From: Thermoanaerobacter sp.
GTDB taxonomy: Bacteria > Bacillota > Thermoanaerobacteria > Thermoanaerobacterales > Thermoanaerobacteraceae
Direction of reading: 5' to 3'
Length of the DNA stretch: 64,000 bases
NCBI GenBank assembly: GCA_014896455.1
Contig: JADBKJ010000008.1
Span: forward strand, 1-64,000
Shown: positions 1 to 64,000 of the stretch, one piece after another
How the letters are laid out: every line of letters starts with the position of its first letter
Numbering within the stretch: the first letter of the stretch is position 1
The notes under the pieces: generated by a model
Databases searched by the model: none
The model's input: the letters and a program-made list of their open reading frames with translations, nothing else
What the model was told of the DNA's origin: nothing
Translations under genes and position numbers: made by a program

Positions 1-86
1 ATTGACCCACCCCCTGTCGAAATATCCCTCTGATCTAAAATCAACCAAGAAAGGATCGGAGGGAAATAAAAAAGGCTAGGGAGTGG

Positions 87-286
87 GTCTATTATCATGA
101 TACATTAACTCAGAGCAAAAGGCAAGAGTATTCGTGCAATTTCATGAGAAACAGGTCATTCTCGAAACACAATAAGAAAGTATCTCAATAAAGAGGGAAT
201 CCCCGAAAGAAAACCTCGTCCTAAGAGAGGTTCAAAACTTGACCCTTACAAAGATACTATTCATGAGTACATTAACATGGGAATAT
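87..286 (+). pseudogene. istA: IstA transposase, N-terminal remnant
   Basis: Translating in more than one frame gives YYHDT, then RAKGKSIRAIS, then NTIRKYLNKEGIPERKPR and LDPYKDTIHEYIN. This is the helix-turn-helix N-terminus of IS21 IstA transposases. At least two frameshifts separate these pieces, and the catalytic DDE domain is absent. It ends where IstB-like sequence begins in another frame. Confidence 0.7.
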
Positions 287-292
287 TTAACT

Positions 293-514
293 GGAGCAAA
301 TCTCTTTTTTCAGCTGATAAGCGCACGGTATGAGAGAGGGAGCATAATACTTACAAGCAACAAAGGATTTGGGGAATGGGGTGAACTAATAGGGGATCCA
401 GTTCTTGCAACTGCGGTTTTGGACAGATTGCTGCACCATGCTCATATAATCAACATAAGAGGTAACAGCTATCGTTTAAAGGATAGGTTAAAGACTGGTC
501 TTTATTACGGTTAG
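293..514 (+). pseudogene. istB: IstB helper ATPase, C-terminal remnant
   Basis: The encoded tail contains NLFFQLISARYERGS, IILTSNKGFGEWGEL and DRLLHHAHIINIRGNSYRLK, which is the characteristic C-terminus of IstB, the AAA+ helper of IS21 transposition. The Walker A and B region is missing, deleted together with the end of istA. The open frame begins at 239, but the first residues belong to the fusion junction. Confidence 0.8.
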
Positions 515-601
515 TCCAAACGGTAAGGCTTAAATTAAAAAAACGCAGGGTGGGCAATTTAAAACCGTTGAAAATGGGTCAATTTTAATCCGCTATTGAC
601 A

Positions 602-696
602 GTTATTCAATAGAAGATTTGAAGAGAATAGTAAAATCTATGGCTGAGACAGCAGAAGAAGCAGGTGTGAAAATAGTCGCGGGAGATATAATTTCC
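602..696 (+). pseudogene. hypE: hypE fragment (hydrogenase maturation)
   Basis: Directly after the element end the sequence reads SIEDLKRIVKSMAETAEEAG and VKIVAGD. This matches the ATP-binding AIR-synthase-like domain of HypE, which makes the thiocarboxamide for the NiFe-hydrogenase cyanide ligand. Only about 30 codons are recognisable before the reading turns into unrelated sequence. It may mark an old insertion or deletion that removed a hyp locus; the rest would lie upstream of the window. Confidence 0.55.
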
Positions 697-829
697 TCTC
701 CTATTTTTAAGTATTCTAATTATTGAATGTATTATACATATATGTTAAGATAACGTTAATATAAATTGTTTGTCACGGCTAATAATTAATAACTTTTAAA
801 ATTTTTATTGAGAAAGGATGGTGGATAGG

Positions 830-1375
830 TTGTTTGCAGGAGAGAAGGTAAGACTCAGGGCTTATAGGAAAGAGGACGTGGAACTCGCTTTGAAATATAT
901 AAATGACCCGGAAGTAAAAAGATATTTGACTCCGGGAATTCCATATCCTTTAACGCTAGAGGATGAATACAAATGGTTTGAAAGTTTATCTTCTTCAAAG
1001 GACACATATAGTTTTGCAATTGAAACCCTTGAGGATGGAAAGTACATAGGAGGCTGTGGAATAAATGAAATTAACTGGAAAAATAAAGTGGCAGTTGTGG
1101 GAATTTTTATCGGTGACAAGGAATATTGGGGAAGAGGATACGGCGCGGATGCAATGAAAGTACTGATAAGATTTATATTTGAACAGATGAACATGAATAG
1201 AGTGGAATTATACGTGTATTCCTTTAACACTCGTGCTATAAAATCTTATGAAAAATGTGGATTTGTTAAAGAAGGTGTATTAAGAAAGAGGTTGTTTAGA
1301 GATGGCAGATACTATGATGAGTATATAATGAGCATATTAAAAAAGGAATTTGATGAGAAATATGGAAGGAGATAA
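830..1375 (+). CDS. GNAT family N-acetyltransferase (RimJ/RimL-like)
   Basis: This is a probable cytoplasmic acetyl-CoA-dependent N-acetyltransferase of about 181 residues, the usual size for the RimL/SpeG branch of GNAT. The N-terminus LFAGEKVRLRAYRKEDVE and the acetyl-CoA loop region GIFIGDKEYWGRGYGADAM are clear, followed by NTRAIKSYEKCGFVKEG, the typical end of the fold. A TTG at 830 is preferred because GGATGG lies 8 bases before it; an ATG at 818 has no spacing to its ribosome site. It stands alone between mobile remnants, so neighbours give no clue to the acceptor (ribosomal protein, polyamine or antibiotic). Confidence 0.85.
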   Translation: MFAGEKVRLRAYRKEDVELALKYINDPEVKRYLTPGIPYPLTLEDEYKWFESLSSSKDTYSFAIETLEDGKYIGGCGINEINWKNKVAVVGIFIGDKEYWGRGYGADAMKVLIRFIFEQMNMNRVELYVYSFNTRAIKSYEKCGFVKEGVLRKRLFRDGRYYDEYIMSILKKEFDEKYGRR

Positions 1376-1489
1376 ACAGGAATTTAAAGCCAACCATAAC
1401 GCAATAACCTGATGAAAATTAATGTAAAATACAGTTATAGGATAATATGTTAACTTATACAATTATCTCCTTTTATTATTGGAGATTTA

Positions 1490-1850
1490 TAAAGTTTTCT
1501 TCGCGCAGCAGAGCGAAGACTAACTTTACAGTTTTACGTGCAGTCAATGCAAGAGCACGTTTATGCTTGTGAGTTTTGCTTTCTTTAAATTTGCGGGCAT
1601 AGTATTGTGAGAACTCAGCTAAATACTTCCTGAGTCAGGTGCTTAAGTAAATCTGAGATACTAATTACCAGTACGCTTGAGATATATGTTCTCCACTTTA
1701 AAATCAGCAGACTGGTAGTCTGACCAATAAAGGCCGGAAAACTTTGCAAGGGCGTTATTATTATCAAACCTTGAAATTCCGCCTATCTCAGATATTAAGC
1801 CGGCTGCGATGACCAGTAAGCCTCTGGAAAGCAAGATATCTAAAATCTAC
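1490..1850 (-). pseudogene. IS110-family transposase remnant
   Basis: On the minus strand, pieces such as AAGLISEIGGISRFDNNNAL, AKFSGLYWSDYQSADFKVEN and IYLKRTGN match the C-terminal transposase domain of IS110/IS116/IS902 elements. Several stops and frameshifts interrupt it. The flanking 1380-1490 and 1850-1930 hold no other gene that I can see. Confidence 0.75.
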
Positions 1851-1937
1851 AGAACAAGATTTGGAGAGCCTACTGAATCTCAGTTTTTCAGCAATAGCAA
1901 AGGCATCAATTCATAACAAAATTACAAAACAAACACC

Positions 1938-1994
1938 GGGGACGGTTCCTCTTGTCTGAATAATTTTTAAAATTTAGGCAAGAGGAACCGTCCC
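1938..1994. repeat. Hairpin repeat, copy 1
   Basis: GGGGACGGTTCCTCTTGTCT is followed after a short AT loop by its near-complement AGGCAAGAGGAACCGTCCC. It belongs to a family of imperfect palindromes with the core GGGACGGTTCC, of which six copies (one partial) occur in this window. It could be a non-autonomous mobile element or a bidirectional terminator-like module. Confidence 0.85.
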
Positions 1995-2075
1995 TTGTGT
2001 TTTAATTATTTAGGGTGTAAAAAATTTTTTATAGTTTGCAAGTAGCAAGGTCACCCTGTATTTTTTGCTTGTATA

Positions 2076-2094
2076 TAGGACGGCAATTTACATT
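2076..2094. repeat. 19-base direct repeat, left copy
   Basis: TAGGACGGCAATTTACATT is repeated exactly at 4628-4646. Both copies lie just after a hairpin repeat, and together they bracket the split sigma-like genes and two unknown exported proteins. Confidence 0.8.
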
Positions 2095-2191
2095 GTAATT
2101 ATTTTGTAACAAAATTTAATAATTTTTTAATAAATTTTGGTACTTAAAGAGGTATAATGGAAGAGAAAGGAGAGGCAAGGAGGGGAAAGTG

Positions 2192-2600
2192 ATGAAAGAA
2201 AATGAGGTGGAATTTACTTTTATTGGGTATTTAGCTAGATATGTCAAGTTTGAATCTGTAAAACTTAAAAAGAAATACCAGGAAGTAAAATATAAAGAGC
2301 TTTTAATATTGGATGCACCAAGAAATAATGGGAATAGTGAGGGGAAAGAAGAGGGAATTGATAGAATCACGTATAGTTATATCTCAATTGAGGATGAGGT
2401 AATAGATAAATATATGCTTTTAAAATATAAAGAATTACTTGAACCAGAAGAATTCGAGGTATTAATACTAAATGTTATAGAAGGCGTATCTCAAAAAGAA
2501 ATTGCATCAATGCTCAATAAAACGCAGTCCTATGTAAGTAATAGGTAAAAAGAAGAAAAAAGCTCGTAGAAAATTGGAAGAATTTATAAAGGAAGTTTGA
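2192..2600 (+). pseudogene. Sigma-70 region-4-like protein, frameshifted (SigO-type)
   Basis: The protein carries a C-terminal sigma region 4 helix-turn-helix: LEPEEFEVLILNVIEGVSQ, then KEIASMLNKTQSYVS. In the first frame it stops at 2546-2548 directly after SNR. In the +1 frame the expected basic tail KKKKARRKLEEFIKEV continues to a stop at 2600, so either one T is extra or a +1 frameshift occurs at AGG-TAA-A. The ATG at 2192 follows AGGAGGGG by a good spacing. The small protein downstream resembles the partner subunit of two-part sigma factors such as B. subtilis SigO/RsoA. It may drive nearby genes for exported proteins. Confidence 0.6.
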
Positions 2601-2604
2601 AACT

Positions 2605-2805
2605 ATGAAGGATTGTGAAAGGCTTTTTGAAATTATTTTGAAAGCAAAACAAGGGGATAAGGAGGCTATAGAGGAAATAATAAGGCGATTTGAGCCCTTG
2701 ATAATGAATAGTGTAAAAGATGTAGATGAAGAAATAAAAGAAGAGTTAAGGCAGGATTTAATCGAGATTATAATAAGAGCAGTAAGAAATTTTGAGATAA
2801 AATGA
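2605..2805 (+). CDS. Small sigma-region-2-like partner protein (RsoA/HTH_16-like)
   Basis: This 66-residue acidic/basic protein begins ERLFEIILKAKQGDKEAIEE and IIRRFEPLIMNSVKD. That is the conserved opening of sigma factor regions 1.2-2.1 and of the short HTH_16 proteins of mobile elements. It lacks any region 4, which is supplied by the gene 4 bases upstream. Such a pair fits the two-subunit sigma arrangement known for SigO (region 4) with RsoA (region 2). The short gap suggests translational coupling. The target promoters are unknown. Confidence 0.6.
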   Translation: MKDCERLFEIILKAKQGDKEAIEEIIRRFEPLIMNSVKDVDEEIKEELRQDLIEIIIRAVRNFEIK

Positions 2806-3137
2806 AAAATAAATTTTAAATTGTGGAATATTTTTTAGAAATTTTGGCTTTTATATAGATAGAGGGGAAATAAAAAAGTGGGAGGTGAAAATGTTTATAA
2901 AATTCCCCGGGAATAAAAGATGAGGGAGGAGATTATAAGGAAAATCCAACATAAAAGATATAAAATTCGAGAGTGGTAGAAAAAAGTATTTCTGCAGAAT
3001 GGCTTAAATGAAGGCTTTTAAATTTTGCATAAATCTAAAGTATATAATAGAAAAGCGGTATTTCAAAAAGACATTTAAAATATCTGTAAGTGAAAAATGT
3101 TTTAAGTTAAAAAATTAGAGAGGAGGATTATATAAAA
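2806..3137. other. Intergenic, AT-rich, no gene seen
   Basis: About 330 bases contain only very short open frames, for example a 10-codon one at about 2891. A TATAAT at about 3045 without a good -35 box could serve the next gene. I see no RNA motif. Confidence 0.4.
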
Positions 3138-3806
3138 TTGAAGAAAATAATTAGCATAGTTGTAATTTTTATGATGTTGTTCAATTTAGGTTGCGCATTT
3201 GGAATGGAGAATGAAACGCCGTTTTCAAAAAATAATGAAATAAGTTTGCCAAATGGAATAGTTAATCCTGATTATGTTGACTATCCAGATGGGACTGTGG
3301 ATATTCAAATTGAACCGCCAATTACAGATGGTACTACTATTCCCGATGATTCGAGAAGTGGAATTGCAAGTGCCATATGGGATATTGGGTTAAGAATAGG
3401 AAGTTACTTTTTTAGAACTGCTGGAAATATTATTTTAGATGTGGCTACAATAGCATTTGGCTTAACAGAAGCTCATGTCAATAAAAATAAAGGAGCTTCG
3501 GTTCATTTATATCATTCTTATACATACAGAAACAAAGTTGCAAAAGTTTATAACCAAAGTACCAGAACATGGAAAACTTATGTAATAGAGGGGAATAGAG
3601 AGTGGTATAGGCATGAGTTTGCTTCTTTTGCACAAACCAATGGATTTACAGCGACAGCCTCAGTAGATTTTACTGCTGATAAGGGATATCCACCGATTCA
3701 TGTGGATGTAGCACCTCATTATTATGACGATAACTGGATTAGAGATATGGCTCAGTATAATTACTATTTTAACAGAGGAGTTACTGAGGAATATGGATGG
3801 AGGTAA
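3138..3806 (+). CDS. Exported protein of unknown function
   Basis: I do not recognise this family. The 222-residue product starts with a clear signal sequence (KKIISIVVIFMMLFNLGCAF); the cysteine could be lipidated, but the box NLGC is not canonical. A Pro/Asp-rich linker follows (PDYVDYPDGTVDIQIEPP), then a hydrophobic stretch around residues 75-110. The C-terminus is rich in Tyr, His and Trp. The TTG start is preceded by GGAGG. The next gene overlaps its 3' end by 14 bases, so the two are probably co-translated, and the sigma-like pair upstream may control them. Confidence 0.65.
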   Translation: MKKIISIVVIFMMLFNLGCAFGMENETPFSKNNEISLPNGIVNPDYVDYPDGTVDIQIEPPITDGTTIPDDSRSGIASAIWDIGLRIGSYFFRTAGNIILDVATIAFGLTEAHVNKNKGASVHLYHSYTYRNKVAKVYNQSTRTWKTYVIEGNREWYRHEFASFAQTNGFTATASVDFTADKGYPPIHVDVAPHYYDDNWIRDMAQYNYYFNRGVTEEYGWR

Positions 3807-4428
3807 TAGTATAAACATCAAAAAACGAATAATATTTTATGTACTATTGATTGCTGTAATATTAGGGGCTTTTGTGGGTTACGATTATTATAACTACAAT
3901 AGAAGTCATCTATTTTTATACAATACTAATAAAGCTCCTGATTTGAATTATTCTACGCATAGTAATAATTTTAAAATTTATACTCTAATTGAGGTGGGAA
4001 AGAAATACCAATTTTCTGGCAATGAGACTTCTGAATGGGCTAAAAATGCAAAAGAAGCTCAAGAGTCCAATAAATATACTTCTTTACAGTATAAGATAAT
4101 AATAGAAAATATCAGTGATAAAGTTATAAGAGACTTTAAAGCACAAGCATTTGTTGACGAAGGATTGGAGCCATATATAATGTCTGGGATATTATATTTC
4201 GGTACTCTAAATCAGCAGAAGATAAATTTAAATGTGAAGAATAATGATAAGATGGATTATATGACAGAAATTGATCGGCTTACCTGGTTGCCAAATATAA
4301 ATCAAATTGATGTGAAAGATAGGGAAAAAATTTTGGAAGCCATTAAAAAGCCTATAAAACTCATAATTAAGTGGAGGGATGGAGAAGAATATTTACTTTT
4401 AGAAAATGCTGAAGTAAAGATATATTGA
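3793..4428 (+). CDS. Membrane-anchored protein of unknown function
   Basis: About 211 residues from the ATG at 3793, which overlaps the previous gene; a longer frame from 3724 would overlap by 83 bases and lacks a ribosome site. After a basic leader (INIKKR) comes one membrane helix (IIFYVLLIAVILGAFVGYDY) and an extracellular-type domain with a beta-rich pattern (LQYKIIIENISDKVIRDFK). I do not recognise the domain. It ends at a strong terminator, so 3138-4428 form one unit. Confidence 0.6.
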   Translation: MDGGNSINIKKRIIFYVLLIAVILGAFVGYDYYNYNRSHLFLYNTNKAPDLNYSTHSNNFKIYTLIEVGKKYQFSGNETSEWAKNAKEAQESNKYTSLQYKIIIENISDKVIRDFKAQAFVDEGLEPYIMSGILYFGTLNQQKINLNVKNNDKMDYMTEIDRLTWLPNINQIDVKDREKILEAIKKPIKLIIKWRDGEEYLLLENAEVKIY

Positions 4429-4434
4429 GATTAC

Positions 4435-4482
4435 AATGGCACAATTGATAATAATTTTTTGTCAATTATGCCATTATTTTTT
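4435..4482 (+). terminator. Rho-independent terminator
   Basis: AATGGCACAATTGA pairs with TCAATTATGCCATT across an AT loop, followed by a T-run. It closes the 3138-4428 gene pair. Confidence 0.75.
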
Positions 4483-4561
4483 AACTTTTTATAGTATAAT
4501 GAAGATAAAGAGAAGTAATGTATGGATTTAATTGGCATAAATTTTATTGAAATAAAATTTT

Positions 4562-4618
4562 GGGGACGGTTCCTCTTATCTGAATAATTTAAAGTTCAGA
4601 CAAAAGGAACCGTCCCCT
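4562..4618. repeat. Hairpin repeat, copy 2
   Basis: GGGGACGGTTCCTCTTATCT and its complement AGGAACCGTCCCC are separated by an AT-rich loop. It is nearly identical to copy 1 at 1938. Confidence 0.85.
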
Positions 4619-4627
4619 CTGTCTTAA

Positions 4628-4646
4628 TAGGACGGCAATTTACATT
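4628..4646. repeat. 19-base direct repeat, right copy
   Basis: Exact copy of TAGGACGGCAATTTACATT at 2076-2094, 2.55 kb apart and again next to a hairpin repeat. Confidence 0.8.
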
Positions 4647-4752
4647 AATGAATAAGTTCTACTTGAGTTTTAGTTTAAGTTTGTATATTATGGTAATAGG
4701 TTGTTTTTTTCTACCTTTAAGAAAGTTTAATAAAATATTTGGAGGGGTTGCT

Positions 4753-5661
4753 TTGAAAAAAATATTTGTGAATAAAAATGGGCAAATGCGCTCAGGATGG
4801 AAAATTACTATTTTGATAGCAGGAACTTTTGCCATCACATTGCTACTTTCATTTTTAGCTTTTTTTATAATCGGCTTGATGGGTGGCTATCTAAAATATC
4901 CAGCTCAGAAATTTTATCTTTTGATGATGGTAGGAGAAGAGAGATTTTACGTTTTTAATACTATAAGTTTTTTGTCTACGCTAATTATGATAGCATTAAT
5001 GCTAAAATTTGTAGACAAGAAAAAATTTAAAGACATAGGCTTTACTTCTTTAAAAGATGGTTATAAGAACCTAATAGGTGGATTTTTAATTGGAGCTTTT
5101 TCTATTGTGATAATTGTTTTAATACTTTACGTGTTAGGGGTTGTAACAATCGAAAAAAATAGTAATATAAGTGCTTACTACTTACGATGGGGCATGTACG
5201 CTTTTATTCTTGTGGGTTTGGAAGAAGAACTCATGAGCAGGGGATATATTATAAATGCGTTAAACCAGATGGGAAGGCCGTGGGTTTCTGTTTTGATTTC
5301 TTCCATTATTTTTTCACTCATGCATATTCTAAATCCTAATATAGTTTTTCTTGGGCTTTTAAATATATTTCTTATAGGTGTTTTGTTTTCCTATATGTAC
5401 CTAAAGACAGGGAATTTATGGATGCCAATTGGATATCACATATCGTGGAATTATTTTCAAGGTTACATATTCGGGTTTAATGTGAGTGGCAATGCTATGA
5501 GAGGTATTTACAATGCTTTTCCGAAAAACAATTTCCTCTCCGGAGGAGAGTTTGGACTGGAAGGAGGAATAATTACTACTCTTGTTATCTTAATTACTTT
5601 TTTAATACTGTACTATTATTTTGAAAGATACAGGAAAGTGCAAGAAGTAGAATTGGGATAA
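4753..5661 (+). CDS. CPBP family intramembrane metalloprotease
   Basis: A membrane protein of about 302 residues with several hydrophobic helices and the CAAX-protease/bacteriocin-processing (Abi) signature. The motif EEELMSRG (residues about 157-164) supplies the EExxxR box, FSLMH (about 186-190) the second metal ligand, and GYHISWN (about 227-233) the HxxxN/B box. The TTG at 4753 follows GGAGGGG and is favoured over the upstream ATG at 4648, which would add residues shared with the repeat region. Family members cleave prenylated or peptide substrates in the membrane or act in bacteriocin immunity; the substrate here is unknown. Confidence 0.85.
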   Translation: MKKIFVNKNGQMRSGWKITILIAGTFAITLLLSFLAFFIIGLMGGYLKYPAQKFYLLMMVGEERFYVFNTISFLSTLIMIALMLKFVDKKKFKDIGFTSLKDGYKNLIGGFLIGAFSIVIIVLILYVLGVVTIEKNSNISAYYLRWGMYAFILVGLEEELMSRGYIINALNQMGRPWVSVLISSIIFSLMHILNPNIVFLGLLNIFLIGVLFSYMYLKTGNLWMPIGYHISWNYFQGYIFGFNVSGNAMRGIYNAFPKNNFLSGGEFGLEGGIITTLVILITFLILYYYFERYRKVQEVELG

Positions 5662-5676
5662 AAAGAAGGGATAGCA

Positions 5677-5822
5677 GTGAATATTGACGAAGGAGTTTTA
5701 GGTATAGACGGAGCTTGTGGCGGATGGGCAGTGGCTATTTGTATAAATGGGAAGGCTTAGAATTGCCAATGGAAATTTTCTTTGTAAAATTTAGCAGGTT
5801 AAATGATGTTTTTATAGAATAA
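5677..5822 (+). pseudogene. DUF429 protein fragment
   Basis: From a GTG at 5677 the frame reads VLGIDGACGGWAVAICI, matching the GIDGCKGGW start of DUF429 (RNase H-fold) proteins. It stops after 27 codons. In the +1 frame a continuation (LELPMEIFFVKFSRL) runs to 5822. The usual protein of about 240 residues is therefore reduced to a frameshifted N-terminal scrap. Confidence 0.6.
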
Positions 5823-5857
5823 ATATTATTGTAAAGAAGTTGAAGAGGGGGAGCAAA

Positions 5858-6799
5858 ATGGCAAGTAATTACAGTAACTTTTTTATAAAAGGTGAAGACG
5901 GGGTAGATATATACGTTCATTTATGGGAGCCTGTAGAAATTCCAAAAGGGATTATTCAGGTATTTCATGGAATGGCTGAACACGGGGGAAGATACCAAAA
6001 TTTTGCCCGTTATATGAATGAAAAAGGATTTGTAGTATGTGCTAATGACCATAGAGGTCACGGGAAAACAGCAGGGAGCTTGGATAATGTAGGTTACATA
6101 GGAAAAGATGGCTTTAATAAGATAGTAGAAGATGAATATCTGATAATGAAGTTTTTGAAAGAAAAACACGGAAATCTTCCCATTGTCATATTTGGCCATA
6201 GTTTTGGATCTTTTGTGGCTCAAGAGTTTATGATAAGGTATGGCAAAAAAGTTAATGGTGTTATATTGAGCGGTTCCTCTGCAGTTAAGGAATTGCCTCT
6301 TAGATTTGGTTATGCTTTGGCTTTTATTGAAAAAACATTTTTTGGTGAGAAAAGGAGGAGCAAAGTTTTGGATAAATTAACGTTTGGAAGTTACAATAAA
6401 AAAATAAAAGGAGATAATTTGAGCAAATTTGAATGGCTTTCTAAAGATAAGGAAGAGATTAAAAAATATGAAGAAGACCCTTACTGTGGGGGCGTCTTTA
6501 CAGCAGGATTTTTTTATTATTTCTTTAGGGGGCTTTTAAATATATATAAGCCTCAAAGATTAGTTAGGATACCGAAGGATTTGCCTTTATTTATAATTTC
6601 AGGAGAAGAAGATCCTGTCGGTGAATACGGTAAATTGGTAAGGAGGTTGTATGAGCTTTATAAGAGCATGGGATTAAAACAGGTTGATATGACGCTTTAT
6701 CAGGGGAAAAGGCATGAACTTCTCAATGAAGTTGGGAAAGAGGGAATTTATAAAGATATTCTCACATGGATTGAAAATAAAGTGTTAAATTATTCTTAA
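5858..6799 (+). CDS. Alpha/beta hydrolase, monoacylglycerol lipase/lysophospholipase type
   Basis: This is a serine hydrolase of 313 residues with the oxyanion motif QVFHGMAEHGGRYQ near residue 35, the nucleophile elbow GHSFGSF (Ser about 114), the acid in SGEEDPVGE (about 251) and the catalytic His in GKRHELLNE (about 287). This matches the monoglyceride lipase/lysophospholipase branch (Hydrolase_4). The ATG at 5858 has GAGGGGGAG in front and is preferred to a TTG at 5840. No signal peptide is seen, so it is cytoplasmic. Its 3' end overlaps the convergent transporter gene by 15 bases. Confidence 0.88.
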   Translation: MASNYSNFFIKGEDGVDIYVHLWEPVEIPKGIIQVFHGMAEHGGRYQNFARYMNEKGFVVCANDHRGHGKTAGSLDNVGYIGKDGFNKIVEDEYLIMKFLKEKHGNLPIVIFGHSFGSFVAQEFMIRYGKKVNGVILSGSSAVKELPLRFGYALAFIEKTFFGEKRRSKVLDKLTFGSYNKKIKGDNLSKFEWLSKDKEEIKKYEEDPYCGGVFTAGFFYYFFRGLLNIYKPQRLVRIPKDLPLFIISGEEDPVGEYGKLVRRLYELYKSMGLKQVDMTLYQGKRHELLNEVGKEGIYKDILTWIENKVLNYS

Positions 6800-7732
6800 T
6801 AACACCATGTAAAATGGCATTATGATAACGCTTAATATTGTTGTATATGTAATCATACTTGTGGCAAATTCATAATCTGCTCCGTAAACTCTCGCTATAA
6901 TTGCTGAGTTTACAAGTACAGGCATTGCTGACATTATGACAAATACATCCCTCATAAGCTTTGGCACAGGGATGAATATGTTTAGAAAAAGTACAAGAGC
7001 AGGAGTTATTAAAAATCTTCCAATGAAAACTAGAATGGCATCTTTGTCAAGTTTAAATTTATCAAAACCCATTTCATGAATGACTGTGCCAATGTAGAAT
7101 ATTGATAAAGGAGTAGTGAGGTTTCCAATCATTTTAAAGCTTTCAAAGAGAAATTTTGGTAGAGAAATATTTGCAAGTACAAAAATTACTCCTATTATAA
7201 AACCTAAAAGGGGAGGATTAAATATTCTCTTTACAGTATCCCAATTTACTACATTTTTTTCTTTTTCATTCACATCTCGTATAACGCTGTAAACACCCAG
7301 AGTCCACAGTATTGTAGTGTTTGCCATGTAATATAAAAGGGCGTAAGGTGTTGCTACATCTCCAAAAAGAGCTTGAGCCATGGGTAGTCCAATAAAAATA
7401 GTATTTGAGAGGGAGAATATCACTACAAAAACACCTTTTCTTCCCTTTTTTATTTTAAAAATGCTAGCAAATATGTAGGCGATCATATACGATAGAAGGA
7501 TAGATAAAAATGGAATCAAAAGTCCTCTTACTGAGTGTTCTAGTTGTTCTTTAGAAAAAGTTGTAGAAATGTTTACAATCATGTTAAGGGGTAAAGATAC
7601 ATTAATTACAAGCTTTGCAAAAAGGTCTGATGTTTGCCTGTCAAACCAACCTATTTTAGATAAATAATATCCCAGCGCAAGTATGAATACAATTATTAAA
7701 ACTCCCTGGATTGCAGAGAAGAAGACTTCCAT
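6785..7732 (-). CDS. AEC family transporter (auxin efflux carrier-like)
   Basis: A 315-residue integral membrane protein with about ten hydrophobic helices, beginning FFSAIQGVLIIVFILALGYY and including SLPLNMIVNIS, typical of the AEC superfamily. Bacterial members export malate or malonate or have unknown substrates. The start has AGAGGTG at a good distance. The gene is alone on this strand and convergent with the hydrolase gene, whose end it overlaps. Confidence 0.88.
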   Translation of the reverse strand: MEVFFSAIQGVLIIVFILALGYYLSKIGWFDRQTSDLFAKLVINVSLPLNMIVNISTTFSKEQLEHSVRGLLIPFLSILLSYMIAYIFASIFKIKKGRKGVFVVIFSLSNTIFIGLPMAQALFGDVATPYALLYYMANTTILWTLGVYSVIRDVNEKEKNVVNWDTVKRIFNPPLLGFIIGVIFVLANISLPKFLFESFKMIGNLTTPLSIFYIGTVIHEMGFDKFKLDKDAILVFIGRFLITPALVLFLNIFIPVPKLMRDVFVIMSAMPVLVNSAIIARVYGADYEFATSMITYTTILSVIIMPFYMVLLRII

Positions 7733-7818
7733 TAAAAAGACACCTCTTGTAAGAGAAAAAAGATAAAGTTTACTTATTTAGAATAGCACAAAGGAGTACA
7801 ATTTTCAAATCAAACAAA

Positions 7819-7867
7819 GGGGACGGTTCCTTCTGTCTGATTTTTTCAGACAAAAGGAACCGTCCCC
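7819..7867. repeat. Hairpin repeat, copy 3
   Basis: GGGGACGGTTCCTTCTGTCT pairs with AGACAAAAGGAACCGTCCCC. A short tandem reiteration of GTCCGTCCCCTTTGTC follows its right arm. Confidence 0.85.
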
Positions 7868-7894
7868 TTTGTCCGTCCCCTTTGTCTGTTTTTA

Positions 7895-7959
7895 TTAATA
7901 AAAATTTAATAATTTGTAACCAATTTGTAATATCAGATGGACGAAATAGTGTTATAATG
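7895..7959 (+). promoter_or_regulatory. Conserved upstream block A, copy 1
   Basis: An AT-rich stretch is followed by AATTTGTAACCAATTTGTAA, two AATTTGTAA boxes one helical turn (11 bases) apart. Then come TATCAGATGGACGAAATAGTG and TATAATGG. The same block lies before the genes at 9741, 11912 and 12792. TATAAT looks like a -10 box, but no good -35 box lies at 16-18 bases, so an activator or another sigma factor may be needed. Confidence 0.7.
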
Positions 7960-8001
7960 GAGATAGAAATATTTTTGAAAAGAAAATGTTTAAGGAGTTG
8001 A

Positions 8002-8646
8002 GTGCTGTTGAAAAAAAGTTTGATGTTGTTTATTGGTGTTATTTTAATGGTGTCATTTTTTACTATAATTGCTTTTGCAAATAGCACAATCAAATTAATC
8101 GTAAATGGTAGTGAGATTAAGCCGGATGTGCCACCGCAAATTATCAATGGAAGAACAATGGTACCTATTAAGTGGGTAGCTGAAGCTCTAGGGGCAGAAG
8201 TAGAATGGGATAAACAGAAGAAAATTGTTAAGGTCTCTTTTAACAAAAAAGTAGAAACAGATTTGATTAGTAATTATTTGAGGACAGCTGAAACTTCAAA
8301 ACATTTTGTAGAAAATTTTACCCATGCTTTGCAAGAACGAAATGGAGCTGTGGCTCGTTTGTTTTTAAGTCCTGAAATTAGGGGGCAAATAAAACCTGAA
8401 ATAATAGGTCCTTCTACACCGGTAACAAAAATAGAAATTAAAGAGGTTTCTTATAGTAATTATTATTGGGTATATAATGTTAAGGCATATTATAGTCCTT
8501 ATGATAATAATTCACCAACATTAGCTTTTGAAATAGACTTAACAGTAGAACCAGAAAGATATCCTGACGGTTCGGTGGTTTCGAGTAGGTATTTTATTAC
8601 CAAATTGGATTGGATTAAAGGTAAGACTAAATTTATACCTAATTAA
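8002..8646 (+). CDS. Secreted protein with copper-amine-oxidase-type stalk domain
   Basis: About 214 residues. A signal peptide (LMLFIGVILMVSFFTIIAFA) is followed by one stalk domain of the copper amine oxidase N1 type: IKLIVNGSEIKPDVPPQII, then NGRTMVPIKWVAEALGAEVE. This module is found in surface proteins of clostridia. The C-terminal part, about 130 residues, is of unknown family. The start is GTG 8002 or TTG 8008, both behind AAGGAG. The upstream region and the first 70 codons or so are almost identical to the gene at 11912, while the C-termini are unrelated. It is convergent with the gene at 8690 and shares a terminator with it. Confidence 0.75.
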   Translation: MLLKKSLMLFIGVILMVSFFTIIAFANSTIKLIVNGSEIKPDVPPQIINGRTMVPIKWVAEALGAEVEWDKQKKIVKVSFNKKVETDLISNYLRTAETSKHFVENFTHALQERNGAVARLFLSPEIRGQIKPEIIGPSTPVTKIEIKEVSYSNYYWVYNVKAYYSPYDNNSPTLAFEIDLTVEPERYPDGSVVSSRYFITKLDWIKGKTKFIPN

Positions 8647-8647
8647 A

Positions 8648-8674
8648 GAGATTAAGCAAATTCTTGCTTAATCT
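8648..8674. terminator. Bidirectional terminator
   Basis: GAGATTAAGCAA and its complement TTGCTTAATCTC form a short hairpin between two convergent genes. Confidence 0.65.
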
Positions 8675-8689
8675 CCTATAGTTTAAACA

Positions 8690-9391
8690 TTATGAAAAGC
8701 GCCACAAAACATACGCTCCTCCCCAAGGAGTGCTACCGTTGCAACCATATGGAATGCCGAGTTGAGTAGCTAAACCATCTGAAATATCAATGTCCGCACG
8801 ATAAATTCCATAATTTCCGGTATTCCAATAAGGATCATTAGTTCGCCACGGTCCAACATCAAGTATTTGTGATTTTTTAAAAGTGCCTGTAGAAGAAGTG
8901 GAAATATATATACTTTTGTTACATAGTCCAGTTGCAGGTAAAGCAACAAATATACTATTTGGTGGCAAACCATTTGGTACACATGCTGTTTGTGCTCCAT
9001 AAGAAAGTGTCCCATCACAGTTTGTGTGAAATTCTATAGAACCATAAACATAGAAGTAAACTGCTATACGAATGGAAAGACTTTGAAGGCCGTCAATGTC
9101 ACGTGCTATTATGTATCTAAAGGGATTGGTTCCATAAATGATTGTAAGAGGATTACACCATACTGTAGCTTGTCCATTCAAAGCTTGTGCTGACCCGATT
9201 TGATAGGGGTAATTTCCTTTTCCATCATCTGCATAAATGTTAACAATTTTATTATAGCTAGTATCAACGTTACCGTAAGCATCATATGCTGTTATAATTA
9301 CTCGAAAAGACTTTTTTACTGTAACATTCCATTCACTTTGAGGATCTGCATTATGATTTGGACCAGTAGATATTTTTAGTAAAGTTGCCAT
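8690..9391 (-). CDS. Putative Ig-like plus double-psi beta-barrel protein
   Basis: 233 residues. Residues about 25-100 resemble bacterial Ig-like/adhesin repeats (VIITAYDAYGNVDTSYNKIV). The C-terminus, KSQILDVGPWRTNDPYW then GIYRADIDISDGLATQLGI and ending GGAYVLWRF, resembles the RlpA/expansin-type double-psi barrel that often binds or cleaves peptidoglycan. There is no signal peptide, although the domains suggest an external site. The ribosome site AAGGAGG is strong. Its upstream region carries block B with a perfect palindrome, shared only with the gene at 10351. Confidence 0.55.
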   Translation of the reverse strand: MATLLKISTGPNHNADPQSEWNVTVKKSFRVIITAYDAYGNVDTSYNKIVNIYADDGKGNYPYQIGSAQALNGQATVWCNPLTIIYGTNPFRYIIARDIDGLQSLSIRIAVYFYVYGSIEFHTNCDGTLSYGAQTACVPNGLPPNSIFVALPATGLCNKSIYISTSSTGTFKKSQILDVGPWRTNDPYWNTGNYGIYRADIDISDGLATQLGIPYGCNGSTPWGGAYVLWRFS

Positions 9392-9423
9392 TCTTTATTT
9401 CCTCCTTAATTAAATTATTCTTC

Positions 9424-9475
9424 GAAGGACTAATCGGCCGATTTACCCTTCTACCTATTAAAGAGAGTTTTATGT
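9424..9475 (-). promoter_or_regulatory. Conserved upstream block B, copy 1
   Basis: Read on the minus strand: CTCTTTAATAGGTAGAAGGG, then TAAATCGGCCGATTAGTCC. It contains the perfect 12-base palindrome AATCGGCCGATT. A near-identical block precedes the gene at 10351, and a partial one (CTCTTTAATATATAGAAGG) precedes the intact split sigma pair. Confidence 0.65.
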
Positions 9476-9476
9476 C

Positions 9477-9590
9477 CTAATTTACAACCCATCTAAAAAA
9501 TCTTCTTCTAAAAATTCTCTCTTTTTTTCAATGCTCCTTTCTTTGTTTTATTTACTGCCTAGGAGCTTTAGAGCTATTTTCTAAGCAAAC
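9477..9590 (-). pseudogene. Sigma-like gene remnant (3' end only)
   Basis: The minus strand reads AVNKTKKGALKK and, after a shift, EFLEEDFLDGL, matching the last 30 or so residues of the intact sigma-like protein at 11078. Single-base indels break the frame, and the 5' three quarters of the gene are missing. A shorter version of the same remnant occurs at 12625. Confidence 0.75.
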
Positions 9591-9601
9591 TATTAAGGAG
9601 A

Positions 9602-9667
9602 ATTAATAAAAAATTAATAATTTGTAACCAATTTGTAATATCAGATGGACGAAATAGTGTTATAATG
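9602..9667 (+). promoter_or_regulatory. Conserved upstream block A, copy 2
   Basis: Matches copy 1 through AATTTGTAACCAATTTGTAA, CAGATGGACGAAATAGTG and TATAATGG. The leader after it differs, ending with GGGGGG before the gene at 9741. Confidence 0.7.
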
Positions 9668-9740
9668 GGGATATGAGTAGAAACATTGTATCTTAGGTGA
9701 AAGACTAAAAATTTTTTAAAGCGGTAATTGGGGGGATAAG

Positions 9741-10301
9741 ATGAGAGAAAGATATTTTTTAATTTTTGTACTTGGAATAATAATTGGTGTATTGATATCC
9801 CAGGGATTTACGAAATATACAGCTAAGGAGAAAATGGCGAAAAATATTCAAAATATTGATTTGGTAAACCCAATTTCTCAAAAAGAAATTTTGAAACAAT
9901 TAAAGGAAAGTCCATCTTTTGATATGTCTCAAATACCCGTGTATGGATCTGATATTTATGGAGGAATATGGAGAGATTATGGAACTAATTCTACTTCATT
10001 TGATGATTGGAAATTACCTAAAGTGTGGCAAAAATATATTTATTCAGTTAACAACAACGCTTCCAATGATAAGATTTTATACATAACGCTTCAAGGAGTT
10101 GTTTTCTTATACTTTCCACCTGACGATAGATATTGGCCGCCTGTGCCTATGTTTGGTGATATACCACCTGGTTCAGTAATAGTTGCACAGCATGTTCCTA
10201 TAAAACCTGCTGTTGAATCAGGTATAATACCTGTATATCATGGGCAAGCATTTATAAAGGGTTATCCTTTGCCTGAAGAATGGAAAAGAGCATTAAAGTA
10301 A
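9741..10301 (+). CDS. Membrane-anchored exported protein of unknown function
   Basis: 186 residues with an N-terminal hydrophobic helix (YFLIFVLGIIIGVLISQGF) that could anchor it or act as an uncleaved signal. The rest is soluble, rich in Pro, Tyr and Trp (VFLYFPPDDRYWPPVPMF). I do not recognise a family. It has the same kind of upstream block as the stalk-domain genes but no stalk domain. It is convergent with the glucosaminidase-like gene, and both end at one shared terminator. Confidence 0.6.
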   Translation: MRERYFLIFVLGIIIGVLISQGFTKYTAKEKMAKNIQNIDLVNPISQKEILKQLKESPSFDMSQIPVYGSDIYGGIWRDYGTNSTSFDDWKLPKVWQKYIYSVNNNASNDKILYITLQGVVFLYFPPDDRYWPPVPMFGDIPPGSVIVAQHVPIKPAVESGIIPVYHGQAFIKGYPLPEEWKRALK

Positions 10302-10317
10302 ATGTAACAATTTTTTA

Positions 10318-10354
10318 TTAAAGAGGGACTGATAAAGTTACAGTCCCTCTTTAA
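10318..10354. terminator. Bidirectional terminator
   Basis: TTAAAGAGGGACTG pairs with CAGTCCCTCTTTAA, with T/A runs on both sides. It overlaps the stop codon of the minus-strand gene. Confidence 0.85.
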
Positions 10355-10989
10355 TAAATATAATTGTACGAATCTTGCCAACCCGAATTTATTACAATAT
10401 TAATTAGAGATTGTCCAGGCTGTGTATCTGTTCCACTAAAATAATGACCAGCATCCCATTCAGATGCACCAAGAGCTTCTAAAACAGAATATAAAGCTTG
10501 ATGTTCATAATATGTCAATTGTTGAGGAGTTGGGAACTCAGGAATATCATTTAATCCATAATGTGTTACGCCTTGAGCTGTTACTGTATTTCCATTATCA
10601 TTTTTTACTGTTGCTGTTTTTCCTCCCGCTTTATAACCGATGTTATAGAACGTTGAAAGTTTAGTTGGAAAGCCAAAAATGTCTATATGACTGCCATCAT
10701 TGTAATAATTCATTTGTTTTATATAAGCTTGTACACCGTCGTTTAAGGTACAAAATATAGGAAATGCATTTCCAGTACTACCTCCACAATATCCACTCAC
10801 ACATATTCCACTTGGAGCCCATGTTTGAAATGCAGGATTTTTTATTGGCATTCCCCATTCTTGATACCAATGAGCTAATATTGCAGCAACGGGCAATTGT
10901 AAGGAGCGTGAAGCTGTTTGTGCATAACTTAAATAGTTGTTTACAAAAGTTGTATAATTTGGTTTTGGGCTTGTTGGACAAGTAGCCAT
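10351..10989 (-). CDS. Glucosaminidase/lysozyme-like protein
   Basis: 212 residues. The start TFVNNYLSYAQTASRSLQ, then VAAILAHWYQEWG with NPAFQTWAPSG, resembles the N-acetylglucosaminidase (GH73/lysozyme-like) fold, in which the Glu of the QEWG-type motif would be catalytic. Several Cys residues (SGICVSGYCGG) could form disulfides, suggesting an extracellular site. Like the 8690 product, however, it lacks a signal peptide and starts MAT. It lies directly downstream of the intact split sigma genes on the same strand, behind block B, so it is the best candidate target of that sigma pair. The fold assignment is moderate. Confidence 0.6.
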   Translation of the reverse strand: MATCPTSPKPNYTTFVNNYLSYAQTASRSLQLPVAAILAHWYQEWGMPIKNPAFQTWAPSGICVSGYCGGSTGNAFPIFCTLNDGVQAYIKQMNYYNDGSHIDIFGFPTKLSTFYNIGYKAGGKTATVKNDNGNTVTAQGVTHYGLNDIPEFPTPQQLTYYEHQALYSVLEALGASEWDAGHYFSGTDTQPGQSLINIVINSGWQDSYNYIY

Positions 10990-11018
10990 AAAAATCTACC
11001 TCGCTTTTATTATTTTTT

Positions 11019-11072
11019 CGAGGGACTAATCGGCCGATTTACCCTTCTACCTATTAAAGAGAGTTTTATATG
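11019..11072 (-). promoter_or_regulatory. Conserved upstream block B, copy 2
   Basis: Almost identical to the block at 9424, including AATCGGCCGATT. It starts 6 bases after the stop of the sigma-like gene. It may be a promoter/operator or a 5'-UTR element. Confidence 0.65.
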
Positions 11073-11077
11073 CTAAT

Positions 11078-11446
11078 TTACAACCCATCTAAGAAATCTT
11101 CTCCTAAAAATTCTCTCATTTTTTTCAATGCTCTTTTCTTTGTCTTATTTACTGCCTGCTGTGAAATATGAAGCTTTAAAGCTATTTCCTTTTCTTTTTT
11201 TCCATATAAAATTGTTTCAGTTATTATTTCTTTTTGTAAGGGAGTTAGTTTTTGTAGTGCTTCTTCTATTGCAAGCTTGATTTCTATATTTTGAGCATTT
11301 TCACTATCACTGCTAATAATTTCTTCATCTTCAATGAGAATCTCTTTTTCCTTAATCTTCTTATATTTTTTAGAAAGCCTTATGTATTCATTTTTCATGC
11401 CTTTTGCGATGTATGAGATTAATTTTTCATCATTTATATTAAGCAT
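11078..11446 (-). CDS. Sigma-70 region-4-like protein (SigO-type subunit)
   Basis: About 122 residues. The C-terminal half has a clear sigma region 4: EALQKLTPLQKEIITETIL, then KEKEIALKLHISQQAVNKT and KKRALKKMREFLGE. The N-terminal half (ISYIAKGMKNEYIRLSKKYK) lacks the core-binding region 2, which the upstream small gene may provide. ATG 11446 has AAAGGGTGA before it; a GTG at 11455 would overlap the upstream stop. The layout recalls the two-part SigO/RsoA sigma factor of B. subtilis. It probably controls the neighbouring cassette genes, an inference from position and shared promoter blocks. Confidence 0.7.
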   Translation of the reverse strand: MLNINDEKLISYIAKGMKNEYIRLSKKYKKIKEKEILIEDEEIISSDSENAQNIEIKLAIEEALQKLTPLQKEIITETILYGKKEKEIALKLHISQQAVNKTKKRALKKMREFLGEDFLDGL

Positions 11447-11451
11447 AAGAA

Positions 11452-11631
11452 TCACCCTTTAAGCTTAGTAATTGTTTTCAAAAGCCATAGTAATAGGTCT
11501 TCTTCGGCACCATCATATTCGAGCTTTTTCTTGTATTTATTGAGTAGGGGTTTAAACTTATCTATAATTTCCAATAACTTTTTTTCATCTTTTTCTTTTG
11601 GTTTTGTACTGGGAAGAGATTTGTTTTTCAA
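11452..11631 (-). CDS. Small partner protein of split sigma factor (candidate)
   Basis: About 59 very basic/acidic residues (KKLLEIIDKFKPLLNKYKKK then EYDGAEEDLLLWLLKTITK). The pattern of a helix followed by an acidic helix resembles the short sigma region 2-like proteins and the product at 2605. TTG 11631 follows AAGGTGA, while the frame opens at a GTG at 11646. The end lies against the start of the region-4 gene, as expected for coupled subunits. Sequence similarity is weak, so the assignment rests mainly on gene order. Confidence 0.5.
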   Translation of the reverse strand: MKNKSLPSTKPKEKDEKKLLEIIDKFKPLLNKYKKKLEYDGAEEDLLLWLLKTITKLKG

Positions 11632-11646
11632 TTTAATCACCTTCAC

Positions 11647-11804
11647 ATAAAAAATTACCTTCTATATATTAAAGAGCTATATTTATTACAGAAAACAACC
11701 CATGATAAAGAATTTTTTACAAGTAAAGAATAAATATCTAAAATAGCTAAATAGTTTGTACTAACTATTATAGCAATATTTTCTAAAGAATTTATTAAGA
11801 TAAA
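11647..11804. promoter_or_regulatory. Divergent spacer with partial block B
   Basis: On the minus strand CTCTTTAATATATAGAAGG lies just before the small partner gene. It shares CTCTTTAATA and TAGAAGG with block B but lacks the GGCCG palindrome, which suggests related promoter cores and possible autoregulation. The remaining bases are AT-rich with no gene. Confidence 0.5.
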
Positions 11805-11869
11805 TTAATAAAAATTTAATAATTTGTAATCAATTTGTAATATCAGATGGACGAAATAATGATATAATG
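11805..11869 (+). promoter_or_regulatory. Conserved upstream block A, copy 3
   Basis: AATTTGTAATCAATTTGTAA, CAGATGGACGAAATAATG and TATAATGG: one or two changes from copy 1. The identity to copy 1 continues into the gene. Confidence 0.7.
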
Positions 11870-11911
11870 GGAATAGAAATATTTTGAAAAGAAAATGTTA
11901 AAAGGAGTTGA

Positions 11912-12598
11912 GTGCTGTTGAAGAAAAGTTTGATGTTGTTTATTAGTGTTATTTTAATGGTGTCATTTTTTACTATAATTGCTTTTGCAAATAGCACAAT
12001 CAAATTAATCGTAAATGGTAGTGAGATTAAACCGGATGTGCCACCGCAAATTATCAATGGAAGAACAATGGTGCCTATTAAGTGGGTTGCTGAAGCTCTA
12101 GGGGCAGAAGTAGAATGGGATGGTAATAATAGAATTGTCAAGTTAACTTCGATCCTAGAAAGACCTATTCTTTTTACCAGAATTGCTTTCTCAAAGGACT
12201 GGCAAAAGGCAACAAAGCCACCATACCAGGAACTTCCGGAATTGTGTGATCTATATAACCAAAATTTCTATGTTATAACTGGCAACAGCGAAGGGAGTAA
12301 GGTCTTTGATACTCTAGGTATAGATAAACTGGAACGTGTATCGTCGAATATTACTTCTCCTGAAGGTAGTCTAGGTATTTTTACTGTGTATAGCTCTATT
12401 ATTGGGATTACAGTAAAAGGACAAAACATAATAATCTATGTACAACCTCAAGATGCCGGCTATGATTTCGTTGCAATTGAGCCACTAGTTGCTAACCTTC
12501 CATATAAAGAAAGCGGATCTGGTGAGAAAATGTTTACCTTCATTTTTACGGATACTAAAGGTAAAGAACTAACAAGGATTGTAAAAATGTGCCCTTAG
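11912..12598 (+). CDS. Secreted stalk-domain protein with variant C-terminus
   Basis: About 228 residues. The signal peptide and the copper-amine-oxidase-type stalk domain (residues about 30-75) are nearly identical in DNA to those of the gene at 8002. The two genes part company at about base 12122 (ATGGGAT in both), after which this one has an unrelated 150-residue domain (DLYNQNFYVITGNSEGSKVF, then AGYDFVAIEPLVANLPY). I do not recognise that domain. Start is GTG 11912 or TTG 11918, both behind AAGGAG. No minus-strand partner gene follows; a sigma remnant and the next module do. Confidence 0.75.
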   Translation: MLLKKSLMLFISVILMVSFFTIIAFANSTIKLIVNGSEIKPDVPPQIINGRTMVPIKWVAEALGAEVEWDGNNRIVKLTSILERPILFTRIAFSKDWQKATKPPYQELPELCDLYNQNFYVITGNSEGSKVFDTLGIDKLERVSSNITSPEGSLGIFTVYSSIIGITVKGQNIIIYVQPQDAGYDFVAIEPLVANLPYKESGSGEKMFTFIFTDTKGKELTRIVKMCP

Positions 12599-12624
12599 GT
12601 TTTGCCAAAATGCACAGGGAGACA

Positions 12625-12686
12625 TATTTCTTTGTTTTATTTACTGCCTAGGAGCTTTAGAGCTATTTTCTAAGCAAATTATTAAG
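12625..12686 (-). pseudogene. Sigma-like gene remnant (short)
   Basis: TTTCTTTGTTTTATTTACTG, then CCTAGGAGCTTTAGAGC, are shared almost base for base with the remnant at 9535-9600, including its deletion relative to the intact sigma gene. The two remnants therefore derive from one damaged ancestor that was copied. Confidence 0.7.
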
Positions 12687-12689
12687 ATA

Positions 12690-12755
12690 AATTAATAAAA
12701 ATTTAATAATTTGTAACCAATTTGTAATATCTGACAAACGAACTAATGGTATAAT
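12690..12755 (+). promoter_or_regulatory. Conserved upstream block A, copy 4
   Basis: AATTTGTAACCAATTTGTAA is exact, but the following part has drifted (CTGACAAACGAACTAATGG) before TATAAT. This is the most diverged copy, and the gene behind it is unrelated to the other three. Confidence 0.65.
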
Positions 12756-12791
12756 GTTGGTAAAAGAATTTATGGGAGGTTTTGGTGAGGA

Positions 12792-13970
12792 ATGAAAAAA
12801 GCTCTTGTAATTTTGATAATTTTAACTTTGTTATTTGGCGGATGCCAAACAAAAAGAGAGGTTAAGGAGAGTAATACGTTTCACAAACTAATTCCTAATT
12901 TTCAATATTTCCAAATGATAGATAGAAATAATGGATGGGCTATTGGAGAAAATATGGGAGAAAATATGGGAGAAAATAAAGTATTTATTACAAATGATGG
13001 AGGCACTACATGGGTGACTGCTTTGACTTCTGCCATAGGTGACATTCGTGAATGGTTTTTTATGGATTCTGATCATGCTTGGATACTTTATTCTAATGAG
13101 ACTCTCTATAAGACGGAAGATAGAGGTAAAAACTGGGATGCTGATGAAGTGCCTTTTGGTATGGGTAAATTATTTTTTATAAATTCCGGTGGAGAATATC
13201 AAGGTTGGGCCCTTAAGGAATATGGGCCTGCGTCTGGGAATGTGCCTGTGGATGTTTATAAATTAATAAACAATAAATGGACTCTCATTCACGAAGGAGA
13301 ATTGCCTAACAGTACTTCAGCATCTCCTAATCCACTTCCATATGAAGGGGAGAAAAAGAGCTTTGTTTTTTTGCCTGATGTAAAAACGGGTTTTATTACA
13401 GTGGAAAGGTGTGAACCAGGAAAATCTAGTTTATACATGACCACTGATGGAAGATATACATGGAATAAAAAAATTATTCCACTGCTTTCAAGATTTGATG
13501 AAGAATATATTTCTGTATATTCTCTTAAACTTGTTGATGGTGAAATCATTTGGCCAATATCTGCATTTGATGATGTGAGAGGGGATTTTGAGGAAGTGTT
13601 TTTAGTAAGCAAGGATAATGGGAATAGTTGGAAAGAGAAGGCTTCTTTTGTATCCAAGAATTCCCCCAAAGAGGTTTATGTAGTAGATGAAGAAAACTGG
13701 TATGTTTTATTTGAAGATGAATTATTTAAAACAAATAACGGAGGAAATACATGGGAAAAACTAAATATTCCTCAAGGTACATTTCAAATTCAATTTATAG
13801 ATAATAAAACAGTGTGGGCTTTAGCTTCAACATCGGGTGGGACAAGTTATGGTTGGCTACCTGTAAGAACGGATATTTTGCATGGATATGTTTCTACTTC
13901 ATGGGTAACACTTCATAGGGAGACTAGTAGTGAATGGGTGTTGATGTTAAATAATGGATATGTAAATTGA
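12792..13970 (+). CDS. Lipoprotein with YCF48/BNR-type beta-propeller repeats
   Basis: 392 residues. A lipoprotein signal (LLFGGC, Cys 18) is followed by repeated Asp-box motifs: FITNDGGTTW, YKTEDRGKNW, YMTTDGRYTW, LVSKDNGNSW and FKTNNGGNTW. These are spaced 45-90 residues apart, as in BNR/YCF48 beta-propellers, and the W-x-hydrophobic strands (GWAIG, AWILY, VWALA) fit. It is probably anchored on the outer membrane face and binds a partner or substrate; the role is unknown. A small in-frame tandem duplication gives ENMGENMGEN near residue 55. It is the last member of the block A array. Confidence 0.75.
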   Translation: MKKALVILIILTLLFGGCQTKREVKESNTFHKLIPNFQYFQMIDRNNGWAIGENMGENMGENKVFITNDGGTTWVTALTSAIGDIREWFFMDSDHAWILYSNETLYKTEDRGKNWDADEVPFGMGKLFFINSGGEYQGWALKEYGPASGNVPVDVYKLINNKWTLIHEGELPNSTSASPNPLPYEGEKKSFVFLPDVKTGFITVERCEPGKSSLYMTTDGRYTWNKKIIPLLSRFDEEYISVYSLKLVDGEIIWPISAFDDVRGDFEEVFLVSKDNGNSWKEKASFVSKNSPKEVYVVDEENWYVLFEDELFKTNNGGNTWEKLNIPQGTFQIQFIDNKTVWALASTSGGTSYGWLPVRTDILHGYVSTSWVTLHRETSSEWVLMLNNGYVN

Positions 13971-14052
13971 TATTAAATTAAAAGAATTGAAAAGTATTAC
14001 AATAACACAGAGGTATTCTTTTTTATAAAAATAAAAGAAAGGGAGAGTGTTA

Positions 14053-14439
14053 ATGAAAGAAGAAAATGTAGAGTTTAAGATATTTTTTATATTGCTAATA
14101 TATATTTATTTAATGGTAGGTAACATATTGTTACAAAAGATAATCCGTATTTCAGAAGTTACATACAACCAAATAATACTTGTGTGGGGTAATTTAATTT
14201 TTTATTTCGTTTTAGGAATATTATTAACAATTCCTTTCTTTTTAAGTGAAACAAAGAAAGAGGGGAATTGGATGATAAATTATAAATGTCTATTGGCTTT
14301 TATTTTACCCTTATTTGCAGTAGTTTTTTTGTATTTTTATCCCATCTTATTGGACCTTTCTTATGTACTAGGACATGTTATTAATGCACTATCTGTGGTA
14401 GCAGGATATTCATTGATTTTTATAGTCAGCAAGAAGTAA
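14053..14439 (+). CDS. Small integral membrane protein, unknown
   Basis: 128 residues with about four hydrophobic helices (IFFILLIYIYLMVGNILLQ; LIFYFVLGILLTIPFFL; CLLAFILPLFAVVFLYFYP; VINALSVVAGYSLIFIV). No family recognised. ATG 14053 is preceded by AAAGGGAGAG. It lies 82 bases behind the propeller lipoprotein and may be co-transcribed with it. Confidence 0.55.
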   Translation: MKEENVEFKIFFILLIYIYLMVGNILLQKIIRISEVTYNQIILVWGNLIFYFVLGILLTIPFFLSETKKEGNWMINYKCLLAFILPLFAVVFLYFYPILLDLSYVLGHVINALSVVAGYSLIFIVSKK

Positions 14440-14482
14440 GAAATAGCTTTAAAAATAAATTGGTACACCAACTGTGAAAATA

Positions 14483-14514
14483 CCCCTCTGAGCTAGATTT
14501 ACATCTCAGAGGGG
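14483..14514. terminator. Hairpin between convergent genes
   Basis: CCCCTCTGAG and CTCAGAGGGG form a 10-base stem with a 12-base loop. T-runs are weak on both sides, so it may be an imperfect bidirectional terminator. Confidence 0.55.
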
Positions 14515-14575
14515 GAGAATCAAATAGATGTTTTATAGGAAAATCAATTTAAATTTCTTATTGTTACCTTGTTTA

Positions 14576-15373
14576 TTAGGTACTTTTTAAGTAGCCTACA
14601 ATTATTTGATTTAAGCGGGGATATTCACCTATATCTTCTTCAGTTTGTACTAAAACTTCGTTATTCATTACTGCGATTACTTTTGCCCCTTTTATGTTTT
14701 CATTTAGGCTAACTATTCTGTGTTTTTGTTTCGCTTCATCAATGGAATCTGTATATAGTATTTTTCCATCTTTTATTATGGCAAAACTTGTGGCGTATTC
14801 TTCTAATTCAAATATTTCATGAGAAGAAAGTAAAATAGTGCCCTTCTTTTCATTGACGTATTGCTTTATTATTTCTATAAGTTCAAACCTAGCAGCCGGG
14901 TCAAGGTGCTGTGTAGGCTCATCCAGTATTATGAGTTTTGCATTTGTTGAAAAAGCTAATATCGCTAATATAAGGGTTTTTTGACCCCTTGAGAATTTTT
15001 GCATCTCTTCATTTAAGTTAAAGCCATATCGGGAGAGAAAGTTTTTAAAAAACATATCATCCCATGATGGATACAGAGTTTTGTACAGTTTGTAATAGTC
15101 TGCCAGTTGTAAGTTGTTAAAGACTTTTCTGTGTTCTGTAACAAACGCTATATCTTTTTTTATAGAAGGGTGAAAAGGCTTTTCGAATATGAATATTTCG
15201 CCTGAATCCTTTTTTACTGCGTTCATTATGCATTTTAATGTTGTGGTTTTTCCTGCACCGTTTGGACCCACAAGTGCCATTATTTCTCTTTCTTCTACTT
15301 TAAAAGTTACATTGGAGAGTATTTGTTTTCCATCAATTTGTTTACTTAGATTCTTTACTTCTAATGTGTACAT
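14576..15373 (-). CDS. ABC transporter ATP-binding protein (YtrB-like)
   Basis: 265 residues with Walker A GPNGAGKTT (36-44), a degenerate signature FSRGQKT (about 130), Walker B LIILDEPT (about 147-154) and the switch His in LLSSHE. It belongs to the CcmA/YtrB group that pairs with a GntR regulator. The start overlaps the permease stop by one base. It probably energises export or defence against an antimicrobial, as known for GntR(YtrA)-linked systems; the substrate is inferred only from context. Confidence 0.88.
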   Translation of the reverse strand: MYTLEVKNLSKQIDGKQILSNVTFKVEEREIMALVGPNGAGKTTTLKCIMNAVKKDSGEIFIFEKPFHPSIKKDIAFVTEHRKVFNNLQLADYYKLYKTLYPSWDDMFFKNFLSRYGFNLNEEMQKFSRGQKTLILAILAFSTNAKLIILDEPTQHLDPAARFELIEIIKQYVNEKKGTILLSSHEIFELEEYATSFAIIKDGKILYTDSIDEAKQKHRIVSLNENIKGAKVIAVMNNEVLVQTEEDIGEYPRLNQIIVGYLKST

Positions 15374-15963
15374 TAATTTTCACCGCCTTTTATTACATAT
15401 GACCAAAAGCCTAAGAGACAAATGAGGGACGAGAATATTAAGGACAGAGGTAAATTTCCCTGCCGAGTAAAACTTATCAGGCTGTAAGGATTGAAGGCAA
15501 AGCTATTAATATCTGTTGTGCCCATATATCCGAAAAGTGCATCTAAGAAAACTATAAAAGCGCTCCAACCTAATCCATCCATCTCAAAGCCTGAAAAAGT
15601 CATTTGAAGTCCAAATATTGCAAGTAAAAGTATTAAACTTCTCAAAATAGGCTCAAATTTATTTATAAAAGGGCCTTCTAAAAATATTCCTTCAATAGCA
15701 GAGGTCACAATCACAACGAGGCTTAAAAAAATGAGATTGTAAAGGAACAATTCTTTTTTAGAAAAAGGTAGGAAGTATAAAAGTTCTGCATTTTGATGCT
15801 TTATATCATACACTATAAAAGTGGCAGATAAAAACAAAAGTGCAATTGTTTTGATTAATATTACTGGTATGAATAGTAGAAAAGTAAGAAAAAGTATTCT
15901 TACAGTTTTCTCCTTTAATTCTTTCTGTATATAAATATCCATTTTATTTATCACTTCATTCAT
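15373..15963 (-). CDS. ABC transporter permease subunit
   Basis: 196 residues with about six hydrophobic segments (ILFLTFLLFIPVILIKTIAL; FFLSLVVIV-type helices). The arrangement GntR, permease, ATPase identifies it as the membrane part of the exporter. ATG 15963 follows GAGGAGG. An upstream in-frame start at 15981 lies inside the regulator gene and is less likely. Confidence 0.8.
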   Translation of the reverse strand: MNEVINKMDIYIQKELKEKTVRILFLTFLLFIPVILIKTIALLFLSATFIVYDIKHQNAELLYFLPFSKKELFLYNLIFLSLVVIVTSAIEGIFLEGPFINKFEPILRSLILLLAIFGLQMTFSGFEMDGLGWSAFIVFLDALFGYMGTTDINSFAFNPYSLISFTRQGNLPLSLIFSSLICLLGFWSYVIKGGEN

Positions 15964-16312
15964 TTTTCCAGACCTCCTCAAAAATTAACATAGAAGTATA
16001 ATAGTCTATACGACTGTTTTTCAATTTTGTGACACATTCTCTTATAATTTTTATTACACCTTCTTCTACATCAATGTCTTTCTTTATAAAATATCCTATG
16101 CCTTGCTCTGACTCTATATATCCTTCGTTTTTTAATTTTTCTAAAGCTTTTATAACTGTATTTATATTTACGTCAAATATCACCTGTAAATCTCTGATAG
16201 ATGGAAGTTGACTGCCTTTTTGAAGGTTACCTAATAAAATTTCTGATTTTATCATGTTTACTATTTGTAAATATGCAGGCACTCCACTGTGTTTATCTAC
16301 TTTTCTTAGCAT
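15956..16312 (-). CDS. GntR family regulator (YtrA subfamily)
   Basis: 118 residues, typical of the short YtrA branch. The winged helix-turn-helix (SGVPAYLQIVNMIKSEILLG, LPSIRDLQVIFDVNINTVIK) occupies residues 10-75 and is followed by a short dimerisation tail. It sits in an operon with a membrane protein upstream and the ABC genes downstream. The near-perfect 42-base palindrome at 17464 ahead of the operon is its probable operator. Confidence 0.88.
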   Translation of the reverse strand: MLRKVDKHSGVPAYLQIVNMIKSEILLGNLQKGSQLPSIRDLQVIFDVNINTVIKALEKLKNEGYIESEQGIGYFIKKDIDVEEGVIKIIRECVTKLKNSRIDYYTSMLIFEEVWKNE

Positions 16313-16321
16313 TTTGCACCA

Positions 16322-17449
16322 TCACTCTCTGATTAATTTTATAATGCCTAAATTTTTTATGTCGATAGGAGCTTTGCTTTTGTTTATAATTTTTAAAGAA
16401 CCGCCTGTTGCATCTATATAAAATTCACCAGTTTCATCAGAAGTATTTAAAATTTCAAGTGTTCCATTTAAAGAAGTGGCATTTATATTAAAATTATTAA
16501 ATTTTGATTTTATATCAATATTTACACCAGTGGCGTCTAATATGATTTTATCAAAATCTAATTCTCCTTTTATGTTACTCCCTGTAGTATTGAGATTTAA
16601 GTTTTTACCTTTTAATTTGCCATTCAAGTCAAAACCAACAGTGTTTATATAAATGTTATTTTCTGATACAATATCAGCATTTATTGTAGTTCCAACAGAG
16701 TTTATATGAATGTCTTTAATGTTTCCACTACCAATTATCTTGACTGATGTACAATCAATATCAAGGTTTTTTTCAAGTGATGTACCTAATTTTATAACAT
16801 AAGTAGAATTTTTTATAGGGGAAAATTCTTCTAAATGTAAAACTTTATTATCTCCGGTTTCTATCAATCGAGAAGAATAAGACAAAGTATCGCCCTCAAC
16901 AAGTTCCAACTCAATTTCTGAGGAGACTTTAATAGATATGCTATCTATGTCTTTTACTGAAATTGATTTATCCGGCAGAAAATTTTCATGAGGGCGTAAG
17001 TCATAATTAGAACTATTCGGGATAGTTATTGGAGGAATATTAATATGAATACCTGGAATATCAATTTTTGTGCCATTGTCTTTTATAGTTTTTGTCTTAA
17101 CATTAGTAAAAAATAAACCCATTCCTAAAATTGGTACGGTAATTACCATTATAAATAATACGAGTAAAACAATTGAAAGTGAAGAAGATAGCCCTTTTCT
17201 TATAGGGAAGATACTTATTAAAAGTACAAAAGATAAAATAAAAAGCAATACTTTTAAAGAAATCCATGGAGAAATCCAAGCTAATAAGATGCTAACTCCT
17301 GATGCAGCTACTCTTATAGTGGCACTTTCTTTAAAAGTTTTTACAATGGGCAAATTTGAAGTTTTGCTTGAGAACAGGAAAATAAAACCGGTTACTAAAG
17401 CTACAAAAGCCACTAAAAATACAATAGTTTCAATTAAATTTTGATTCAT
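16322..17449 (-). CDS. Membrane protein with C-terminal beta-helix-like (DUF4097-type) domain
   Basis: 375 residues. The first 120 contain about four hydrophobic helices (ETIVFLVAFVALVTGFIFLF onward). From about 160 the sequence turns into short repeated beta-strands rich in Asn, Ile and Gly (NIKDIHINSVGTTINADIV; NNIYINTVGFDLNGKLKGK), like the putative adhesin/DUF4097 right-handed helix. ATG 17449 follows GGGAGG. It is the first gene of the operon with the GntR regulator and ABC transporter. It may sense or respond to envelope stress, an inference from its partners. Confidence 0.65.
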   Translation of the reverse strand: MNQNLIETIVFLVAFVALVTGFIFLFSSKTSNLPIVKTFKESATIRVAASGVSILLAWISPWISLKVLLFILSFVLLISIFPIRKGLSSSLSIVLLVLFIMVITVPILGMGLFFTNVKTKTIKDNGTKIDIPGIHINIPPITIPNSSNYDLRPHENFLPDKSISVKDIDSISIKVSSEIELELVEGDTLSYSSRLIETGDNKVLHLEEFSPIKNSTYVIKLGTSLEKNLDIDCTSVKIIGSGNIKDIHINSVGTTINADIVSENNIYINTVGFDLNGKLKGKNLNLNTTGSNIKGELDFDKIILDATGVNIDIKSKFNNFNINATSLNGTLEILNTSDETGEFYIDATGGSLKIINKSKAPIDIKNLGIIKLIRE

Positions 17450-17463
17450 AAGACGACCTCCCA

Positions 17464-17505
17464 AAGTTTTATACTGTTATATAATTATATAACACTATAA
17501 AACTT
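17464..17505 (-). promoter_or_regulatory. 42-base palindromic operator
   Basis: AAGTTTTATACTGTTATATAA is followed by its mirror TTATATAACACTATAAAACTT. The two halves differ at a single pair. It lies 15 bases upstream of the first gene of the GntR operon and contains TATAAT-like sequence, so a bound regulator would block the promoter. Confidence 0.8.
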
Positions 17506-17660
17506 TTTTGTCAATGAGTTTTAAAAAATTATTAAAACAATTTTTAAGCTAGAAAAAATAAGAAGGAATTTAAAGATCTATGTAGAAATAATAAACTTGT
17601 AGAGGTTAATCATTAAAATTTGAAGGTGGTTTAATAAAACTATACGGGAAGGGGTAGAAA

Positions 17661-18701
17661 ATGGATTATAAGGATTTATTAAAAAAGCTTAGTGAAAGCT
17701 ACGGGGTTTCTGGGCATGAGAGAGGAATTTATGACCTCTTAAAAAAAGAATTTGAACCAATTTCAGATGAAGTTAAAGAAGACAATTTTGGCAATCTTAT
17801 TTTTAAAAAGAAGGGCACAAAAGGCAAGTACAAGGTGATGTTAGCAGCTCATTTAGATGAAATAGGCCTTATGGTGAAAGATATTGATGAGAAAGGATTT
17901 ATAAAATTTACAACAGTAGGAGGGGTTGATCAGAGGACTCTTCCTTCCCAAGAAGTTATAGTTCACGGTAAAAAGGATTTGTTGGGAGTTATAGGAAGTA
18001 AGCCACCACATCTTTTGTCTTCTGAGGACATGGAAAAAGCTATAAAAATAGATGATATGTATGTGGATGTTGGACTTCCTAAAAAAGAAGTAGAGGAATT
18101 AGTCAAAATTGGCGACATTATAACGATAAAAAGAGACTTCAGAGAGCTTTTAAATGATTATGTTTCTGGAAAGGCCTTAGATGATAGAGCCGGGATTGTT
18201 GTGATGGCAGTATGCCTTGATGAACTGAAAAAATTATATCATTATCATGATGTATATGCAGTAGTTACACTTCAGGAAGAAGTAGGAGTAAGAGGAGCTA
18301 CAACTTCCGCTTATAATGTAGAGCCAGACATTGCAATTGCTATTGACGTTACCCATGGAAAAGCAAGAGGGGTTAGTCTGGAGATAGAGTTAGGTAAAGG
18401 ACCTGCAATTGGAAAAGGACCTAATATTCATCCGGCAGTATACAAAGGACTTGTTGAGGCTGCAAAGAATTACAATATAAACTATCAAGTAGAGCCGCTT
18501 CCAGGTCCATCAGGAACAGACGCTTGGGCGATACAGGTTTCAAGAGAGGGCGTGCCAACAGGATTAGTATCAATACCTCTAAGGTATATGCATACTTCAG
18601 TAGAAACTGCAAATATGAAAGATGTAATAAGTAGTGGTAAACTCTTAGCTTATTATATAGCCAATCTTCCAGAGGAATTGGAGGGACACTTATGTTATTA
18701 A
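17661..18701 (+). CDS. M42 family metallopeptidase (1 of 3)
   Basis: 346 residues of the M42 (glutamyl aminopeptidase/deblocking aminopeptidase) family, often mislabelled endoglucanase. Metal ligands and catalytic acids are visible: AAHLDEIGLMV (His), ALDDRAG (bridging Asp), EEVGVRGA (Glu pair), AIDVTHG (Asp) and RYMHTS (His). These enzymes form cytoplasmic dodecamers that trim peptides. The ribosome site GGAAGGGG precedes the ATG. It overlaps the next paralogue by 10 bases, so the three are one operon. Confidence 0.9.
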   Translation: MDYKDLLKKLSESYGVSGHERGIYDLLKKEFEPISDEVKEDNFGNLIFKKKGTKGKYKVMLAAHLDEIGLMVKDIDEKGFIKFTTVGGVDQRTLPSQEVIVHGKKDLLGVIGSKPPHLLSSEDMEKAIKIDDMYVDVGLPKKEVEELVKIGDIITIKRDFRELLNDYVSGKALDDRAGIVVMAVCLDELKKLYHYHDVYAVVTLQEEVGVRGATTSAYNVEPDIAIAIDVTHGKARGVSLEIELGKGPAIGKGPNIHPAVYKGLVEAAKNYNINYQVEPLPGPSGTDAWAIQVSREGVPTGLVSIPLRYMHTSVETANMKDVISSGKLLAYYIANLPEELEGHLCY

Positions 18702-19714
18702 AGGAATTGACAGAAATAATGGGGGCTTCAGGAGATGAGAAGGAGATAAGGGAGAAGATAAAAAGTATTGTTGAACCATATGTGGACAATGTTTATGTAG
18801 ATAAAATAGGGAATTTGATAGCCTGCAAAAAAGGCAAAAAAGACAAACCTAAAATAATGTTAGCTGCCCATATGGATGAAGTAGGACTTATGGTAAAATC
18901 AGTTAATGAAGATGGGACTTTGAGTTTTTTTCCTGTAGGTGGTGTAGATAATAGAATACTCGTTGCAAAAACAGTAAAAGTAGGTGAAAAGGGAATAAAT
19001 GGAGTAATAGGAGCAAAGCCAATACACCTTCAAAAGAGAGACGAACAGCAAAAGCCTCTTGACTTCGATTCTCTTTATATAGACATTGGTGCGACTTCAA
19101 AAGAAGAAGCTTTAAAACATGTTTCCCCTGGAGATTATGTTTATTTTGACTCAAATTTTGAGATATTAGGAAATGGCTATGTGAAAGCGAAGGCTTTGGA
19201 TGACAGAATAGGCTGTAATGTGCTGATAGAAAATCTGAAAAACGAGTATGAATATACTGTTTGTGCAGCTTTTACAGTGGAGGAGGAAGTAGGTTTAAGG
19301 GGAGCAGGTGTTGCAGCATATAATGTGGAACCCGACTTTGCCATAATTGTGGAAGGGACAGTTGCAGCGGATGTTACTGATTCAGTACCCCATTTAGTTT
19401 CTACGGAATTGGGCAAGGGACCTGCAATTTCTTTGATGGACAGGACAACTCTTTATGATAAAAAACTTATTGATAAAATTGCGAAAATAGCCGATGAGAA
19501 TAAGGTACCTTATCAATTTAGGAGAATAGCCAGCGGCGGCAATGATGCAGGGAAAATCCATCTTACAAAAGGTGGCATAAAAACAATTGCTGTATCTGTC
19601 CCCTGCAGGTATATTCATTCTTTTAATTCTGTAGCCTTTTTAGAGGATTTTCATAACACAGTCAAATTGGTTGATTTGATAATAAAAAATATTGAGAAGG
19701 AGGCTTTAATATGA
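18692..19714 (+). CDS. M42 family metallopeptidase (2 of 3)
   Basis: 340 residues with the same ligand set: AAHMDEVGLMV, ALDDRIG, EEEVGLRGAG, EGTVAAD in place of the usual D-V-T/H stretch, and RYIHS. The change at the fourth motif (Glu instead of Asp) is a known M42 variation and may shift specificity. It ends in a four-base ATGA overlap with the third gene. Archaeal paralogues assemble into mixed complexes, and the same could apply here. Confidence 0.88.
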   Translation: MLLKELTEIMGASGDEKEIREKIKSIVEPYVDNVYVDKIGNLIACKKGKKDKPKIMLAAHMDEVGLMVKSVNEDGTLSFFPVGGVDNRILVAKTVKVGEKGINGVIGAKPIHLQKRDEQQKPLDFDSLYIDIGATSKEEALKHVSPGDYVYFDSNFEILGNGYVKAKALDDRIGCNVLIENLKNEYEYTVCAAFTVEEEVGLRGAGVAAYNVEPDFAIIVEGTVAADVTDSVPHLVSTELGKGPAISLMDRTTLYDKKLIDKIAKIADENKVPYQFRRIASGGNDAGKIHLTKGGIKTIAVSVPCRYIHSFNSVAFLEDFHNTVKLVDLIIKNIEKEALI

Positions 19715-20694
19715 GTTTAAATATAGAATTGATAAAAAAACTTACACAGACTTATGGACCTTCTGGAAGTGAGGAGAAAGTTTTAGAAATCATAAAAGAA
19801 GAAGTAAAGGATTTTTGTGATGAGATTACATACGATGCATTGGGGAATATGATATGCAAAAATGCAGGAAAAGGTAAAAAAATAATGGTGGCTGCTCATA
19901 CAGATGAAATAGGACTTATGATTACACATATAGAGGATGAAGGTTTCTTGAGATTTACAACTATTGGAGGCGTTTTTGTAGAACAGATAGTAGGGAGAAG
20001 AGTGGTTTTTAAAAATGGAGTTCAAGGAGTCATAGGAGTAGAACATTTGGAGGATAAAAAAGATTTTAGAATTGAAAAATTGTATATAGATATTGGAGTA
20101 AAGAATAAGGAAGAAGCTCAAAAATATGTCAATATTGGAGATAGTGCATCTTTTGCAGGCGAATTTATTGAAGCAGGTGATAGACTTATATCAAAGGCTT
20201 TTGATGATAGAATAGGCTGCTATGTAGCTATTGAGGCACTGAAAAATCTTAAAACAGAAAACGAGGTGTACTTTGTTTTTACAGTGCAAGAAGAAGTTGG
20301 CTTAAGAGGAGCTACTACAGCTGCTTATAACATACATCCAGATTTTGCTGTAGCAGTTGATGTGACGTTAACAGGTGATACTCCTAAAGCTAAAAAGATG
20401 TCAGTATCTCTTGGTAAAGGTGCAGCTATAAAGGTAATGGACAGGTCAATAATAGTGAGCCCCTATGTGAGAGAAATGATGATTGAAGTGGCGAAAGAGA
20501 ACGGTATCCCATATCAATTAGAAATACTGGAATTTGGCGGCACTGATGCGGGAGCGATTAACCTTTCAAGAGGGGGAGTACCTTCAGGGGTGATTTCTAT
20601 TCCCACAAGGTATGTCCACAGCGTTTCAGAAATGGTGGATAAAAGGGATGTAGAAGCGAGTATCAGTCTCCTTATAAAAATGCTGGAGAAATAA
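19711..20694 (+). CDS. M42 family metallopeptidase (3 of 3)
   Basis: 327 residues; ligands in AAHTDEIGLM, AFDDRIG, EEVGLRGAT, AVDVTLTGD and RYVHS. It is the last gene of the triplet, followed by a strong terminator. Substrates of the three probably differ (acidic versus hydrophobic N-termini), but the sequence alone does not show which. Confidence 0.88.
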   Translation: MSLNIELIKKLTQTYGPSGSEEKVLEIIKEEVKDFCDEITYDALGNMICKNAGKGKKIMVAAHTDEIGLMITHIEDEGFLRFTTIGGVFVEQIVGRRVVFKNGVQGVIGVEHLEDKKDFRIEKLYIDIGVKNKEEAQKYVNIGDSASFAGEFIEAGDRLISKAFDDRIGCYVAIEALKNLKTENEVYFVFTVQEEVGLRGATTAAYNIHPDFAVAVDVTLTGDTPKAKKMSVSLGKGAAIKVMDRSIIVSPYVREMMIEVAKENGIPYQLEILEFGGTDAGAINLSRGGVPSGVISIPTRYVHSVSEMVDKRDVEASISLLIKMLEK

Positions 20695-20700
20695 AACAAG

Positions 20701-20730
20701 AGACCCTGCTTATTGCGGGGTCTTTTATTT
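20701..20730 (+). terminator. Rho-independent terminator of the M42 operon
   Basis: AGACCCTGC and GCGGGGTCT form the stem, followed by TTTTATTT. Confidence 0.85.
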
Positions 20731-20736
20731 ATGGAC

Positions 20737-20865
20737 TTATGCGTTTTCGCTGGAGGTGTTATTTTTTGAATTCACAAACCAGCTGACGATAAAAAACACA
20801 GCCACTATGAAAAGGACAAGCCCTGCTATCGCCCAAATAAGATTTTTAATATTGAATTTGAACAT
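20737..20865 (-). CDS. Small single-helix membrane protein
   Basis: 42 residues from the ATG at 20865, which has GAGGAAGG in front; a longer frame reaches 20919 but has no ribosome site. One hydrophobic helix (LIWAIAGLVLFIVAVFFIV) is followed by a short polar tail. Function unknown. It lies on the opposite strand to its neighbours. Confidence 0.5.
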   Translation of the reverse strand: MFKFNIKNLIWAIAGLVLFIVAVFFIVSWFVNSKNNTSSENA

Positions 20866-20978
20866 TTCAATCCTTCCTCGGGAAGAAAAAAGTTTATTTT
20901 TCTTATCTTCATTGTACAAGATATTTGTGACTATATCAATACTTTTTAAAATTAGCTAAAAGAACCAGACAAGACAAA

Positions 20979-21034
20979 GGGGACGGTTCCTTTTGTCTGA
21001 ATTTTAAAATGTTCAGATGAGAGGAACCGTCCCC
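20979..21034. repeat. Hairpin repeat, copy 4
   Basis: GGGGACGGTTCCTTTTGTCT pairs with AGATGAGAGGAACCGTCCCC. It sits between the small membrane protein and the glpP leader. Confidence 0.85.
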
Positions 21035-21160
21035 TTTGTCTGAGATTTGTTTTTATGTTTTTTATTATATAACATAGATTTAACATACTCTTAATACAGA
21101 CATAACACAAGAATTTTATAATACAACTAGACAAGTAGATAAGATTTGGTTAGAGAGGGG

Positions 21161-21227
21161 AGAGAAACCTTTAAAAGGACTAATAGAAGAAGGATATTAG
21201 TCTTTTGAGGGTTTCTCTCTTTTTTTG
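21161..21227 (+). promoter_or_regulatory. glpP leader terminator/antiterminator
   Basis: A long hairpin: AGAGAAACC and GGACTAATA on the left, TATTAGTC and GGTTTCTCT on the right, then seven Ts. It ends 13 bases before the glpP start codon. GlpP proteins bind leader RNA of glp genes and prevent termination when glycerol-3-phosphate is present, so this is a probable autoregulatory target. Confidence 0.75.
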
Positions 21228-21240
21228 TGAGGGGAAGGTC

Positions 21241-21816
21241 ATGAGAAAAGAGTCGTTTATAGAAAGGCTAAAGAAATATAAGTTGGTTGCAGCTGTAAAA
21301 GACGAAAGACATCTTGAGAAGGCTTTAAAAAAGCCCTTAAGCGGGATTTTTCTGCTCACAGGCAATATTGGGGTTTTGAAAAGATTTGTGGATTTTTACA
21401 AAGAAAATGACTTTATGGTATTTGTGCACGTTGAAAAAATAGGCGGTATAAGCTTTGACCAGGAGGGTTTGCAATTTATAGCTCATTATGTGAAACCTGA
21501 TGGAGTAATTACTACAAAAGCTAATTTAATCAAAATTGCCAAAAAGCTAGACTTGATAACTATTCAGAGGTGCTTTTTGATCGATTCTGATGCCTTTAAA
21601 AATGCGGTAGAGATTACAAAAGAAGTACAGCCTGATTTTGTGGAATTGATGCCTGCATTGATTCCCTCAATGATTGAAAAATTTAAGGCAGAGACAAATT
21701 TGCCAATAATTACAGGAGGGCTTTTACAGAACAAAGAACAGATGATAAAAGCATTGGAAAATGGGGCTATCGCTGTATCTACAGGGAATCCTGAGTTGTG
21801 GAGTATCAAACTTTAG
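21241..21816 (+). CDS. glpP: Glycerol-3-phosphate-responsive antiterminator
   Basis: 191 residues, the usual length of GlpP. Recognisable parts are LVAAVKDERHLEKALKKP, GIFLLTGNIGVLKRFVDFY, FVHVEKIGGISFDQEGLQFI, KPDGVITTK and PIITGGLLQN, a TIM-barrel-like fold with a phosphate-binding end. ATG 21241 follows GAGGGGAAGG. It heads an operon with two permeases and a binding protein of the glycerol-3-phosphate importer type, which supports the same ligand. A terminator in its leader suggests self-control. Confidence 0.92.
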   Translation: MRKESFIERLKKYKLVAAVKDERHLEKALKKPLSGIFLLTGNIGVLKRFVDFYKENDFMVFVHVEKIGGISFDQEGLQFIAHYVKPDGVITTKANLIKIAKKLDLITIQRCFLIDSDAFKNAVEITKEVQPDFVELMPALIPSMIEKFKAETNLPIITGGLLQNKEQMIKALENGAIAVSTGNPELWSIKL

Positions 21817-21835
21817 TTCTTGGAGGTAATTTGTG

Positions 21836-22780
21836 ATGTACAGAATTGAGAGTATAACTTCAAAAGCAAATTATAAGGTGAAAAGGCGAAGCGTAGGAAT
21901 ATTTTTGAAAAATTTCAAGGCAGAAATTGAACCTTTCTTGTATCTTTTACCGGCGGCTTCTATATTTATTGCCTTTACTTTTTATCCTTTCTTTAAGACC
22001 ATTTATATAAGCCTTTTTATAACAGATCCCCAAGGAGGGTTAAGCAAATTTATAGGTCTTAAGAATTATTTCGACCTGTTGACATCTTCAGATTTTTTAA
22101 ACAGCCTTTACGTAACTTTCAAGTTTGTATTACTGACGGTACCTTTTTCGATAGTCATTTCATTGGTTCTTGCCATATTTGCTAACTTAAATATAAGAGG
22201 GAAGAGTATTTTTAGGACCTTTTACGCACTACCCATCTCGATATCTTCAGCTTCAGCCGCAGTGATATGGACTCTTCTGTTTAACCCTTCTATTGGGTTT
22301 GTGAATTACCTTTTGGGATTATTTGGTGTTCCTCCGATTGGATGGCTTACAGATGTTAAATGGGGCATAGTAGCTGTTTCTATTGTAACGATTTGGCTAA
22401 ACATAGGGATGAATTTTATATTTCTTCTGGGAGGGCTTCAGAATATTCCAAAAGACCTTTATGAAAGTGCTCAAATTGATGGTGCAAATGTGTTTTTGCA
22501 GCACATAAAAATCACCATTCCCATGCTTTCTCCTACGCTGTTTTTTGTGACAGTTGTAGATGTTATAAACGCTTTTCAGCAGTTTGGTGTGATAAACATT
22601 ATGACACAGGGTGGACCTGTGGATTCTACTAATGTGATAGTGTATTCCATATACAGAGATGCTTTTTTCAATTTTAGGTTTGGAGTTGCAAGTGCAGAAT
22701 CCATCATACTTTTTGTGATACTTTTAATACTTACGGTCTTGCAGTTTAAAACAGGTGAGAGGAAGGTGTTCTATAGGTGA
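21836..22780 (+). CDS. ugpA: ABC transporter permease, UgpA-like
   Basis: 314 residues with six membrane helices and the inner-membrane permease loop YESAQIDGANVFLQHIKITI, the EAA motif contacting the ATPase. It belongs to the MalF/UgpA group of carbohydrate importers. Being downstream of glpP, glycerol-3-phosphate or a glycerophosphodiester is the likely substrate. It overlaps the next permease (GTGA). No ATPase gene is nearby, so a shared MsmX/UgpC-type ATPase elsewhere must power it. Confidence 0.85.
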   Translation: MYRIESITSKANYKVKRRSVGIFLKNFKAEIEPFLYLLPAASIFIAFTFYPFFKTIYISLFITDPQGGLSKFIGLKNYFDLLTSSDFLNSLYVTFKFVLLTVPFSIVISLVLAIFANLNIRGKSIFRTFYALPISISSASAAVIWTLLFNPSIGFVNYLLGLFGVPPIGWLTDVKWGIVAVSIVTIWLNIGMNFIFLLGGLQNIPKDLYESAQIDGANVFLQHIKITIPMLSPTLFFVTVVDVINAFQQFGVINIMTQGGPVDSTNVIVYSIYRDAFFNFRFGVASAESIILFVILLILTVLQFKTGERKVFYR

Positions 22781-23598
22781 GAAAAAATATAAAGGCTTTG
22801 AGTATATACGTTATAAATACGGCTCTTGCAGGAATAATTCTTTTTCCCTTAATCTATGCATTAATGATTAGTTTGATGCAACCTAGCGACATTTTCCAAT
22901 ATCCACCCAAATTCATTCCGAAAAGTCTTTATCTTGGGAATTACATTGAGGCTTTAAGGTCTGTTCCAATTTTGAGATTTGTTTTAAATAGCTTTATCGT
23001 ATCTTCTGTAGTAACTGTAGGACAGATAGTTACTGCGAGCCTAGCTGCCTATGCTTTTACTTACTACGATTTTAAAGGGAAAAATGTAATATTCTTGATA
23101 TTTCTTTCAACAATGATGATTCCAGGAGAAGCTACGATTATTGCGAACTATCTGACGATGCGGTCTTTAAATTGGCTTGATACGTATCAGGCTTTAATAG
23201 TGCCTAATTTAAGCACTGCTTTAGGGATATTTTTGATGAGACAGTTTTTCTTAACAATTCCTAAAGACTATTATGAAGCGGCTGCTATGGATGGAGCTTC
23301 TAAATTTCAATTTTTTATAAAAGTGCTTTTGCCTCTTTCAAGGCCGGCAATAGGGTCTTTAGCGATTTACAGTTTTCTCATGACGTGGAATCAATACATG
23401 TGGCCTTTGCTTGTTACAAATAGGGACGAGATGAGAACGGTGCAAATAGGTATAAGTATGCTGCAGATGGCGGAGTCGCAGTCTTTTGGCCTCATAATGG
23501 CAGGAGTTGTGATGATAATAATACCGTCCATCGTAGCCTTTATTGTAGGGCAAAAACAGCTGATTGAAGGACTTGGTGCCGGAGCCTTGAAAGGGTAA
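22777..23598 (+). CDS. ugpE: ABC transporter permease, UgpE-like
   Basis: 273 residues, MalG/UgpE type. The EAA loop YYEAAAMDGASKFQFFIKVL is near residue 165-185, and the C-terminal end GAGALKG is typical. Start is a GTG overlapping the UgpA stop. It forms the importer channel together with the preceding permease. Confidence 0.85.
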   Translation: MRKNIKALSIYVINTALAGIILFPLIYALMISLMQPSDIFQYPPKFIPKSLYLGNYIEALRSVPILRFVLNSFIVSSVVTVGQIVTASLAAYAFTYYDFKGKNVIFLIFLSTMMIPGEATIIANYLTMRSLNWLDTYQALIVPNLSTALGIFLMRQFFLTIPKDYYEAAAMDGASKFQFFIKVLLPLSRPAIGSLAIYSFLMTWNQYMWPLLVTNRDEMRTVQIGISMLQMAESQSFGLIMAGVVMIIIPSIVAFIVGQKQLIEGLGAGALKG

Positions 23599-23634
23599 AA
23601 ATATAAATTATAACCATAAGGAGGGCACATTTAT

Positions 23635-25023
23635 ATGAATTTTAAAAGATTTCTCAGTTTAGTAGTAGTTTTGACGTTGTTAATTGCGGCGGTAGGTTGT
23701 TCTAAAGGGCAGGGAGGAAGTGCTACTGCTTCTACTTCGCAGTACTCTAGTTCCAATTCATCGCAGAATAAGGTAATAGAGATTACTTTTTGGCACGCTA
23801 TGGGTGGAAATTTAGGAGCAGCTCTTAACAAAATGGTAGAGAACTTTAACAAGACACATCCAAATATTAAAGTTATTGCACAATTTCAGGGAAATTATGA
23901 CGAAGAATTGAACAAATTGAGAACTTCCCAGCAATCAAAGTCTGGTCCCGATATTGTTCAAGTTTACGACATTGGCACAAGGTTTATGGTCGATAGCGGC
24001 TGGGCTGTACCTGTTCAAAAGTTTATTGATGAAGAAAAGTATGATATATCACAGTTAGAACCAAATCTATTAGCATATTACACTGTAGACAATAAATTAT
24101 ATTCTATGCCATTTAACTCATCAACTCCTATACTGTATTACAATAAGACGGCTTTTAAAGAAGCTGGACTTGACCCCAATAGTCCCCCAAAGAATTTTGA
24201 AGAAGTTGAGCAGTACAGTAAGAAGCTGCTCAAAAAAGATGCCTCCGGGAAAGTTACTCAATATGGATATTCTATGGCTATCTATGGGTGGTTTTTTGAA
24301 CAGTTTATGGCCAAGCAAGGGGCGCTTTATGCTAACAATGGAAATGGGAGAGATGCAAGAGCCACAGCCGTGGTTTTTAATGATGAGGCAGGGCTCAATA
24401 TAGTAAATTGGTGGAAGAAGCTAGTTGATGAAGGGGTAGCAGGGAATTTTGGCAGAAACTACGACGATACATTAAATGCTTTTACGGCAGGTCGTACTGC
24501 AATGTTTATAGCTTCAACCGCTAGCTTAAAGCAAGTTTTAGATGGTGTAGGGAATAAATTTGAGGTAGGTACTGGATTTTTGCCTGCATTAAATAATAAT
24601 AAAGAGGGCGGAGTAATAGTTGGAGGAGCATCACTGTGGATACTTAATACAAGGTCAGAGGAATATCAAAAAGCGGCATGGGAGTTTATCAAATACATGG
24701 TATCACCTGAGCAGCAGCTTTTCTGGCATCAAAATACAGGATATTTCCCTGTGACTAAAGCGGTTTATGATATGCCGGAGATGAAAACGCATTTAGAGAA
24801 ATACCCGCAATTTAAAACGGCAATAGAGCAGCTTCATTCAACTCCTATAAATAGAGCCACACAGGGAGCGCTAATAGGAGTTTTTCCAGAGGCAAGACAA
24901 ACTGTTGAAAAAGCGATAGAAAAAGTCTTACAGAACCAAGCAACACCAAAAGAAGCTTTAGATGAGGCTGTAAAGAGTATAAATAAAGCTATAGAGAACT
25001 ATAATCAGACTGTGAGTAAATAG
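23635..25023 (+). CDS. ugpB: Extracellular solute-binding lipoprotein, UgpB-like
   Basis: 462 residues. A lipoprotein signal with AAVGC (Cys 22) is followed by a Ser/Thr-rich linker and a type 1 solute-binding fold: ITFWHAMGGNLGAALNKMV, GPDIVQVYDIGTRFMVDSGW and YSMPFNSSTPILYYNKTAF. These match UgpB of the sn-glycerol-3-phosphate importer. It is the last gene of the glpP operon. A hairpin repeat directly after it may terminate the transcript. Confidence 0.85.
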   Translation: MNFKRFLSLVVVLTLLIAAVGCSKGQGGSATASTSQYSSSNSSQNKVIEITFWHAMGGNLGAALNKMVENFNKTHPNIKVIAQFQGNYDEELNKLRTSQQSKSGPDIVQVYDIGTRFMVDSGWAVPVQKFIDEEKYDISQLEPNLLAYYTVDNKLYSMPFNSSTPILYYNKTAFKEAGLDPNSPPKNFEEVEQYSKKLLKKDASGKVTQYGYSMAIYGWFFEQFMAKQGALYANNGNGRDARATAVVFNDEAGLNIVNWWKKLVDEGVAGNFGRNYDDTLNAFTAGRTAMFIASTASLKQVLDGVGNKFEVGTGFLPALNNNKEGGVIVGGASLWILNTRSEEYQKAAWEFIKYMVSPEQQLFWHQNTGYFPVTKAVYDMPEMKTHLEKYPQFKTAIEQLHSTPINRATQGALIGVFPEARQTVEKAIEKVLQNQATPKEALDEAVKSINKAIENYNQTVSK

Positions 25024-25036
25024 TAAGGAATTAGAA

Positions 25037-25091
25037 AGGACGGTTCTTTTCGTCTTAGTTTTAAAATGTTCAGATGAAAGGAACCGTCCCC
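25037..25091. repeat. Hairpin repeat, copy 5
   Basis: AGGACGGTTCTTTTCGTCTT pairs, with a few mismatches, with AGATGAAAGGAACCGTCCCC. It directly precedes the group II intron remnant. Confidence 0.8.
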
Positions 25092-25099
25092 TTTGTCTG

Positions 25100-25606
25100 G
25101 AAAAAGAAGAGGGCTGGGGAAACCAGAGACCTTTACCTTTTTAGGATTTACACACTATTGTAGCAAAAGTCAAAACGGCAAATTCAGAGTCAAAAGGAAG
25201 ACAAGCAAAAAGAAATTTATAAGTAAAGTCGCTAAGATGAAAAAGTGGCTCAAAGAAAATATACATGAGCCAGTAAATCAATTAATAAAGCGGCTTAACA
25301 TAAAATTGGTTGGACACTACAGATACTATGGAATCACAGATAACAGTAAAAGTATAGGTAGTTTCTTCTATTTGACCAGGAGACAATTATTTAAGACGCT
25401 AAAAAGAAGGTCACAAAAGCATCGATTAAACTGGGATAAATACGAAAAACTTCTGATGAAATTTCCATTAGCAACACCAAAAATCTATGTAAGTATATAC
25501 TCATAGCTACGATAAAAGTAAAAGATGATATGAAGAGCCGGATGCGTTAATAGCGCACGTCCGGTTCTGTGAGGGGGAGCCGCTGTAAAGTGGCTCTCTA
25601 CTCGAC
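25100..25606 (+). mobile_element. Group II intron, 3' remnant
   Basis: It contains the end of an intron-encoded maturase followed by domain V (25534-25566; GAGCCGGATGCG, a short loop, then CGCACGTCCGGTTC) and domain VI (GAGCCGCTG and AGTGGCTC), ending CTACTCGAC as group II introns do. Domains I-IV and most of the reverse transcriptase are missing, so it cannot splice or move. It lies inside the hairpin repeat family: a whole copy on the left, and the right half of another copy immediately after the intron end. Confidence 0.85.
25107..25506 (+). pseudogene. Group II intron maturase (LtrA-type), C-terminal fragment
   Basis: About 130 residues, starting KPETFTFLGFTHYCSKSQ. They cover the end of the thumb/maturase domain and GIIM domain (NIKLVGHYRYYGITDN, FFYLTRRQLFKTLKRRSQ). 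The YADD catalytic core of the reverse transcriptase is absent. Confidence 0.88.
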
Positions 25607-25610
25607 CCCT

Positions 25611-25650
25611 GTCTGAATTCTAAATTGTTCAGATAAAAGGAACCGTCCCC
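25611..25650. repeat. Hairpin repeat, copy 6 (right half)
   Basis: TGTCTGAATTCTAAATTGTT, then AGGAACCGTCCCC. Only the loop and right arm are present; the left arm is replaced by the intron 3' end at 25606. Confidence 0.8.
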
Positions 25651-25674
25651 TTCGTCTGACGTCCTCCTTATTTT

Positions 25675-26763
25675 TTATGCACTTATTCCAAATACTTTTT
25701 GCACTAATGTTCCAAAGAGGTAGGATAGCGCTGCTGCGCCAAGACCTGTTACTACCATTTCTAAGACCTTTCCTTTCACAGACAGACTTTCTGAAGCGAC
25801 AGATACTATAATTCCTACTATAGAAAGTGCTATTGCTGCAAAAATTACTGAAAATGCAAGAGCTACTAAAGAGGATGAAGTGATTATAAAGTAAGGCAAA
25901 ACGGGGAATACAAGTCCTACAAGGTATGCGATACCAGTATATAGAGCAGATTTTATTTCGTTTTCAGAAATCTCTTCAGTTAAAAGATTTGTCATGGCAT
26001 CTTCATTGTCACTAAGTTTGTTTACAATTTCTCTCCCGACATCTTCTGGTATACCGGATTCGGATAGTTTATTTAAAAATTCCTCTTTTGCCCTGTCTTT
26101 TGAGACTTTAAATAAAAGCTCCATTTTCTTCTTTATTCCTTCATTTACCTGTCTTTGAGACCTTACAGAGGTGTATGCACCTATTGCCATAGAAAGAGCA
26201 CCAGCTACTCCTACCACCAGGCCTGCAGTACCAACAGTAATTGGACTTTTTGGATAGACTGCAGAAAGACCTGTTACAGTTCCTAAAATTTCTACAAGGC
26301 CATCGTTCATTCCAAGTATAAAGTCTCTTATGTTTTCTATGCTGAATTTATCTTTTTGTCTGCTAAACATTTTTTCATGTTCCAGCTCATCTTCTATGAT
26401 TTTTGATAGAATTAATTTTTCTTCTTCTGTAAGAGAGGGTTCGTTAAAATAACGATAATAGGATTCGGTACTTGTTGTTTCATTCATCTCAAGTATTGTG
26501 ACGAATAATTTACTTCCTAATAAAGTTCTCAATATTTTATAACTAAAAAGCCTAAATTTACGAGGTTTTTTTTCCGGAATTTCTATATTTCTGTCTTTTA
26601 AAAATTGATGCCAAAATTTTGCGTGGGCTTTCTCTAGTTTTGCAAGTGCTTCAAAATTACTTTTAGTTTGTGGATTTTTCTCAACTTTCGCAAGGTATGT
26701 ATAAAGGTCGGCAGCTTCAACTTCTTCTTTGTAAAAACTGATAGCTTGATCTATAGGATTCAT
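25675..26763 (-). CDS. Rubrerythrin-VIT1 fusion (MbfA-like iron exporter)
   Basis: 362 residues in two parts. Residues 1-150 form a ferritin/rubrerythrin-like four-helix domain with paired acidic/His motifs (EVEAADLYTYLAKVE, EALAKLEKAHAKFW, EDELEHEKMF). Residues 150-362 form a CCC1/VIT1 membrane domain (FILGMNDGLVEILGTVTGLS, ALSMAIGAYTSVRSQRQ, then three helices). The same architecture is known from MbfA, which exports iron and protects against peroxide. Start context is weak (GGACGG). No iron-box regulator site was recognised. Confidence 0.88.
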   Translation of the reverse strand: MNPIDQAISFYKEEVEAADLYTYLAKVEKNPQTKSNFEALAKLEKAHAKFWHQFLKDRNIEIPEKKPRKFRLFSYKILRTLLGSKLFVTILEMNETTSTESYYRYFNEPSLTEEEKLILSKIIEDELEHEKMFSRQKDKFSIENIRDFILGMNDGLVEILGTVTGLSAVYPKSPITVGTAGLVVGVAGALSMAIGAYTSVRSQRQVNEGIKKKMELLFKVSKDRAKEEFLNKLSESGIPEDVGREIVNKLSDNEDAMTNLLTEEISENEIKSALYTGIAYLVGLVFPVLPYFIITSSSLVALAFSVIFAAIALSIVGIIVSVASESLSVKGKVLEMVVTGLGAAALSYLFGTLVQKVFGISA

Positions 26764-27034
26764 TTACCATACCGTCCTTTCTGAATGAAATTTCAAATGA
26801 GGAAGAATAATAAAAAATAAATGGAATGTTATGTTAGTGTATATGATTTTACATATGATATATTTTAAATGTGACAAACACCCGTATATATTATACCACA
26901 TTATAATTAATATTAATGGTTACAGGCATTTGCAGTGTGTGTATCACAAGTTTGTAGATTGCGCACTTTGTGCATAATGTCAGCTATATTATTTTTACTA
27001 CTAGAATTTTACACACATTGCTTTTTGCAGAGAT
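26764..27034. other. Intergenic, no gene seen
   Basis: AT-rich, about 270 bases between two minus-strand genes. It presumably holds the promoter of the iron transporter on the minus strand. No coding frame or RNA motif could be supported. Confidence 0.4.
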
Positions 27035-27040
27035 AAAAAA

Positions 27041-27065
27041 GGAGGGAATGTTCCCTCCATATTTT
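27041..27065 (-). terminator. Terminator of the PFOR gene
   Basis: GGAGGGAATG and its complement CATTCCCTCC form a tight hairpin; on the minus strand it is followed by TTTTTTATC. Confidence 0.8.
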
Positions 27066-27075
27066 TATTTATCTT

Positions 27076-31099
<4,024 letters not shown>

Positions 31100-31699
31100 G
31101 TGGAAGTATACAATTACAGCGAGTATTATCTTATAAAGCATTTAATGACGAGTTTGAAACATTATCACTATACGACTTACTTACACAGTATAAGAGTTGC
31201 AAAACTTACTTATCTAGTTTCTAAAAATTTGGGATTACCCAAAGAGGAGCAAATTTATAATTGTAAGGGGGGATTATTACACGATATTGGCAAGGTATTA
31301 GTACCTGTTGCCATTCTTGACAAGCCAGGTTCGCTTACAGAGTTAGAATACGAATTTGTGAAGATACATCCGAGTTATGGTGCGGAGATGTTAAAAATTT
31401 TTCCTTCTTTGAAGGATTTAATTCCAGGGGTACTTTACCATCATGAAAGGCTAGATGGTTCTGGCTATCCTTTTGGTGTCAGTATTATTCCTTTAAATGC
31501 TCAAATAATAGGAATTTGTGATTCTTTTGATGCAATGACTACAAAAAGGCCTTATAATGAAAAGAGGTTAAAAAGTATACACGAGGCAATATTTGAATTA
31601 AAAACCCAACCGCAAAAATATAATTACAAAATCGTAGAAGCATTAGAAGAAGTGTTGGGGGATAAAAAGGTGGATCAACAACACTTTATTTCTATATAA
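31100..31699 (+). CDS. HD-GYP domain protein (putative c-di-GMP phosphodiesterase)
   Basis: 199 residues, almost entirely one HD-GYP domain: metal-binding LLHDIGKVLVP near residue 60, IHPSYGAEML, then HHERLDGSGYPFG (the GYP motif) near 115, and ICDSFDAMTTKRPYN. It has no sensory domain of its own. The chemoreceptor gene starts 15 bases downstream, so the pair may link signal sensing to c-di-GMP turnover. The start is a GTG with AAGAAGGG ahead. Confidence 0.85.
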   Translation: MEVYNYSEYYLIKHLMTSLKHYHYTTYLHSIRVAKLTYLVSKNLGLPKEEQIYNCKGGLLHDIGKVLVPVAILDKPGSLTELEYEFVKIHPSYGAEMLKIFPSLKDLIPGVLYHHERLDGSGYPFGVSIIPLNAQIIGICDSFDAMTTKRPYNEKRLKSIHEAIFELKTQPQKYNYKIVEALEEVLGDKKVDQQHFISI

Positions 31700-31713
31700 T
31701 GGGAGGGTAACAA

Positions 31714-33693
31714 ATGAAAAGCATTAGAACAAAACTTTTGGTGTTTATGCTCTTGTTTATTTTAATTCCCCTTGTCATAACAGGGTATTTTTCTACTAGT
31801 ATTGCAGAGAGTGTCCTTAAAACCAAGATAAACGATTCTAATCAAGCAGCTTTATCGGTTTTGAATAAGTACATAAATTCTATTAAACAAGATGCAGAAT
31901 CAAGGCTTAAAATGTTAGCTGAATCAAATACTATAATGAATTATGATGGGAGCAGCGCTTCGGATGAAGCAGTACTTGAAAAATTAGAGGAAGTAAAAAA
32001 ATCCATGTCAAATGTAATAAATGTGTATTTTGCTACACCTGATAAAAAGATGATTTTGTACCCACCTCAAAAACTAGAAAATTACGATCCAACAGAAAAG
32101 CAGTGGTATAAAGATGCTGAAAAAGCAGGAGGTAATATTGTCTGGACAGACCCTTATGAAGATTTCAATACTAAGGTGCCAAAAATCACTGTTACTAAAA
32201 CCATTACGGATTCGAGTGGTAAGTTAGTAGGCGTCCTAGGAATTGATATAAGTTTAGAACAACTTTCTAAAAATATATCAAGTATAAAGCTTGGTAAAAC
32301 AGGATATATATATATAGTCACAAAAGACGGCATTACTATTACTCATCCGGATTCTAGTAAATTATTTACTTCTATCAAGCAATACGATTTTGGTGAAAGA
32401 TTATTGAATACTAATAATGCTACTATACAGTACAGTTCAAACAATGTGTACAAATTTGCCAGTGTGAGAAACCTTGACAGCTTTGGTTGGAAAGCAGTGG
32501 TTACGATGGAAAATAGTGAACTAACGAAAGATGTCACAAAAATACGCAATTTTGTGATTACTGTAAGCATAATAGTATTATTTATAGGATTTTTAATAGC
32601 ATACTTCTTTGCAAATTCTATATCCTCAGGAATCAAAAAGGTTGTAACTGCTATGTCTGCAGCAGCTAAAGGGGATATTACGGTTAAAGCTAATGTAAAA
32701 GCAAAAGATGAAGTTGGAATACTGGCAAATAGCTTCAACACCATGATTGAAGGAATAAAAAGGCTTGTTTTTGACATAAGAAGCGTATCAGAGTCTGTAA
32801 ATCACTCAGCGGAAAACATGGCTGTAGCTTCTGAACAGGCAGCACAAGCCACACAAGACGTTGCAAAAGCCATTGAAGAAATCGCACAAGGAGCTTCTAG
32901 CCAAGCAAGAGAAGCAGAAGAGAGCGCTAATGCCACTGTATTACTTGGGCAATTGATAGACCAATCCATTAAAAACGCTGATGAGATAAACCAAGAAGTA
33001 GAGAATGTCAGCATGGTATCCAACGAAGGGCTTGTGATTATAGATGACTTAATTAAAAAGACAGAACTGACAGTAGAAGCAAATAACAATGTAAAAGAAT
33101 CCACAAATTATCTTTTAGAAAAATCTACGGAAATAAGCAAGATTGTGGAGACGATAACGGGCATAGCAGACCAGACAAATCTTTTATCACTAAACGCAGC
33201 GATAGAAGCAGCAAGAGCAGGAGACGCAGGAAGAGGTTTTGCCGTTGTAGCAGACGAAGTGAGGAAATTGGCAGAGCAATCCTCACAGGCAGCGAGAAAT
33301 ATAGCTAACTTAATATCTGAGATACAAAGCACGATTAACGATACTTACAAGACAGTAGAAGACTCAACAAAATCAATAGAAGAGCAAAGCAATGTAGTCA
33401 ATACCACAAAAGATGTATTTGAAGGAATACTTCATGCAGTGAATTTCATAGTAGAGAAGATTGACAATCTAAACAAATCATTAAAGGAGATAGAGGAGCA
33501 TAAAAATAAGATAGTTGATTCAATACAGAACATAGCGGCTGTATCAGAAGAGTCAGCGGCATCAGCGGAAGAAGTATCCGCAACATCACAAGAACAGTCG
33601 GCAATTGTGGAAGAGATGGCATCAACAGCAAATGAACTTAAGAATTATGCCAATACGCTTATGGAAGCAATTAAGCAGTTTAAAGTAGAGTAA
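31714..33693 (+). CDS. Methyl-accepting chemotaxis protein, dCache type
   Basis: 659 residues. Membrane helix 1 ([19 protein letters not shown]) is followed by an extracellular dCache-like domain (residues about 40-275, with [18 protein letters not shown] and [12 protein letters not shown]). Then come a second helix ([18 protein letters not shown]), a HAMP domain and a long signalling coiled coil. The hairpin tip [20 protein letters not shown] lies near residue 500. dCache receptors usually bind amino acids or other small metabolites. A strong terminator follows. Confidence 0.92.
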
Positions 33694-33716
33694 GCGGGAG
33701 AACTCCCGCTTTTTTA
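33694..33716 (+). terminator. Rho-independent terminator
   Basis: GCGGGAG and CTCCCGC with a two-base loop, then TTTTTT. Confidence 0.9.
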
Positions 33717-33811
33717 AATTTAAAAATGCATAAATATTAGCAGGATTTTTGAAGTGATAAATAGAAATATACTATATAACCAAATTAAAAAATTTATGGG
33801 GGGATTTAAGT

Positions 33812-35461
33812 ATGGCAAGAGTTATAAGAGCACCAAGGGGGACCACATTACATTGCAAGAATTGGCAAATAGAGGCGCCTTACAGGACCTTGATGAACAA
33901 TCTAGATCCGGAGGTAGCAGAGGACCCAGCGAATTTGATAGTGTATGGAGGAGCAGGAAAAGCTGCAAGGAATTGGGAAGCTTTTGATAAAATAATAGAG
34001 AGCTTAGAAAATTTGGAGGAAGATGAGACACTTCTCATACAGTCTGGGAAACCTGTAGGAATTTTTAAAACTCATACAATGGCACCAAGGGTGCTCATAT
34101 CCAATGCAATGTTAGTACCTGCATGGGCTAATTGGGAAAATTTCCGGGACCTTGAGGCAAAAGGGCTTACCATGTATGGGCAAATGACAGCAGGAAGTTG
34201 GATATATATAGGGACACAAGGGATTATAGAAGGAACTTTTGAGACTTTTGCAGCTTTAGCTAAAAAACATTTTGATGGAACATTGAAGGGAAAGTTTGTA
34301 CTTACAGCCGGACTTGGTGGTATGAGCGGAGCGCAGCCTTTGGCTATTACCATGTTGGATGGCGCATGCCTTGTAGTGGAAGTGGACAGAAATAGAATAC
34401 AGAGAAGATTAGATACACAATATTTAGATGTAATGACCGAAAACTTGGATGAAGCTTTGGAGATGGTTCTAAAAGCTAAAGAAGAGGGTAAACCTTTATC
34501 AGTAGGTTTAGTTGGTAATGCTGCAGATGTCCATCCTGAGCTTGTAAGAAGGGGAATAATTCCAGACGTTGTAACAGACCAGACCTCAGCCCATGACCCA
34601 TTAAACGGATATGTGCCAAATGGAATGACACTAGAAGAGGCATTTGCTCTTAGAAAATCAAATCCGGAGGAATATATAAAGAGAGCTAAAAAAGCTATGG
34701 CAGAGCATGTTTCAGCAATGCTTGAGATGCAAAAAAGAGGAGCAATAGCTTTTGATTATGGCAATAACATAAGGAAAATGGCTTATGATGAAGGGATGAA
34801 AGAGGCTTTTAATATCCAAGGTTATGTTCCTGAGTATATAAGAGATTTATTTTCTGAAGGGAAGGGACCTTTCCGCTGGATTGCATTATCAGGAGACCCT
34901 GAAGATATTTACAAGACTGACGAAAAAGTTTTAGAACTTTTCCCTGAAGATAAACTGCTTGAAAGATGGATTAGGTTAGCGAGAGAAAAGATTAAATTCC
35001 AAGGATTGCCTGCGAGGATTTGTTGGTTAGGATATGGCCAAAGGGCGGAATTTGGACTTGCAATAAATGAAATGGTGAGAAAAGGCGAACTGAAAGCTCC
35101 TATTGTAATAGGTCGTGACCACCATGATACAGGTTCTGTCGCATCCCCTTACAGAGAAACGGAGGCAATGAAAGATGGCAGTGATGCTATCGCAGATTGG
35201 CCAATACTTAACGCCTTGTTAAATACTGCTTCAGGAGCTACCTGGGTATCAGTACATCACGGAGGTGGAGTTGGAATAGGATATTCAATACACGCAGGAG
35301 TAGTGGTGTGTGCCGATGGGACAAAAGAGTCTGACTTGAGAATAGAGCGGGTTTTGACCTCTGACCCTGGGTCTGGTGTTATGAGACATGCAGATGCTGG
35401 GTATGAAATTGCAATAAGAACTGCGAAAGAAAAAGGAATAAAAATGCCTATGCTGAAATAA
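33812..35461 (+). CDS. hutU: Urocanate hydratase
   Basis: 549 residues, matching HutU in length. It is a cytoplasmic NAD+-dependent enzyme that turns urocanate into imidazolone propionate, step 2 of histidine breakdown. Characteristic stretches are [47 protein letters not shown] and [20 protein letters not shown] precedes the ATG. hutH (histidase) is not in the window; the next steps follow directly. Confidence 0.96.
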
Positions 35462-35484
35462 TGTTGGAAAGGATGAGGGAATAA

Positions 35485-36381
35485 ATGAATCAAATAATTG
35501 AATGTGTACCTAATTTTAGTGAAGGAAGAGATCAGGAAAAAATAGCACAGCTTGTCAAAGAAGTTGTGTCGACGGAAGGAGTAAAGCTTTTAGATTACTC
35601 TTCCGATAAAGACCACAACAGGACAGTTATAACCTTTTGTGGAGATGCAAAGGGAGTAAAAGAGGCGGCTTTTAAGCTCATTAAAAAAGCTTCAGAGATA
35701 ATTGATATGAGGTACCATAAAGGAGAACATCCGAGGATTGGAGCAACAGATGTGGTACCCTTTATACCTGTGAAAAATGCTACAATGGAAGAATGTATCC
35801 AAATTGCAAGAGAAGTAGGAGAAAAGGTTGGAAGAGAACTTAGTATACCTGTGTATTTATATGAAGAAGCTGCTACAACTCCTGAAAGAAAAAATTTAGA
35901 GAATATAAGGCGGGGAGAATATGAAGGCTTTTTTGAAAAGATAAAACAGCCGGAATGGAAGCCAGACTTTGGTCCTTCCGAGATGAACCCAAAAAGCGGT
36001 GCGACAGTGATTGGCGCAAGAAATTTTCTCATTGCCTACAATGTCAATCTCGCTACAGACAATATTGATATAGCTAACAAAATTGCTAAAGCTATCCGAT
36101 TTTCAAACGGCGGTTACAGGTATGTAAAGGCGATGGGGGTGGAATTAAGAGAAAGAGGAATTGTGCAGGTGTCAATGAACCTTACTGATTTTAAAAAAAC
36201 ACCTATTTACAGAGTTTTTGAAACAATTAAAGCGGAAGCTTTAAGGTATGGGGTAAATGTTATAGGCAGTGAAATAATAGGGCTTGTACCAGCAAAGGCT
36301 TTGTTTGATGTGGCAGATTATTATTTAAGAATAGAGAACTTTTCTGAAAATATGGTTTTAGAAAATAGAATATACGAATGA
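35485..36381 (+). CDS. ftcD: Glutamate formimidoyltransferase
   Basis: 298 residues, corresponding to the N-terminal two domains of FTCD: ECVPNFSEGRDQEKIAQLV, LLDYSSDKDHNRTVITF and YHKGEHPRIGATDVVPFIP. It moves the formimino group from formiminoglutamate to tetrahydrofolate. The cyclodeaminase half is encoded separately at 38967, a split usual in Firmicutes. It lies 24 bases after hutU. Confidence 0.94.
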   Translation: MNQIIECVPNFSEGRDQEKIAQLVKEVVSTEGVKLLDYSSDKDHNRTVITFCGDAKGVKEAAFKLIKKASEIIDMRYHKGEHPRIGATDVVPFIPVKNATMEECIQIAREVGEKVGRELSIPVYLYEEAATTPERKNLENIRRGEYEGFFEKIKQPEWKPDFGPSEMNPKSGATVIGARNFLIAYNVNLATDNIDIANKIAKAIRFSNGGYRYVKAMGVELRERGIVQVSMNLTDFKKTPIYRVFETIKAEALRYGVNVIGSEIIGLVPAKALFDVADYYLRIENFSENMVLENRIYE

Positions 36382-36390
36382 GGTGTTAAA

Positions 36391-37638
36391 ATGGAAGCAG
36401 ATTTGTTAATATACAACATTAAGAAAATTTATACACCTTTTGGCAATTGCCCACAATGTGGAAGTGACATGGAAAATATAGAAGAAATTGAAGATGCTTA
36501 TATTGCAATAAAAGATGGGAAAATTTTGGCGGCAGGGGAATCCCCTGCCACAATTTCTGCAAAAGAAAAAGTTGACGCGAAAGGTATGATTGTACTCCCT
36601 GGATTTGTTGACCCTCACACCCATGTGATGCATTATGGATCTAGAGAAAATGAGATGGCTCTAAAGCTTAAAGGTTATTCCTATATTGACATTTTAAAAC
36701 AAGGCGGAGGTATCCATTCCACAGTAAGAGTGACTAGAGAGGTATCTGATGAGGCATTGCTTCAAAAGGCTTTAAAAAGCCTTGAAATCATGCTTTCTCA
36801 TGGAGTGACTACTGTAGAGGTAAAAAGTGGGTATGGCCTTAATACAGAGCAAGAGATACGGCTTTTAAGACTTATGAACCAATTAAAAAGCCTTTCTCTT
36901 GTGGATATTGTGCCTACTTTTCTAGGAGCCCATGCTATTCCACAGGAGTTTGAAGAGAACCCTTGGGGGTATGTGGAGAAAGTAATAAATGAGATGCTTC
37001 CTAAGGTAAAAGAGGAAAACTTAGCAGAGTTTTGCGATGTATTCTGTGAAGAAGGCGCTTTTGATTATGAACAATCGAAGAAAATATTAGAGGAAGCTAA
37101 AAAGTTGGGGTTTAAACTAAAAATTCATGCGGATGAACTTACCCACAGTAAGGGTGGAGAATTGGCTGGGATATTAGGGGCTATAAGTGCTGACCATTTA
37201 GAAGAAGTCTCTGACGAAGGAATAGAGTTTATGAAAAAGGCAGGCACAGTGGCAGTCCTTTTGCCAGGGGTTTCTTTCTTTTTGAATAGACCTCATGCTG
37301 ATGCGAGGCGATTAATTGAGAGAGGATTGCCTGTTGCATTAGGTACAGATTACAATCCCGGTACAAGCCCGACAGAGAATTTACAGCTTATAATGTCATT
37401 TGCGTATATAAAGATGAAAATGTCTGCAAAAGAAATTTTGACTGCTGTAACTTTAAATGCAGCCTGCGCTGTTGATAGGGGAAATGAAACAGGCACAATA
37501 GAGAAAGGGAAAAAGGCAGACCTACTCTTAATTGATGCGCCAAATCTTGACTATATGATGTATCACTTTGGAATTAACCATGTAAATACAGTGATAAAGT
37601 CAAAAGGAAATGACGCGGTTGTTATTGGAATAAAATAG
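36391..37638 (+). CDS. hutI: Imidazolonepropionase
   Basis: 415 residues of the amidohydrolase superfamily. Metal ligands are seen in GFVDPHTHVMHYGSR, AHAIPQEF, KIHADELTHSKGG and LGTDYNPGTSPTEN. It opens the imidazolone ring to give formiminoglutamate. Start ATG 36391 follows GAGGTG, 9 bases after the formimidoyltransferase stop. Its stop lies two bases before a truncated nucleotidyltransferase frame. Confidence 0.95.
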   Translation: MEADLLIYNIKKIYTPFGNCPQCGSDMENIEEIEDAYIAIKDGKILAAGESPATISAKEKVDAKGMIVLPGFVDPHTHVMHYGSRENEMALKLKGYSYIDILKQGGGIHSTVRVTREVSDEALLQKALKSLEIMLSHGVTTVEVKSGYGLNTEQEIRLLRLMNQLKSLSLVDIVPTFLGAHAIPQEFEENPWGYVEKVINEMLPKVKEENLAEFCDVFCEEGAFDYEQSKKILEEAKKLGFKLKIHADELTHSKGGELAGILGAISADHLEEVSDEGIEFMKKAGTVAVLLPGVSFFLNRPHADARRLIERGLPVALGTDYNPGTSPTENLQLIMSFAYIKMKMSAKEILTAVTLNAACAVDRGNETGTIEKGKKADLLLIDAPNLDYMMYHFGINHVNTVIKSKGNDAVVIGIK

Positions 37639-37640
37639 GT

Positions 37641-38018
37641 TTGGTGTACCTGTTTGGTTCACAAAAAGAGAATGCATTGAAATTATTGCAGGGGGAGAAA
37701 GTAATCATAGATGACCCTTTGGCAGACATTGATGTGGGCGTGGTTTTTTTGGAGGATATAGAAAAAATAGAAAAGCGTTATTTGATTTATGCGGATATTT
37801 ACAATGAGCTAGAAGACCTCTTTAAACCTTATAAATTGGACTTGGTATTTCTTCAAGAAAATCATTCCATATTCCAGCTAGAAGCCTTGAAAGGGATATG
37901 CGTATATTTCTACTCTGAAGAGTTTAAAGATAGTTATGAAATGCAGATTCTAAGAAGAGCAGCAGACTTCAAATATATGTACGATAAATATATTGAAGAA
38001 GTGCTAGAAAAATATTAA
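37641..38018 (+). CDS. MNT-type nucleotidyltransferase, N-terminally short (antitoxin-like)
   Basis: 125 residues in the frame. The MNT nucleotidyltransferase GS motif appears at once (MVYLFGSQKENA), and the metal-binding DPLADIDVGV comes after an insert of about a dozen residues longer than usual. The typical N-terminal helix of 20-25 residues is missing. The TTG start has no ribosome site and sits two bases behind the hutI stop. The gene may be truncated by the event that placed it here, or translated by coupling. With the HEPN gene downstream it forms a MntA/HepT-like toxin-antitoxin pair, in which MntA AMPylates the toxin. Confidence 0.65.
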   Translation: MVYLFGSQKENALKLLQGEKVIIDDPLADIDVGVVFLEDIEKIEKRYLIYADIYNELEDLFKPYKLDLVFLQENHSIFQLEALKGICVYFYSEEFKDSYEMQILRRAADFKYMYDKYIEEVLEKY

Positions 38019-38035
38019 AAGTTGTGGTGGGGAAT

Positions 38036-38458
38036 ATGATAAATCGCCAGTTAATTTTGGAAAGACTTATTCTTATTAGCGAGTATTTGGAGGAACTAAA
38101 AGCATTGTCTTCAATGGATAAAGCAACTTTTTTAAGTGATAAAAGAAATTCTGCGGCTGCAGAAAGTTTTTTAAGGAGAACTTTGGAGGCAATTTTCGAT
38201 ATAGGAAGGCATATATTAGCAAAGACAGGTAATATCGAATTATCAAAAGAATATAAATCAATTGCGAGAGGGTTAGGAGAATACGGATATATAGATGAGG
38301 AGTTGAGTAAAAAATTAGTGAAAATGGCGGGATATAGAAATAGAATGGTGCATCTTGACAATTTAGTGACAGATGAAGAATTATATGAGATCATTACATC
38401 TAACCTTAATGATATTGAAGAATTTGTAAAAGAGATAAAGAACAAAGTGCTATCATAA
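38036..38458 (+). CDS. HEPN domain protein, HepT/DUF86-like (toxin-like)
   Basis: 140 residues with the DUF86/HEPN layout (ILERLILISEYLEELKALSS, ESFLRRTLEAIFDIGRHILA). The nuclease motif is RNRMVH near residue 104, equal to the Rx4H core of HepT RNases. The Tyr two residues after the His, target of AMPylation in HepT, is Asp here (HLD). ATG 38036 has GGTGGGG close before it. A terminator follows. It presumably works with the nucleotidyltransferase gene upstream. Confidence 0.75.
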   Translation: MINRQLILERLILISEYLEELKALSSMDKATFLSDKRNSAAAESFLRRTLEAIFDIGRHILAKTGNIELSKEYKSIARGLGEYGYIDEELSKKLVKMAGYRNRMVHLDNLVTDEELYEIITSNLNDIEEFVKEIKNKVLS

Positions 38459-38467
38459 TAGCGTAAA

Positions 38468-38517
38468 AAAGAAGGTGCCATTTGTAGACAAAGATTTTAC
38501 ATATGGCACCTTCTTTA
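38468..38517 (+). terminator. Rho-independent terminator
   Basis: AAGAAGGTGCCAT pairs with ATGGCACCTTCTT across a loop; TTTATTAAATTT follows. Confidence 0.85.
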
Positions 38518-38542
38518 TTAAATTTAATTTCTTGTTCATTAA

Positions 38543-38875
38543 ATTTTAATAAACAAAAAATTAGTTGATGAGGCTATCAAACTAATACAAGAAAATTATA
38601 GTGATTTAAATATTTCTTTAAATAGCATTGCTGAAAAATTATATATAACCCCAAACTATTTAAGTACTTTATTTAAAAGTGAAATGGGTATCACATTTTC
38701 AGATTATTTAACAGCTTACAGGATTGAAAAAGCAAAGGAACTTTTAAAAGATGTAAAGGTTAAAATTTACGAAGTAGCCGAAGCAGTTGGATATACTGAT
38801 CAACATTATTTTAGCAAAGTTTTTAAAAAAATAACGGGTTTTACTCCAAAAGAGTATAGAGAAAAAATATTGTAA
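38543..38875 (+). pseudogene. AraC-type response regulator, C-terminal fragment
   Basis: The open frame begins without a start codon and encodes the two helix-turn-helix units of AraC/YesN regulators: KLVDEAIKLIQENYSDLNIS, SIAEKLYITPNYLSTLFK, IYEVAEAVGYTDQHYFSKV, KITGFTPKEYREKI. The receiver and linker parts are absent. An internal ATG at 38684 would give only 63 residues lacking the first helix-turn-helix, so it is probably dead. Confidence 0.8.
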
Positions 38876-38966
38876 CAATTTTTTATGTTGTATTACAAAA
38901 ATTATATCTCATTGGTATAATAGGTGGTGAGGAAAAATATATACACAGAAAAAGGAGATGGTTTTT

Positions 38967-39608
38967 ATGTTGATCAATGATTCTTTAAAGGAGTACATTG
39001 AAAAGGTAGCTTCTGCTTCTCCAACACCTGGAGGAGGAAGCGTATCAGCAGCAGCGGCAAGCCTTGGAGTCGCGCTTTCTACCATGGTGTACAACCTCAC
39101 AATTGGAAGAAAATTTTATGAGGAATATACTGATGATATCAAAGAAGAGATTCAACAAGGGCTTAGTATATGTAATCGACTTCTTACAGAATATGTAAAG
39201 CTTATTGATGAAGACACTGTAGCTTATGACGAAGTGATGAAGGCCCTTAAAATGCCAAAAGATACTGAAGAAAATAGAAAAATAAGGAACGAAGCGCTTC
39301 AAAAAGCTTATATTAACGCTATGAATGTTCCTCTAAAACTTGCGAGATTATGTGGAGAGGCATTTACCCCGACGATGTTGATTGCGGAATACGGGAATCC
39401 TAATGCCATATCTGATGCGGCAGTTGGAGCTATTCTACTATATGCAGCTATAGAAGGAGCTGTTTTAAATGTTAAGGTGAATTTGCCTTATATTAAGGAT
39501 AAAGAACTGGCAGAAAAAGCGCGGATAGAATGCGATGAAATTTTAAATAAATACAAGGAAGTAAGAGATGAAGTTGTAAATAAAGTATTAAATAAAATTT
39601 CAGTGTAA
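38967..39608 (+). CDS. fchA: Methenyltetrahydrofolate cyclohydrolase/formimidoyl-THF cyclodeaminase
   Basis: 213 residues of the FTCD_C (FchA) all-helical family: ASPTPGGGSVSAAAASLGVA is the signature N-terminus. It releases ammonia from formimino-THF, or cyclises methenyl-THF, completing the C1 transfer begun by the formimidoyltransferase. ATG 38967 has AAAGGAG at correct distance; the ATG at 38958 touches the ribosome site. It was presumably contiguous with the hut genes before the insertions between. Confidence 0.9.
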   Translation: MLINDSLKEYIEKVASASPTPGGGSVSAAAASLGVALSTMVYNLTIGRKFYEEYTDDIKEEIQQGLSICNRLLTEYVKLIDEDTVAYDEVMKALKMPKDTEENRKIRNEALQKAYINAMNVPLKLARLCGEAFTPTMLIAEYGNPNAISDAAVGAILLYAAIEGAVLNVKVNLPYIKDKELAEKARIECDEILNKYKEVRDEVVNKVLNKISV

Positions 39609-39707
39609 TAGTAAAATAAAAAATATAATTGTGAAAGATACATAAAGAAAAACGGAGGTTTTTAGAGAAATTGTATGCCTTTTAAATAAAACTGATGAAT
39701 TTAGGAG

Positions 39708-39790
39708 TTGTACATGACCTTTGATAAAGTTATAATGATGTTAGATGTCAGACAAGCTTATATGTTTACCGAGTGCAAAATCGGTAAACG
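39708..39790 (+). promoter_or_regulatory. Promoter, operator-like site and leader hairpin of the nucleoside operon
   Basis: TTGTAC (39708), 17 bases, TATAAT (39731) form a promoter. TGTTAGATGTCAGACA at 39739-39754 has outer TGT/ACA and inner GA/TC symmetry and overlaps the expected start of transcription; it could be bound by the GntR regulator at 44450. A 9-base perfect stem GTTTACCGA/TCGGTAAAC (39764-39789) follows in the leader. Confidence 0.6.
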
Positions 39791-39820
39791 GTAACAAAAT
39801 TTTTTGTAGGAGGTTATATA

Positions 39821-40879
39821 ATGAAAAGGTGGCGTGTTGTTTTAGCATCCTTGTTAATTGTAGTGTTATCAGTTTCAGTGCTTTTGTCAGGATGCTCTTC
39901 AAAGACAAAGCAAGAAAGCACACAACCTCAAACTACTACACAAGAAGCTAAAAACAAAGATTTTAAAGTAGGGTTAGTTACAGACGTTGGTGGAATCAAT
40001 GACCGTAGCTTCAACCAAATGGCTTATGAAGGATTGCAAAGAGCTGCGAAAGAATTGGGTGTTACAGTAAATGTAATTCAGTCAAAACAAATGACAGATT
40101 ACGTGCCAAACTTGACAAATTTTGCACAGCAAGGGTATGACTTGGTTATCTCAGTTGGCTTTATGATGCACGATGCTACAGAAGAGGTATCGCAGAAATT
40201 CCCCGATACGAAGTTCTTAATCATAGATTCTGAAATTACTGATAGACCAAACGTTGCTTCTGCTATGTTTAAAGAACAGGAAGTTGGTTATTTAGCAGGT
40301 GCGTTAGCAGGGTTAGTTGAAAAAGAAAAAGTTGGAAAAGTAAAAGGGACAAACATAATAGGTGCAGTTGGCGGAATGCAAATACCTCCTGTTGATCGTT
40401 TTATTGCAGGTTATCAACAGGGTGCAAAAGCAGTTAATCCTGATATAAAGATTCTCATCAATTATACCAACAACTTTAATGACCCAGCTTCAGGAAAACA
40501 AATGGCTTTAACACAAATAAGCCAGGGAGCAGAAATCGTATTCCAAGTTGCTGGAGGAACTGGTGAAGGAGTAGTTAAAGCAGCTCAAGAGAAAAATCTG
40601 TACGCAATTGGTGTTGATGCGGATCAAAGCTACTTAGCTCCTGACAATGTTTTAACTTCTGCAGTTAAAAGAGTGGACGTTGCAGTTTACGATGTAATAA
40701 AAGATGCCTTGAATGGCAACTTTAAGAGCGGGATAATGTACTTTGACTTGAAAAATAATGGTGTAGGATTGGGTAAGATTAACAAAGATGTGCCACAATC
40801 TATAATAGACCAGGTCAATCAATTAGCAAAAGACATTATAGATGGCAAGATTCAGGTTTCAGATAAAATATCAAAGTAA
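39821..40879 (+). CDS. BMP family nucleoside-binding lipoprotein
   Basis: 352 residues. Lipoprotein signal with LLSGC, then the PnrA/Med (BMP) fold: VGLVTDVGGINDRSFNQMAY, then EGLQRAAKELG, and GADIVF-type and IGVDADQSYLAPD motifs. BMP proteins such as PnrA and NupN bind purine nucleosides outside the cell. It is the first gene of an operon with ABC genes and salvage enzymes, and a terminator-like hairpin after it would make it the most abundant product. Confidence 0.93.
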   Translation: MKRWRVVLASLLIVVLSVSVLLSGCSSKTKQESTQPQTTTQEAKNKDFKVGLVTDVGGINDRSFNQMAYEGLQRAAKELGVTVNVIQSKQMTDYVPNLTNFAQQGYDLVISVGFMMHDATEEVSQKFPDTKFLIIDSEITDRPNVASAMFKEQEVGYLAGALAGLVEKEKVGKVKGTNIIGAVGGMQIPPVDRFIAGYQQGAKAVNPDIKILINYTNNFNDPASGKQMALTQISQGAEIVFQVAGGTGEGVVKAAQEKNLYAIGVDADQSYLAPDNVLTSAVKRVDVAVYDVIKDALNGNFKSGIMYFDLKNNGVGLGKINKDVPQSIIDQVNQLAKDIIDGKIQVSDKISK

Positions 40880-40890
40880 AGTATAAAAAT

Positions 40891-40920
40891 CGGGGGCTCG
40901 TGCTTTGAGCCCCCTTTTGG
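40891..40920 (+). terminator. Internal attenuating terminator
   Basis: GGGGGCTC and GAGCCCCC flank GTGCTTT, followed by TTTT. Located between the binding protein and the ATPase gene, it probably lowers transcription of the downstream part. Confidence 0.75.
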
Positions 40921-40932
40921 AGGTAGAGGTAG

Positions 40933-42462
40933 ATGAGCGCTATTCTTGAAGTAAGAAATATAACAAAGAGATTTCCCAAAGTTGTAGCGAATGACAATGT
41001 GAATCTCACAGTTGAAAGAGGAGAAATCCATGCAATACTCGGAGAAAATGGTGCAGGAAAATCAACTCTTATGAATATCATATATGGGCTTTATAAACCG
41101 GACTCAGGACAACTCATTTTTGACGGAGAAGAGCTTAATATAAGCGGGCCTCATGAAGCGATTGAAAAAGGAATAGGAATGGTGCACCAGCACTTTATGC
41201 TCATTCCGGTTTTCACTGTTGCAGAAAACATCGTATTAGGTGCTGAGCCTAAAGGGATAACTTATGATAGAAAAAAAGCTAATGATCTTATAAGGGAGAT
41301 ATCCCAAAGGTATCATTTAGAAATAGACCCTGATGCAAAAGTAAAAGACCTTTCTGTCGGATTACAGCAGAGGGTAGAAATTTTAAAAGCCTTTTACAGG
41401 AAAGCAAAACTTCTTATACTCGACGAGCCGACAGCAATGCTTACTCCACAGGAGACGCAGAAATTGTTTGAAATAATGAGAGAACTTGTTAAACAAGGTA
41501 TGTCAATAATATTTATAAGTCACAAATTAGAAGAAGTATTACAGATTTCTGATAGAGTTACTGTTATGAGAAGAGGTAAAGCTGTTGGGACTTTAAAAAC
41601 AAAAGAGACAAATGAACAAGAATTAGCAAATCTAATGGTGGGTAGGGAAGTAGTACTGAGAATAGAAAAAAGCGAGTATAAACCTGGGGACGTTGTCTTA
41701 AGTGTTGAGAATTTGACTGTAGTAGATCAACAGAATGTGACACGGGTTAAAGATGTAAGCTTTGAAATTAGAGAAGGAGAAATATTTGGACTTGCCGGAA
41801 TTGATGGGAATGGGCAGTTGGAGCTAGTAGAAGCGATAATGGGATTAAGGCCTAAAAAATCAGGAAGTGTGTTCTTTTACGGCAAAGATGTAACCAATTT
41901 TTCTACAAGGCAGCTCTACAGGGAAGGGATTTCCTATATCCCGCAGGATAGGCAGGCAGATGGACTTGTCCTAGATTTTACGATTGCAGAAAATTTGATC
42001 TTAAGAGAGTATAAGGAACCTACTTACTCTCGCAGTGGAGTCATTCAATATAAAAAGGTGTATGAAAATGCTGAAAAGAAAGTGAAAGAGTTTGACGTAA
42101 GGCCTCCTGAATATATGCTAAAGGCTCGCAATTTGTCAGGAGGTAATCAGCAAAAGGTGATATTAGCAAGAGAAGTAGGATATAATCCCAAACTTTTGAT
42201 TGCTGTGCAGCCTACAAGAGGTATGGATGTAGGAGCAATAGAGTATATTCACAGAAGGATATTAGAATTAAGAGATAAAGGGGCAGCTATATTTTTAGTG
42301 TCTTTGGAGCTAGAAGAGATAATGTCTCTATCTGACAGAATTGGAGTTATATATAATGGCCAACTTATGGATATTTTGGACGGCAAGACCGCAATAAGAG
42401 AGCAAATAGGAATGCTTATGGCTGGTTCCCGATTTGATAAGACGACATTGGAGGCGAGATAA
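40933..42462 (+). CDS. Nucleoside ABC transporter, ATP-binding protein
   Basis: 509 residues with two ABC domains in tandem, as in NupO/YufO and RbsA. The first has Walker A GENGAGKST, signature LSVGLQQRVE and LLILDEPTAML; the second has a degenerate Walker A (GIDGNGQLE) and LSGGNQQKV. Its stop overlaps the ATG of the next permease by one base (ATAATG). It powers uptake of the nucleosides bound by the BMP lipoprotein. Confidence 0.93.
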   Translation: MSAILEVRNITKRFPKVVANDNVNLTVERGEIHAILGENGAGKSTLMNIIYGLYKPDSGQLIFDGEELNISGPHEAIEKGIGMVHQHFMLIPVFTVAENIVLGAEPKGITYDRKKANDLIREISQRYHLEIDPDAKVKDLSVGLQQRVEILKAFYRKAKLLILDEPTAMLTPQETQKLFEIMRELVKQGMSIIFISHKLEEVLQISDRVTVMRRGKAVGTLKTKETNEQELANLMVGREVVLRIEKSEYKPGDVVLSVENLTVVDQQNVTRVKDVSFEIREGEIFGLAGIDGNGQLELVEAIMGLRPKKSGSVFFYGKDVTNFSTRQLYREGISYIPQDRQADGLVLDFTIAENLILREYKEPTYSRSGVIQYKKVYENAEKKVKEFDVRPPEYMLKARNLSGGNQQKVILAREVGYNPKLLIAVQPTRGMDVGAIEYIHRRILELRDKGAAIFLVSLELEEIMSLSDRIGVIYNGQLMDILDGKTAIREQIGMLMAGSRFDKTTLEAR

Positions 42463-43520
42463 TGAAGAATATTTTAAAAGAACTTTATATACCAGTTGTA
42501 GCTGTGCTTATAGCAATAATAGTTGGTTCTATTATAATGCTTATTACAGGATTTAATCCTATAACAGCTTATATATCTTTATTTATAGGTGCTTTTGGCT
42601 CAGTCAATAATATTGCAAATACTCTCGCAAATGCTGTGCCACTCATTTTAACAGGACTGGGCGTAGCCATTTCCTTTAAAGCTGGACTTTTCAATATAGG
42701 TGCAGAAGGACAGTATTGGATAGGTGCAATAGTAGGTGTATGGATTGGCTATAGTTTTACTGGATTGCCATGGTATATTCATATACCTTTTGCACTTATA
42801 GCTGCGATGGTAGCAGGAGGACTTTGGGCAGGACTCATTCCAGGACTTGCGAAAGCCTATACTGGTGCTAATGAAGTCATAACTACTATGATGATGAGCT
42901 ATATTGCTATATATTTTAGCCACTTTTTATTGGAATTTGGACCCATGATGGATAAAAGTGGGACAATTCCCCAATCACCTGTAATTAAGGAAAGTGCAGT
43001 AATACCATTTTTGATTAAAAACACTCAACTTTCTTATGGAATTTTTATTGCTCTTGCTGCTGCAATTTTTGTATATTGGCTTATGTTTAAAACAACATGG
43101 GGATTTGAAATGAGAGCAGTAGGATATAATCAAAGAGCAGCAAAATACGCAGGGATGAATGTGCCTTTGAATATGGTCTTTTCATTAGGACTAAGTGGTG
43201 CCTTTGCAGGACTTGCAGGTGCTGTTCAGATGTTAGGAGTCCAGCATAGACTTTATGACAGCTTTACTTCTGGCTATGGTTATACAGCTATAGTGGTGGC
43301 TTTGCTTGCTAATAATCATCCTATAGGAGTTATATTTGCGGCAATTCTGTTTGCAGCATTAGGTACAGGTTCTCAATACATGCAGCTTAATGCTCAAGTT
43401 CCTGGTCAGATGGCAGATGTTATAACAGGTTTGATAGTATTTTTCGTAGCGGCTCACAGAATAGCCGAGGTAATAAAAGACCTGCTAGCCAGGAGGCAAA
43501 AGAAGGAGGTAAAAGCATGA
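42462..43520 (+). CDS. Nucleoside ABC transporter permease (NupP-like)
   Basis: 352 residues with about eight or nine helices and the BPD_transp_2 pattern (AISFKAGLFNIGAEGQYWIG; GANEVITTMMMSYIAIY). It is part of the guanosine-type NupNOPQ family. Overlaps the next gene by four bases (ATGA). Confidence 0.92.
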   Translation: MKNILKELYIPVVAVLIAIIVGSIIMLITGFNPITAYISLFIGAFGSVNNIANTLANAVPLILTGLGVAISFKAGLFNIGAEGQYWIGAIVGVWIGYSFTGLPWYIHIPFALIAAMVAGGLWAGLIPGLAKAYTGANEVITTMMMSYIAIYFSHFLLEFGPMMDKSGTIPQSPVIKESAVIPFLIKNTQLSYGIFIALAAAIFVYWLMFKTTWGFEMRAVGYNQRAAKYAGMNVPLNMVFSLGLSGAFAGLAGAVQMLGVQHRLYDSFTSGYGYTAIVVALLANNHPIGVIFAAILFAALGTGSQYMQLNAQVPGQMADVITGLIVFFVAAHRIAEVIKDLLARRQKKEVKA

Positions 43521-44440
43521 AAGAAATATTTTTAAACCCACAACTTTGGGCAGCTACTTTGGCTATGGCTACACCACTGGCATTGCCTGCGTTAGGTGGT
43601 ACCTTTTCTGAAAGGTCTGGAGTTGTAAATATAGCAATGGAAGGAATTATGCTTATTGCAGCATTTTTTGCAGTTGTATTTGCTCATGCGACAGGTAGCG
43701 CTTGGTTAGGATTTTTAGGTGCTATAATAGTAGGGCTTATAGTTGCTTTGATTTTTGCGTGGGCAGCTGTAAGCTTAACAGCTAATCAAATAATTTTAGG
43801 CATGGCTATTAATATTTTTGCATCGGGCATTACAGCATACCTTTTAAACACGATGTATGGTTTTACAGGTACTCCTACTGATACTCCTATGCTACCTACT
43901 ATAGAAATTCCGGGAATTAAGAGTATACCATTTTTAGGCCAGGTTTTAAGTGGTCACAGTGTTGTAGTATATTTGATGATAATAATTTTATTTATATCAG
44001 ATTATTTTCTGTTCCACACAAATTTGGGACTAAGACTTCGAGCAGTTGGTGAAAATCCTGAGGCAGCTGAAACAGCGGGTATAAATGTCATAAAATTAAG
44101 GTATCTTGGCGTTGCTTTAAGTGGTATTCTTTCTGCAATGGGTGGCGCTTATCTGTCGATAGGCGTGTTAAATAGTTTCAATCCTGATATGACAAGTGGT
44201 AGAGGTTATATTGCATTGGCAGCAATGATTTTTGGTAAATGGACGCCATTTGGGTCTTTTGGCGCTGCACTTCTCTTTGGATTTGCAACAGCTCTCAGCA
44301 TGCAGCTTCAAAATACGGCATTTTCTAAGAATATAATTATGATGTTGCCCTATATAGTAACAATACTTGCACTTGTTGGTGTCGGGGGAAAGAGCGTAGC
44401 ACCTGCTGCAGATGGAGTACCATATACGCCAAAGAAATAA
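43517..44440 (+). CDS. Nucleoside ABC transporter permease (NupQ-like)
   Basis: 307 residues, second BPD_transp_2 permease: GTFSERSGVVNIAMEGIMLI, then NLGLRLRAVGENPEAAETAG. It pairs with the previous subunit as the heterodimeric channel. Confidence 0.92.
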   Translation: MKEIFLNPQLWAATLAMATPLALPALGGTFSERSGVVNIAMEGIMLIAAFFAVVFAHATGSAWLGFLGAIIVGLIVALIFAWAAVSLTANQIILGMAINIFASGITAYLLNTMYGFTGTPTDTPMLPTIEIPGIKSIPFLGQVLSGHSVVVYLMIIILFISDYFLFHTNLGLRLRAVGENPEAAETAGINVIKLRYLGVALSGILSAMGGAYLSIGVLNSFNPDMTSGRGYIALAAMIFGKWTPFGSFGAALLFGFATALSMQLQNTAFSKNIIMMLPYIVTILALVGVGGKSVAPAADGVPYTPKK

Positions 44441-44449
44441 GGGACTTTT

Positions 44450-45181
44450 ATGTCGATGTTGTTACCTGAGAAAAAACCGCTGTATGAGCTCGCCTTAAGG
44501 AAAATGGAAGAATTAATAAAGACAGGGCAGTGGAAGGAAGGGAGCAAGCTCCCTTCTGAATCACAGCTTGCAAAACAATTTGGCATAAGCAGAGCCACTT
44601 TAAGGGAAGCAATGAGAATTTTAGAAGATGAAGGACTTATAGTGAAACAGCAAGGGGTAGGAACTTTTGTAAGGAGAAAACCCCTTATAAAGAGTGGCTT
44701 GGAAGAGTTATTTAGTGTTACCACTTTAATTGAAAGACAGGGAATGGTGCCTGGTACAAAAGATTTTACTGTGTATAAATTGCCTGCAACTGAGAATGAA
44801 GCAAAGCATTTGAGGATAAAGCCGGGGGATATAATATACAAAGTAGAGAGAATTAGGACGGCTGACAATGTTCCTGTTGTTTACTGCATAGATAGATTGC
44901 CGGAAAGTATTGTAGGGGAATCTTTTACGGGATTTGAGCAATCTGTGTTTGCTTATCTTGAAAGTGAGCATTCTATAACAATAACTTATGCAGTTTCCAA
45001 TATAAGAGTCATAAAACATGACCATATAGTTGAGAAAAAACTTATGATGGATAAAAATGATTCAATACTTCTTTTAGAGCAAGTTCATTACGATGAAAAC
45101 AACATGCCAATCCTTTATTCTTCTAACTATTTTAACGCAGCTAAATTTGATTTCTATATTATACGCAAAAGGACATTATGA
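44450..45181 (+). CDS. GntR family regulator, HutC/UTRA type
   Basis: 243 residues. The N-terminal winged helix (SKLPSESQLAKQFGISRATL, REAMRILEDEGLIVKQQGVG) is followed by a UTRA ligand domain (residues about 85-240) with YKVERIRTADNVPVVYCIDR. Its place inside the nucleoside operon suggests it senses a nucleoside or sugar phosphate and controls the promoter at 39708. Confidence 0.9.
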   Translation: MSMLLPEKKPLYELALRKMEELIKTGQWKEGSKLPSESQLAKQFGISRATLREAMRILEDEGLIVKQQGVGTFVRRKPLIKSGLEELFSVTTLIERQGMVPGTKDFTVYKLPATENEAKHLRIKPGDIIYKVERIRTADNVPVVYCIDRLPESIVGESFTGFEQSVFAYLESEHSITITYAVSNIRVIKHDHIVEKKLMMDKNDSILLLEQVHYDENNMPILYSSNYFNAAKFDFYIIRKRTL

Positions 45182-45196
45182 AAGTAGGTGCATAAG

Positions 45197-45604
45197 ATGG
45201 AATTTAAAGATTATGAGAAGCTTATAGATTTAGCAAAAGAGGCGAGGGAAAGGGCTTATGTGCCTTATTCCCATTTTAAAGTAGGTGCTTGTGTTCTTAC
45301 TGAAAATGGCAAAATCTATCAAGGCTGCAATATTGAAAATGCTTCTTATGGTCTTACAAATTGTGCAGAAAGAACAGCTCTCTTTAATGCTTATGCAAAT
45401 GGGGAAAGGAAATTGAAGGCAATTGCTGTTGTTGCTGACACTGAAGGTCCTGTCTCTCCTTGTGGTGCTTGTAGGCAGGTAATGATGGAACTTGGTGGAG
45501 AAGACATGGTCGTGATACTCAGCAATATGAAAGGCGATTACGCTGTTGTTACTGTTAAAGACTTATTGCCAGGTGCTTTTACCTCAAAAGATTTAAGGGA
45601 ATAA
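45197..45604 (+). CDS. cdd: Cytidine deaminase
   Basis: 135 residues, the homotetrameric class. YVPYSHFKVGACVLTENG at the start, active-site NCAERTAL (Cys and catalytic Glu) and the zinc pair PCGACRQ are present. It converts cytidine to uridine, feeding the phosphorylase at the end of the operon. ATG 45197 has AGGTG 6 bases before; a GTG at 45188 is less likely. Confidence 0.95.
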   Translation: MEFKDYEKLIDLAKEARERAYVPYSHFKVGACVLTENGKIYQGCNIENASYGLTNCAERTALFNAYANGERKLKAIAVVADTEGPVSPCGACRQVMMELGGEDMVVILSNMKGDYAVVTVKDLLPGAFTSKDLRE

Positions 45605-45646
45605 TGGGGAATAATACGTACAAAAGTTCATAGAAGAGGTGGTAAA

Positions 45647-46816
45647 ATGTTCAAAAGAGTCATACTAATAGTTTTAGATAGTGTCGGAGTAGGAGAATTG
45701 CCAGACGCATATAAATTTGGAGATGAGGGTTCTAATACTTTAGGTCACGTCACAGAAAAAACAGGTATTGGACTTCCTAATATGGGGAAATTAGGTTTGG
45801 GAAATATTATACCTTTAAAAAGCGTTCCTAAAAACCCTAACGCTATTGGTGGATATGGCAAAATGGCTGAAAAATCAGCAGGCAAAGATACTACAACAGG
45901 CCATTGGGAGATAGCAGGACTCTTTATTGAGAAACCTTTCCCTATTTATCCCCATGGTTTTCCTGAGGAAATTATCAAAGAGTTTGAGAAGAGGATTGGG
46001 AGAAAAGTTTTGGGAAATAAGCCTGCTTCAGGAACTGAAATAATAAAAGAATTGGGAGAAGAACATGTAAAAACAGGATATCCTATAGTTTATACTTCTG
46101 CTGATAGCGTATTTCAAGTAGCAGCCCATGAGGATATCATACCGGTTGAAGAGCTTTATAGAATTTGTGAAATTGCCAGGGAAATACTAAAAGGAGACCA
46201 TGCGCTGGGAAGAGTCATTGCAAGGCCTTTTACCGGTACTCCAGGAAATTTTGTGAGAACAGGAAATAGGAGAGATTTTTCGTTAAAGCCTTTTGAGCCT
46301 ACTATATTAGATATGTTAAAAGAAGCTGGATATGAGGTTTTTGCTATAGGAAAGATTGAGGATATTTTTGCTGGACAAGGAATTACTGAAAAAAACCATA
46401 CGACAAACAATGATGAGGGTATTACAGCTACTATAAAAGCGATGGATGAAATTAAAAATGGCTTGATTTTTACAAATTTAGTTGATTTTGATATGTTGTA
46501 TGGCCATAGGAATGATGTTGAAGGATATGCAAAAGCTCTAACACATTTTGATAACAGGCTTCCTGAGATAATGGGAAAACTTACAAAGGAAGATTTACTA
46601 ATTATAACTGCTGACCATGGGTGTGACCCTACTACACCAAGTACTGATCATTCAAGGGAGTATGTACCACTATTAGTTTATAGTCCTTCAATGAAACATG
46701 GAGTAAATCTTGGAGTGAGAAGTACTTATTCAGACGTTGCAGCTACAATAGCCGAGATATTTAAAGTTGGAACTACAAAACATGGCACATCTTTCTTGAA
46801 GGAATTACTTTTATGA
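45647..46816 (+). CDS. deoB: Phosphopentomutase
   Basis: 389 residues, alkaline-phosphatase-like DeoB. Metal-site residues lie in [18 protein letters not shown] (N-term), DTTTGHWE, and [19 protein letters not shown] (C-term). It isomerises (deoxy)ribose 1-phosphate to the 5-phosphate, linking nucleoside breakdown to sugar metabolism. Confidence 0.96.
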
Positions 46817-46831
46817 GTGGGGGTATAATTT

Positions 46832-48127
46832 ATGCGAATGTATGACCTTATAATGAAAAAGAGAGATGGTGGAGTTCTTACAAAAGAAGAGATTGATTTT
46901 ATAATATCTTCTTACACAAAAGATTATATTCCTGATTATCAGATGAGCGCTCTTTTAATGGCCATATATTTTAGGGGAATGACGCCAGAAGAGACTGCCA
47001 ATCTTACTATGGCTATGGCTTATTCTGGCGATGTGATGGATTTATCAGCGATTAAAGGAATCAAAGTGGATAAACACTCAACCGGTGGTGTAGCTGATAC
47101 TACTACATTAGTACTTGCTCCTATGGTAGCAGCCTGTGGAGCTCCTGTTGCCAAAATGTCAGGAAGAGGTTTAGGGCATACTGGTGGAACGATAGACAAA
47201 CTGGAGTCAATACCAGGAATGAGAGTAGAACTCAGCGAAGAAGAGTTTATTGACAACGTAAATAAATACGGTATTGCTGTGATTGGGCAGACTAAAAATC
47301 TCACTCCTGCAGATAAAAAGTTATATGCACTAAGGGATGTCACTGCAACAGTAGATTCTATTCCGCTTATAGCGAGCTCTATAATGAGCAAAAAGATTGC
47401 TGCTGGAGCGGATGGAATAGTATTAGATGTAAAAGTTGGAAGAGGAGCTTTCATGAAAGACTTAAAAAGTGCCAAAGCCCTTGCTAAGTTGATGGTGGAT
47501 ATAGGAAATTCTGTAGGGAGAAAGACTGTAGCCCACGTTACAAATATGGATTATCCGTTAGGGCTTGCGATAGGAAATGCACTTGAGATAGTAGAAGCTG
47601 TTCAAGTATTGAAAGGTCAAGGTTCTAAAGATTTATTGGAAGTATGTATGCTACTTGGTTCTGATATGCTTCAAATTGCAGGCGTTGCAAAAGACGATAC
47701 GGAAGCGAGGGCAAAACTAAAAGAAGCACTTGATAGCGGAAAAGCCCTACAAAAATTTAAAGAATTTATAAAGGCTCAAGGTGGAGATGAAAGAGTAGTT
47801 GATGATTTATCACTTTTACCACAGGCTAAGTATATAAGACCTTGGGTTGCCGACAGGGATGTATATATAAAAGACCTGATGGCTTTAGACTTAGGCCTTG
47901 TAGCGATGAAGTTAGGAGCGGGAAGAGAGAAAAAAGAAGACAAAATAGATTTAGCAGTTGGTATAATGTTAGGTGGAAAAGTTGGAGATATAGTTAGGGA
48001 AGGTGAGCCTATTGCTACAATATATGCTAATAATGAGGGTAAAGCTGAATGGGCTTTAAATGAAATTAAAAAGTATATTCTTCTCTCTGATGAGCCTGTG
48101 GAAAGGCCAACATTAATATTTGAGTAA
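46832..48127 (+). CDS. pdp: Pyrimidine-nucleoside phosphorylase
   Basis: 431 residues. The glycosyltransferase family 3 signature is visible as [20 protein letters not shown] and [17 protein letters not shown]. It cleaves uridine, deoxyuridine and thymidine with phosphate to the base and (deoxy)ribose 1-phosphate, the substrate of DeoB upstream. It is the last gene of the operon, followed by a terminator. Confidence 0.95.
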
Positions 48128-48130
48128 CAA

Positions 48131-48172
48131 AAAAGCGGTTCTTTTAGTGTTTTGTAAGAAGAACCGCTTATT
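48131..48172 (+). terminator. Rho-independent terminator
   Basis: AAGCGGTTCTT pairs with AAGAACCGCTT. The tail is weak (ATTTCTATT). Confidence 0.75.
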
Positions 48173-48247
48173 TCTATTAAGTTTTGCGGATTTAAACCGA
48201 TAAATAAATATGGAATTTTTTATTTTATCTAGAGGGGAGAAGTGCAA

Positions 48248-49894
48248 ATGGGAAAAACTATTCGAACTCAAGTTGTGCGATCTTTTGTAATTATAGGGAT
48301 TTTAACAGTTATACTTTCGGTGATTGTGAATTTAGGACTTATAAATACTATTAACAACATTGAAAAATTAAGAAAATATGTGGTAAATCAAGTCATTAAC
48401 GTGTCAAATGCCCAAGTTCAAATTGTGGTATTAAGTGGCAATATTCAACAAACTTTAAATGACTATATGAATGGCAATGCGACAAATTTTTCCGTTGGAG
48501 TTCCAATTAGTTCGATGGAGACCTACATTGCTAATATCCAAAATAGCTTAGATGACTATAAAAACACCAAGAATTACGACTCACTTAATAAAGATTTATT
48601 GCTAATTAAAGAAGGTATTCAGAACCTAAAGAAAGCAGTAAATGAATTACCCGAAAAGTATGACCCTGTTAATGATAGCGACAAAGTAGTAACTATTACT
48701 TATTATTTGAATCATATACAAAGTGCTTTAAATGATTTTAGTTCTACATATTCCCAGGGCTTTTTACCCTATTTTAATCAAATGATAGAAAATAATAAAA
48801 GAAATTTTTACATATCACTAGGAATGAGTATTGTAATACTATTGATAATTTTAATTTATGCAGCGATAATAACAAGAAAATTAAGGAAATATGCGAAACT
48901 TATTAATTCTGAAATTATAAATGCAGAAAAGCAATCAGAAGAAGTCATGAATTATGCGGTAAACATAAAGAACAAATCAGAAGAAAATACCATGAACATA
49001 ACTTCTTCAAAACAAGGCTTAGAGGATTTAGTAAATGGGATTAACATAATTTCGGAAAATATAAATGAAGTTGCTGAGTCTATTACTAAAGTTTCAGAGA
49101 CTAATGAAAATTTGTCACAAGTCTCCCATAAACTTATGAGAGATATGAATGAAGCAATGATGAAAATCAAAGAAATAGAAGAAAATGCTAACAGGCAAGG
49201 AGAAGAAGTTAAATTATTAATTGAGTCTTTACAAGAGAGCTTGGAAAACTCCAAAAATACTTCAAAACAACTAAATGAGCTAGATAAAAGAATGGGTGGT
49301 ATAAAAGATATTCTTTATTCAATATCAGATATAGCTGAACAGACGAATCTTTTGGCACTTAATGCGGCAATTGAAGCAGCAAGAGCTGGAGAAAATGGAA
49401 GAGGATTTGCGGTTGTAGCAGAGGAAATAAGAAAACTTGCAGCGCAATCGACAGAAAGTGTAGAAAGAATAGGAGAAATAATAGAATCTCTTACCCAATT
49501 TACAAGAAATACTGTGGATAATGTCATCAAAAACATTGATAATTCTACAAAAGCATCTCAGGAGGTAAATAAAGTATTAGATATATTTGAGCAGACAAAA
49601 GAAGGGTTTGACAAAGTCGCTGATATTATTAGTGAAATTTCTGTTGCAGCAGAAGAAACAGCCGTAAGTTCTAGTCAAACGCTACAAGCCATGAAAAACG
49701 TAATGTCAGCATCACAAAATATATCAGCACAGGTAGAAGAATTACTTGCCTCATCTGAGCAGCTTCTTGCAGAGATAAATGTAGTAGATGAAAATAATTT
49801 AAAAAATCTTGAACACATAAAAGAACAAGTTGAATATGCAGAAAATCAAAAAGCTAATATGCAGAAAATTACAAGTATAGTGATGCAGTTATAA
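48248..49894 (+). CDS. Methyl-accepting chemotaxis-like protein
   Basis: 548 residues. Helix 1 ([19 protein letters not shown]), a helical external domain of about 150 residues without a recognisable Cache fold (four-helix-bundle type likely), then helix 2 ([20 protein letters not shown]). A long coiled coil follows, with the conserved tip [20 protein letters not shown] near residue 375. No clear HAMP domain is evident. ATG 48248 has GAGGGGAGAAG ahead. It is a single gene. Confidence 0.88.
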
Positions 49895-49897
49895 TAA

Positions 49898-49998
49898 TTG
49901 ACATACACTACTTCATGGTATATAATTTAGTTAAACAGCGTGCGACGGGTTACGGCATGAGCTGGTAAGGTAGCTATTACCTTGCCAGCTTTTAATTT
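49898..49998 (+). promoter_or_regulatory. Promoter and antiterminator-type leader
   Basis: TTGACA (49898), 17 bases, TATAAT (49921). A RAT-like segment follows (GCGTGCGACGGGTTACGGCA then TGAGC), overlapping a terminator AGCTGGTAAGG/CCTTGCCAGCT with a T-rich tail. The organisation and the end GGCATGAGC match the ptsG leader at 51098, though the RAT is shorter. Control by the GlcT encoded at 53269 is likely. Confidence 0.65.
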
Positions 49999-50016
49999 TG
50001 AAAAAGGAGGATTTTT

Positions 50017-50964
50017 ATGAAAAGGATTTTTGAGCTTACAATGAAAGACATTGAGAGAATGGACAAAAATACACTCATTGAAACAATCAAAACTTCCGAA
50101 GGAAGGACGGTAATGGCAGAGACTATTGTAACAGTTCCACCGCTGGTTTATGGAGTATCAAACATGGAGCTTGCGGCGGCTTTTGGCAGTGATATGATTA
50201 CGTTGAATTTTTTTGATTTTCAAAAACCATTTATTTTTGGTATAGATGATGCAGGAATAAACTTTTCAGCTGGACCTTCTGAATTACAGAAAATAGTCGA
50301 AATAGCCTTCAAAAACGCAGAAGATTTTGACTATATCAAGAGAGTTAAAAAAATTGTTGGAAGGTTTATAGGTGTAAATATAGAGCCTGTTCCTGAAGGA
50401 GTAAAATATGTAGATGGACGAAAATTAAATAAAGAAAATCTTTTAAAAGCTAAAGAATACGGATTTGATTATATCGTTATAACTGGGAATCCAAATACAG
50501 GGGTAAGTGTAGGAACGATAATAAAAGGAATAGAATTAGCAAAAGAAATTTTGGGCGAAAATATGATGGTCATTGCTGGAAAAATGCACGGTGCTGGTTC
50601 AGGAAACATATATGAAGAGAAAATTTTAAAAGATTTTGTAAAAGCAGGTGCCGACTGTATTTTGATACCAGCGCCTGGTACTGTTCCAGGAATTGATTTA
50701 AATCTTGCAAAAAGACAAATAGATTCAATACATGAAGAAGGGGCATTAGCAATGACTACGATTGGCACCTCACAAGAAGGCTCACAAAAAAGCACAATAG
50801 AATATATCGGGGTTCAATCAAAAATGGCGGGAGCAGACATACAGCATATAGGAGATGCAGGATATGCAGGAGTGGCACTTCCTGAAAACATAATGGCACT
50901 TTCTATTGCTATAAGAGGAGTAAGGCATACTTATAGGAGAATGGCATATTCTTTGAATAAGTAA
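50017..50964 (+). CDS. Uncharacterised TIM-barrel-like protein, PTS-linked
   Basis: 315 residues, no certain function; relatives are variously labelled HAD-like or PEP phosphonomutase-like. Alternating strands and helices with barrel-type endings are visible (FDYIVITGNPNTGVSVGTII, MMVIAGKMHGAGSGNIYEE, AGADCILIPAPGTVPGIDLN, DIQHIGDAGYAGVALPENI). The Gly-rich ends suggest binding of a phosphorylated ligand. It has its own strong promoter and a leader like that of ptsG, which ties it to glucose uptake. No signal peptide. Confidence 0.6.
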   Translation: MKRIFELTMKDIERMDKNTLIETIKTSEGRTVMAETIVTVPPLVYGVSNMELAAAFGSDMITLNFFDFQKPFIFGIDDAGINFSAGPSELQKIVEIAFKNAEDFDYIKRVKKIVGRFIGVNIEPVPEGVKYVDGRKLNKENLLKAKEYGFDYIVITGNPNTGVSVGTIIKGIELAKEILGENMMVIAGKMHGAGSGNIYEEKILKDFVKAGADCILIPAPGTVPGIDLNLAKRQIDSIHEEGALAMTTIGTSQEGSQKSTIEYIGVQSKMAGADIQHIGDAGYAGVALPENIMALSIAIRGVRHTYRRMAYSLNK

Positions 50965-51097
50965 TAAGTATATACCTTATCTTCTTTTGCAATGGCATTA
51001 TCAGAAACCTCCAGTTTAAATTTATATTTTTATTATTCCTTAACTTTAATTATAAATTATCTTTCAAATAATTCATTGAAAAACGAGGGTTTAGATA
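50965..51097. other. Intergenic, no gene seen
   Basis: AT-rich spacer between the uncharacterised gene and the ptsG promoter; no strong terminator or coding frame was found. Confidence 0.4.
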
Positions 51098-51126
51098 TTG
51101 ACAAACTGCAAAATAGATTATATAAT
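51098..51126 (+). promoter_or_regulatory. ptsG promoter
   Basis: TTGACA and TATAAT, both perfect sigma-A boxes, separated by 17 bases. Confidence 0.85.
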
Positions 51127-51148
51127 ATTCGTAAACGAATACTAAATT

Positions 51149-51214
51149 ACGGCGTGTTACTGTAAAAGCAGGCATGAGCCGGTCAAGGTGTTATTATCTT
51201 GCCGGCTCTTTTTC
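51149..51214 (+). promoter_or_regulatory. ptsG RAT and overlapping terminator
   Basis: GGCGTGTTACTGTAAAAGCA, then GGCATGAGCC (51151-51180), matches the BglG/LicT/GlcT RNA antiterminator pattern (GGATTGTTACTG...GCAGGC...CC). It overlaps the left arm of the terminator GAGCCGGTCAAG/CTTGCCGGCTC followed by TTTTTCTTT. The antiterminator protein is encoded two genes downstream. Confidence 0.85.
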
Positions 51215-51252
51215 TTTAAATGCCTGAAAAATAAAAATAAGGAGGTTTTTAC

Positions 51253-52653
51253 ATGAAGTGGTTAGCAAGTCTTCAAAAACTTGGTAAAGCCTTAATGCTT
51301 CCAGTTGCTGTGTTACCTGCAGCTGCGTTGCTTTTGAGGCTTGGCGCCCCTGATGTTTTCAACATTCCTTTTATTATGCAAGCAGGTGCAGCGGTATTTG
51401 ACAACTTACCTCTCATCTTTGCCATAGGTATTGCAATAGGTTTTGCTGATGGAGATGGTGTAGCAGCTCTTGCCGCAGCAGTTGGCTATTTTGTACTGAC
51501 AAAAGGTGCGACAACTATAAACAAAGATATCAACATGGGAGTTTTAGGCGGTATTTTAATGGGTATCATAGCTGGTTATCTGTATAACAAGTATCATGAT
51601 ATTAAACTTCCTGATTTCTTAGGATTCTTTGGTGGAAAGAGATTTGTGCCTATCGTAACAGCTTTCGCGGCAATTGTGTTAGCTTTTGCAATAGGATATG
51701 TATGGCCACCAATACAGAATGGCATATATGCTGTAGGTGAATGGATAATTGGAGCGGGAGCACTTGGAGTATTTGTATATGGTGTACTTAATAGGCTTTT
51801 GATTCCTTTTGGACTTCATCACGTCATAAACAGTCTTGTATGGTTTGTATTTGGTACTTTTAAAACAGCAGCTGGCAAAGTTGTAACTGGGGATTTAAAC
51901 AGATTCTTTGCAGGTGACCCAACAGCAGGGACATTTATGGCAGGGTTTTATCCTATTATAATGTTTGGGCTTCCAGCAGCAGCACTGGCTATGTTGGCGG
52001 CAGCAAAGCCAAACCAAAGAAAAGCTGTGTCTGGTGTGTTAATAAGTGCAGCTCTTACAGCATTTCTAACAGGTATTACAGAACCTATTGAATTTTCATT
52101 TATGTTCTTGGCGCCAGTACTTTATGTAATACACGCTCTTTTGACAGGTTTATCTCTTGCTATAACTTATGTTCTTGGTATAAAGGATGGCTTTGGTTTT
52201 TCAGCTGGTCTCATTGACTATATCTTAAGCTATGGTATAGCTACAAAACCTCTTTTGCTCCTTCTAATAGGTGTAATTTATGGTGCAATATACTATGTAG
52301 TTTTCTACTATATAATAGTGAAATTCAACCTGCCAACCCCTGGCAGATTAGAAGAAGAAGCTGTTGACCAATATGCAGACATATCAAAATCGGAACTTGA
52401 TGATATTGCTGCACAATACGTAGAAGTATTGGGTGGAGCAGAAAACATCCAGTCTTTGGAGGCTTGCATAACAAGGTTGCGCTTGACTGTGAAAGACGAT
52501 ACAATAATAGACGATGATAAACTTAAAAAAATAGGAGCAACAGGTGTTATGAGAATGGGCAAAAATGCATTGCAAGTAATTGTTGGTACAAAAGCTGATT
52601 TGATTGCACAAGAAATGAAAAAACTCATGAAAAAAGCAGGAGGTAAAATTTAA
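51253..52653 (+). CDS. ptsG: PTS glucose transporter subunit IICB
   Basis: 466 residues. The membrane IIC domain (about 1-370, LGKALMLPVAVLPAAALLLR; GITEPIEFSFMFLAPVLY, the conserved substrate-site GITEP) is followed by IIB with the phosphorylated Cys in LEACITRLRLTVKD (about 404). No IIA domain is fused; it is encoded by the next gene. Could also take up N-acetylglucosamine, but linkage to a GlcT-type antiterminator favours glucose. AAGGAGG precedes the start. Confidence 0.93.
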   Translation: MKWLASLQKLGKALMLPVAVLPAAALLLRLGAPDVFNIPFIMQAGAAVFDNLPLIFAIGIAIGFADGDGVAALAAAVGYFVLTKGATTINKDINMGVLGGILMGIIAGYLYNKYHDIKLPDFLGFFGGKRFVPIVTAFAAIVLAFAIGYVWPPIQNGIYAVGEWIIGAGALGVFVYGVLNRLLIPFGLHHVINSLVWFVFGTFKTAAGKVVTGDLNRFFAGDPTAGTFMAGFYPIIMFGLPAAALAMLAAAKPNQRKAVSGVLISAALTAFLTGITEPIEFSFMFLAPVLYVIHALLTGLSLAITYVLGIKDGFGFSAGLIDYILSYGIATKPLLLLLIGVIYGAIYYVVFYYIIVKFNLPTPGRLEEEAVDQYADISKSELDDIAAQYVEVLGGAENIQSLEACITRLRLTVKDDTIIDDDKLKKIGATGVMRMGKNALQVIVGTKADLIAQEMKKLMKKAGGKI

Positions 52654-52668
52654 AGTGAAAATGTTTTA

Positions 52669-52689
52669 GGCGGCCGTAAACTGGCCGCC
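52669..52689 (+). terminator. Hairpin after ptsG
   Basis: GGCGGCC/GGCCGCC with a seven-base loop. The following tail is A/T-mixed, so read-through into crr is likely and the hairpin may only reduce it or stabilise the ptsG mRNA end. Confidence 0.6.
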
Positions 52690-52765
52690 ATCAAAATTAT
52701 TTTAAGAAGTTTGAAATATATGGGTATAATAGATATTATAAAAAATACAGAAAGGGATGATTACA

Positions 52766-53251
52766 ATGTTTAACATATTTAAAAAGAAAAAATACGTTGA
52801 TATATATTCTCCTATTAATGGCAGATTATTAAAAATTGAAGATGTTCCAGACCCTGTATTTTCCCAAAAAATGGTAGGAGATGGAGTGGCATTAGAACCT
52901 AAAGAAGGTATAGTATATTCACCGGTTAATGGCACTATTATACAATTATTCCCTACAAAACATGCTTTGGGAATAAAAACAGAAGAAGGTTTGGAGGTAC
53001 TAATTCATATTGGGATGGATACAGTAGAAATGAAAGGAAATGGATTTGAAAGTTTTGTTTCCGAAGGTGAAAAAGTGAAAGTAGGAGATAAGTTGATAAA
53101 ATTTGATATGGAATTGGTCAAAAAAGAACATCCCTTGACATCTCCAATTATTATTACTAATATGGATATAGTGGATAAAATTACAAAAGAATCTTATGGT
53201 GAGGAAGTAAAAGCTGGAAACACAAAGATTATGAGAGTATACCTCAAGTAA
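52766..53251 (+). CDS. crr: PTS glucose subunit IIA
   Basis: 161 residues of the EIIA-Glc family: DIYSPINGRLLKIEDVPDPV, GDGVALEPKEGIVYSPVNGT, and the phosphorylated His in VLIHIGMDTVEMKGNGF. It passes phosphate from HPr to the IIB domain. ATG 52766 with AAAGGG at 9 bases is preferred to the ATG at 52757. Confidence 0.93.
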   Translation: MFNIFKKKKYVDIYSPINGRLLKIEDVPDPVFSQKMVGDGVALEPKEGIVYSPVNGTIIQLFPTKHALGIKTEEGLEVLIHIGMDTVEMKGNGFESFVSEGEKVKVGDKLIKFDMELVKKEHPLTSPIIITNMDIVDKITKESYGEEVKAGNTKIMRVYLK

Positions 53252-53268
53252 AAAGTGAGGTATTGATT

Positions 53269-54096
53269 ATGTATCGAGTAATAAAAGTTCTTAACAATAA
53301 CGTGTGTATGGCGAAGGATGATAAAAATGTGGAATTAATAGTTGTGGGAAAAGGTATAGGATTTGGCAAAAGACCGGGTGATATTATTGAAGAAGATAAA
53401 TTAGAGAAAATATTTTATTTACAAGAGAATGTTAATAAAATTAAATTTTCTGAGTTAATGGAAGAGATAAGAGAAGATGTAATAGGGATTGCAGAAGAAA
53501 TAATAGCGATGACAGAAAGAATAAAAAGCAAAAAACTTAATGAGCATATACACATTGCACTTGCTGATCACATTGCCTTTGCGATTGAAAGAATAAATAT
53601 GGGAATAGAAATAAAAAACCCTTTTAATATAGAAATAAAAGCTTTGTATAAAGATGATTATAATATTGCATTAAAAGCGCTGGAATTGATAAATCAAAGA
53701 CTTAACATTTCACTTCCTGAGGATGAAGCAGGCTTTATAGCTCTTCACTTGCATGCTGCTTTAGAAAATGCTGGTTTATCAAACACTTTAAAAAATACTA
53801 GATTGGTATCTCAATTAGTGTCAACAATAGAAAACTACCTAGGGAAACATATTGACAGGGATTCAATTGATTATCTAAGGCTTGTAACTCACTTGCGTTT
53901 TGCTATTGATAGATTAGAAAAAAATTCACCTGTGGTAAATGAACTTTTAGCCCCTATAAAGAAAAAATTCAAAAAAGCTTATAATATAGCAATACAAGTA
54001 GCAAAAGTAATAGAAGATACGTTAGGGAAAAAAGTGCCTGAGGAAGAAATAGGATATATTGCAATACACATTCAGCGATTAATCAATACTATTTAA
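53269..54096 (+). CDS. glcT: BglG family transcriptional antiterminator (GlcT-like)
   Basis: 275 residues. The RNA-binding CAT domain (MYRVIKVLNNNVCMAKDD, GKGIGFGKRPGDII) is followed by two PRD domains with the regulatory histidines in HIALADHIAFAIER, ALHLHAALE, VTHLRFAIDR and IAIHIQR. PTS enzymes phosphorylate these to switch activity. Its likely targets are the ptsG leader and the similar leader at 49898. ATG 53269 follows GTGAGG. It lies 17 bases after crr. Confidence 0.92.
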   Translation: MYRVIKVLNNNVCMAKDDKNVELIVVGKGIGFGKRPGDIIEEDKLEKIFYLQENVNKIKFSELMEEIREDVIGIAEEIIAMTERIKSKKLNEHIHIALADHIAFAIERINMGIEIKNPFNIEIKALYKDDYNIALKALELINQRLNISLPEDEAGFIALHLHAALENAGLSNTLKNTRLVSQLVSTIENYLGKHIDRDSIDYLRLVTHLRFAIDRLEKNSPVVNELLAPIKKKFKKAYNIAIQVAKVIEDTLGKKVPEEEIGYIAIHIQRLINTI

Positions 54097-54098
54097 CA

Positions 54099-54134
54099 AA
54101 CCCGAACTAAAAGTACTTTTAGTTCGGGTTTTGC
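54099..54134 (+). terminator. Rho-independent terminator of the PTS operon
   Basis: AACCCGAACTAAAAG pairs with CTTTTAGTTCGGGTT with a tiny loop, then TTGCAATTTTT. Confidence 0.88.
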
Positions 54135-54165
54135 AATTTTTATAATACAAAATTGCAAAATACTA

Positions 54166-54194
54166 TTGACTTTATAAGTGGTTACATATAAAAT
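54166..54194 (+). promoter_or_regulatory. Promoter of the citrate-branch genes
   Basis: TTGACT and TAAAAT separated by 17 bases, 34 bases before the start codon of the synthase gene. No leader RNA motif is visible. Confidence 0.65.
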
Positions 54195-54227
54195 ATGTTA
54201 TAAAGAGTTTTTGAAGGGGGAAGTGGA

Positions 54228-55379
54228 ATGACTTTTAAAAAAGACAAACCAGTCCATATTGTAGACACAACTTTGAGGGATGGAGAGCAAACTGCCGGTG
54301 TTGTATTTGCAAATAACGAAAAAGTCAGAATTGCGCAAATGTTAGATGAAATTGGAATAGATCAATTAGAAGTAGGCATTCCCACAATGGGAGGGGATGA
54401 AAAGGAAACAGTTGCAAAAATTGCAAAACTTGGGTTAAAAGCCAGTATAATGGCATGGAATAGAGCGGTTGTAAAAGACGTTCAGGAATCTTTGGAATGC
54501 GGCGTTGATGCTGTTGCAATTTCTGTGTCTACTTCTGATATTCACATTGAGCACAAACTTAAGAAGTCAAGGCAATGGGTTTTGGACAATATGACAGAAG
54601 CAGTTAGGTTTGCCAAAAAAGAAGGTGTGTATGTTTCTGTCAACGCAGAAGATGCTTCTCGTACGGATATGGATTTTCTTATTGAATTTGCAAAATGTGC
54701 AAAACAAGCAGGAGCTGATCGTTTGAGATTTTGTGACACTGTCGGATTTTTAGATCCTTTTAAAACATATGATATGGTCAAGGAAATAAAAGAAGCTGTT
54801 GACATTGATATTGAAATGCATACCCACAATGACTTTGGAATGGCTACTGCCAATGCTCTTGCAGGTATGAAAGCAGGGGCTAACTTTATAGGGGTTACTG
54901 TAAACGGCCTTGGAGAAAGAGCCGGGAATGCTGCTTTAGAAGAGGTTGTAATGGCATTAAAGCACGTCTACAAAATGGATTTAGGAATAGATACAACTAG
55001 ATTTAGGGAAATTTCTGAATACGTTGCTTTAGCCTCAGGAAGACAGTTGCCAGCATGGAAAGCTATAGTTGGAACAAATGTCTTTGCCCATGAGTCAGGT
55101 ATTCATGTAGATGGTGCCCTTAAAAATCCTCACACATATGAAATATTTAATCCTGATGAAGTAGGTCTTGAAAGACAGATTGTGATAGGCAAGCATTCTG
55201 GCACTGCGGCTCTTATAAATAAATTTAAAGAATACGGCAGAGTTTTAACAGAAGAAGAAGCAAATCAACTTTTGCCTCATGTCAGAAAATTAGCTATACA
55301 GTTTAAGAGGCCGCTTTTTGATAAAGAGCTCATGTACCTTTATGAGGATGTTATCAAAAAAAGAGAAAAGGCTATGTAA
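54228..55379 (+). CDS. Homocitrate synthase-family enzyme (NifV-like), possible Re-citrate synthase
   Basis: 383 residues of the isopropylmalate/homocitrate synthase DRE-TIM barrel. Metal and catalytic motifs are DTTLRDGEQTAGVVFAN and MHTHNDFGMATANALAG; GLGERAGNAALEEVV and HESGIHVDGALKNP are typical of NifV. The LeuA-type C-terminal regulatory domain is absent. No nif genes are near and aconitase follows directly, so the acceptor may be oxaloacetate (Re-citrate synthase, as in C. kluyveri) or 2-oxoglutarate. GGGGGAAG precedes the ATG. Confidence 0.8.
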   Translation: MTFKKDKPVHIVDTTLRDGEQTAGVVFANNEKVRIAQMLDEIGIDQLEVGIPTMGGDEKETVAKIAKLGLKASIMAWNRAVVKDVQESLECGVDAVAISVSTSDIHIEHKLKKSRQWVLDNMTEAVRFAKKEGVYVSVNAEDASRTDMDFLIEFAKCAKQAGADRLRFCDTVGFLDPFKTYDMVKEIKEAVDIDIEMHTHNDFGMATANALAGMKAGANFIGVTVNGLGERAGNAALEEVVMALKHVYKMDLGIDTTRFREISEYVALASGRQLPAWKAIVGTNVFAHESGIHVDGALKNPHTYEIFNPDEVGLERQIVIGKHSGTAALINKFKEYGRVLTEEEANQLLPHVRKLAIQFKRPLFDKELMYLYEDVIKKREKAM

Positions 55380-55403
55380 AATTATGTTACAGGAGTGAAG
55401 GCA

Positions 55404-57329
55404 ATGAATCTTACACAGAAAATACTATCTTCTCACCTTGTCGAAGGAGAAATGAGAAAAGGTCAAGAAATAGCCATTAAAATTGACCAAACTTTGACTC
55501 AAGACTCCACTGGTACCATGGCGTACCTACAATTAGAAGCTCTCGGCATTGACAGAGTAAAAACTGAGCTTTCAGTTGCTTATATTGACCACAATACATT
55601 GCAGCAAGGTCCTGAAAACGCAGATGACCACAGATACATCCAGACTGTTGCAGCAAAATATGGCATATATTTTTCAAGGCCGGGAAATGGCATTTGCCAT
55701 CAAGTGCATCTTGAAAGATTCGGAAGGCCAGGGAAAACTCTTTTAGGTTCTGATAGCCATACGCCAACAGCAGGTGGGTTAGGAATGTTAGCTATAGGTG
55801 CAGGAGGCTTAGATGTTGCTTTGGCTATGGCGGGAGAGCCTTACAGGATTATTATGCCTTCCATTGTCAATGTAAGGCTTACTGGGAGACTTAGACCTTG
55901 GGTATCGGCAAAGGATGTGATATTGGAGCTTTTAAGAAGACTTACTGTAAAAGGTGGAGTTGGAAAGATTTTTGAATATTCAGGGGATGGGGTAAAAACT
56001 CTATCAGTACCCGAAAGAGCTACAATTGCCAACATGGGGGCGGAATTAGGAGCTACTACTTCAATTTTTCCCTCAGATGAAAGGACTTATGAATTTTTAA
56101 AAGCCCAAGGAAGAGAAGATGCATTTGTGCCTTTGGCTGCCGATGAAGATGCAGAATATGATGAGGTCATTGAAATAAACCTTGATGAACTGGAGCCTTT
56201 AGTAGCACTTCCTCATAGCCCTGATAATGTTGTAAAAATTAAAGACGCAGGAAGGCCAAAAGTTGACCAAGTTGCTATAGGGTCATGCACAAATTCCTCT
56301 TATGCTGATTTAATGAAAGTTGCTTCCATATTGAAAGGCAAGGTTATTCCAGAACATGTAAGCCTTGTAATTGCTCCTGGTTCAAGACAAGTTCTTAACA
56401 CGCTTGCAAAAAATGGTGCACTTTCAGACCTAATATCGGCAGGTGCAAGAATACTCGAAAGTGCTTGTGGACCTTGTATTGGCATGGGTCAAGCTCCCGC
56501 AACAGGTGCAATTTCGATTAGGACCTTTAATAGAAACTTTTACGGCAGAAGTGGTACAAAGTCGGCATCAGTTTATCTCGTAAGCCCTGAAGTTGCCGCT
56601 GCTGCAGCTTTGACAGGGTATTTAATAGATCCGAGAGAGTTAGGGGAAGCGCCTTATGTGCCTTATGTGGAGAAATTTGAAATTAATGATAATATGATTA
56701 TAAAACCGCCAAAGGATAGGGAAAAGGTGGAGATACTAAAAGGACCTAATATAAAGCCATTTCCTCTCAATACACCTCTTTCTGATATAGAAAAGAAGGT
56801 GCTAATTAAAGTAGGAGACGATATAACTACAGACCATATAATGCCTTCAAATGCTAAATTGTTACCCTTAAGGTCTAATATTCCTGAGCTTTCGAAACAC
56901 TGTTTCGAAATAATAGATGAAAACTTTTCTAAAAGAGCGATTGAATGGGGCGGTGGCATAATTGTCGGTGGGGTAAATTACGGACAAGGCTCTAGCCGAG
57001 AACATGCGGCATTGGCTCCACTTTACTTAGGAGTAAAGGCTGTGATAGCAAAGTCATTTGCGAGAATACACAAAGCAAACCTTATAAATAGTGGAATTCT
57101 TCCTCTTACTTTTGTAGATGAAAAAGATTATGAAGACATTGAGGTTGGGGATGTTTTAAAGATAGAAAATGCGGTAGAACAAGTAAAAAGAGGTGGCACG
57201 ATAACAGTGAAAAACCAAACAAAAGGTACAACCTTTGAAGTAGGTCTTGAGGTTTCAGATAGAAACAGAGAAGTACTCATAGCAGGTGGCATGATAAATT
57301 ATGTAAAAAGTAAAAAGAAAACAAATTAA
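55404..57329 (+). CDS. acnA: Aconitate hydratase
   Basis: 641 residues, the short single-chain aconitase of anaerobes. The 4Fe-4S cluster Cys residues lie in GSCTNSSYADL and ESACGPCIGMGQAP; LLGSDSHTPTAGGLGML and the swivel domain motif GGVNYGQGSSREHAALAP complete the active site. It interconverts citrate and isocitrate (or homocitrate analogues). ATG 55404 follows AGGAG by eight bases. It forms an operon with the synthase upstream, probably for 2-oxoglutarate/glutamate synthesis. Confidence 0.93.
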   Translation: MNLTQKILSSHLVEGEMRKGQEIAIKIDQTLTQDSTGTMAYLQLEALGIDRVKTELSVAYIDHNTLQQGPENADDHRYIQTVAAKYGIYFSRPGNGICHQVHLERFGRPGKTLLGSDSHTPTAGGLGMLAIGAGGLDVALAMAGEPYRIIMPSIVNVRLTGRLRPWVSAKDVILELLRRLTVKGGVGKIFEYSGDGVKTLSVPERATIANMGAELGATTSIFPSDERTYEFLKAQGREDAFVPLAADEDAEYDEVIEINLDELEPLVALPHSPDNVVKIKDAGRPKVDQVAIGSCTNSSYADLMKVASILKGKVIPEHVSLVIAPGSRQVLNTLAKNGALSDLISAGARILESACGPCIGMGQAPATGAISIRTFNRNFYGRSGTKSASVYLVSPEVAAAAALTGYLIDPRELGEAPYVPYVEKFEINDNMIIKPPKDREKVEILKGPNIKPFPLNTPLSDIEKKVLIKVGDDITTDHIMPSNAKLLPLRSNIPELSKHCFEIIDENFSKRAIEWGGGIIVGGVNYGQGSSREHAALAPLYLGVKAVIAKSFARIHKANLINSGILPLTFVDEKDYEDIEVGDVLKIENAVEQVKRGGTITVKNQTKGTTFEVGLEVSDRNREVLIAGGMINYVKSKKKTN

Positions 57330-57354
57330 GGCACTTACTTTGTAGTAAGTGCCT
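57329..57354. terminator. Bidirectional terminator
   Basis: AGGCACTTACT pairs with AGTAAGTGCCT. On the minus strand it is followed by TAATTTGTTTTCTTTTT and would end the RNA at 57355-57745; on the plus strand it ends the aconitase operon. Confidence 0.8.
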
Positions 57355-57745
57355 CAGACTGTAAACAAACTTTCGTAAAGGAGATATTTTGCAATCGGTG
57401 CGACTTGTGACAAAGCGGTAACAAACACTAGCGAGAGCTGAGGGTGGAGGCAGGGTCGAGAAGCCATGGAGAGGGCGGAGGCAGGCACCTTAAGGCAAGG
57501 AGGCCGCCTGACGGGGCTGCCCTGCGGAACCGAAAGTCGGTTTGGATTTTGTCGCTTTGGAACATCGGAGCGACGATGCAAAATATCTCCTTTGAATGTT
57601 TTTTAACTTTGTCAACAAACTGAACCTTCCACGGATGGGAAGGTAAATCTTCTTTATTTCCCGTCCCGGTCTTGGGATCCTGGCGGGGCATATAAGCCCT
57701 ATTAAGTTTTTATGAAGTGTGTGGTTCTATGAAGATGCCACCACT
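57355..57745 (-). ncRNA. GC-rich structured non-coding RNA candidate
   Basis: A GC-rich block in AT-rich surroundings. On the minus strand a promoter (TTGACA at 57777-57772, TATTTT at 57755-57750) precedes it and a terminator follows, giving a transcript of about 390 bases. Elements: hairpin GGGCTTATATGCCC, the segment GCCCCGCCAGGATCCC with GACGGG, hairpin CCTTCCCATCCGTGGAAGG, and a perfect 17-base closing stem (AAAGGAGATATTTTGCA at 57595-57579 with its complement at 57394-57378) enclosing about 184 bases. Open frames here have odd, GC-rich composition and are unlikely to be coding. It might be a raiA-type or other large clostridial RNA; I cannot verify the family. Confidence 0.65.
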
Positions 57746-57788
57746 TTTAAAATAGCACAATTGGGTTTTGTGTCAATAAAGACAATTA

Positions 57789-58553
57789 TTATTCTAGCTT
57801 CCTTGCAAAAATGAGATAACCTGTGTGACCTACCATTAGGTCTTCTGGCCTTAACCTCTGAGGAATTAATTTATATTTTCTAAGCATAATTTCACTGACT
57901 TCTGAAATATAAAACCTATTTTTTTCAAGTGCAGCTAAACTTTCAGATACTTGATTTGTAGTGGGAACTAACATTCCTAAGTGTCCTGCAGGTTTTAGTG
58001 CTTTTCTTACTTCTTCTAAAACTTCCCACGGTTTTCTAACATCTAAGAAAAATGCGTCCAAATCTCTTTCTTTGATTCCATCATTTATAGATTTATTGTA
58101 CATTACGACATTGTCAAATTCCAAAAATTCGCTGAGATTTTTTTGTGCAAGCTTATAAAATTCCTCTCTTTGTTCATATGTATATACTCTTCCATAAGGT
58201 CCCACAGCGCGAGAGAGGTATACAGTGAAAGCTCCAGAACCTGTTCCTGCTTCACCTACTCTTTTGCCTGGAAAAATGTCAAGGCGCATTGCGATGTAAG
58301 CTCCCTCTTTTGGATAGACAATTTGTGTTTGGCGCTTTAAAAAGTGCATTATGTAGTCAAAAGTATCACAATTAAGTACGTAATACTTGACTCCGTGTAC
58401 TTCAAAACTATTGCCGGGTTTTATTTGGGACAAAAAATCTGTATCAATTTGACCTTTTGGCAGTCCTATTTTAGAGGTAGAGGATAGGTCAACTACTTTT
58501 TTAAAATTATCTGGCCCTATTATTACTCGTTTTGTAGTGATTTTTGAATCCAC
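57789..58553 (-). CDS. trmI: tRNA (adenine-N1)-methyltransferase, TrmI-like
   Basis: 254 residues. An N-terminal small domain is followed by a Rossmann methyltransferase with the SAM loop GKRVGEAGTGSGAFTVYLSR near residue 100 and DAFFLDVRKPWEVLEEV near residue 170. These match the TrmI/Gcd14 family that makes m1A58 in the T-loop, useful for tRNA stability at high temperature. The start is a GTG behind AGGGGGAA. Confidence 0.85.
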   Translation of the reverse strand: MDSKITTKRVIIGPDNFKKVVDLSSTSKIGLPKGQIDTDFLSQIKPGNSFEVHGVKYYVLNCDTFDYIMHFLKRQTQIVYPKEGAYIAMRLDIFPGKRVGEAGTGSGAFTVYLSRAVGPYGRVYTYEQREEFYKLAQKNLSEFLEFDNVVMYNKSINDGIKERDLDAFFLDVRKPWEVLEEVRKALKPAGHLGMLVPTTNQVSESLAALEKNRFYISEVSEIMLRKYKLIPQRLRPEDLMVGHTGYLIFARKLE

Positions 58554-58626
58554 ATTTTATTCCCCCTTTCTTTTAAAAGGGTTTTTTATGCCTATATTAT
58601 AACACATTATATTATAAAGTTAGAGA

Positions 58627-59010
58627 TTAAAGGATATTTTCAAGAGTTGGTTTTTCGTTTTGGGGTATATGTCTTATTAACATTTTAATAGCTTTAAGCT
58701 GTGCCATGCTTAAATCTTTGTTTTTTGTTTCTACATAACTTTTTAATTTTTCCATGTTTATTTCTATTTCGTCAATTTCTCTATGTTCTATAAGTATTGC
58801 CCATTTCTTGTCTATATTTTTCCATTCTTTTTCTGCTTTATCTATGTTTTTCTTTGCTTCAGTCCAGCTTTCCTTTTCTATATTTTGTTGAACTATTGTC
58901 AGTATTTTATCTAAATTTTTAGAGGTCTTATCAAGATAGTTAAAAGATACAATATCTAAGAGAAGGACGAAAGCGACAATGGATATCATCAAAGGAACTA
59001 CATATCGCAC
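58627..59010 (-). CDS. DUF4363 family protein
   Basis: 127 residues: one N-terminal membrane helix (LMISIVAFVLLLDIVSFNYL), then a charged helical domain (KNIDKAEKEWKNIDKKWAIL). This matches DUF4363, whose genes regularly follow a DUF421 gene. It lies two bases after the DUF421 stop. Function unknown; may act with the membrane partner. Confidence 0.8.
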   Translation of the reverse strand: MRYVVPLMISIVAFVLLLDIVSFNYLDKTSKNLDKILTIVQQNIEKESWTEAKKNIDKAEKEWKNIDKKWAILIEHREIDEIEINMEKLKSYVETKNKDLSMAQLKAIKMLIRHIPQNEKPTLENIL

Positions 59011-59012
59011 AT

Positions 59013-59687
59013 TTAACCTTCCTTTCTGTAAACAGTCAAAAGTTTATTGGTATCTAAAGAGGCAAAAAGCACTTCTTTGACATTTTGTATTTTCCACATT
59101 TTAAGTTGTGCGTTTAGCCATTCCATGTCAATACCCGCTTTTTGCATATTTTGGTGCATAATTCTTCCATCAATTATTATTGGAAGAGGCAAGCCTTCGT
59201 ATTGAGGTGTCAAATTTAAATCTTGTGGTGTAACTGGTCTTTTATTGGATTTTGGTATTACGCTTAAACTGCCATTTGTTTCGAGTATCGCGTATTCTAC
59301 ATCAGCTATGTTAGGATATCCCTTGACTCTTAACTCTTCCAAAAGGTCATTTATGTTGTACCTTTCTTTTTGGAGCTGAGATGTAAGGATTTTTCCGTTT
59401 TCAACTAAAATTGTAGGAATACCACAGATTATAGCCCTGGCTCGCAAACTTTTTATTGACAAATAAGATAAAAAAAGTTGAGAAACTAATAAGGTTAAAA
59501 TAGGTATAATACCTGATACAAGAGGCATCCCTTTGTTTTGCATAGGAATTGCTACTAAATCTGCTATCATGATTGCTACAACTAACTCGTAGGGTTGAAG
59601 CTGACCTATTTGCTGCTTTCCGGAGATTCGCATGAATATTACGACGAGGACATATAAAATTATTGTGCGAAAAAACAGTATCAGCAT
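59013..59687 (-). CDS. DUF421 family membrane protein (YetF-like)
   Basis: 224 residues. Three N-terminal helices (LFFRTIILYVLVVIFMRISG and following) and a soluble C-terminal domain with LQPYELVVAIMIADLVAIPM and GKILTSQLQKERYNINDLLE. This is the YcaP/YetF (DUF421) family, widespread in Firmicutes and often spore- or envelope-related. It is the first gene of a pair with DUF4363. Ribosome site AAAGGGTG. Confidence 0.88.
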   Translation of the reverse strand: MLILFFRTIILYVLVVIFMRISGKQQIGQLQPYELVVAIMIADLVAIPMQNKGMPLVSGIIPILTLLVSQLFLSYLSIKSLRARAIICGIPTILVENGKILTSQLQKERYNINDLLEELRVKGYPNIADVEYAILETNGSLSVIPKSNKRPVTPQDLNLTPQYEGLPLPIIIDGRIMHQNMQKAGIDMEWLNAQLKMWKIQNVKEVLFASLDTNKLLTVYRKEG

Positions 59688-59910
59688 GTTTTCACCCTTT
59701 CTAAGTCTTCCATATATAGTATTGTTGGAGGATTTTGAAAATATTCATTTATATTTATTCCAATCTTTAGCAATAAAGTTTGTTAAAAAACTTTTTGTAA
59801 TGTAAAATTTTCAGTGGTAACGTTTTATAACAATTTATGATATAGTATGTAAATTTACAAACTGTTATAATATAGATGAGGGATAAATAAAAAAATAGGG
59901 GTTGAAGAAT

Positions 59911-60732
59911 ATGTATAAACTTTTTGTCACAGATGCTGATGGGAGCTTATTAAATAGTAATTCTGAAATCTCTGATAAAAATAAAGAAGCAATAAAAGAG
60001 GTGATTTCAAGGGGAGTCATTTTTACTATTGCTACTGGACGTATGTTTTCTTCTATTTTGCCTTATGCCTTTGAACTTAATGTTAATGCTCCGGTGATTT
60101 GTTATAACGGTGCTTTAATAAAAGATATTTACACTAAAAAGGTGTATTATTACAATCCTATACAGACAGAAGATGCAATATTTGCAATAACATTGCTAAA
60201 AGAAAGTGGATACCATATTAACCTCTATATTGATGATGAGTTATACGTGGAAGAAATAACTGATAGAGTAGAGTGGTACCTTTCTTTTAACAATGTTACT
60301 GTAAATGCTGTGGGGAATTTCGAGGAATTTCTTAAAAAAACGGGAAGCGTAACGGCTAAAATCTATGCGTTGAATGATATGAAAAATCCTATTTCTATTG
60401 ATGCAGAAATTTACGACGAAATTTCAAAAAGATTGACCATTTCTACTTCTGGAGGAGGACATTTAGAGATTAATGCAAAAGGAGTAAGCAAGGGAAATGC
60501 TTTAAAAACTCTTGCCAATATGTACAGTATAAAAAGAGAGAAGGTAGTGGCGATTGGAGACAATCTAAATGACCTGTCAATGATAGAATATGCAGGATTG
60601 GGAGTAGCTATGGGGAACGCTCCTGACATTGTAAAAATAAAAGCGGATTATACAACTTTATCAAATGATGAAGATGGAGTTGCTCATGTAATAGATAAAT
60701 TTTTCTTAAATAAAAAGACAGTAGCTGTATAG
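59911..60732 (+). CDS. Cof-type HAD-superfamily phosphatase
   Basis: 273 residues. HAD motifs: VTDADGSLLNSN (motif I, here D-A-D instead of the usual D-L-D), TIATGRMFSSILPY (motif II), KGNALKTLANMY (Lys) and AIGDNLNDLSMIEYAG (motif IV). The C2 cap places it in the Cof group of sugar-phosphate phosphatases. ATG 59911 follows AGGGG; a TTG at 59902 is the upstream alternative. A terminator follows. Confidence 0.92.
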   Translation: MYKLFVTDADGSLLNSNSEISDKNKEAIKEVISRGVIFTIATGRMFSSILPYAFELNVNAPVICYNGALIKDIYTKKVYYYNPIQTEDAIFAITLLKESGYHINLYIDDELYVEEITDRVEWYLSFNNVTVNAVGNFEEFLKKTGSVTAKIYALNDMKNPISIDAEIYDEISKRLTISTSGGGHLEINAKGVSKGNALKTLANMYSIKREKVVAIGDNLNDLSMIEYAGLGVAMGNAPDIVKIKADYTTLSNDEDGVAHVIDKFFLNKKTVAV

Positions 60733-60757
60733 TAACAAGTTTAAACGAAAAGGAATA

Positions 60758-60797
60758 AAATATATTACCGCGCAAGGGCGGTAATATATTTTTTTAT
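60758..60797 (+). terminator. Rho-independent terminator
   Basis: TATATTACCGC pairs with GCGGTAATATA, followed by a long T-run. Confidence 0.9.
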
Positions 60798-60811
60798 TTT
60801 AGGTGATGACC

Positions 60812-60964
60812 ATGGAAGGTATGGTTATAAAATTTATCAGTTTGGTTATTATATTTTTTGGGATTTTATATATGTTATTCTCTTTTTTGCCTCTGTTTTG
60901 CGAAAACAAACAAAAAAGAGAGTTAGAAGATGAGTCAGTCAAAAAGATTCATGAAAATGAATGA
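60812..60964 (+). CDS. Small single-helix membrane protein
   Basis: 50 residues: MEGMVIKF, then one hydrophobic helix (ISLVIIFFGILYMLFSFLPL), then a charged tail (ENKQKRELEDESVKK). AGGTGAT lies just before the ATG. Unknown function; located between a terminator and the CcpA-like gene's promoter. Confidence 0.45.
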   Translation: MEGMVIKFISLVIIFFGILYMLFSFLPLFCENKQKRELEDESVKKIHENE

Positions 60965-60983
60965 AAAAAATTGAAAAAATCTA

Positions 60984-61037
60984 TTGACAAAATTCTTTTT
61001 AAAAAGTAAAATAACATAAAGCGAAAACGATTAATCC
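60984..61037 (+). promoter_or_regulatory. Promoter and possible operator of the LacI/CcpA-like gene
   Basis: TTGACA (60984), 17 bases, TAAAAT (61007). AAAGCGAAAACGATTAATCC lies at the expected transcription start and has the CG-centred look of LacI-family or cre sites, although its symmetry is imperfect. Confidence 0.5.
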
Positions 61038-61052
61038 TGGGAGTGATGTGCA

Positions 61053-62057
61053 ATGAGTGCAACGATAAAAGATGTGGCGAGAGAAGCAAGGGTTTCAATT
61101 GCTACGGTTTCTAGAGTGTTAAATAACAGTGCTGTTGTTACAGACGAGACGAGACAGAGAGTATTAGAGGCTATAAAAAAGACGGGATATAAGCCTAATG
61201 CGTTAGCTCGTAGTTTAAAAATCCAAAAGACTCATACTATAGGGCTTATAGTTCCTGATATTTCTAGTACTTTTTATCCTGAAGTAGTTAGAGGGATAGA
61301 AGATATTGCGGCGATGTATAATTATAACATATTTTTGTGTAATACTGACCAAAAAGAGGAAAAGGAAGTCAAATATATAGAAATATTAGGAGAGAAGCAA
61401 GTAGACGGGATTATCTTTATGGGGGATATTGTAAGGGATAGTGTTATACAAACGTTTAACGAATTTGGTGTACCGGTGGTGCTGGCAGGTACTCAGGACA
61501 AAGATAAGAGATTTCCTAGTGTTATGATTGACAATGAAAAAGCCGCATACGACGCAGTAAAATATTTGATTTCTTTAGAGCATAAGAGAATAGGTATGAT
61601 TTCAGGGCCTATGCATGACCCTATAGGAGGGCTTCAAAGAATTGAAGGTTACAAAAAAGCTCTCGAAGAACACGGCATAAAATATGACCCTGAATTAGTA
61701 GTAGAAGGAGAGTTTAAAACTCGCAAAGCGTATTTAGCTATGCTAAAGCTTTTGGAATACAAAGTAGATGCAGTGTTTGCAGCATCAGATGATATGGCTG
61801 CTGCTGCCATAAACGCCATATTTGACTCAAACCTTAAAGTGCCCGAGGATATTCATATAGTGGGTTTTGACAATACTTACATTTCTACTATTTTTAGACC
61901 GACAATTACTACAATACAACAGCCTGCTTATGATATAGGGGCTGTGAGCATGAGGCTTTTAACTAAGCTTTTAGCAAAAGAACCTATTGAAGAAATGCAT
62001 GTTATTTTGCCTCATCAGTTGATTGTAAGAGAATCTACTGGCTTTGGAGAAGAATAA
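61053..62057 (+). CDS. ccpA: LacI family regulator, CcpA-like
   Basis: 334 residues. The N-terminal helix-turn-helix IKDVAREARVSIATVSRVLN and hinge PNALARSLKIQKTHTIGLIV are typical, and the core (DGIIFMGDIV, FAASDDMAAAAINAIFD, TTIQQPAYDIGAVSMRLL) fits CcpA. CcpA with HPr-Ser-P represses alternative carbon genes when sugar is plentiful. I cannot exclude a sugar-specific paralogue. It is monocistronic, with a terminator. Confidence 0.85.
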   Translation: MSATIKDVAREARVSIATVSRVLNNSAVVTDETRQRVLEAIKKTGYKPNALARSLKIQKTHTIGLIVPDISSTFYPEVVRGIEDIAAMYNYNIFLCNTDQKEEKEVKYIEILGEKQVDGIIFMGDIVRDSVIQTFNEFGVPVVLAGTQDKDKRFPSVMIDNEKAAYDAVKYLISLEHKRIGMISGPMHDPIGGLQRIEGYKKALEEHGIKYDPELVVEGEFKTRKAYLAMLKLLEYKVDAVFAASDDMAAAAINAIFDSNLKVPEDIHIVGFDNTYISTIFRPTITTIQQPAYDIGAVSMRLLTKLLAKEPIEEMHVILPHQLIVRESTGFGEE

Positions 62058-62082
62058 AATAGCCGCTTAGGCTATTTTTTTT
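62058..62082 (+). terminator. Rho-independent terminator
   Basis: AAATAGCC and GGCTATTT around GCTTA, then TTTTTT. Confidence 0.9.
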
Positions 62083-62122
62083 GTAAATTATTATGATATA
62101 CTGGTATCAGGAGGAGGTTTAG

Positions 62123-62800
62123 ATGGAAAAATTGTTGATTATAGACGATGAAGAGATGTTTGTAAAAGGTCTAAAACTTTCTTTAGAAGAAGAAGGGTTT
62201 GAAGTTGATACTGCCTACGATGGAGAAGAAGGGCTTGATAAGGTTCGTTTAGGAAATTATGACCTTGTAATTTTAGATATTATGCTTCCTAAGTTAGACG
62301 GTTTTTCAGTGTGTAGAGAGATAAGGACTTTTTCAAATATTCCCATAATTATGCTTACTGCAAGAGGAGATGATATTGATAAGATTGTAGGAATAGAAAT
62401 AGGAGCTGATGATTATTTAGCGAAGCCCTTTAATACTAGAGAGCTTATTGCGCGAATAAGAGCACTTTTAAGAAGAGCTACAAATCCTTATACTAAGAGG
62501 AAAGACGAAATAAGAAGGGGAGAACTTTATATAAATATTCCAGAAAGAGCAGTTTACAAGAGAGGCAAGAGAATTGAGCTTACAAATAAAGAATTTGAAA
62601 TTTTAGTGTTATTAGCTTCTAATCCAGGAAAAGTCTATACGAAAGATAAATTGTTAGACTTGATATGGGGATTTGATTTTTACGGTGACACTAATACTGT
62701 TACAGTGCATGTGAGAAAACTTAGAGAGAAAATTGAAGATGACCCTGCAAATCCTCAATATATTTTCACCAAATGGGGTGCAGGATACTATATGAAGTAA
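62123..62800 (+). CDS. Two-component response regulator, OmpR/PhoB family
   Basis: 225 residues. The receiver domain has acidic pocket D8/D9, phosphorylation site D52 in LVILDIMLPK, and Lys in YLAKPF. A winged-helix output domain follows (ELTNKEFEILVLLASNPGKV, TVTVHVRKLREKIEDDP). AGGAGGTTT precedes the ATG. The cognate histidine kinase gene starts 11 bases downstream. Confidence 0.94.
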   Translation: MEKLLIIDDEEMFVKGLKLSLEEEGFEVDTAYDGEEGLDKVRLGNYDLVILDIMLPKLDGFSVCREIRTFSNIPIIMLTARGDDIDKIVGIEIGADDYLAKPFNTRELIARIRALLRRATNPYTKRKDEIRRGELYINIPERAVYKRGKRIELTNKEFEILVLLASNPGKVYTKDKLLDLIWGFDFYGDTNTVTVHVRKLREKIEDDPANPQYIFTKWGAGYYMK

Positions 62801-62810
62801 AGGTGATAAG

Positions 62811-64000
62811 ATGAGTTTAAGGTGGAAAATCTTTTCTTTATATTTAATAATTTTAATAATTTCATTGGTCTTAACTGGGTTTTATCTTTACCGTTATATT
62901 GAAAAAAGCTATTTAGACAATGTCAGAGTCAATAATTTAATGCAAGCTAATATGGTATCTAATTTTGTATCAAGATTTGTAGGAACCTCTTCTTCTTATC
63001 TGATTGAGCCCACTATAATGGAGTATGCAAAACAAATAAATTCAAGGATACTTTTTACTAATATAAATGGAAAAGTATTGGTAGATTCTGCTTCCTCAAA
63101 GGAATTTGAAGGGAAAGTAATAAAGGATTACAACGATATAGAAGAGGCTTTAAATGGCAAGGGTTCTACAAGTATCCATGATATAAATGGTGTAGGTTGG
63201 GCGATGTATACTGCAGTTCCCGTTATAGCAAAAAACAATGTAGTAGGGGCAATACTTATATCTTCTTCTATAGATAACATAATAGACCTTTTAAACTCTA
63301 TAAAGTATCGCATGATATATACTTTTACAGGAATTGGATTTTTGGTAAGCCTTTTAAGCCTTTTAGTGGCTTCTTACATTACTAATCCCTTAAAGCGATT
63401 AACAGAAGCAACAAATATTTTATCACAAGGGAAATTGGACTACAAAGTAGAGGTAAAAAGTAATGATGAAATAGGAAAACTGGCGAGAGCTTTTAATAAG
63501 ATGAGTTTCAGTTTAATGAAATTAGATGAAGAGCGGAAAAGATTTGTTTCAGATGCATCTCATGAACTTAAAACTCCTCTTGCGTCAGTAAAGGCTTTGG
63601 TTGAATCATTAATAGATAGCAGAAATAAGGATGTACATTTTTATAAAGAAATATTGAGGGATGTGGACAGTGAAATTGATAGGATGACAAGACTAGTTAA
63701 TGACCTATTAGAGTTGGCAAGAATGGACAAAATTAAATCAGTGAGAGTGAAGAAATGCGAAATTAGTGAAATCATATTGGACGTCATAGAAAGTATCACT
63801 CCGCTTGCAAAGGCAAAAGAAATAAACCTTTCTTTTCAAGGCAAAAGTAATGTCTTCGCAGAAGTGGATGCGGATAGGTTTTACAGAATGGTGTATAATA
63901 TAGTAGAAAATGGAATCAAATATACCTATAATGGTGGCAATGTCATAGTGGGTTTGGAGGAAGATGAAAATAATATTTATTTAATAATTGCTGACAACGG
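62811..64000 (+). CDS. Sensor histidine kinase (partial, runs off window)
   Basis: At least 396 residues are encoded before the window end. Helix 1 (IFSLYLIILIISLVLTGFYL) is followed by an extracellular sensory domain of about 135 residues, then helix 2 (FTGIGFLVSLLSLLVASYI) and a HAMP domain. The dimerisation box is FVSDASHELKTPLASVKAL (His 251), and the start of the ATPase domain has NIVENGIKYTYNGG. It pairs with the response regulator upstream. The signal is unknown; the WalK-like layout is common in Firmicutes. The 3' end is outside the window. Confidence 0.93.
   Translation, partial: MSLRWKIFSLYLIILIISLVLTGFYLYRYIEKSYLDNVRVNNLMQANMVSNFVSRFVGTSSSYLIEPTIMEYAKQINSRILFTNINGKVLVDSASSKEFEGKVIKDYNDIEEALNGKGSTSIHDINGVGWAMYTAVPVIAKNNVVGAILISSSIDNIIDLLNSIKYRMIYTFTGIGFLVSLLSLLVASYITNPLKRLTEATNILSQGKLDYKVEVKSNDEIGKLARAFNKMSFSLMKLDEERKRFVSDASHELKTPLASVKALVESLIDSRNKDVHFYKEILRDVDSEIDRMTRLVNDLLELARMDKIKSVRVKKCEISEIILDVIESITPLAKAKEINLSFQGKSNVFAEVDADRFYRMVYNIVENGIKYTYNGGNVIVGLEEDENNIYLIIADN

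What the first reader, a model, noticed from the sequence alone, without database searches (positions are those of the whole stretch)
7895..13970. Modular cassette array built around a split sigma factor
Seen: four forward genes (8002, 9741, 11912, 12792) each sit behind a nearly identical block A. Two reverse genes (8690, 10351) sit behind a second conserved block B. Sigma-like sequence lies at each module boundary: two remnants (9477, 12625) and one intact two-gene unit (11078-11631). Known: two-subunit sigma factors exist (B. subtilis SigO/RsoA). Inference: a split sigma factor controls a locally amplified set of variable exported and wall-active proteins, and modules spread or swap by recombination in the conserved blocks. 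I know of no described system with this layout.
Basis: partly seen in the sequence, partly recalled or inferred. Interest (0 to 1): 0.85.

Follow-up and report, generated by a model that had tools for sequence, protein, structure and literature searches.

The report
Split-sigma bacteriocin–immunity cassette array
A heat-loving bacterium appears to keep a swappable row of weapon-and-antidote gene pairs, the weapons apparently switched on by a control protein made in two pieces and the antidotes from a separate switch; this is inferred from sequence comparison, not from experiment.

Summary
The layout is real: blocks A and B, the sigma remnants and the intact two-gene unit are confirmed. 11078 is sigma region 4; 11452 aligns to the region-2 half of a fused homologue in another genus, so the pair is one sigma cut in two. 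Block B holds a candidate promoter of that sigma, GGGTTGT-N18-CTCTTTAA, which also precedes the sigma operon (16 sites in 24 genomes, 0 control hits). Block A is a different, WalR-type box.
Reverse genes lack signal peptides; homologous cassettes carry M15 peptidase, lytic transglycosylase, L,D-transpeptidase, DUF1906 or small hydrophobic proteins. Convergent forward genes mostly encode exported or membrane proteins, and partner families recur with effector families. Three relatives have forward-gene homologues but neither sigma nor B sites.
Best reading: sigma-controlled bacteriocin/immunity cassettes exchanged by homologous recombination in the B–remnant–A blocks, a variant of the UviA–UviB–Bcn5 plan.
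Against: nothing is tested at the bench; the window's two effectors have no family hit; no holin was found in this genus; of six genus genomes with B-linked effectors only the window's has both sigma halves open (G009's small half is broken in frame; four keep only remnants), so several arrays may be silent.

The parts
7913..7958 (+). Block A copy 1: TGTAAC-N5-TGTAAT box (7915-7931) and TATAAT (7953-7958), upstream of 8002
8002..8646 (+). Exported protein, Cu_amine_oxidN1 domain plus variable C-terminal part; candidate immunity partner of 8690
   Evidence: PF07833 E 3.2e-18; hydrophobic N-terminus, convergent with the same effector family in G009
8648..8675 (+). Hairpin with terminator-like pattern between the convergent genes 8002 and 8690
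   Evidence: 5 found in the region, 3.6 expected in shuffles
8690..9391 (-). Candidate effector, 233 aa, no signal peptide, no family hit
   Evidence: 99% identical copy in G009, not in the mapped stretches of the other eight genomes
9427..9446 (-). Palindrome-containing leader element of the effector gene
9458..9490 (-). Block B copy 1: GGGTTGT-N18-CTCTTTAA, candidate promoter of the split sigma
9482..9580 (-). Remnant of the sigma gene 3' end (left limit approximate)
9621..9666 (+). Block A copy 2 (box 9623-9639, TATAAT 9661-9666)
9741..10301 (+). Protein with hydrophobic N-terminus, 186 aa; candidate immunity partner of 10351
   Evidence: no family hit; convergent with the same effector family in G003
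10320..10352 (.). GC-rich hairpin between the convergent genes 9741 and 10351 (by eye)
   Evidence: sequence; not listed by the terminator scan
10351..10989 (-). Candidate effector, 212 aa, no signal peptide, no family hit (glucosaminidase-like by eye only)
   Evidence: 99% identical copy in G003, not in the mapped stretches of the other eight genomes
11023..11042 (-). Palindrome-containing leader element of the effector gene
11054..11086 (-). Block B copy 2: GGGTTGT-N18-CTCTTTAA; its -35-like part overlaps the last codons and stop of sigma
11078..11455 (-). Region 4 half of the split sigma factor
   Evidence: Sigma70_r4_2 E 1.1e-12, TIGR02937 E 4.1e-14
11452..11646 (-). RsoA-like (region 2) half of the split sigma factor
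   Evidence: aligns to residues 10-59 of a fused sigma, score 111, best of 1000 shuffles 61; 50-53% identical to homologues next to sigma in a sister genus
11669..11701 (-). Third B-type site, upstream of the sigma operon (candidate autoregulation)
11823..11868 (+). Block A copy 3 (box 11825-11841, TATAAT 11863-11868)
11912..12598 (+). Orphan candidate immunity gene (Cu_amine_oxidN1 with a different C-terminal part)
   Evidence: PF07833 E 2.7e-16; the effector found beside its homologues in G005, G008, G009 has no match in this genome
12627..12672 (-). Short second sigma remnant (approximate limits), no block B
12710..12755 (+). Block A copy 4 (box 12712-12728, TATAAT 12750-12755)
12792..13970 (+). 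Lipoprotein with BNR/YCF48-like repeats at the right edge of the island; candidate orphan immunity gene
   Evidence: PF15902 E 3.8e-13; BNR-type lipoproteins converge on DUF1906 and YkuD effectors in the sister genus

Best explanation
The region is part of an island of bacteriocin-immunity cassettes. Each full cassette is a convergent pair: a forward, usually exported, immunity-like gene behind block A and a reverse effector gene (wall enzyme or small hydrophobic protein, no signal peptide) behind block B. SHOWN by sequence: the pairing, the export asymmetry, the split sigma, the motif shared by effector genes and the sigma operon, orphan forward genes, mosaic identity. INFERRED: the two-piece sigma (11452 + 11078) activates block B, its own operon included, as a positive-feedback switch; effectors leave the cell through a holin-like pore or by lysis of producers and attack the wall or membrane of neighbours; forward proteins, made from a separate WalR-type promoter, protect producer and kin from outside the membrane; cassettes are gained, lost and swapped by homologous recombination in the B-remnant-A blocks; the sigma 3' remnants persist because the -35 part of B overlaps the sigma stop codon and the cassettes descend from one truncated copy. 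Islands that have lost the sigma are then silent arsenals that still give immunity.
For: Sigma: Sigma70_r4_2 E 1.1e-12; both halves align in order on a 177-aa fused homologue, scores 111 and 240, best of 1000 shuffles 61 and 72. Promoter: strict motif 16 sites in 9 of 24 genomes of the order, control 0; looser motif 30 sites, control 10, 25 in islands and the 5 others inside ORFs; of 28 island sites listed, 23 precede effector-like genes and 5 the sigma or holin-sigma operon. Effectors: M15 E 2e-5 with PG_binding_1 E 2.2e-16, DPBB_1 E 1.9e-8, YkuD E 8.8e-6, Rv2525c/DUF1906 E 2.9e-31. Asymmetry: strongly hydrophobic N-terminus in 0 of 23 effectors and 19 of 21 convergent partners. Pairing: 16 of 25 same-effector pairs share the partner family; 10,000 permutations, mean 2.06, max 11; one pair recurs in another genus at an unrelated locus. 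Orphans: G001, G006, G007; 11912 without its effector. Mosaicism and a shared remnant breakpoint, 11 of 11 by eye. Fused-sigma relatives sit with BhlA holins, Amidase_2 or an SH3 + M14 protein as in Bcn5.
Against: No experiment. Of six genus genomes with B-linked effectors, G002, G003, G004 and G005 have only sigma remnants, and in G009 the small half lies in two frames; in sister genome G019 the split sigma's region 4 is broken in frame too. So the proposed switch is whole in 1 of 6 here. The window effectors 8690 and 10351 have no family hit, their single-sequence models are poor (mean pLDDT 41), and 8690 did not match the DPBB alignment (E 0.19). No relative of the sister-genus holin in 10 of 10 genus genomes, and that protein is itself a weak holin hit (phrog_1299 E 8e-4 for one copy, 0.2-0.3 for two others; no Pfam hit). 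A G009 partner (193 aa) has no export signal; the 9741 family also occurs away from its effector. G018 orf90, a shortened ORF behind B, has no forward partner. Recurring pairs are partly due to descent. The WalR-type box was not seen in the sister-genus islands. The window genome is a 33-contig draft, 90% complete.
Confidence: 0.66

Rival explanations
1. Programmed self-lysis or fratricide: the sigma switches on wall enzymes in some cells to lyse them or siblings and release DNA or enzymes; forward proteins shield the other cells. The targets are kin, not competitors.
For: Wall enzymes without signal peptide plus a holin-like gene in sister loci look like a lysis cassette; the fused-sigma relative in G383 is sigma, BhlA holin, Amidase_2.
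Against: Effector sets differ between close relatives and go with matching partners; forward genes without sigma or B sites in three relatives fit competition between strains better than one conserved lysis programme.
Confidence: 0.17
2. Envelope-stress regulon: a SigO-RsoA-like sigma tunes wall enzymes and surface lipoproteins for the cell's own wall upkeep; amplification is chance duplication.
For: Wall enzymes plus exported proteins, WalR-type boxes, SigO-RsoA precedent (PMC8103513 passages).
Against: Opposite, separately promoted genes; effectors lack export signals; pairing; presence/absence variation.
Confidence: 0.09
3. Remains of prophage lysis modules kept with a phage-type late regulator.
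For: DUF1906 and PG-binding effectors match phage endolysin families; fused sigmas give weak hits to the ArpU phage regulator model (E 8.5e-4 and 1.5e-7, below cut-off).
Against: No phage structural gene was recognised in the ORF maps (by eye); no relative of 10351 in phage records or viral contigs; exported partners with a separate promoter are not part of a lysis module.
Confidence: 0.06

Closest known systems
Bcn5-family bacteriocin loci of clostridia (UviA sigma, UviB BhlA holin, Bcn5)
   Same: Dedicated sigma factor with a bacteriocin that has no Sec signal and carries wall-active domains; a fused relative of this sigma lies near an SH3 + M14 protein like Bcn5, and others next to BhlA holins (PMC9527704 section 6 read).
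   Different: Sigma split in two genes; many small, mostly unrelated effectors instead of one large protein; convergent, mostly exported partners; arrayed cassettes; no holin found in this genus.
SigO-RsoA of Bacillus subtilis
   Same: Sigma 4 and sigma 2 on separate proteins that act together, also on their own operon (PMC8103513 passages).
   Different: Regulon of oxalate decarboxylase and yvrJ, not wall effectors; fused forms exist among relatives of this sigma; promoter motif and sequences were not compared.
TcdR/BotR/UviA group 5 sigma factors
   Same: Sigma dedicated to secreted toxins or bacteriocins; three fused relatives give partial hits to the BotR model (E 2e-7, 7.9e-12, 6.5e-6, all below its cut-off).
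   Different: SQQ instead of SRQ in region 4.2, GGTTGT instead of TTTACA (features from PMC4031146 passages); window half 19.8 bits against a cut-off of 138.
T7SS polymorphic toxins with strings of immunity genes (EsaD/EsaG)
   Same: Strings of immunity genes and recombination between shared blocks (PMC9484751 abstract).
   Different: No T7SS-type trafficking domain was hit in window effectors; here whole effector-partner pairs are exchanged through intergenic promoter blocks.

Membership tests
SigO-RsoA two-subunit sigma factors | Region 4 on its own polypeptide | tested here: met
   11078 product, 125 aa: Sigma70_r4_2 E 1.1e-12, no region 2 hit
SigO-RsoA two-subunit sigma factors | Region 2 on a separate adjoining polypeptide | tested here: met
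   11452 product aligns to the N-terminal half of a fused sigma and is 50-53% identical to homologues next to sigma in the sister genus
SigO-RsoA two-subunit sigma factors | HTH_16 profile match of the small subunit | tested here: inconclusive
   window protein: no HTH_16 hit at E<=1; sister-genus homologue 17.8 bits, cut-off 22
SigO-RsoA two-subunit sigma factors | Orthology to B. subtilis SigO/RsoA and control of oxdC | not tested
   no B. subtilis sequence was fetched
Bcn5-type sigma-holin-bacteriocin loci | Sigma gene next to a bacteriocin-like gene without Sec signal | tested here: met
   (bacteriocin activity itself not tested)
Bcn5-type sigma-holin-bacteriocin loci | BhlA-family holin beside them | tested here: inconclusive
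   none recognised in the window island; sister-genus holin-like family has no match in 10 genus genomes; BhlA itself was not searched genome-wide; BhlA holins adjoin fused relatives in G383 and G351
Bcn5-type sigma-holin-bacteriocin loci | M14 peptidase + SH3b bacteriocin | tested here: not met
   no such domain in the window effectors; present near the fused sigma in G236
TcdR group 5 sigma factors | SRQ motif in region 4.2 and TTTACA -35 element | tested here: not met
   ISQQAV in the 11078 product; shared motif is GGTTGT
Toxin-immunity systems | Toxin families go with a specific partner; partner can occur alone | tested here: met
   one shortened B-linked ORF (G018 orf90) has no partner
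Toxin-immunity systems | Effector inhibits, partner protects | not testable with these tools
   needs a bench assay
WalR regulon | TGTWAH-N5-TGTWAH box upstream | tested here: met
   four in the block A copies; consensus in PMC9210968 (passage)
WalR regulon | WalR binding and regulation | not testable with these tools
   needs a binding assay; block A is duplicated, so its conservation is weak evidence
Integron cassette arrays | Integrase gene and attC sites | tested here: not met
   none of the eight island proteins hits an integrase; attC sites were not modelled

The most novel reading that the evidence does not exclude
An undescribed class of polymorphic bacteriocin island in which a split sigma factor's promoter (its -35 element overlapping the sigma stop codon), a sigma 3' remnant and a separate wall-stress-type immunity promoter form a portable divergent block. 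Cassettes carry this block as their end, so they are exchanged by ordinary homologous recombination and arrive already wired: weapon on the sigma, antidote on the housekeeping circuit, the antidote surviving when the sigma is lost.
Probability: 0.47. Interest if true: 0.78.

Novelty: new variant of a known kind. Interest (0 to 1): 0.65.

Why it matters
It would show a simple way to build a swappable weapon/antidote arsenal without an integrase or a dedicated secretion machine: one shared regulatory block is both the promoter pair and the recombination end. It gives a predicted promoter for a new split sigma factor, fused and split versions of one sigma for studying how a sigma factor is cut in two, new candidate wall-active effectors and immunity proteins from thermophiles, and a testable account of strain competition in Thermoanaerobacter.

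Tried and rejected
Rfam scan of 7500-14400 (threshold E<=1): no listed match reaches its family's gathering score; most lie on a hairpin at 7811-7893. AlphaFold models of 10351 and 8690 from single sequences were too poor to use, so no fold search was run. 8690 as a DPBB enzyme looked plausible by eye and was not supported by profile comparison. 10351 as a glucosaminidase is by eye only: no credible hit in Pfam, NCBIfam, PHROGs or PDB sequences. TcdR-group membership was rejected (SRQ and TTTACA absent). Relatives of 10351 in phage records and viral contigs: none. Confidence was lowered from 0.72 to 0.66 (novel case from 0.50 to 0.47; rivals raised by 0.01 to 0.03) because on re-checking only 1 of 6 B-carrying genus genomes has both sigma halves open. 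No paper describing this island was seen in the ten literature searches; most subscription journals are not held.
Full report
OBSERVATION. Block A occurs four times (130-nt repeat family at 7830, 9538, 11740, 12627), block B twice (111 nt, 94% identical, at 9418 and 11014). The sigma remnants are a ~100-nt piece of the gene's 3' end at 9482-~9580, running into block B, and a ~45-nt piece near 12627-12672 without block B. The two-gene unit is 11078-11455 and 11452-11646 on the reverse strand. A third B-type site, 11669-11701, lies in front of that unit.

SIGMA. The 11078 product is sigma region 4 (PF08281 E 1.1e-12; TIGR02937 E 4.1e-14). The 11452 product has no credible family hit, but homologues 50-53% identical adjoin the sigma gene in another genus of the family, and in G014 and G019 the two halves are one protein of 177 aa. 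Both window halves align to the G014 protein in order: 11452 to residues 10-59 (score 111; best of 1000 shuffles 61), 11078 to 63-172 (score 240; best shuffle 72). 'Split sigma' is well supported. Group 5 (TcdR) membership is not: SQQ instead of SRQ in region 4.2 and GGTTGT instead of TTTACA (features from PMC4031146 passages).

HOW WHOLE IS THE SIGMA? Among 10 genomes of the genus a near-identical region-4 gene is found in G000 and G009 only; G002, G003, G004 and G005 have 3' remnants, G008 has a divergent homologue at another locus, and G001, G006, G007 have none. In G009 the small half lies in two frames (a true break or a sequencing error). In the sister genus both halves are open in G016 and G018, while region 4 of the split pair in G019 is broken in frame. 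So of six genus genomes with B-linked effectors, one (the window's) has the whole proposed switch.

BLOCK B. Between sigma's stop codon (or its remnant) and each effector, and upstream of the sigma operon, lies GGGTTGT-N18-CTCTTTAA. The strict pattern gave 16 sites in 9 of 24 genomes of the order and none for the reversed control. The looser pattern gave 30 sites against 10 control hits; 25 lie in the islands and the 5 others fall inside ORFs. A listing of 28 island sites with a slightly wider pattern shows 23 before effector-like genes and 5 before the rsoA/sigma or holin-like/rsoA/sigma operon. This is what a dedicated, self-activating sigma would give; that the sigma reads it is inference. 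A palindrome, AATCGGCCGATT or a near copy, follows in most effector leaders but not in the sigma leaders; its role is unknown.

BLOCK A. The core is TGTAAY-CAATT-TGTAAT followed by TATAAT. It fits the WalR consensus TGTWAH-N5-TGTWAH (PMC9210968, passage). The window has 6 matches, 4 in block A; 100 shuffles gave a mean of 0.75 and at most 4. In the mapped islands, 23 exact matches precede forward genes in seven genomes (G000 4, G009 8, G003 2, G005 3, G004 2, G002 2, G006 2); G001 and G007 have one-mismatch versions. Against it: block A is duplicated, so conservation is weak evidence, and the box was not seen in the sister-genus islands.

CASSETTES. A carrier gene (6785-7732) and an ABC gene (14576-15373) flank the island on one contig in 6 of 10 genus genomes (G000, G002, G004, G006, G007, G009); the others show one flank or neither. 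Contents differ in each. G009 has seven effectors behind B. Contig G005:C157 has the length and match of NZ_AVAF01000157.1, Thermoanaerobacter sp. A7A, which gives the genus. By a simple score, 0 of 23 genes behind B have a strongly hydrophobic N-terminus (highest 1.03); of 21 with a convergent neighbour, 19 neighbours do (2.27 or more), 10 with a lipobox. The exceptions are a 193-aa protein in G009 and a shortened ORF in G002; two effector genes (G009 196 aa, G018 orf90) have no neighbour by the rule used. Effector domains: M15 peptidase with PG_binding_1, and DPBB_1; YkuD; DUF1906 and PG_binding_1. Others are small with hydrophobic stretches (by eye). The two in the window, 8690 and 10351, have no credible hit.

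PAIRING AND ORPHANS. Over 22 cassettes (21 and one stand-alone module of G008), 16 of 25 pairs of cassettes with the same effector family share the partner family; 10,000 permutations gave a mean of 2.06 and at most 11. The 9 discordant pairs come from two families with divergent subfamilies. Relatedness inflates this, but one pair recurs in G014 of another genus at an unrelated locus (effector 80%, partner 56% identical) and one in G008 at another locus. G001, G006 and G007 have forward-gene homologues but no B site and no sigma homologue; the G006 map also holds two reverse ORFs without B sites, and the G001 map covers only about 2 kb of the island. The effector found beside 11912-type genes occurs in 3 of 10 genomes, each time beside such a gene, and not in this one, so 11912 looks like an orphan immunity gene.

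RECOMBINATION. Identity is mosaic in the mapped stretches (those of G001 and G008 do not cover the full island): 8690 is 99% identical to G009 and not found in the others, while the left flank is 89% to G009; 10351 is 99% to G003 only; 12792 is 98% to G002 and G003 but 81% to G009; the right flank is 99% to G002 and G004, 96% to G003, 89% to G009. All 11 remnants listed upstream of block B share one left breakpoint by eye, AAATAGC-YYTAAAGC, so the cassettes probably descend from one truncated sigma copy. In G009 a 149-aa effector sits behind the rsoA-type leader, a junction that looks made by exchange in the conserved block. The unit exchanged is thus the convergent pair and the shared end the divergent block B-remnant-A.

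RELATIVES AND KNOWN SYSTEMS. In the sister genus (G016, G018, G019) the operon is B, holin-like gene, rsoA-like, sigma, B, effector. The holin call is weak (phrog_1299 E 8e-4 for one copy, no Pfam hit). A phylum sample of 398 genomes gave 7 with a match to the fused sigma at 1e-18; four (G014, G236, G351, G383) match over the fused length. G383 has sigma, Holin_BhlA (E 3.4e-34), Amidase_2; G351 has sigma, a BhlA holin (E 1.7e-22) and a near-identical second one (by eye) with small effectors and convergent genes; G236 has sigma near an SH3 + M14 protein. Bcn5 bacteriocins are described as M14 proteins, with SH3b where tied to a holin, without Sec signal, associated with sigma UviA and BhlA holin UviB (PMC9527704, section 6 read). 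The nearest known kind is therefore the clostridial sigma-holin-bacteriocin locus; this is a variant with a split sigma, many small effectors, convergent partners and cassette exchange. No relative of the holin-like protein was found in the 10 genomes of this genus (BhlA not searched), so export here is open.

VERDICT. Ordinary by components, unusual as a whole. Bacteriocin-immunity cassettes under a split sigma 0.66, self-lysis or fratricide 0.17, envelope regulon 0.09, phage remains 0.06. All function is inferred from sequence.

Noticed in passing
window 2094-2805: A second, different split-sigma-like pair: region 4-like ORF 2189-2548 (119 aa; orthologues in L028, L030 and L073 have 133) and a 66-aa ORF 2605-2805 whose G009 orthologue hits HTH_16 (E 5.7e-12), with its own TGTAAT-N5-TGTAAC box. 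In G009 (L028:1662-4528) the orthologous pair is followed by an Amidase_6 protein and a lipoprotein. The window copies were not scanned themselves.
   Followed up: partly
window 7811-7892: Long near-perfect hairpin (20 pairs counted) with further GTCCCCTTTGT repeats at the left edge of the island.
   Followed up: no
window 9427-9446 and 11023-11042: Palindrome AATCGGCCGATT in the leaders of effector genes, absent from the sigma operon leader; possible operator or RNA element.
   Followed up: no
L087 and L088 (G014, G019): Fused version of the split sigma behind a holin-like gene, next to a 498-aa protein that looks TROVE/vWA-like by eye only.
   Followed up: partly
L029:6983-7252 (G009): 89-aa protein with one N-terminal hydrophobic segment and a charged tail downstream of the 196-aa effector; no BhlA hit in Pfam, weak spanin-like hits in PHROGs.
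   Followed up: partly
L123, L124, L126, L127 (G013, G015): Short matches to the holin-like gene in two pieces, suggesting decayed islands in other species of the sister genus.
   Followed up: no
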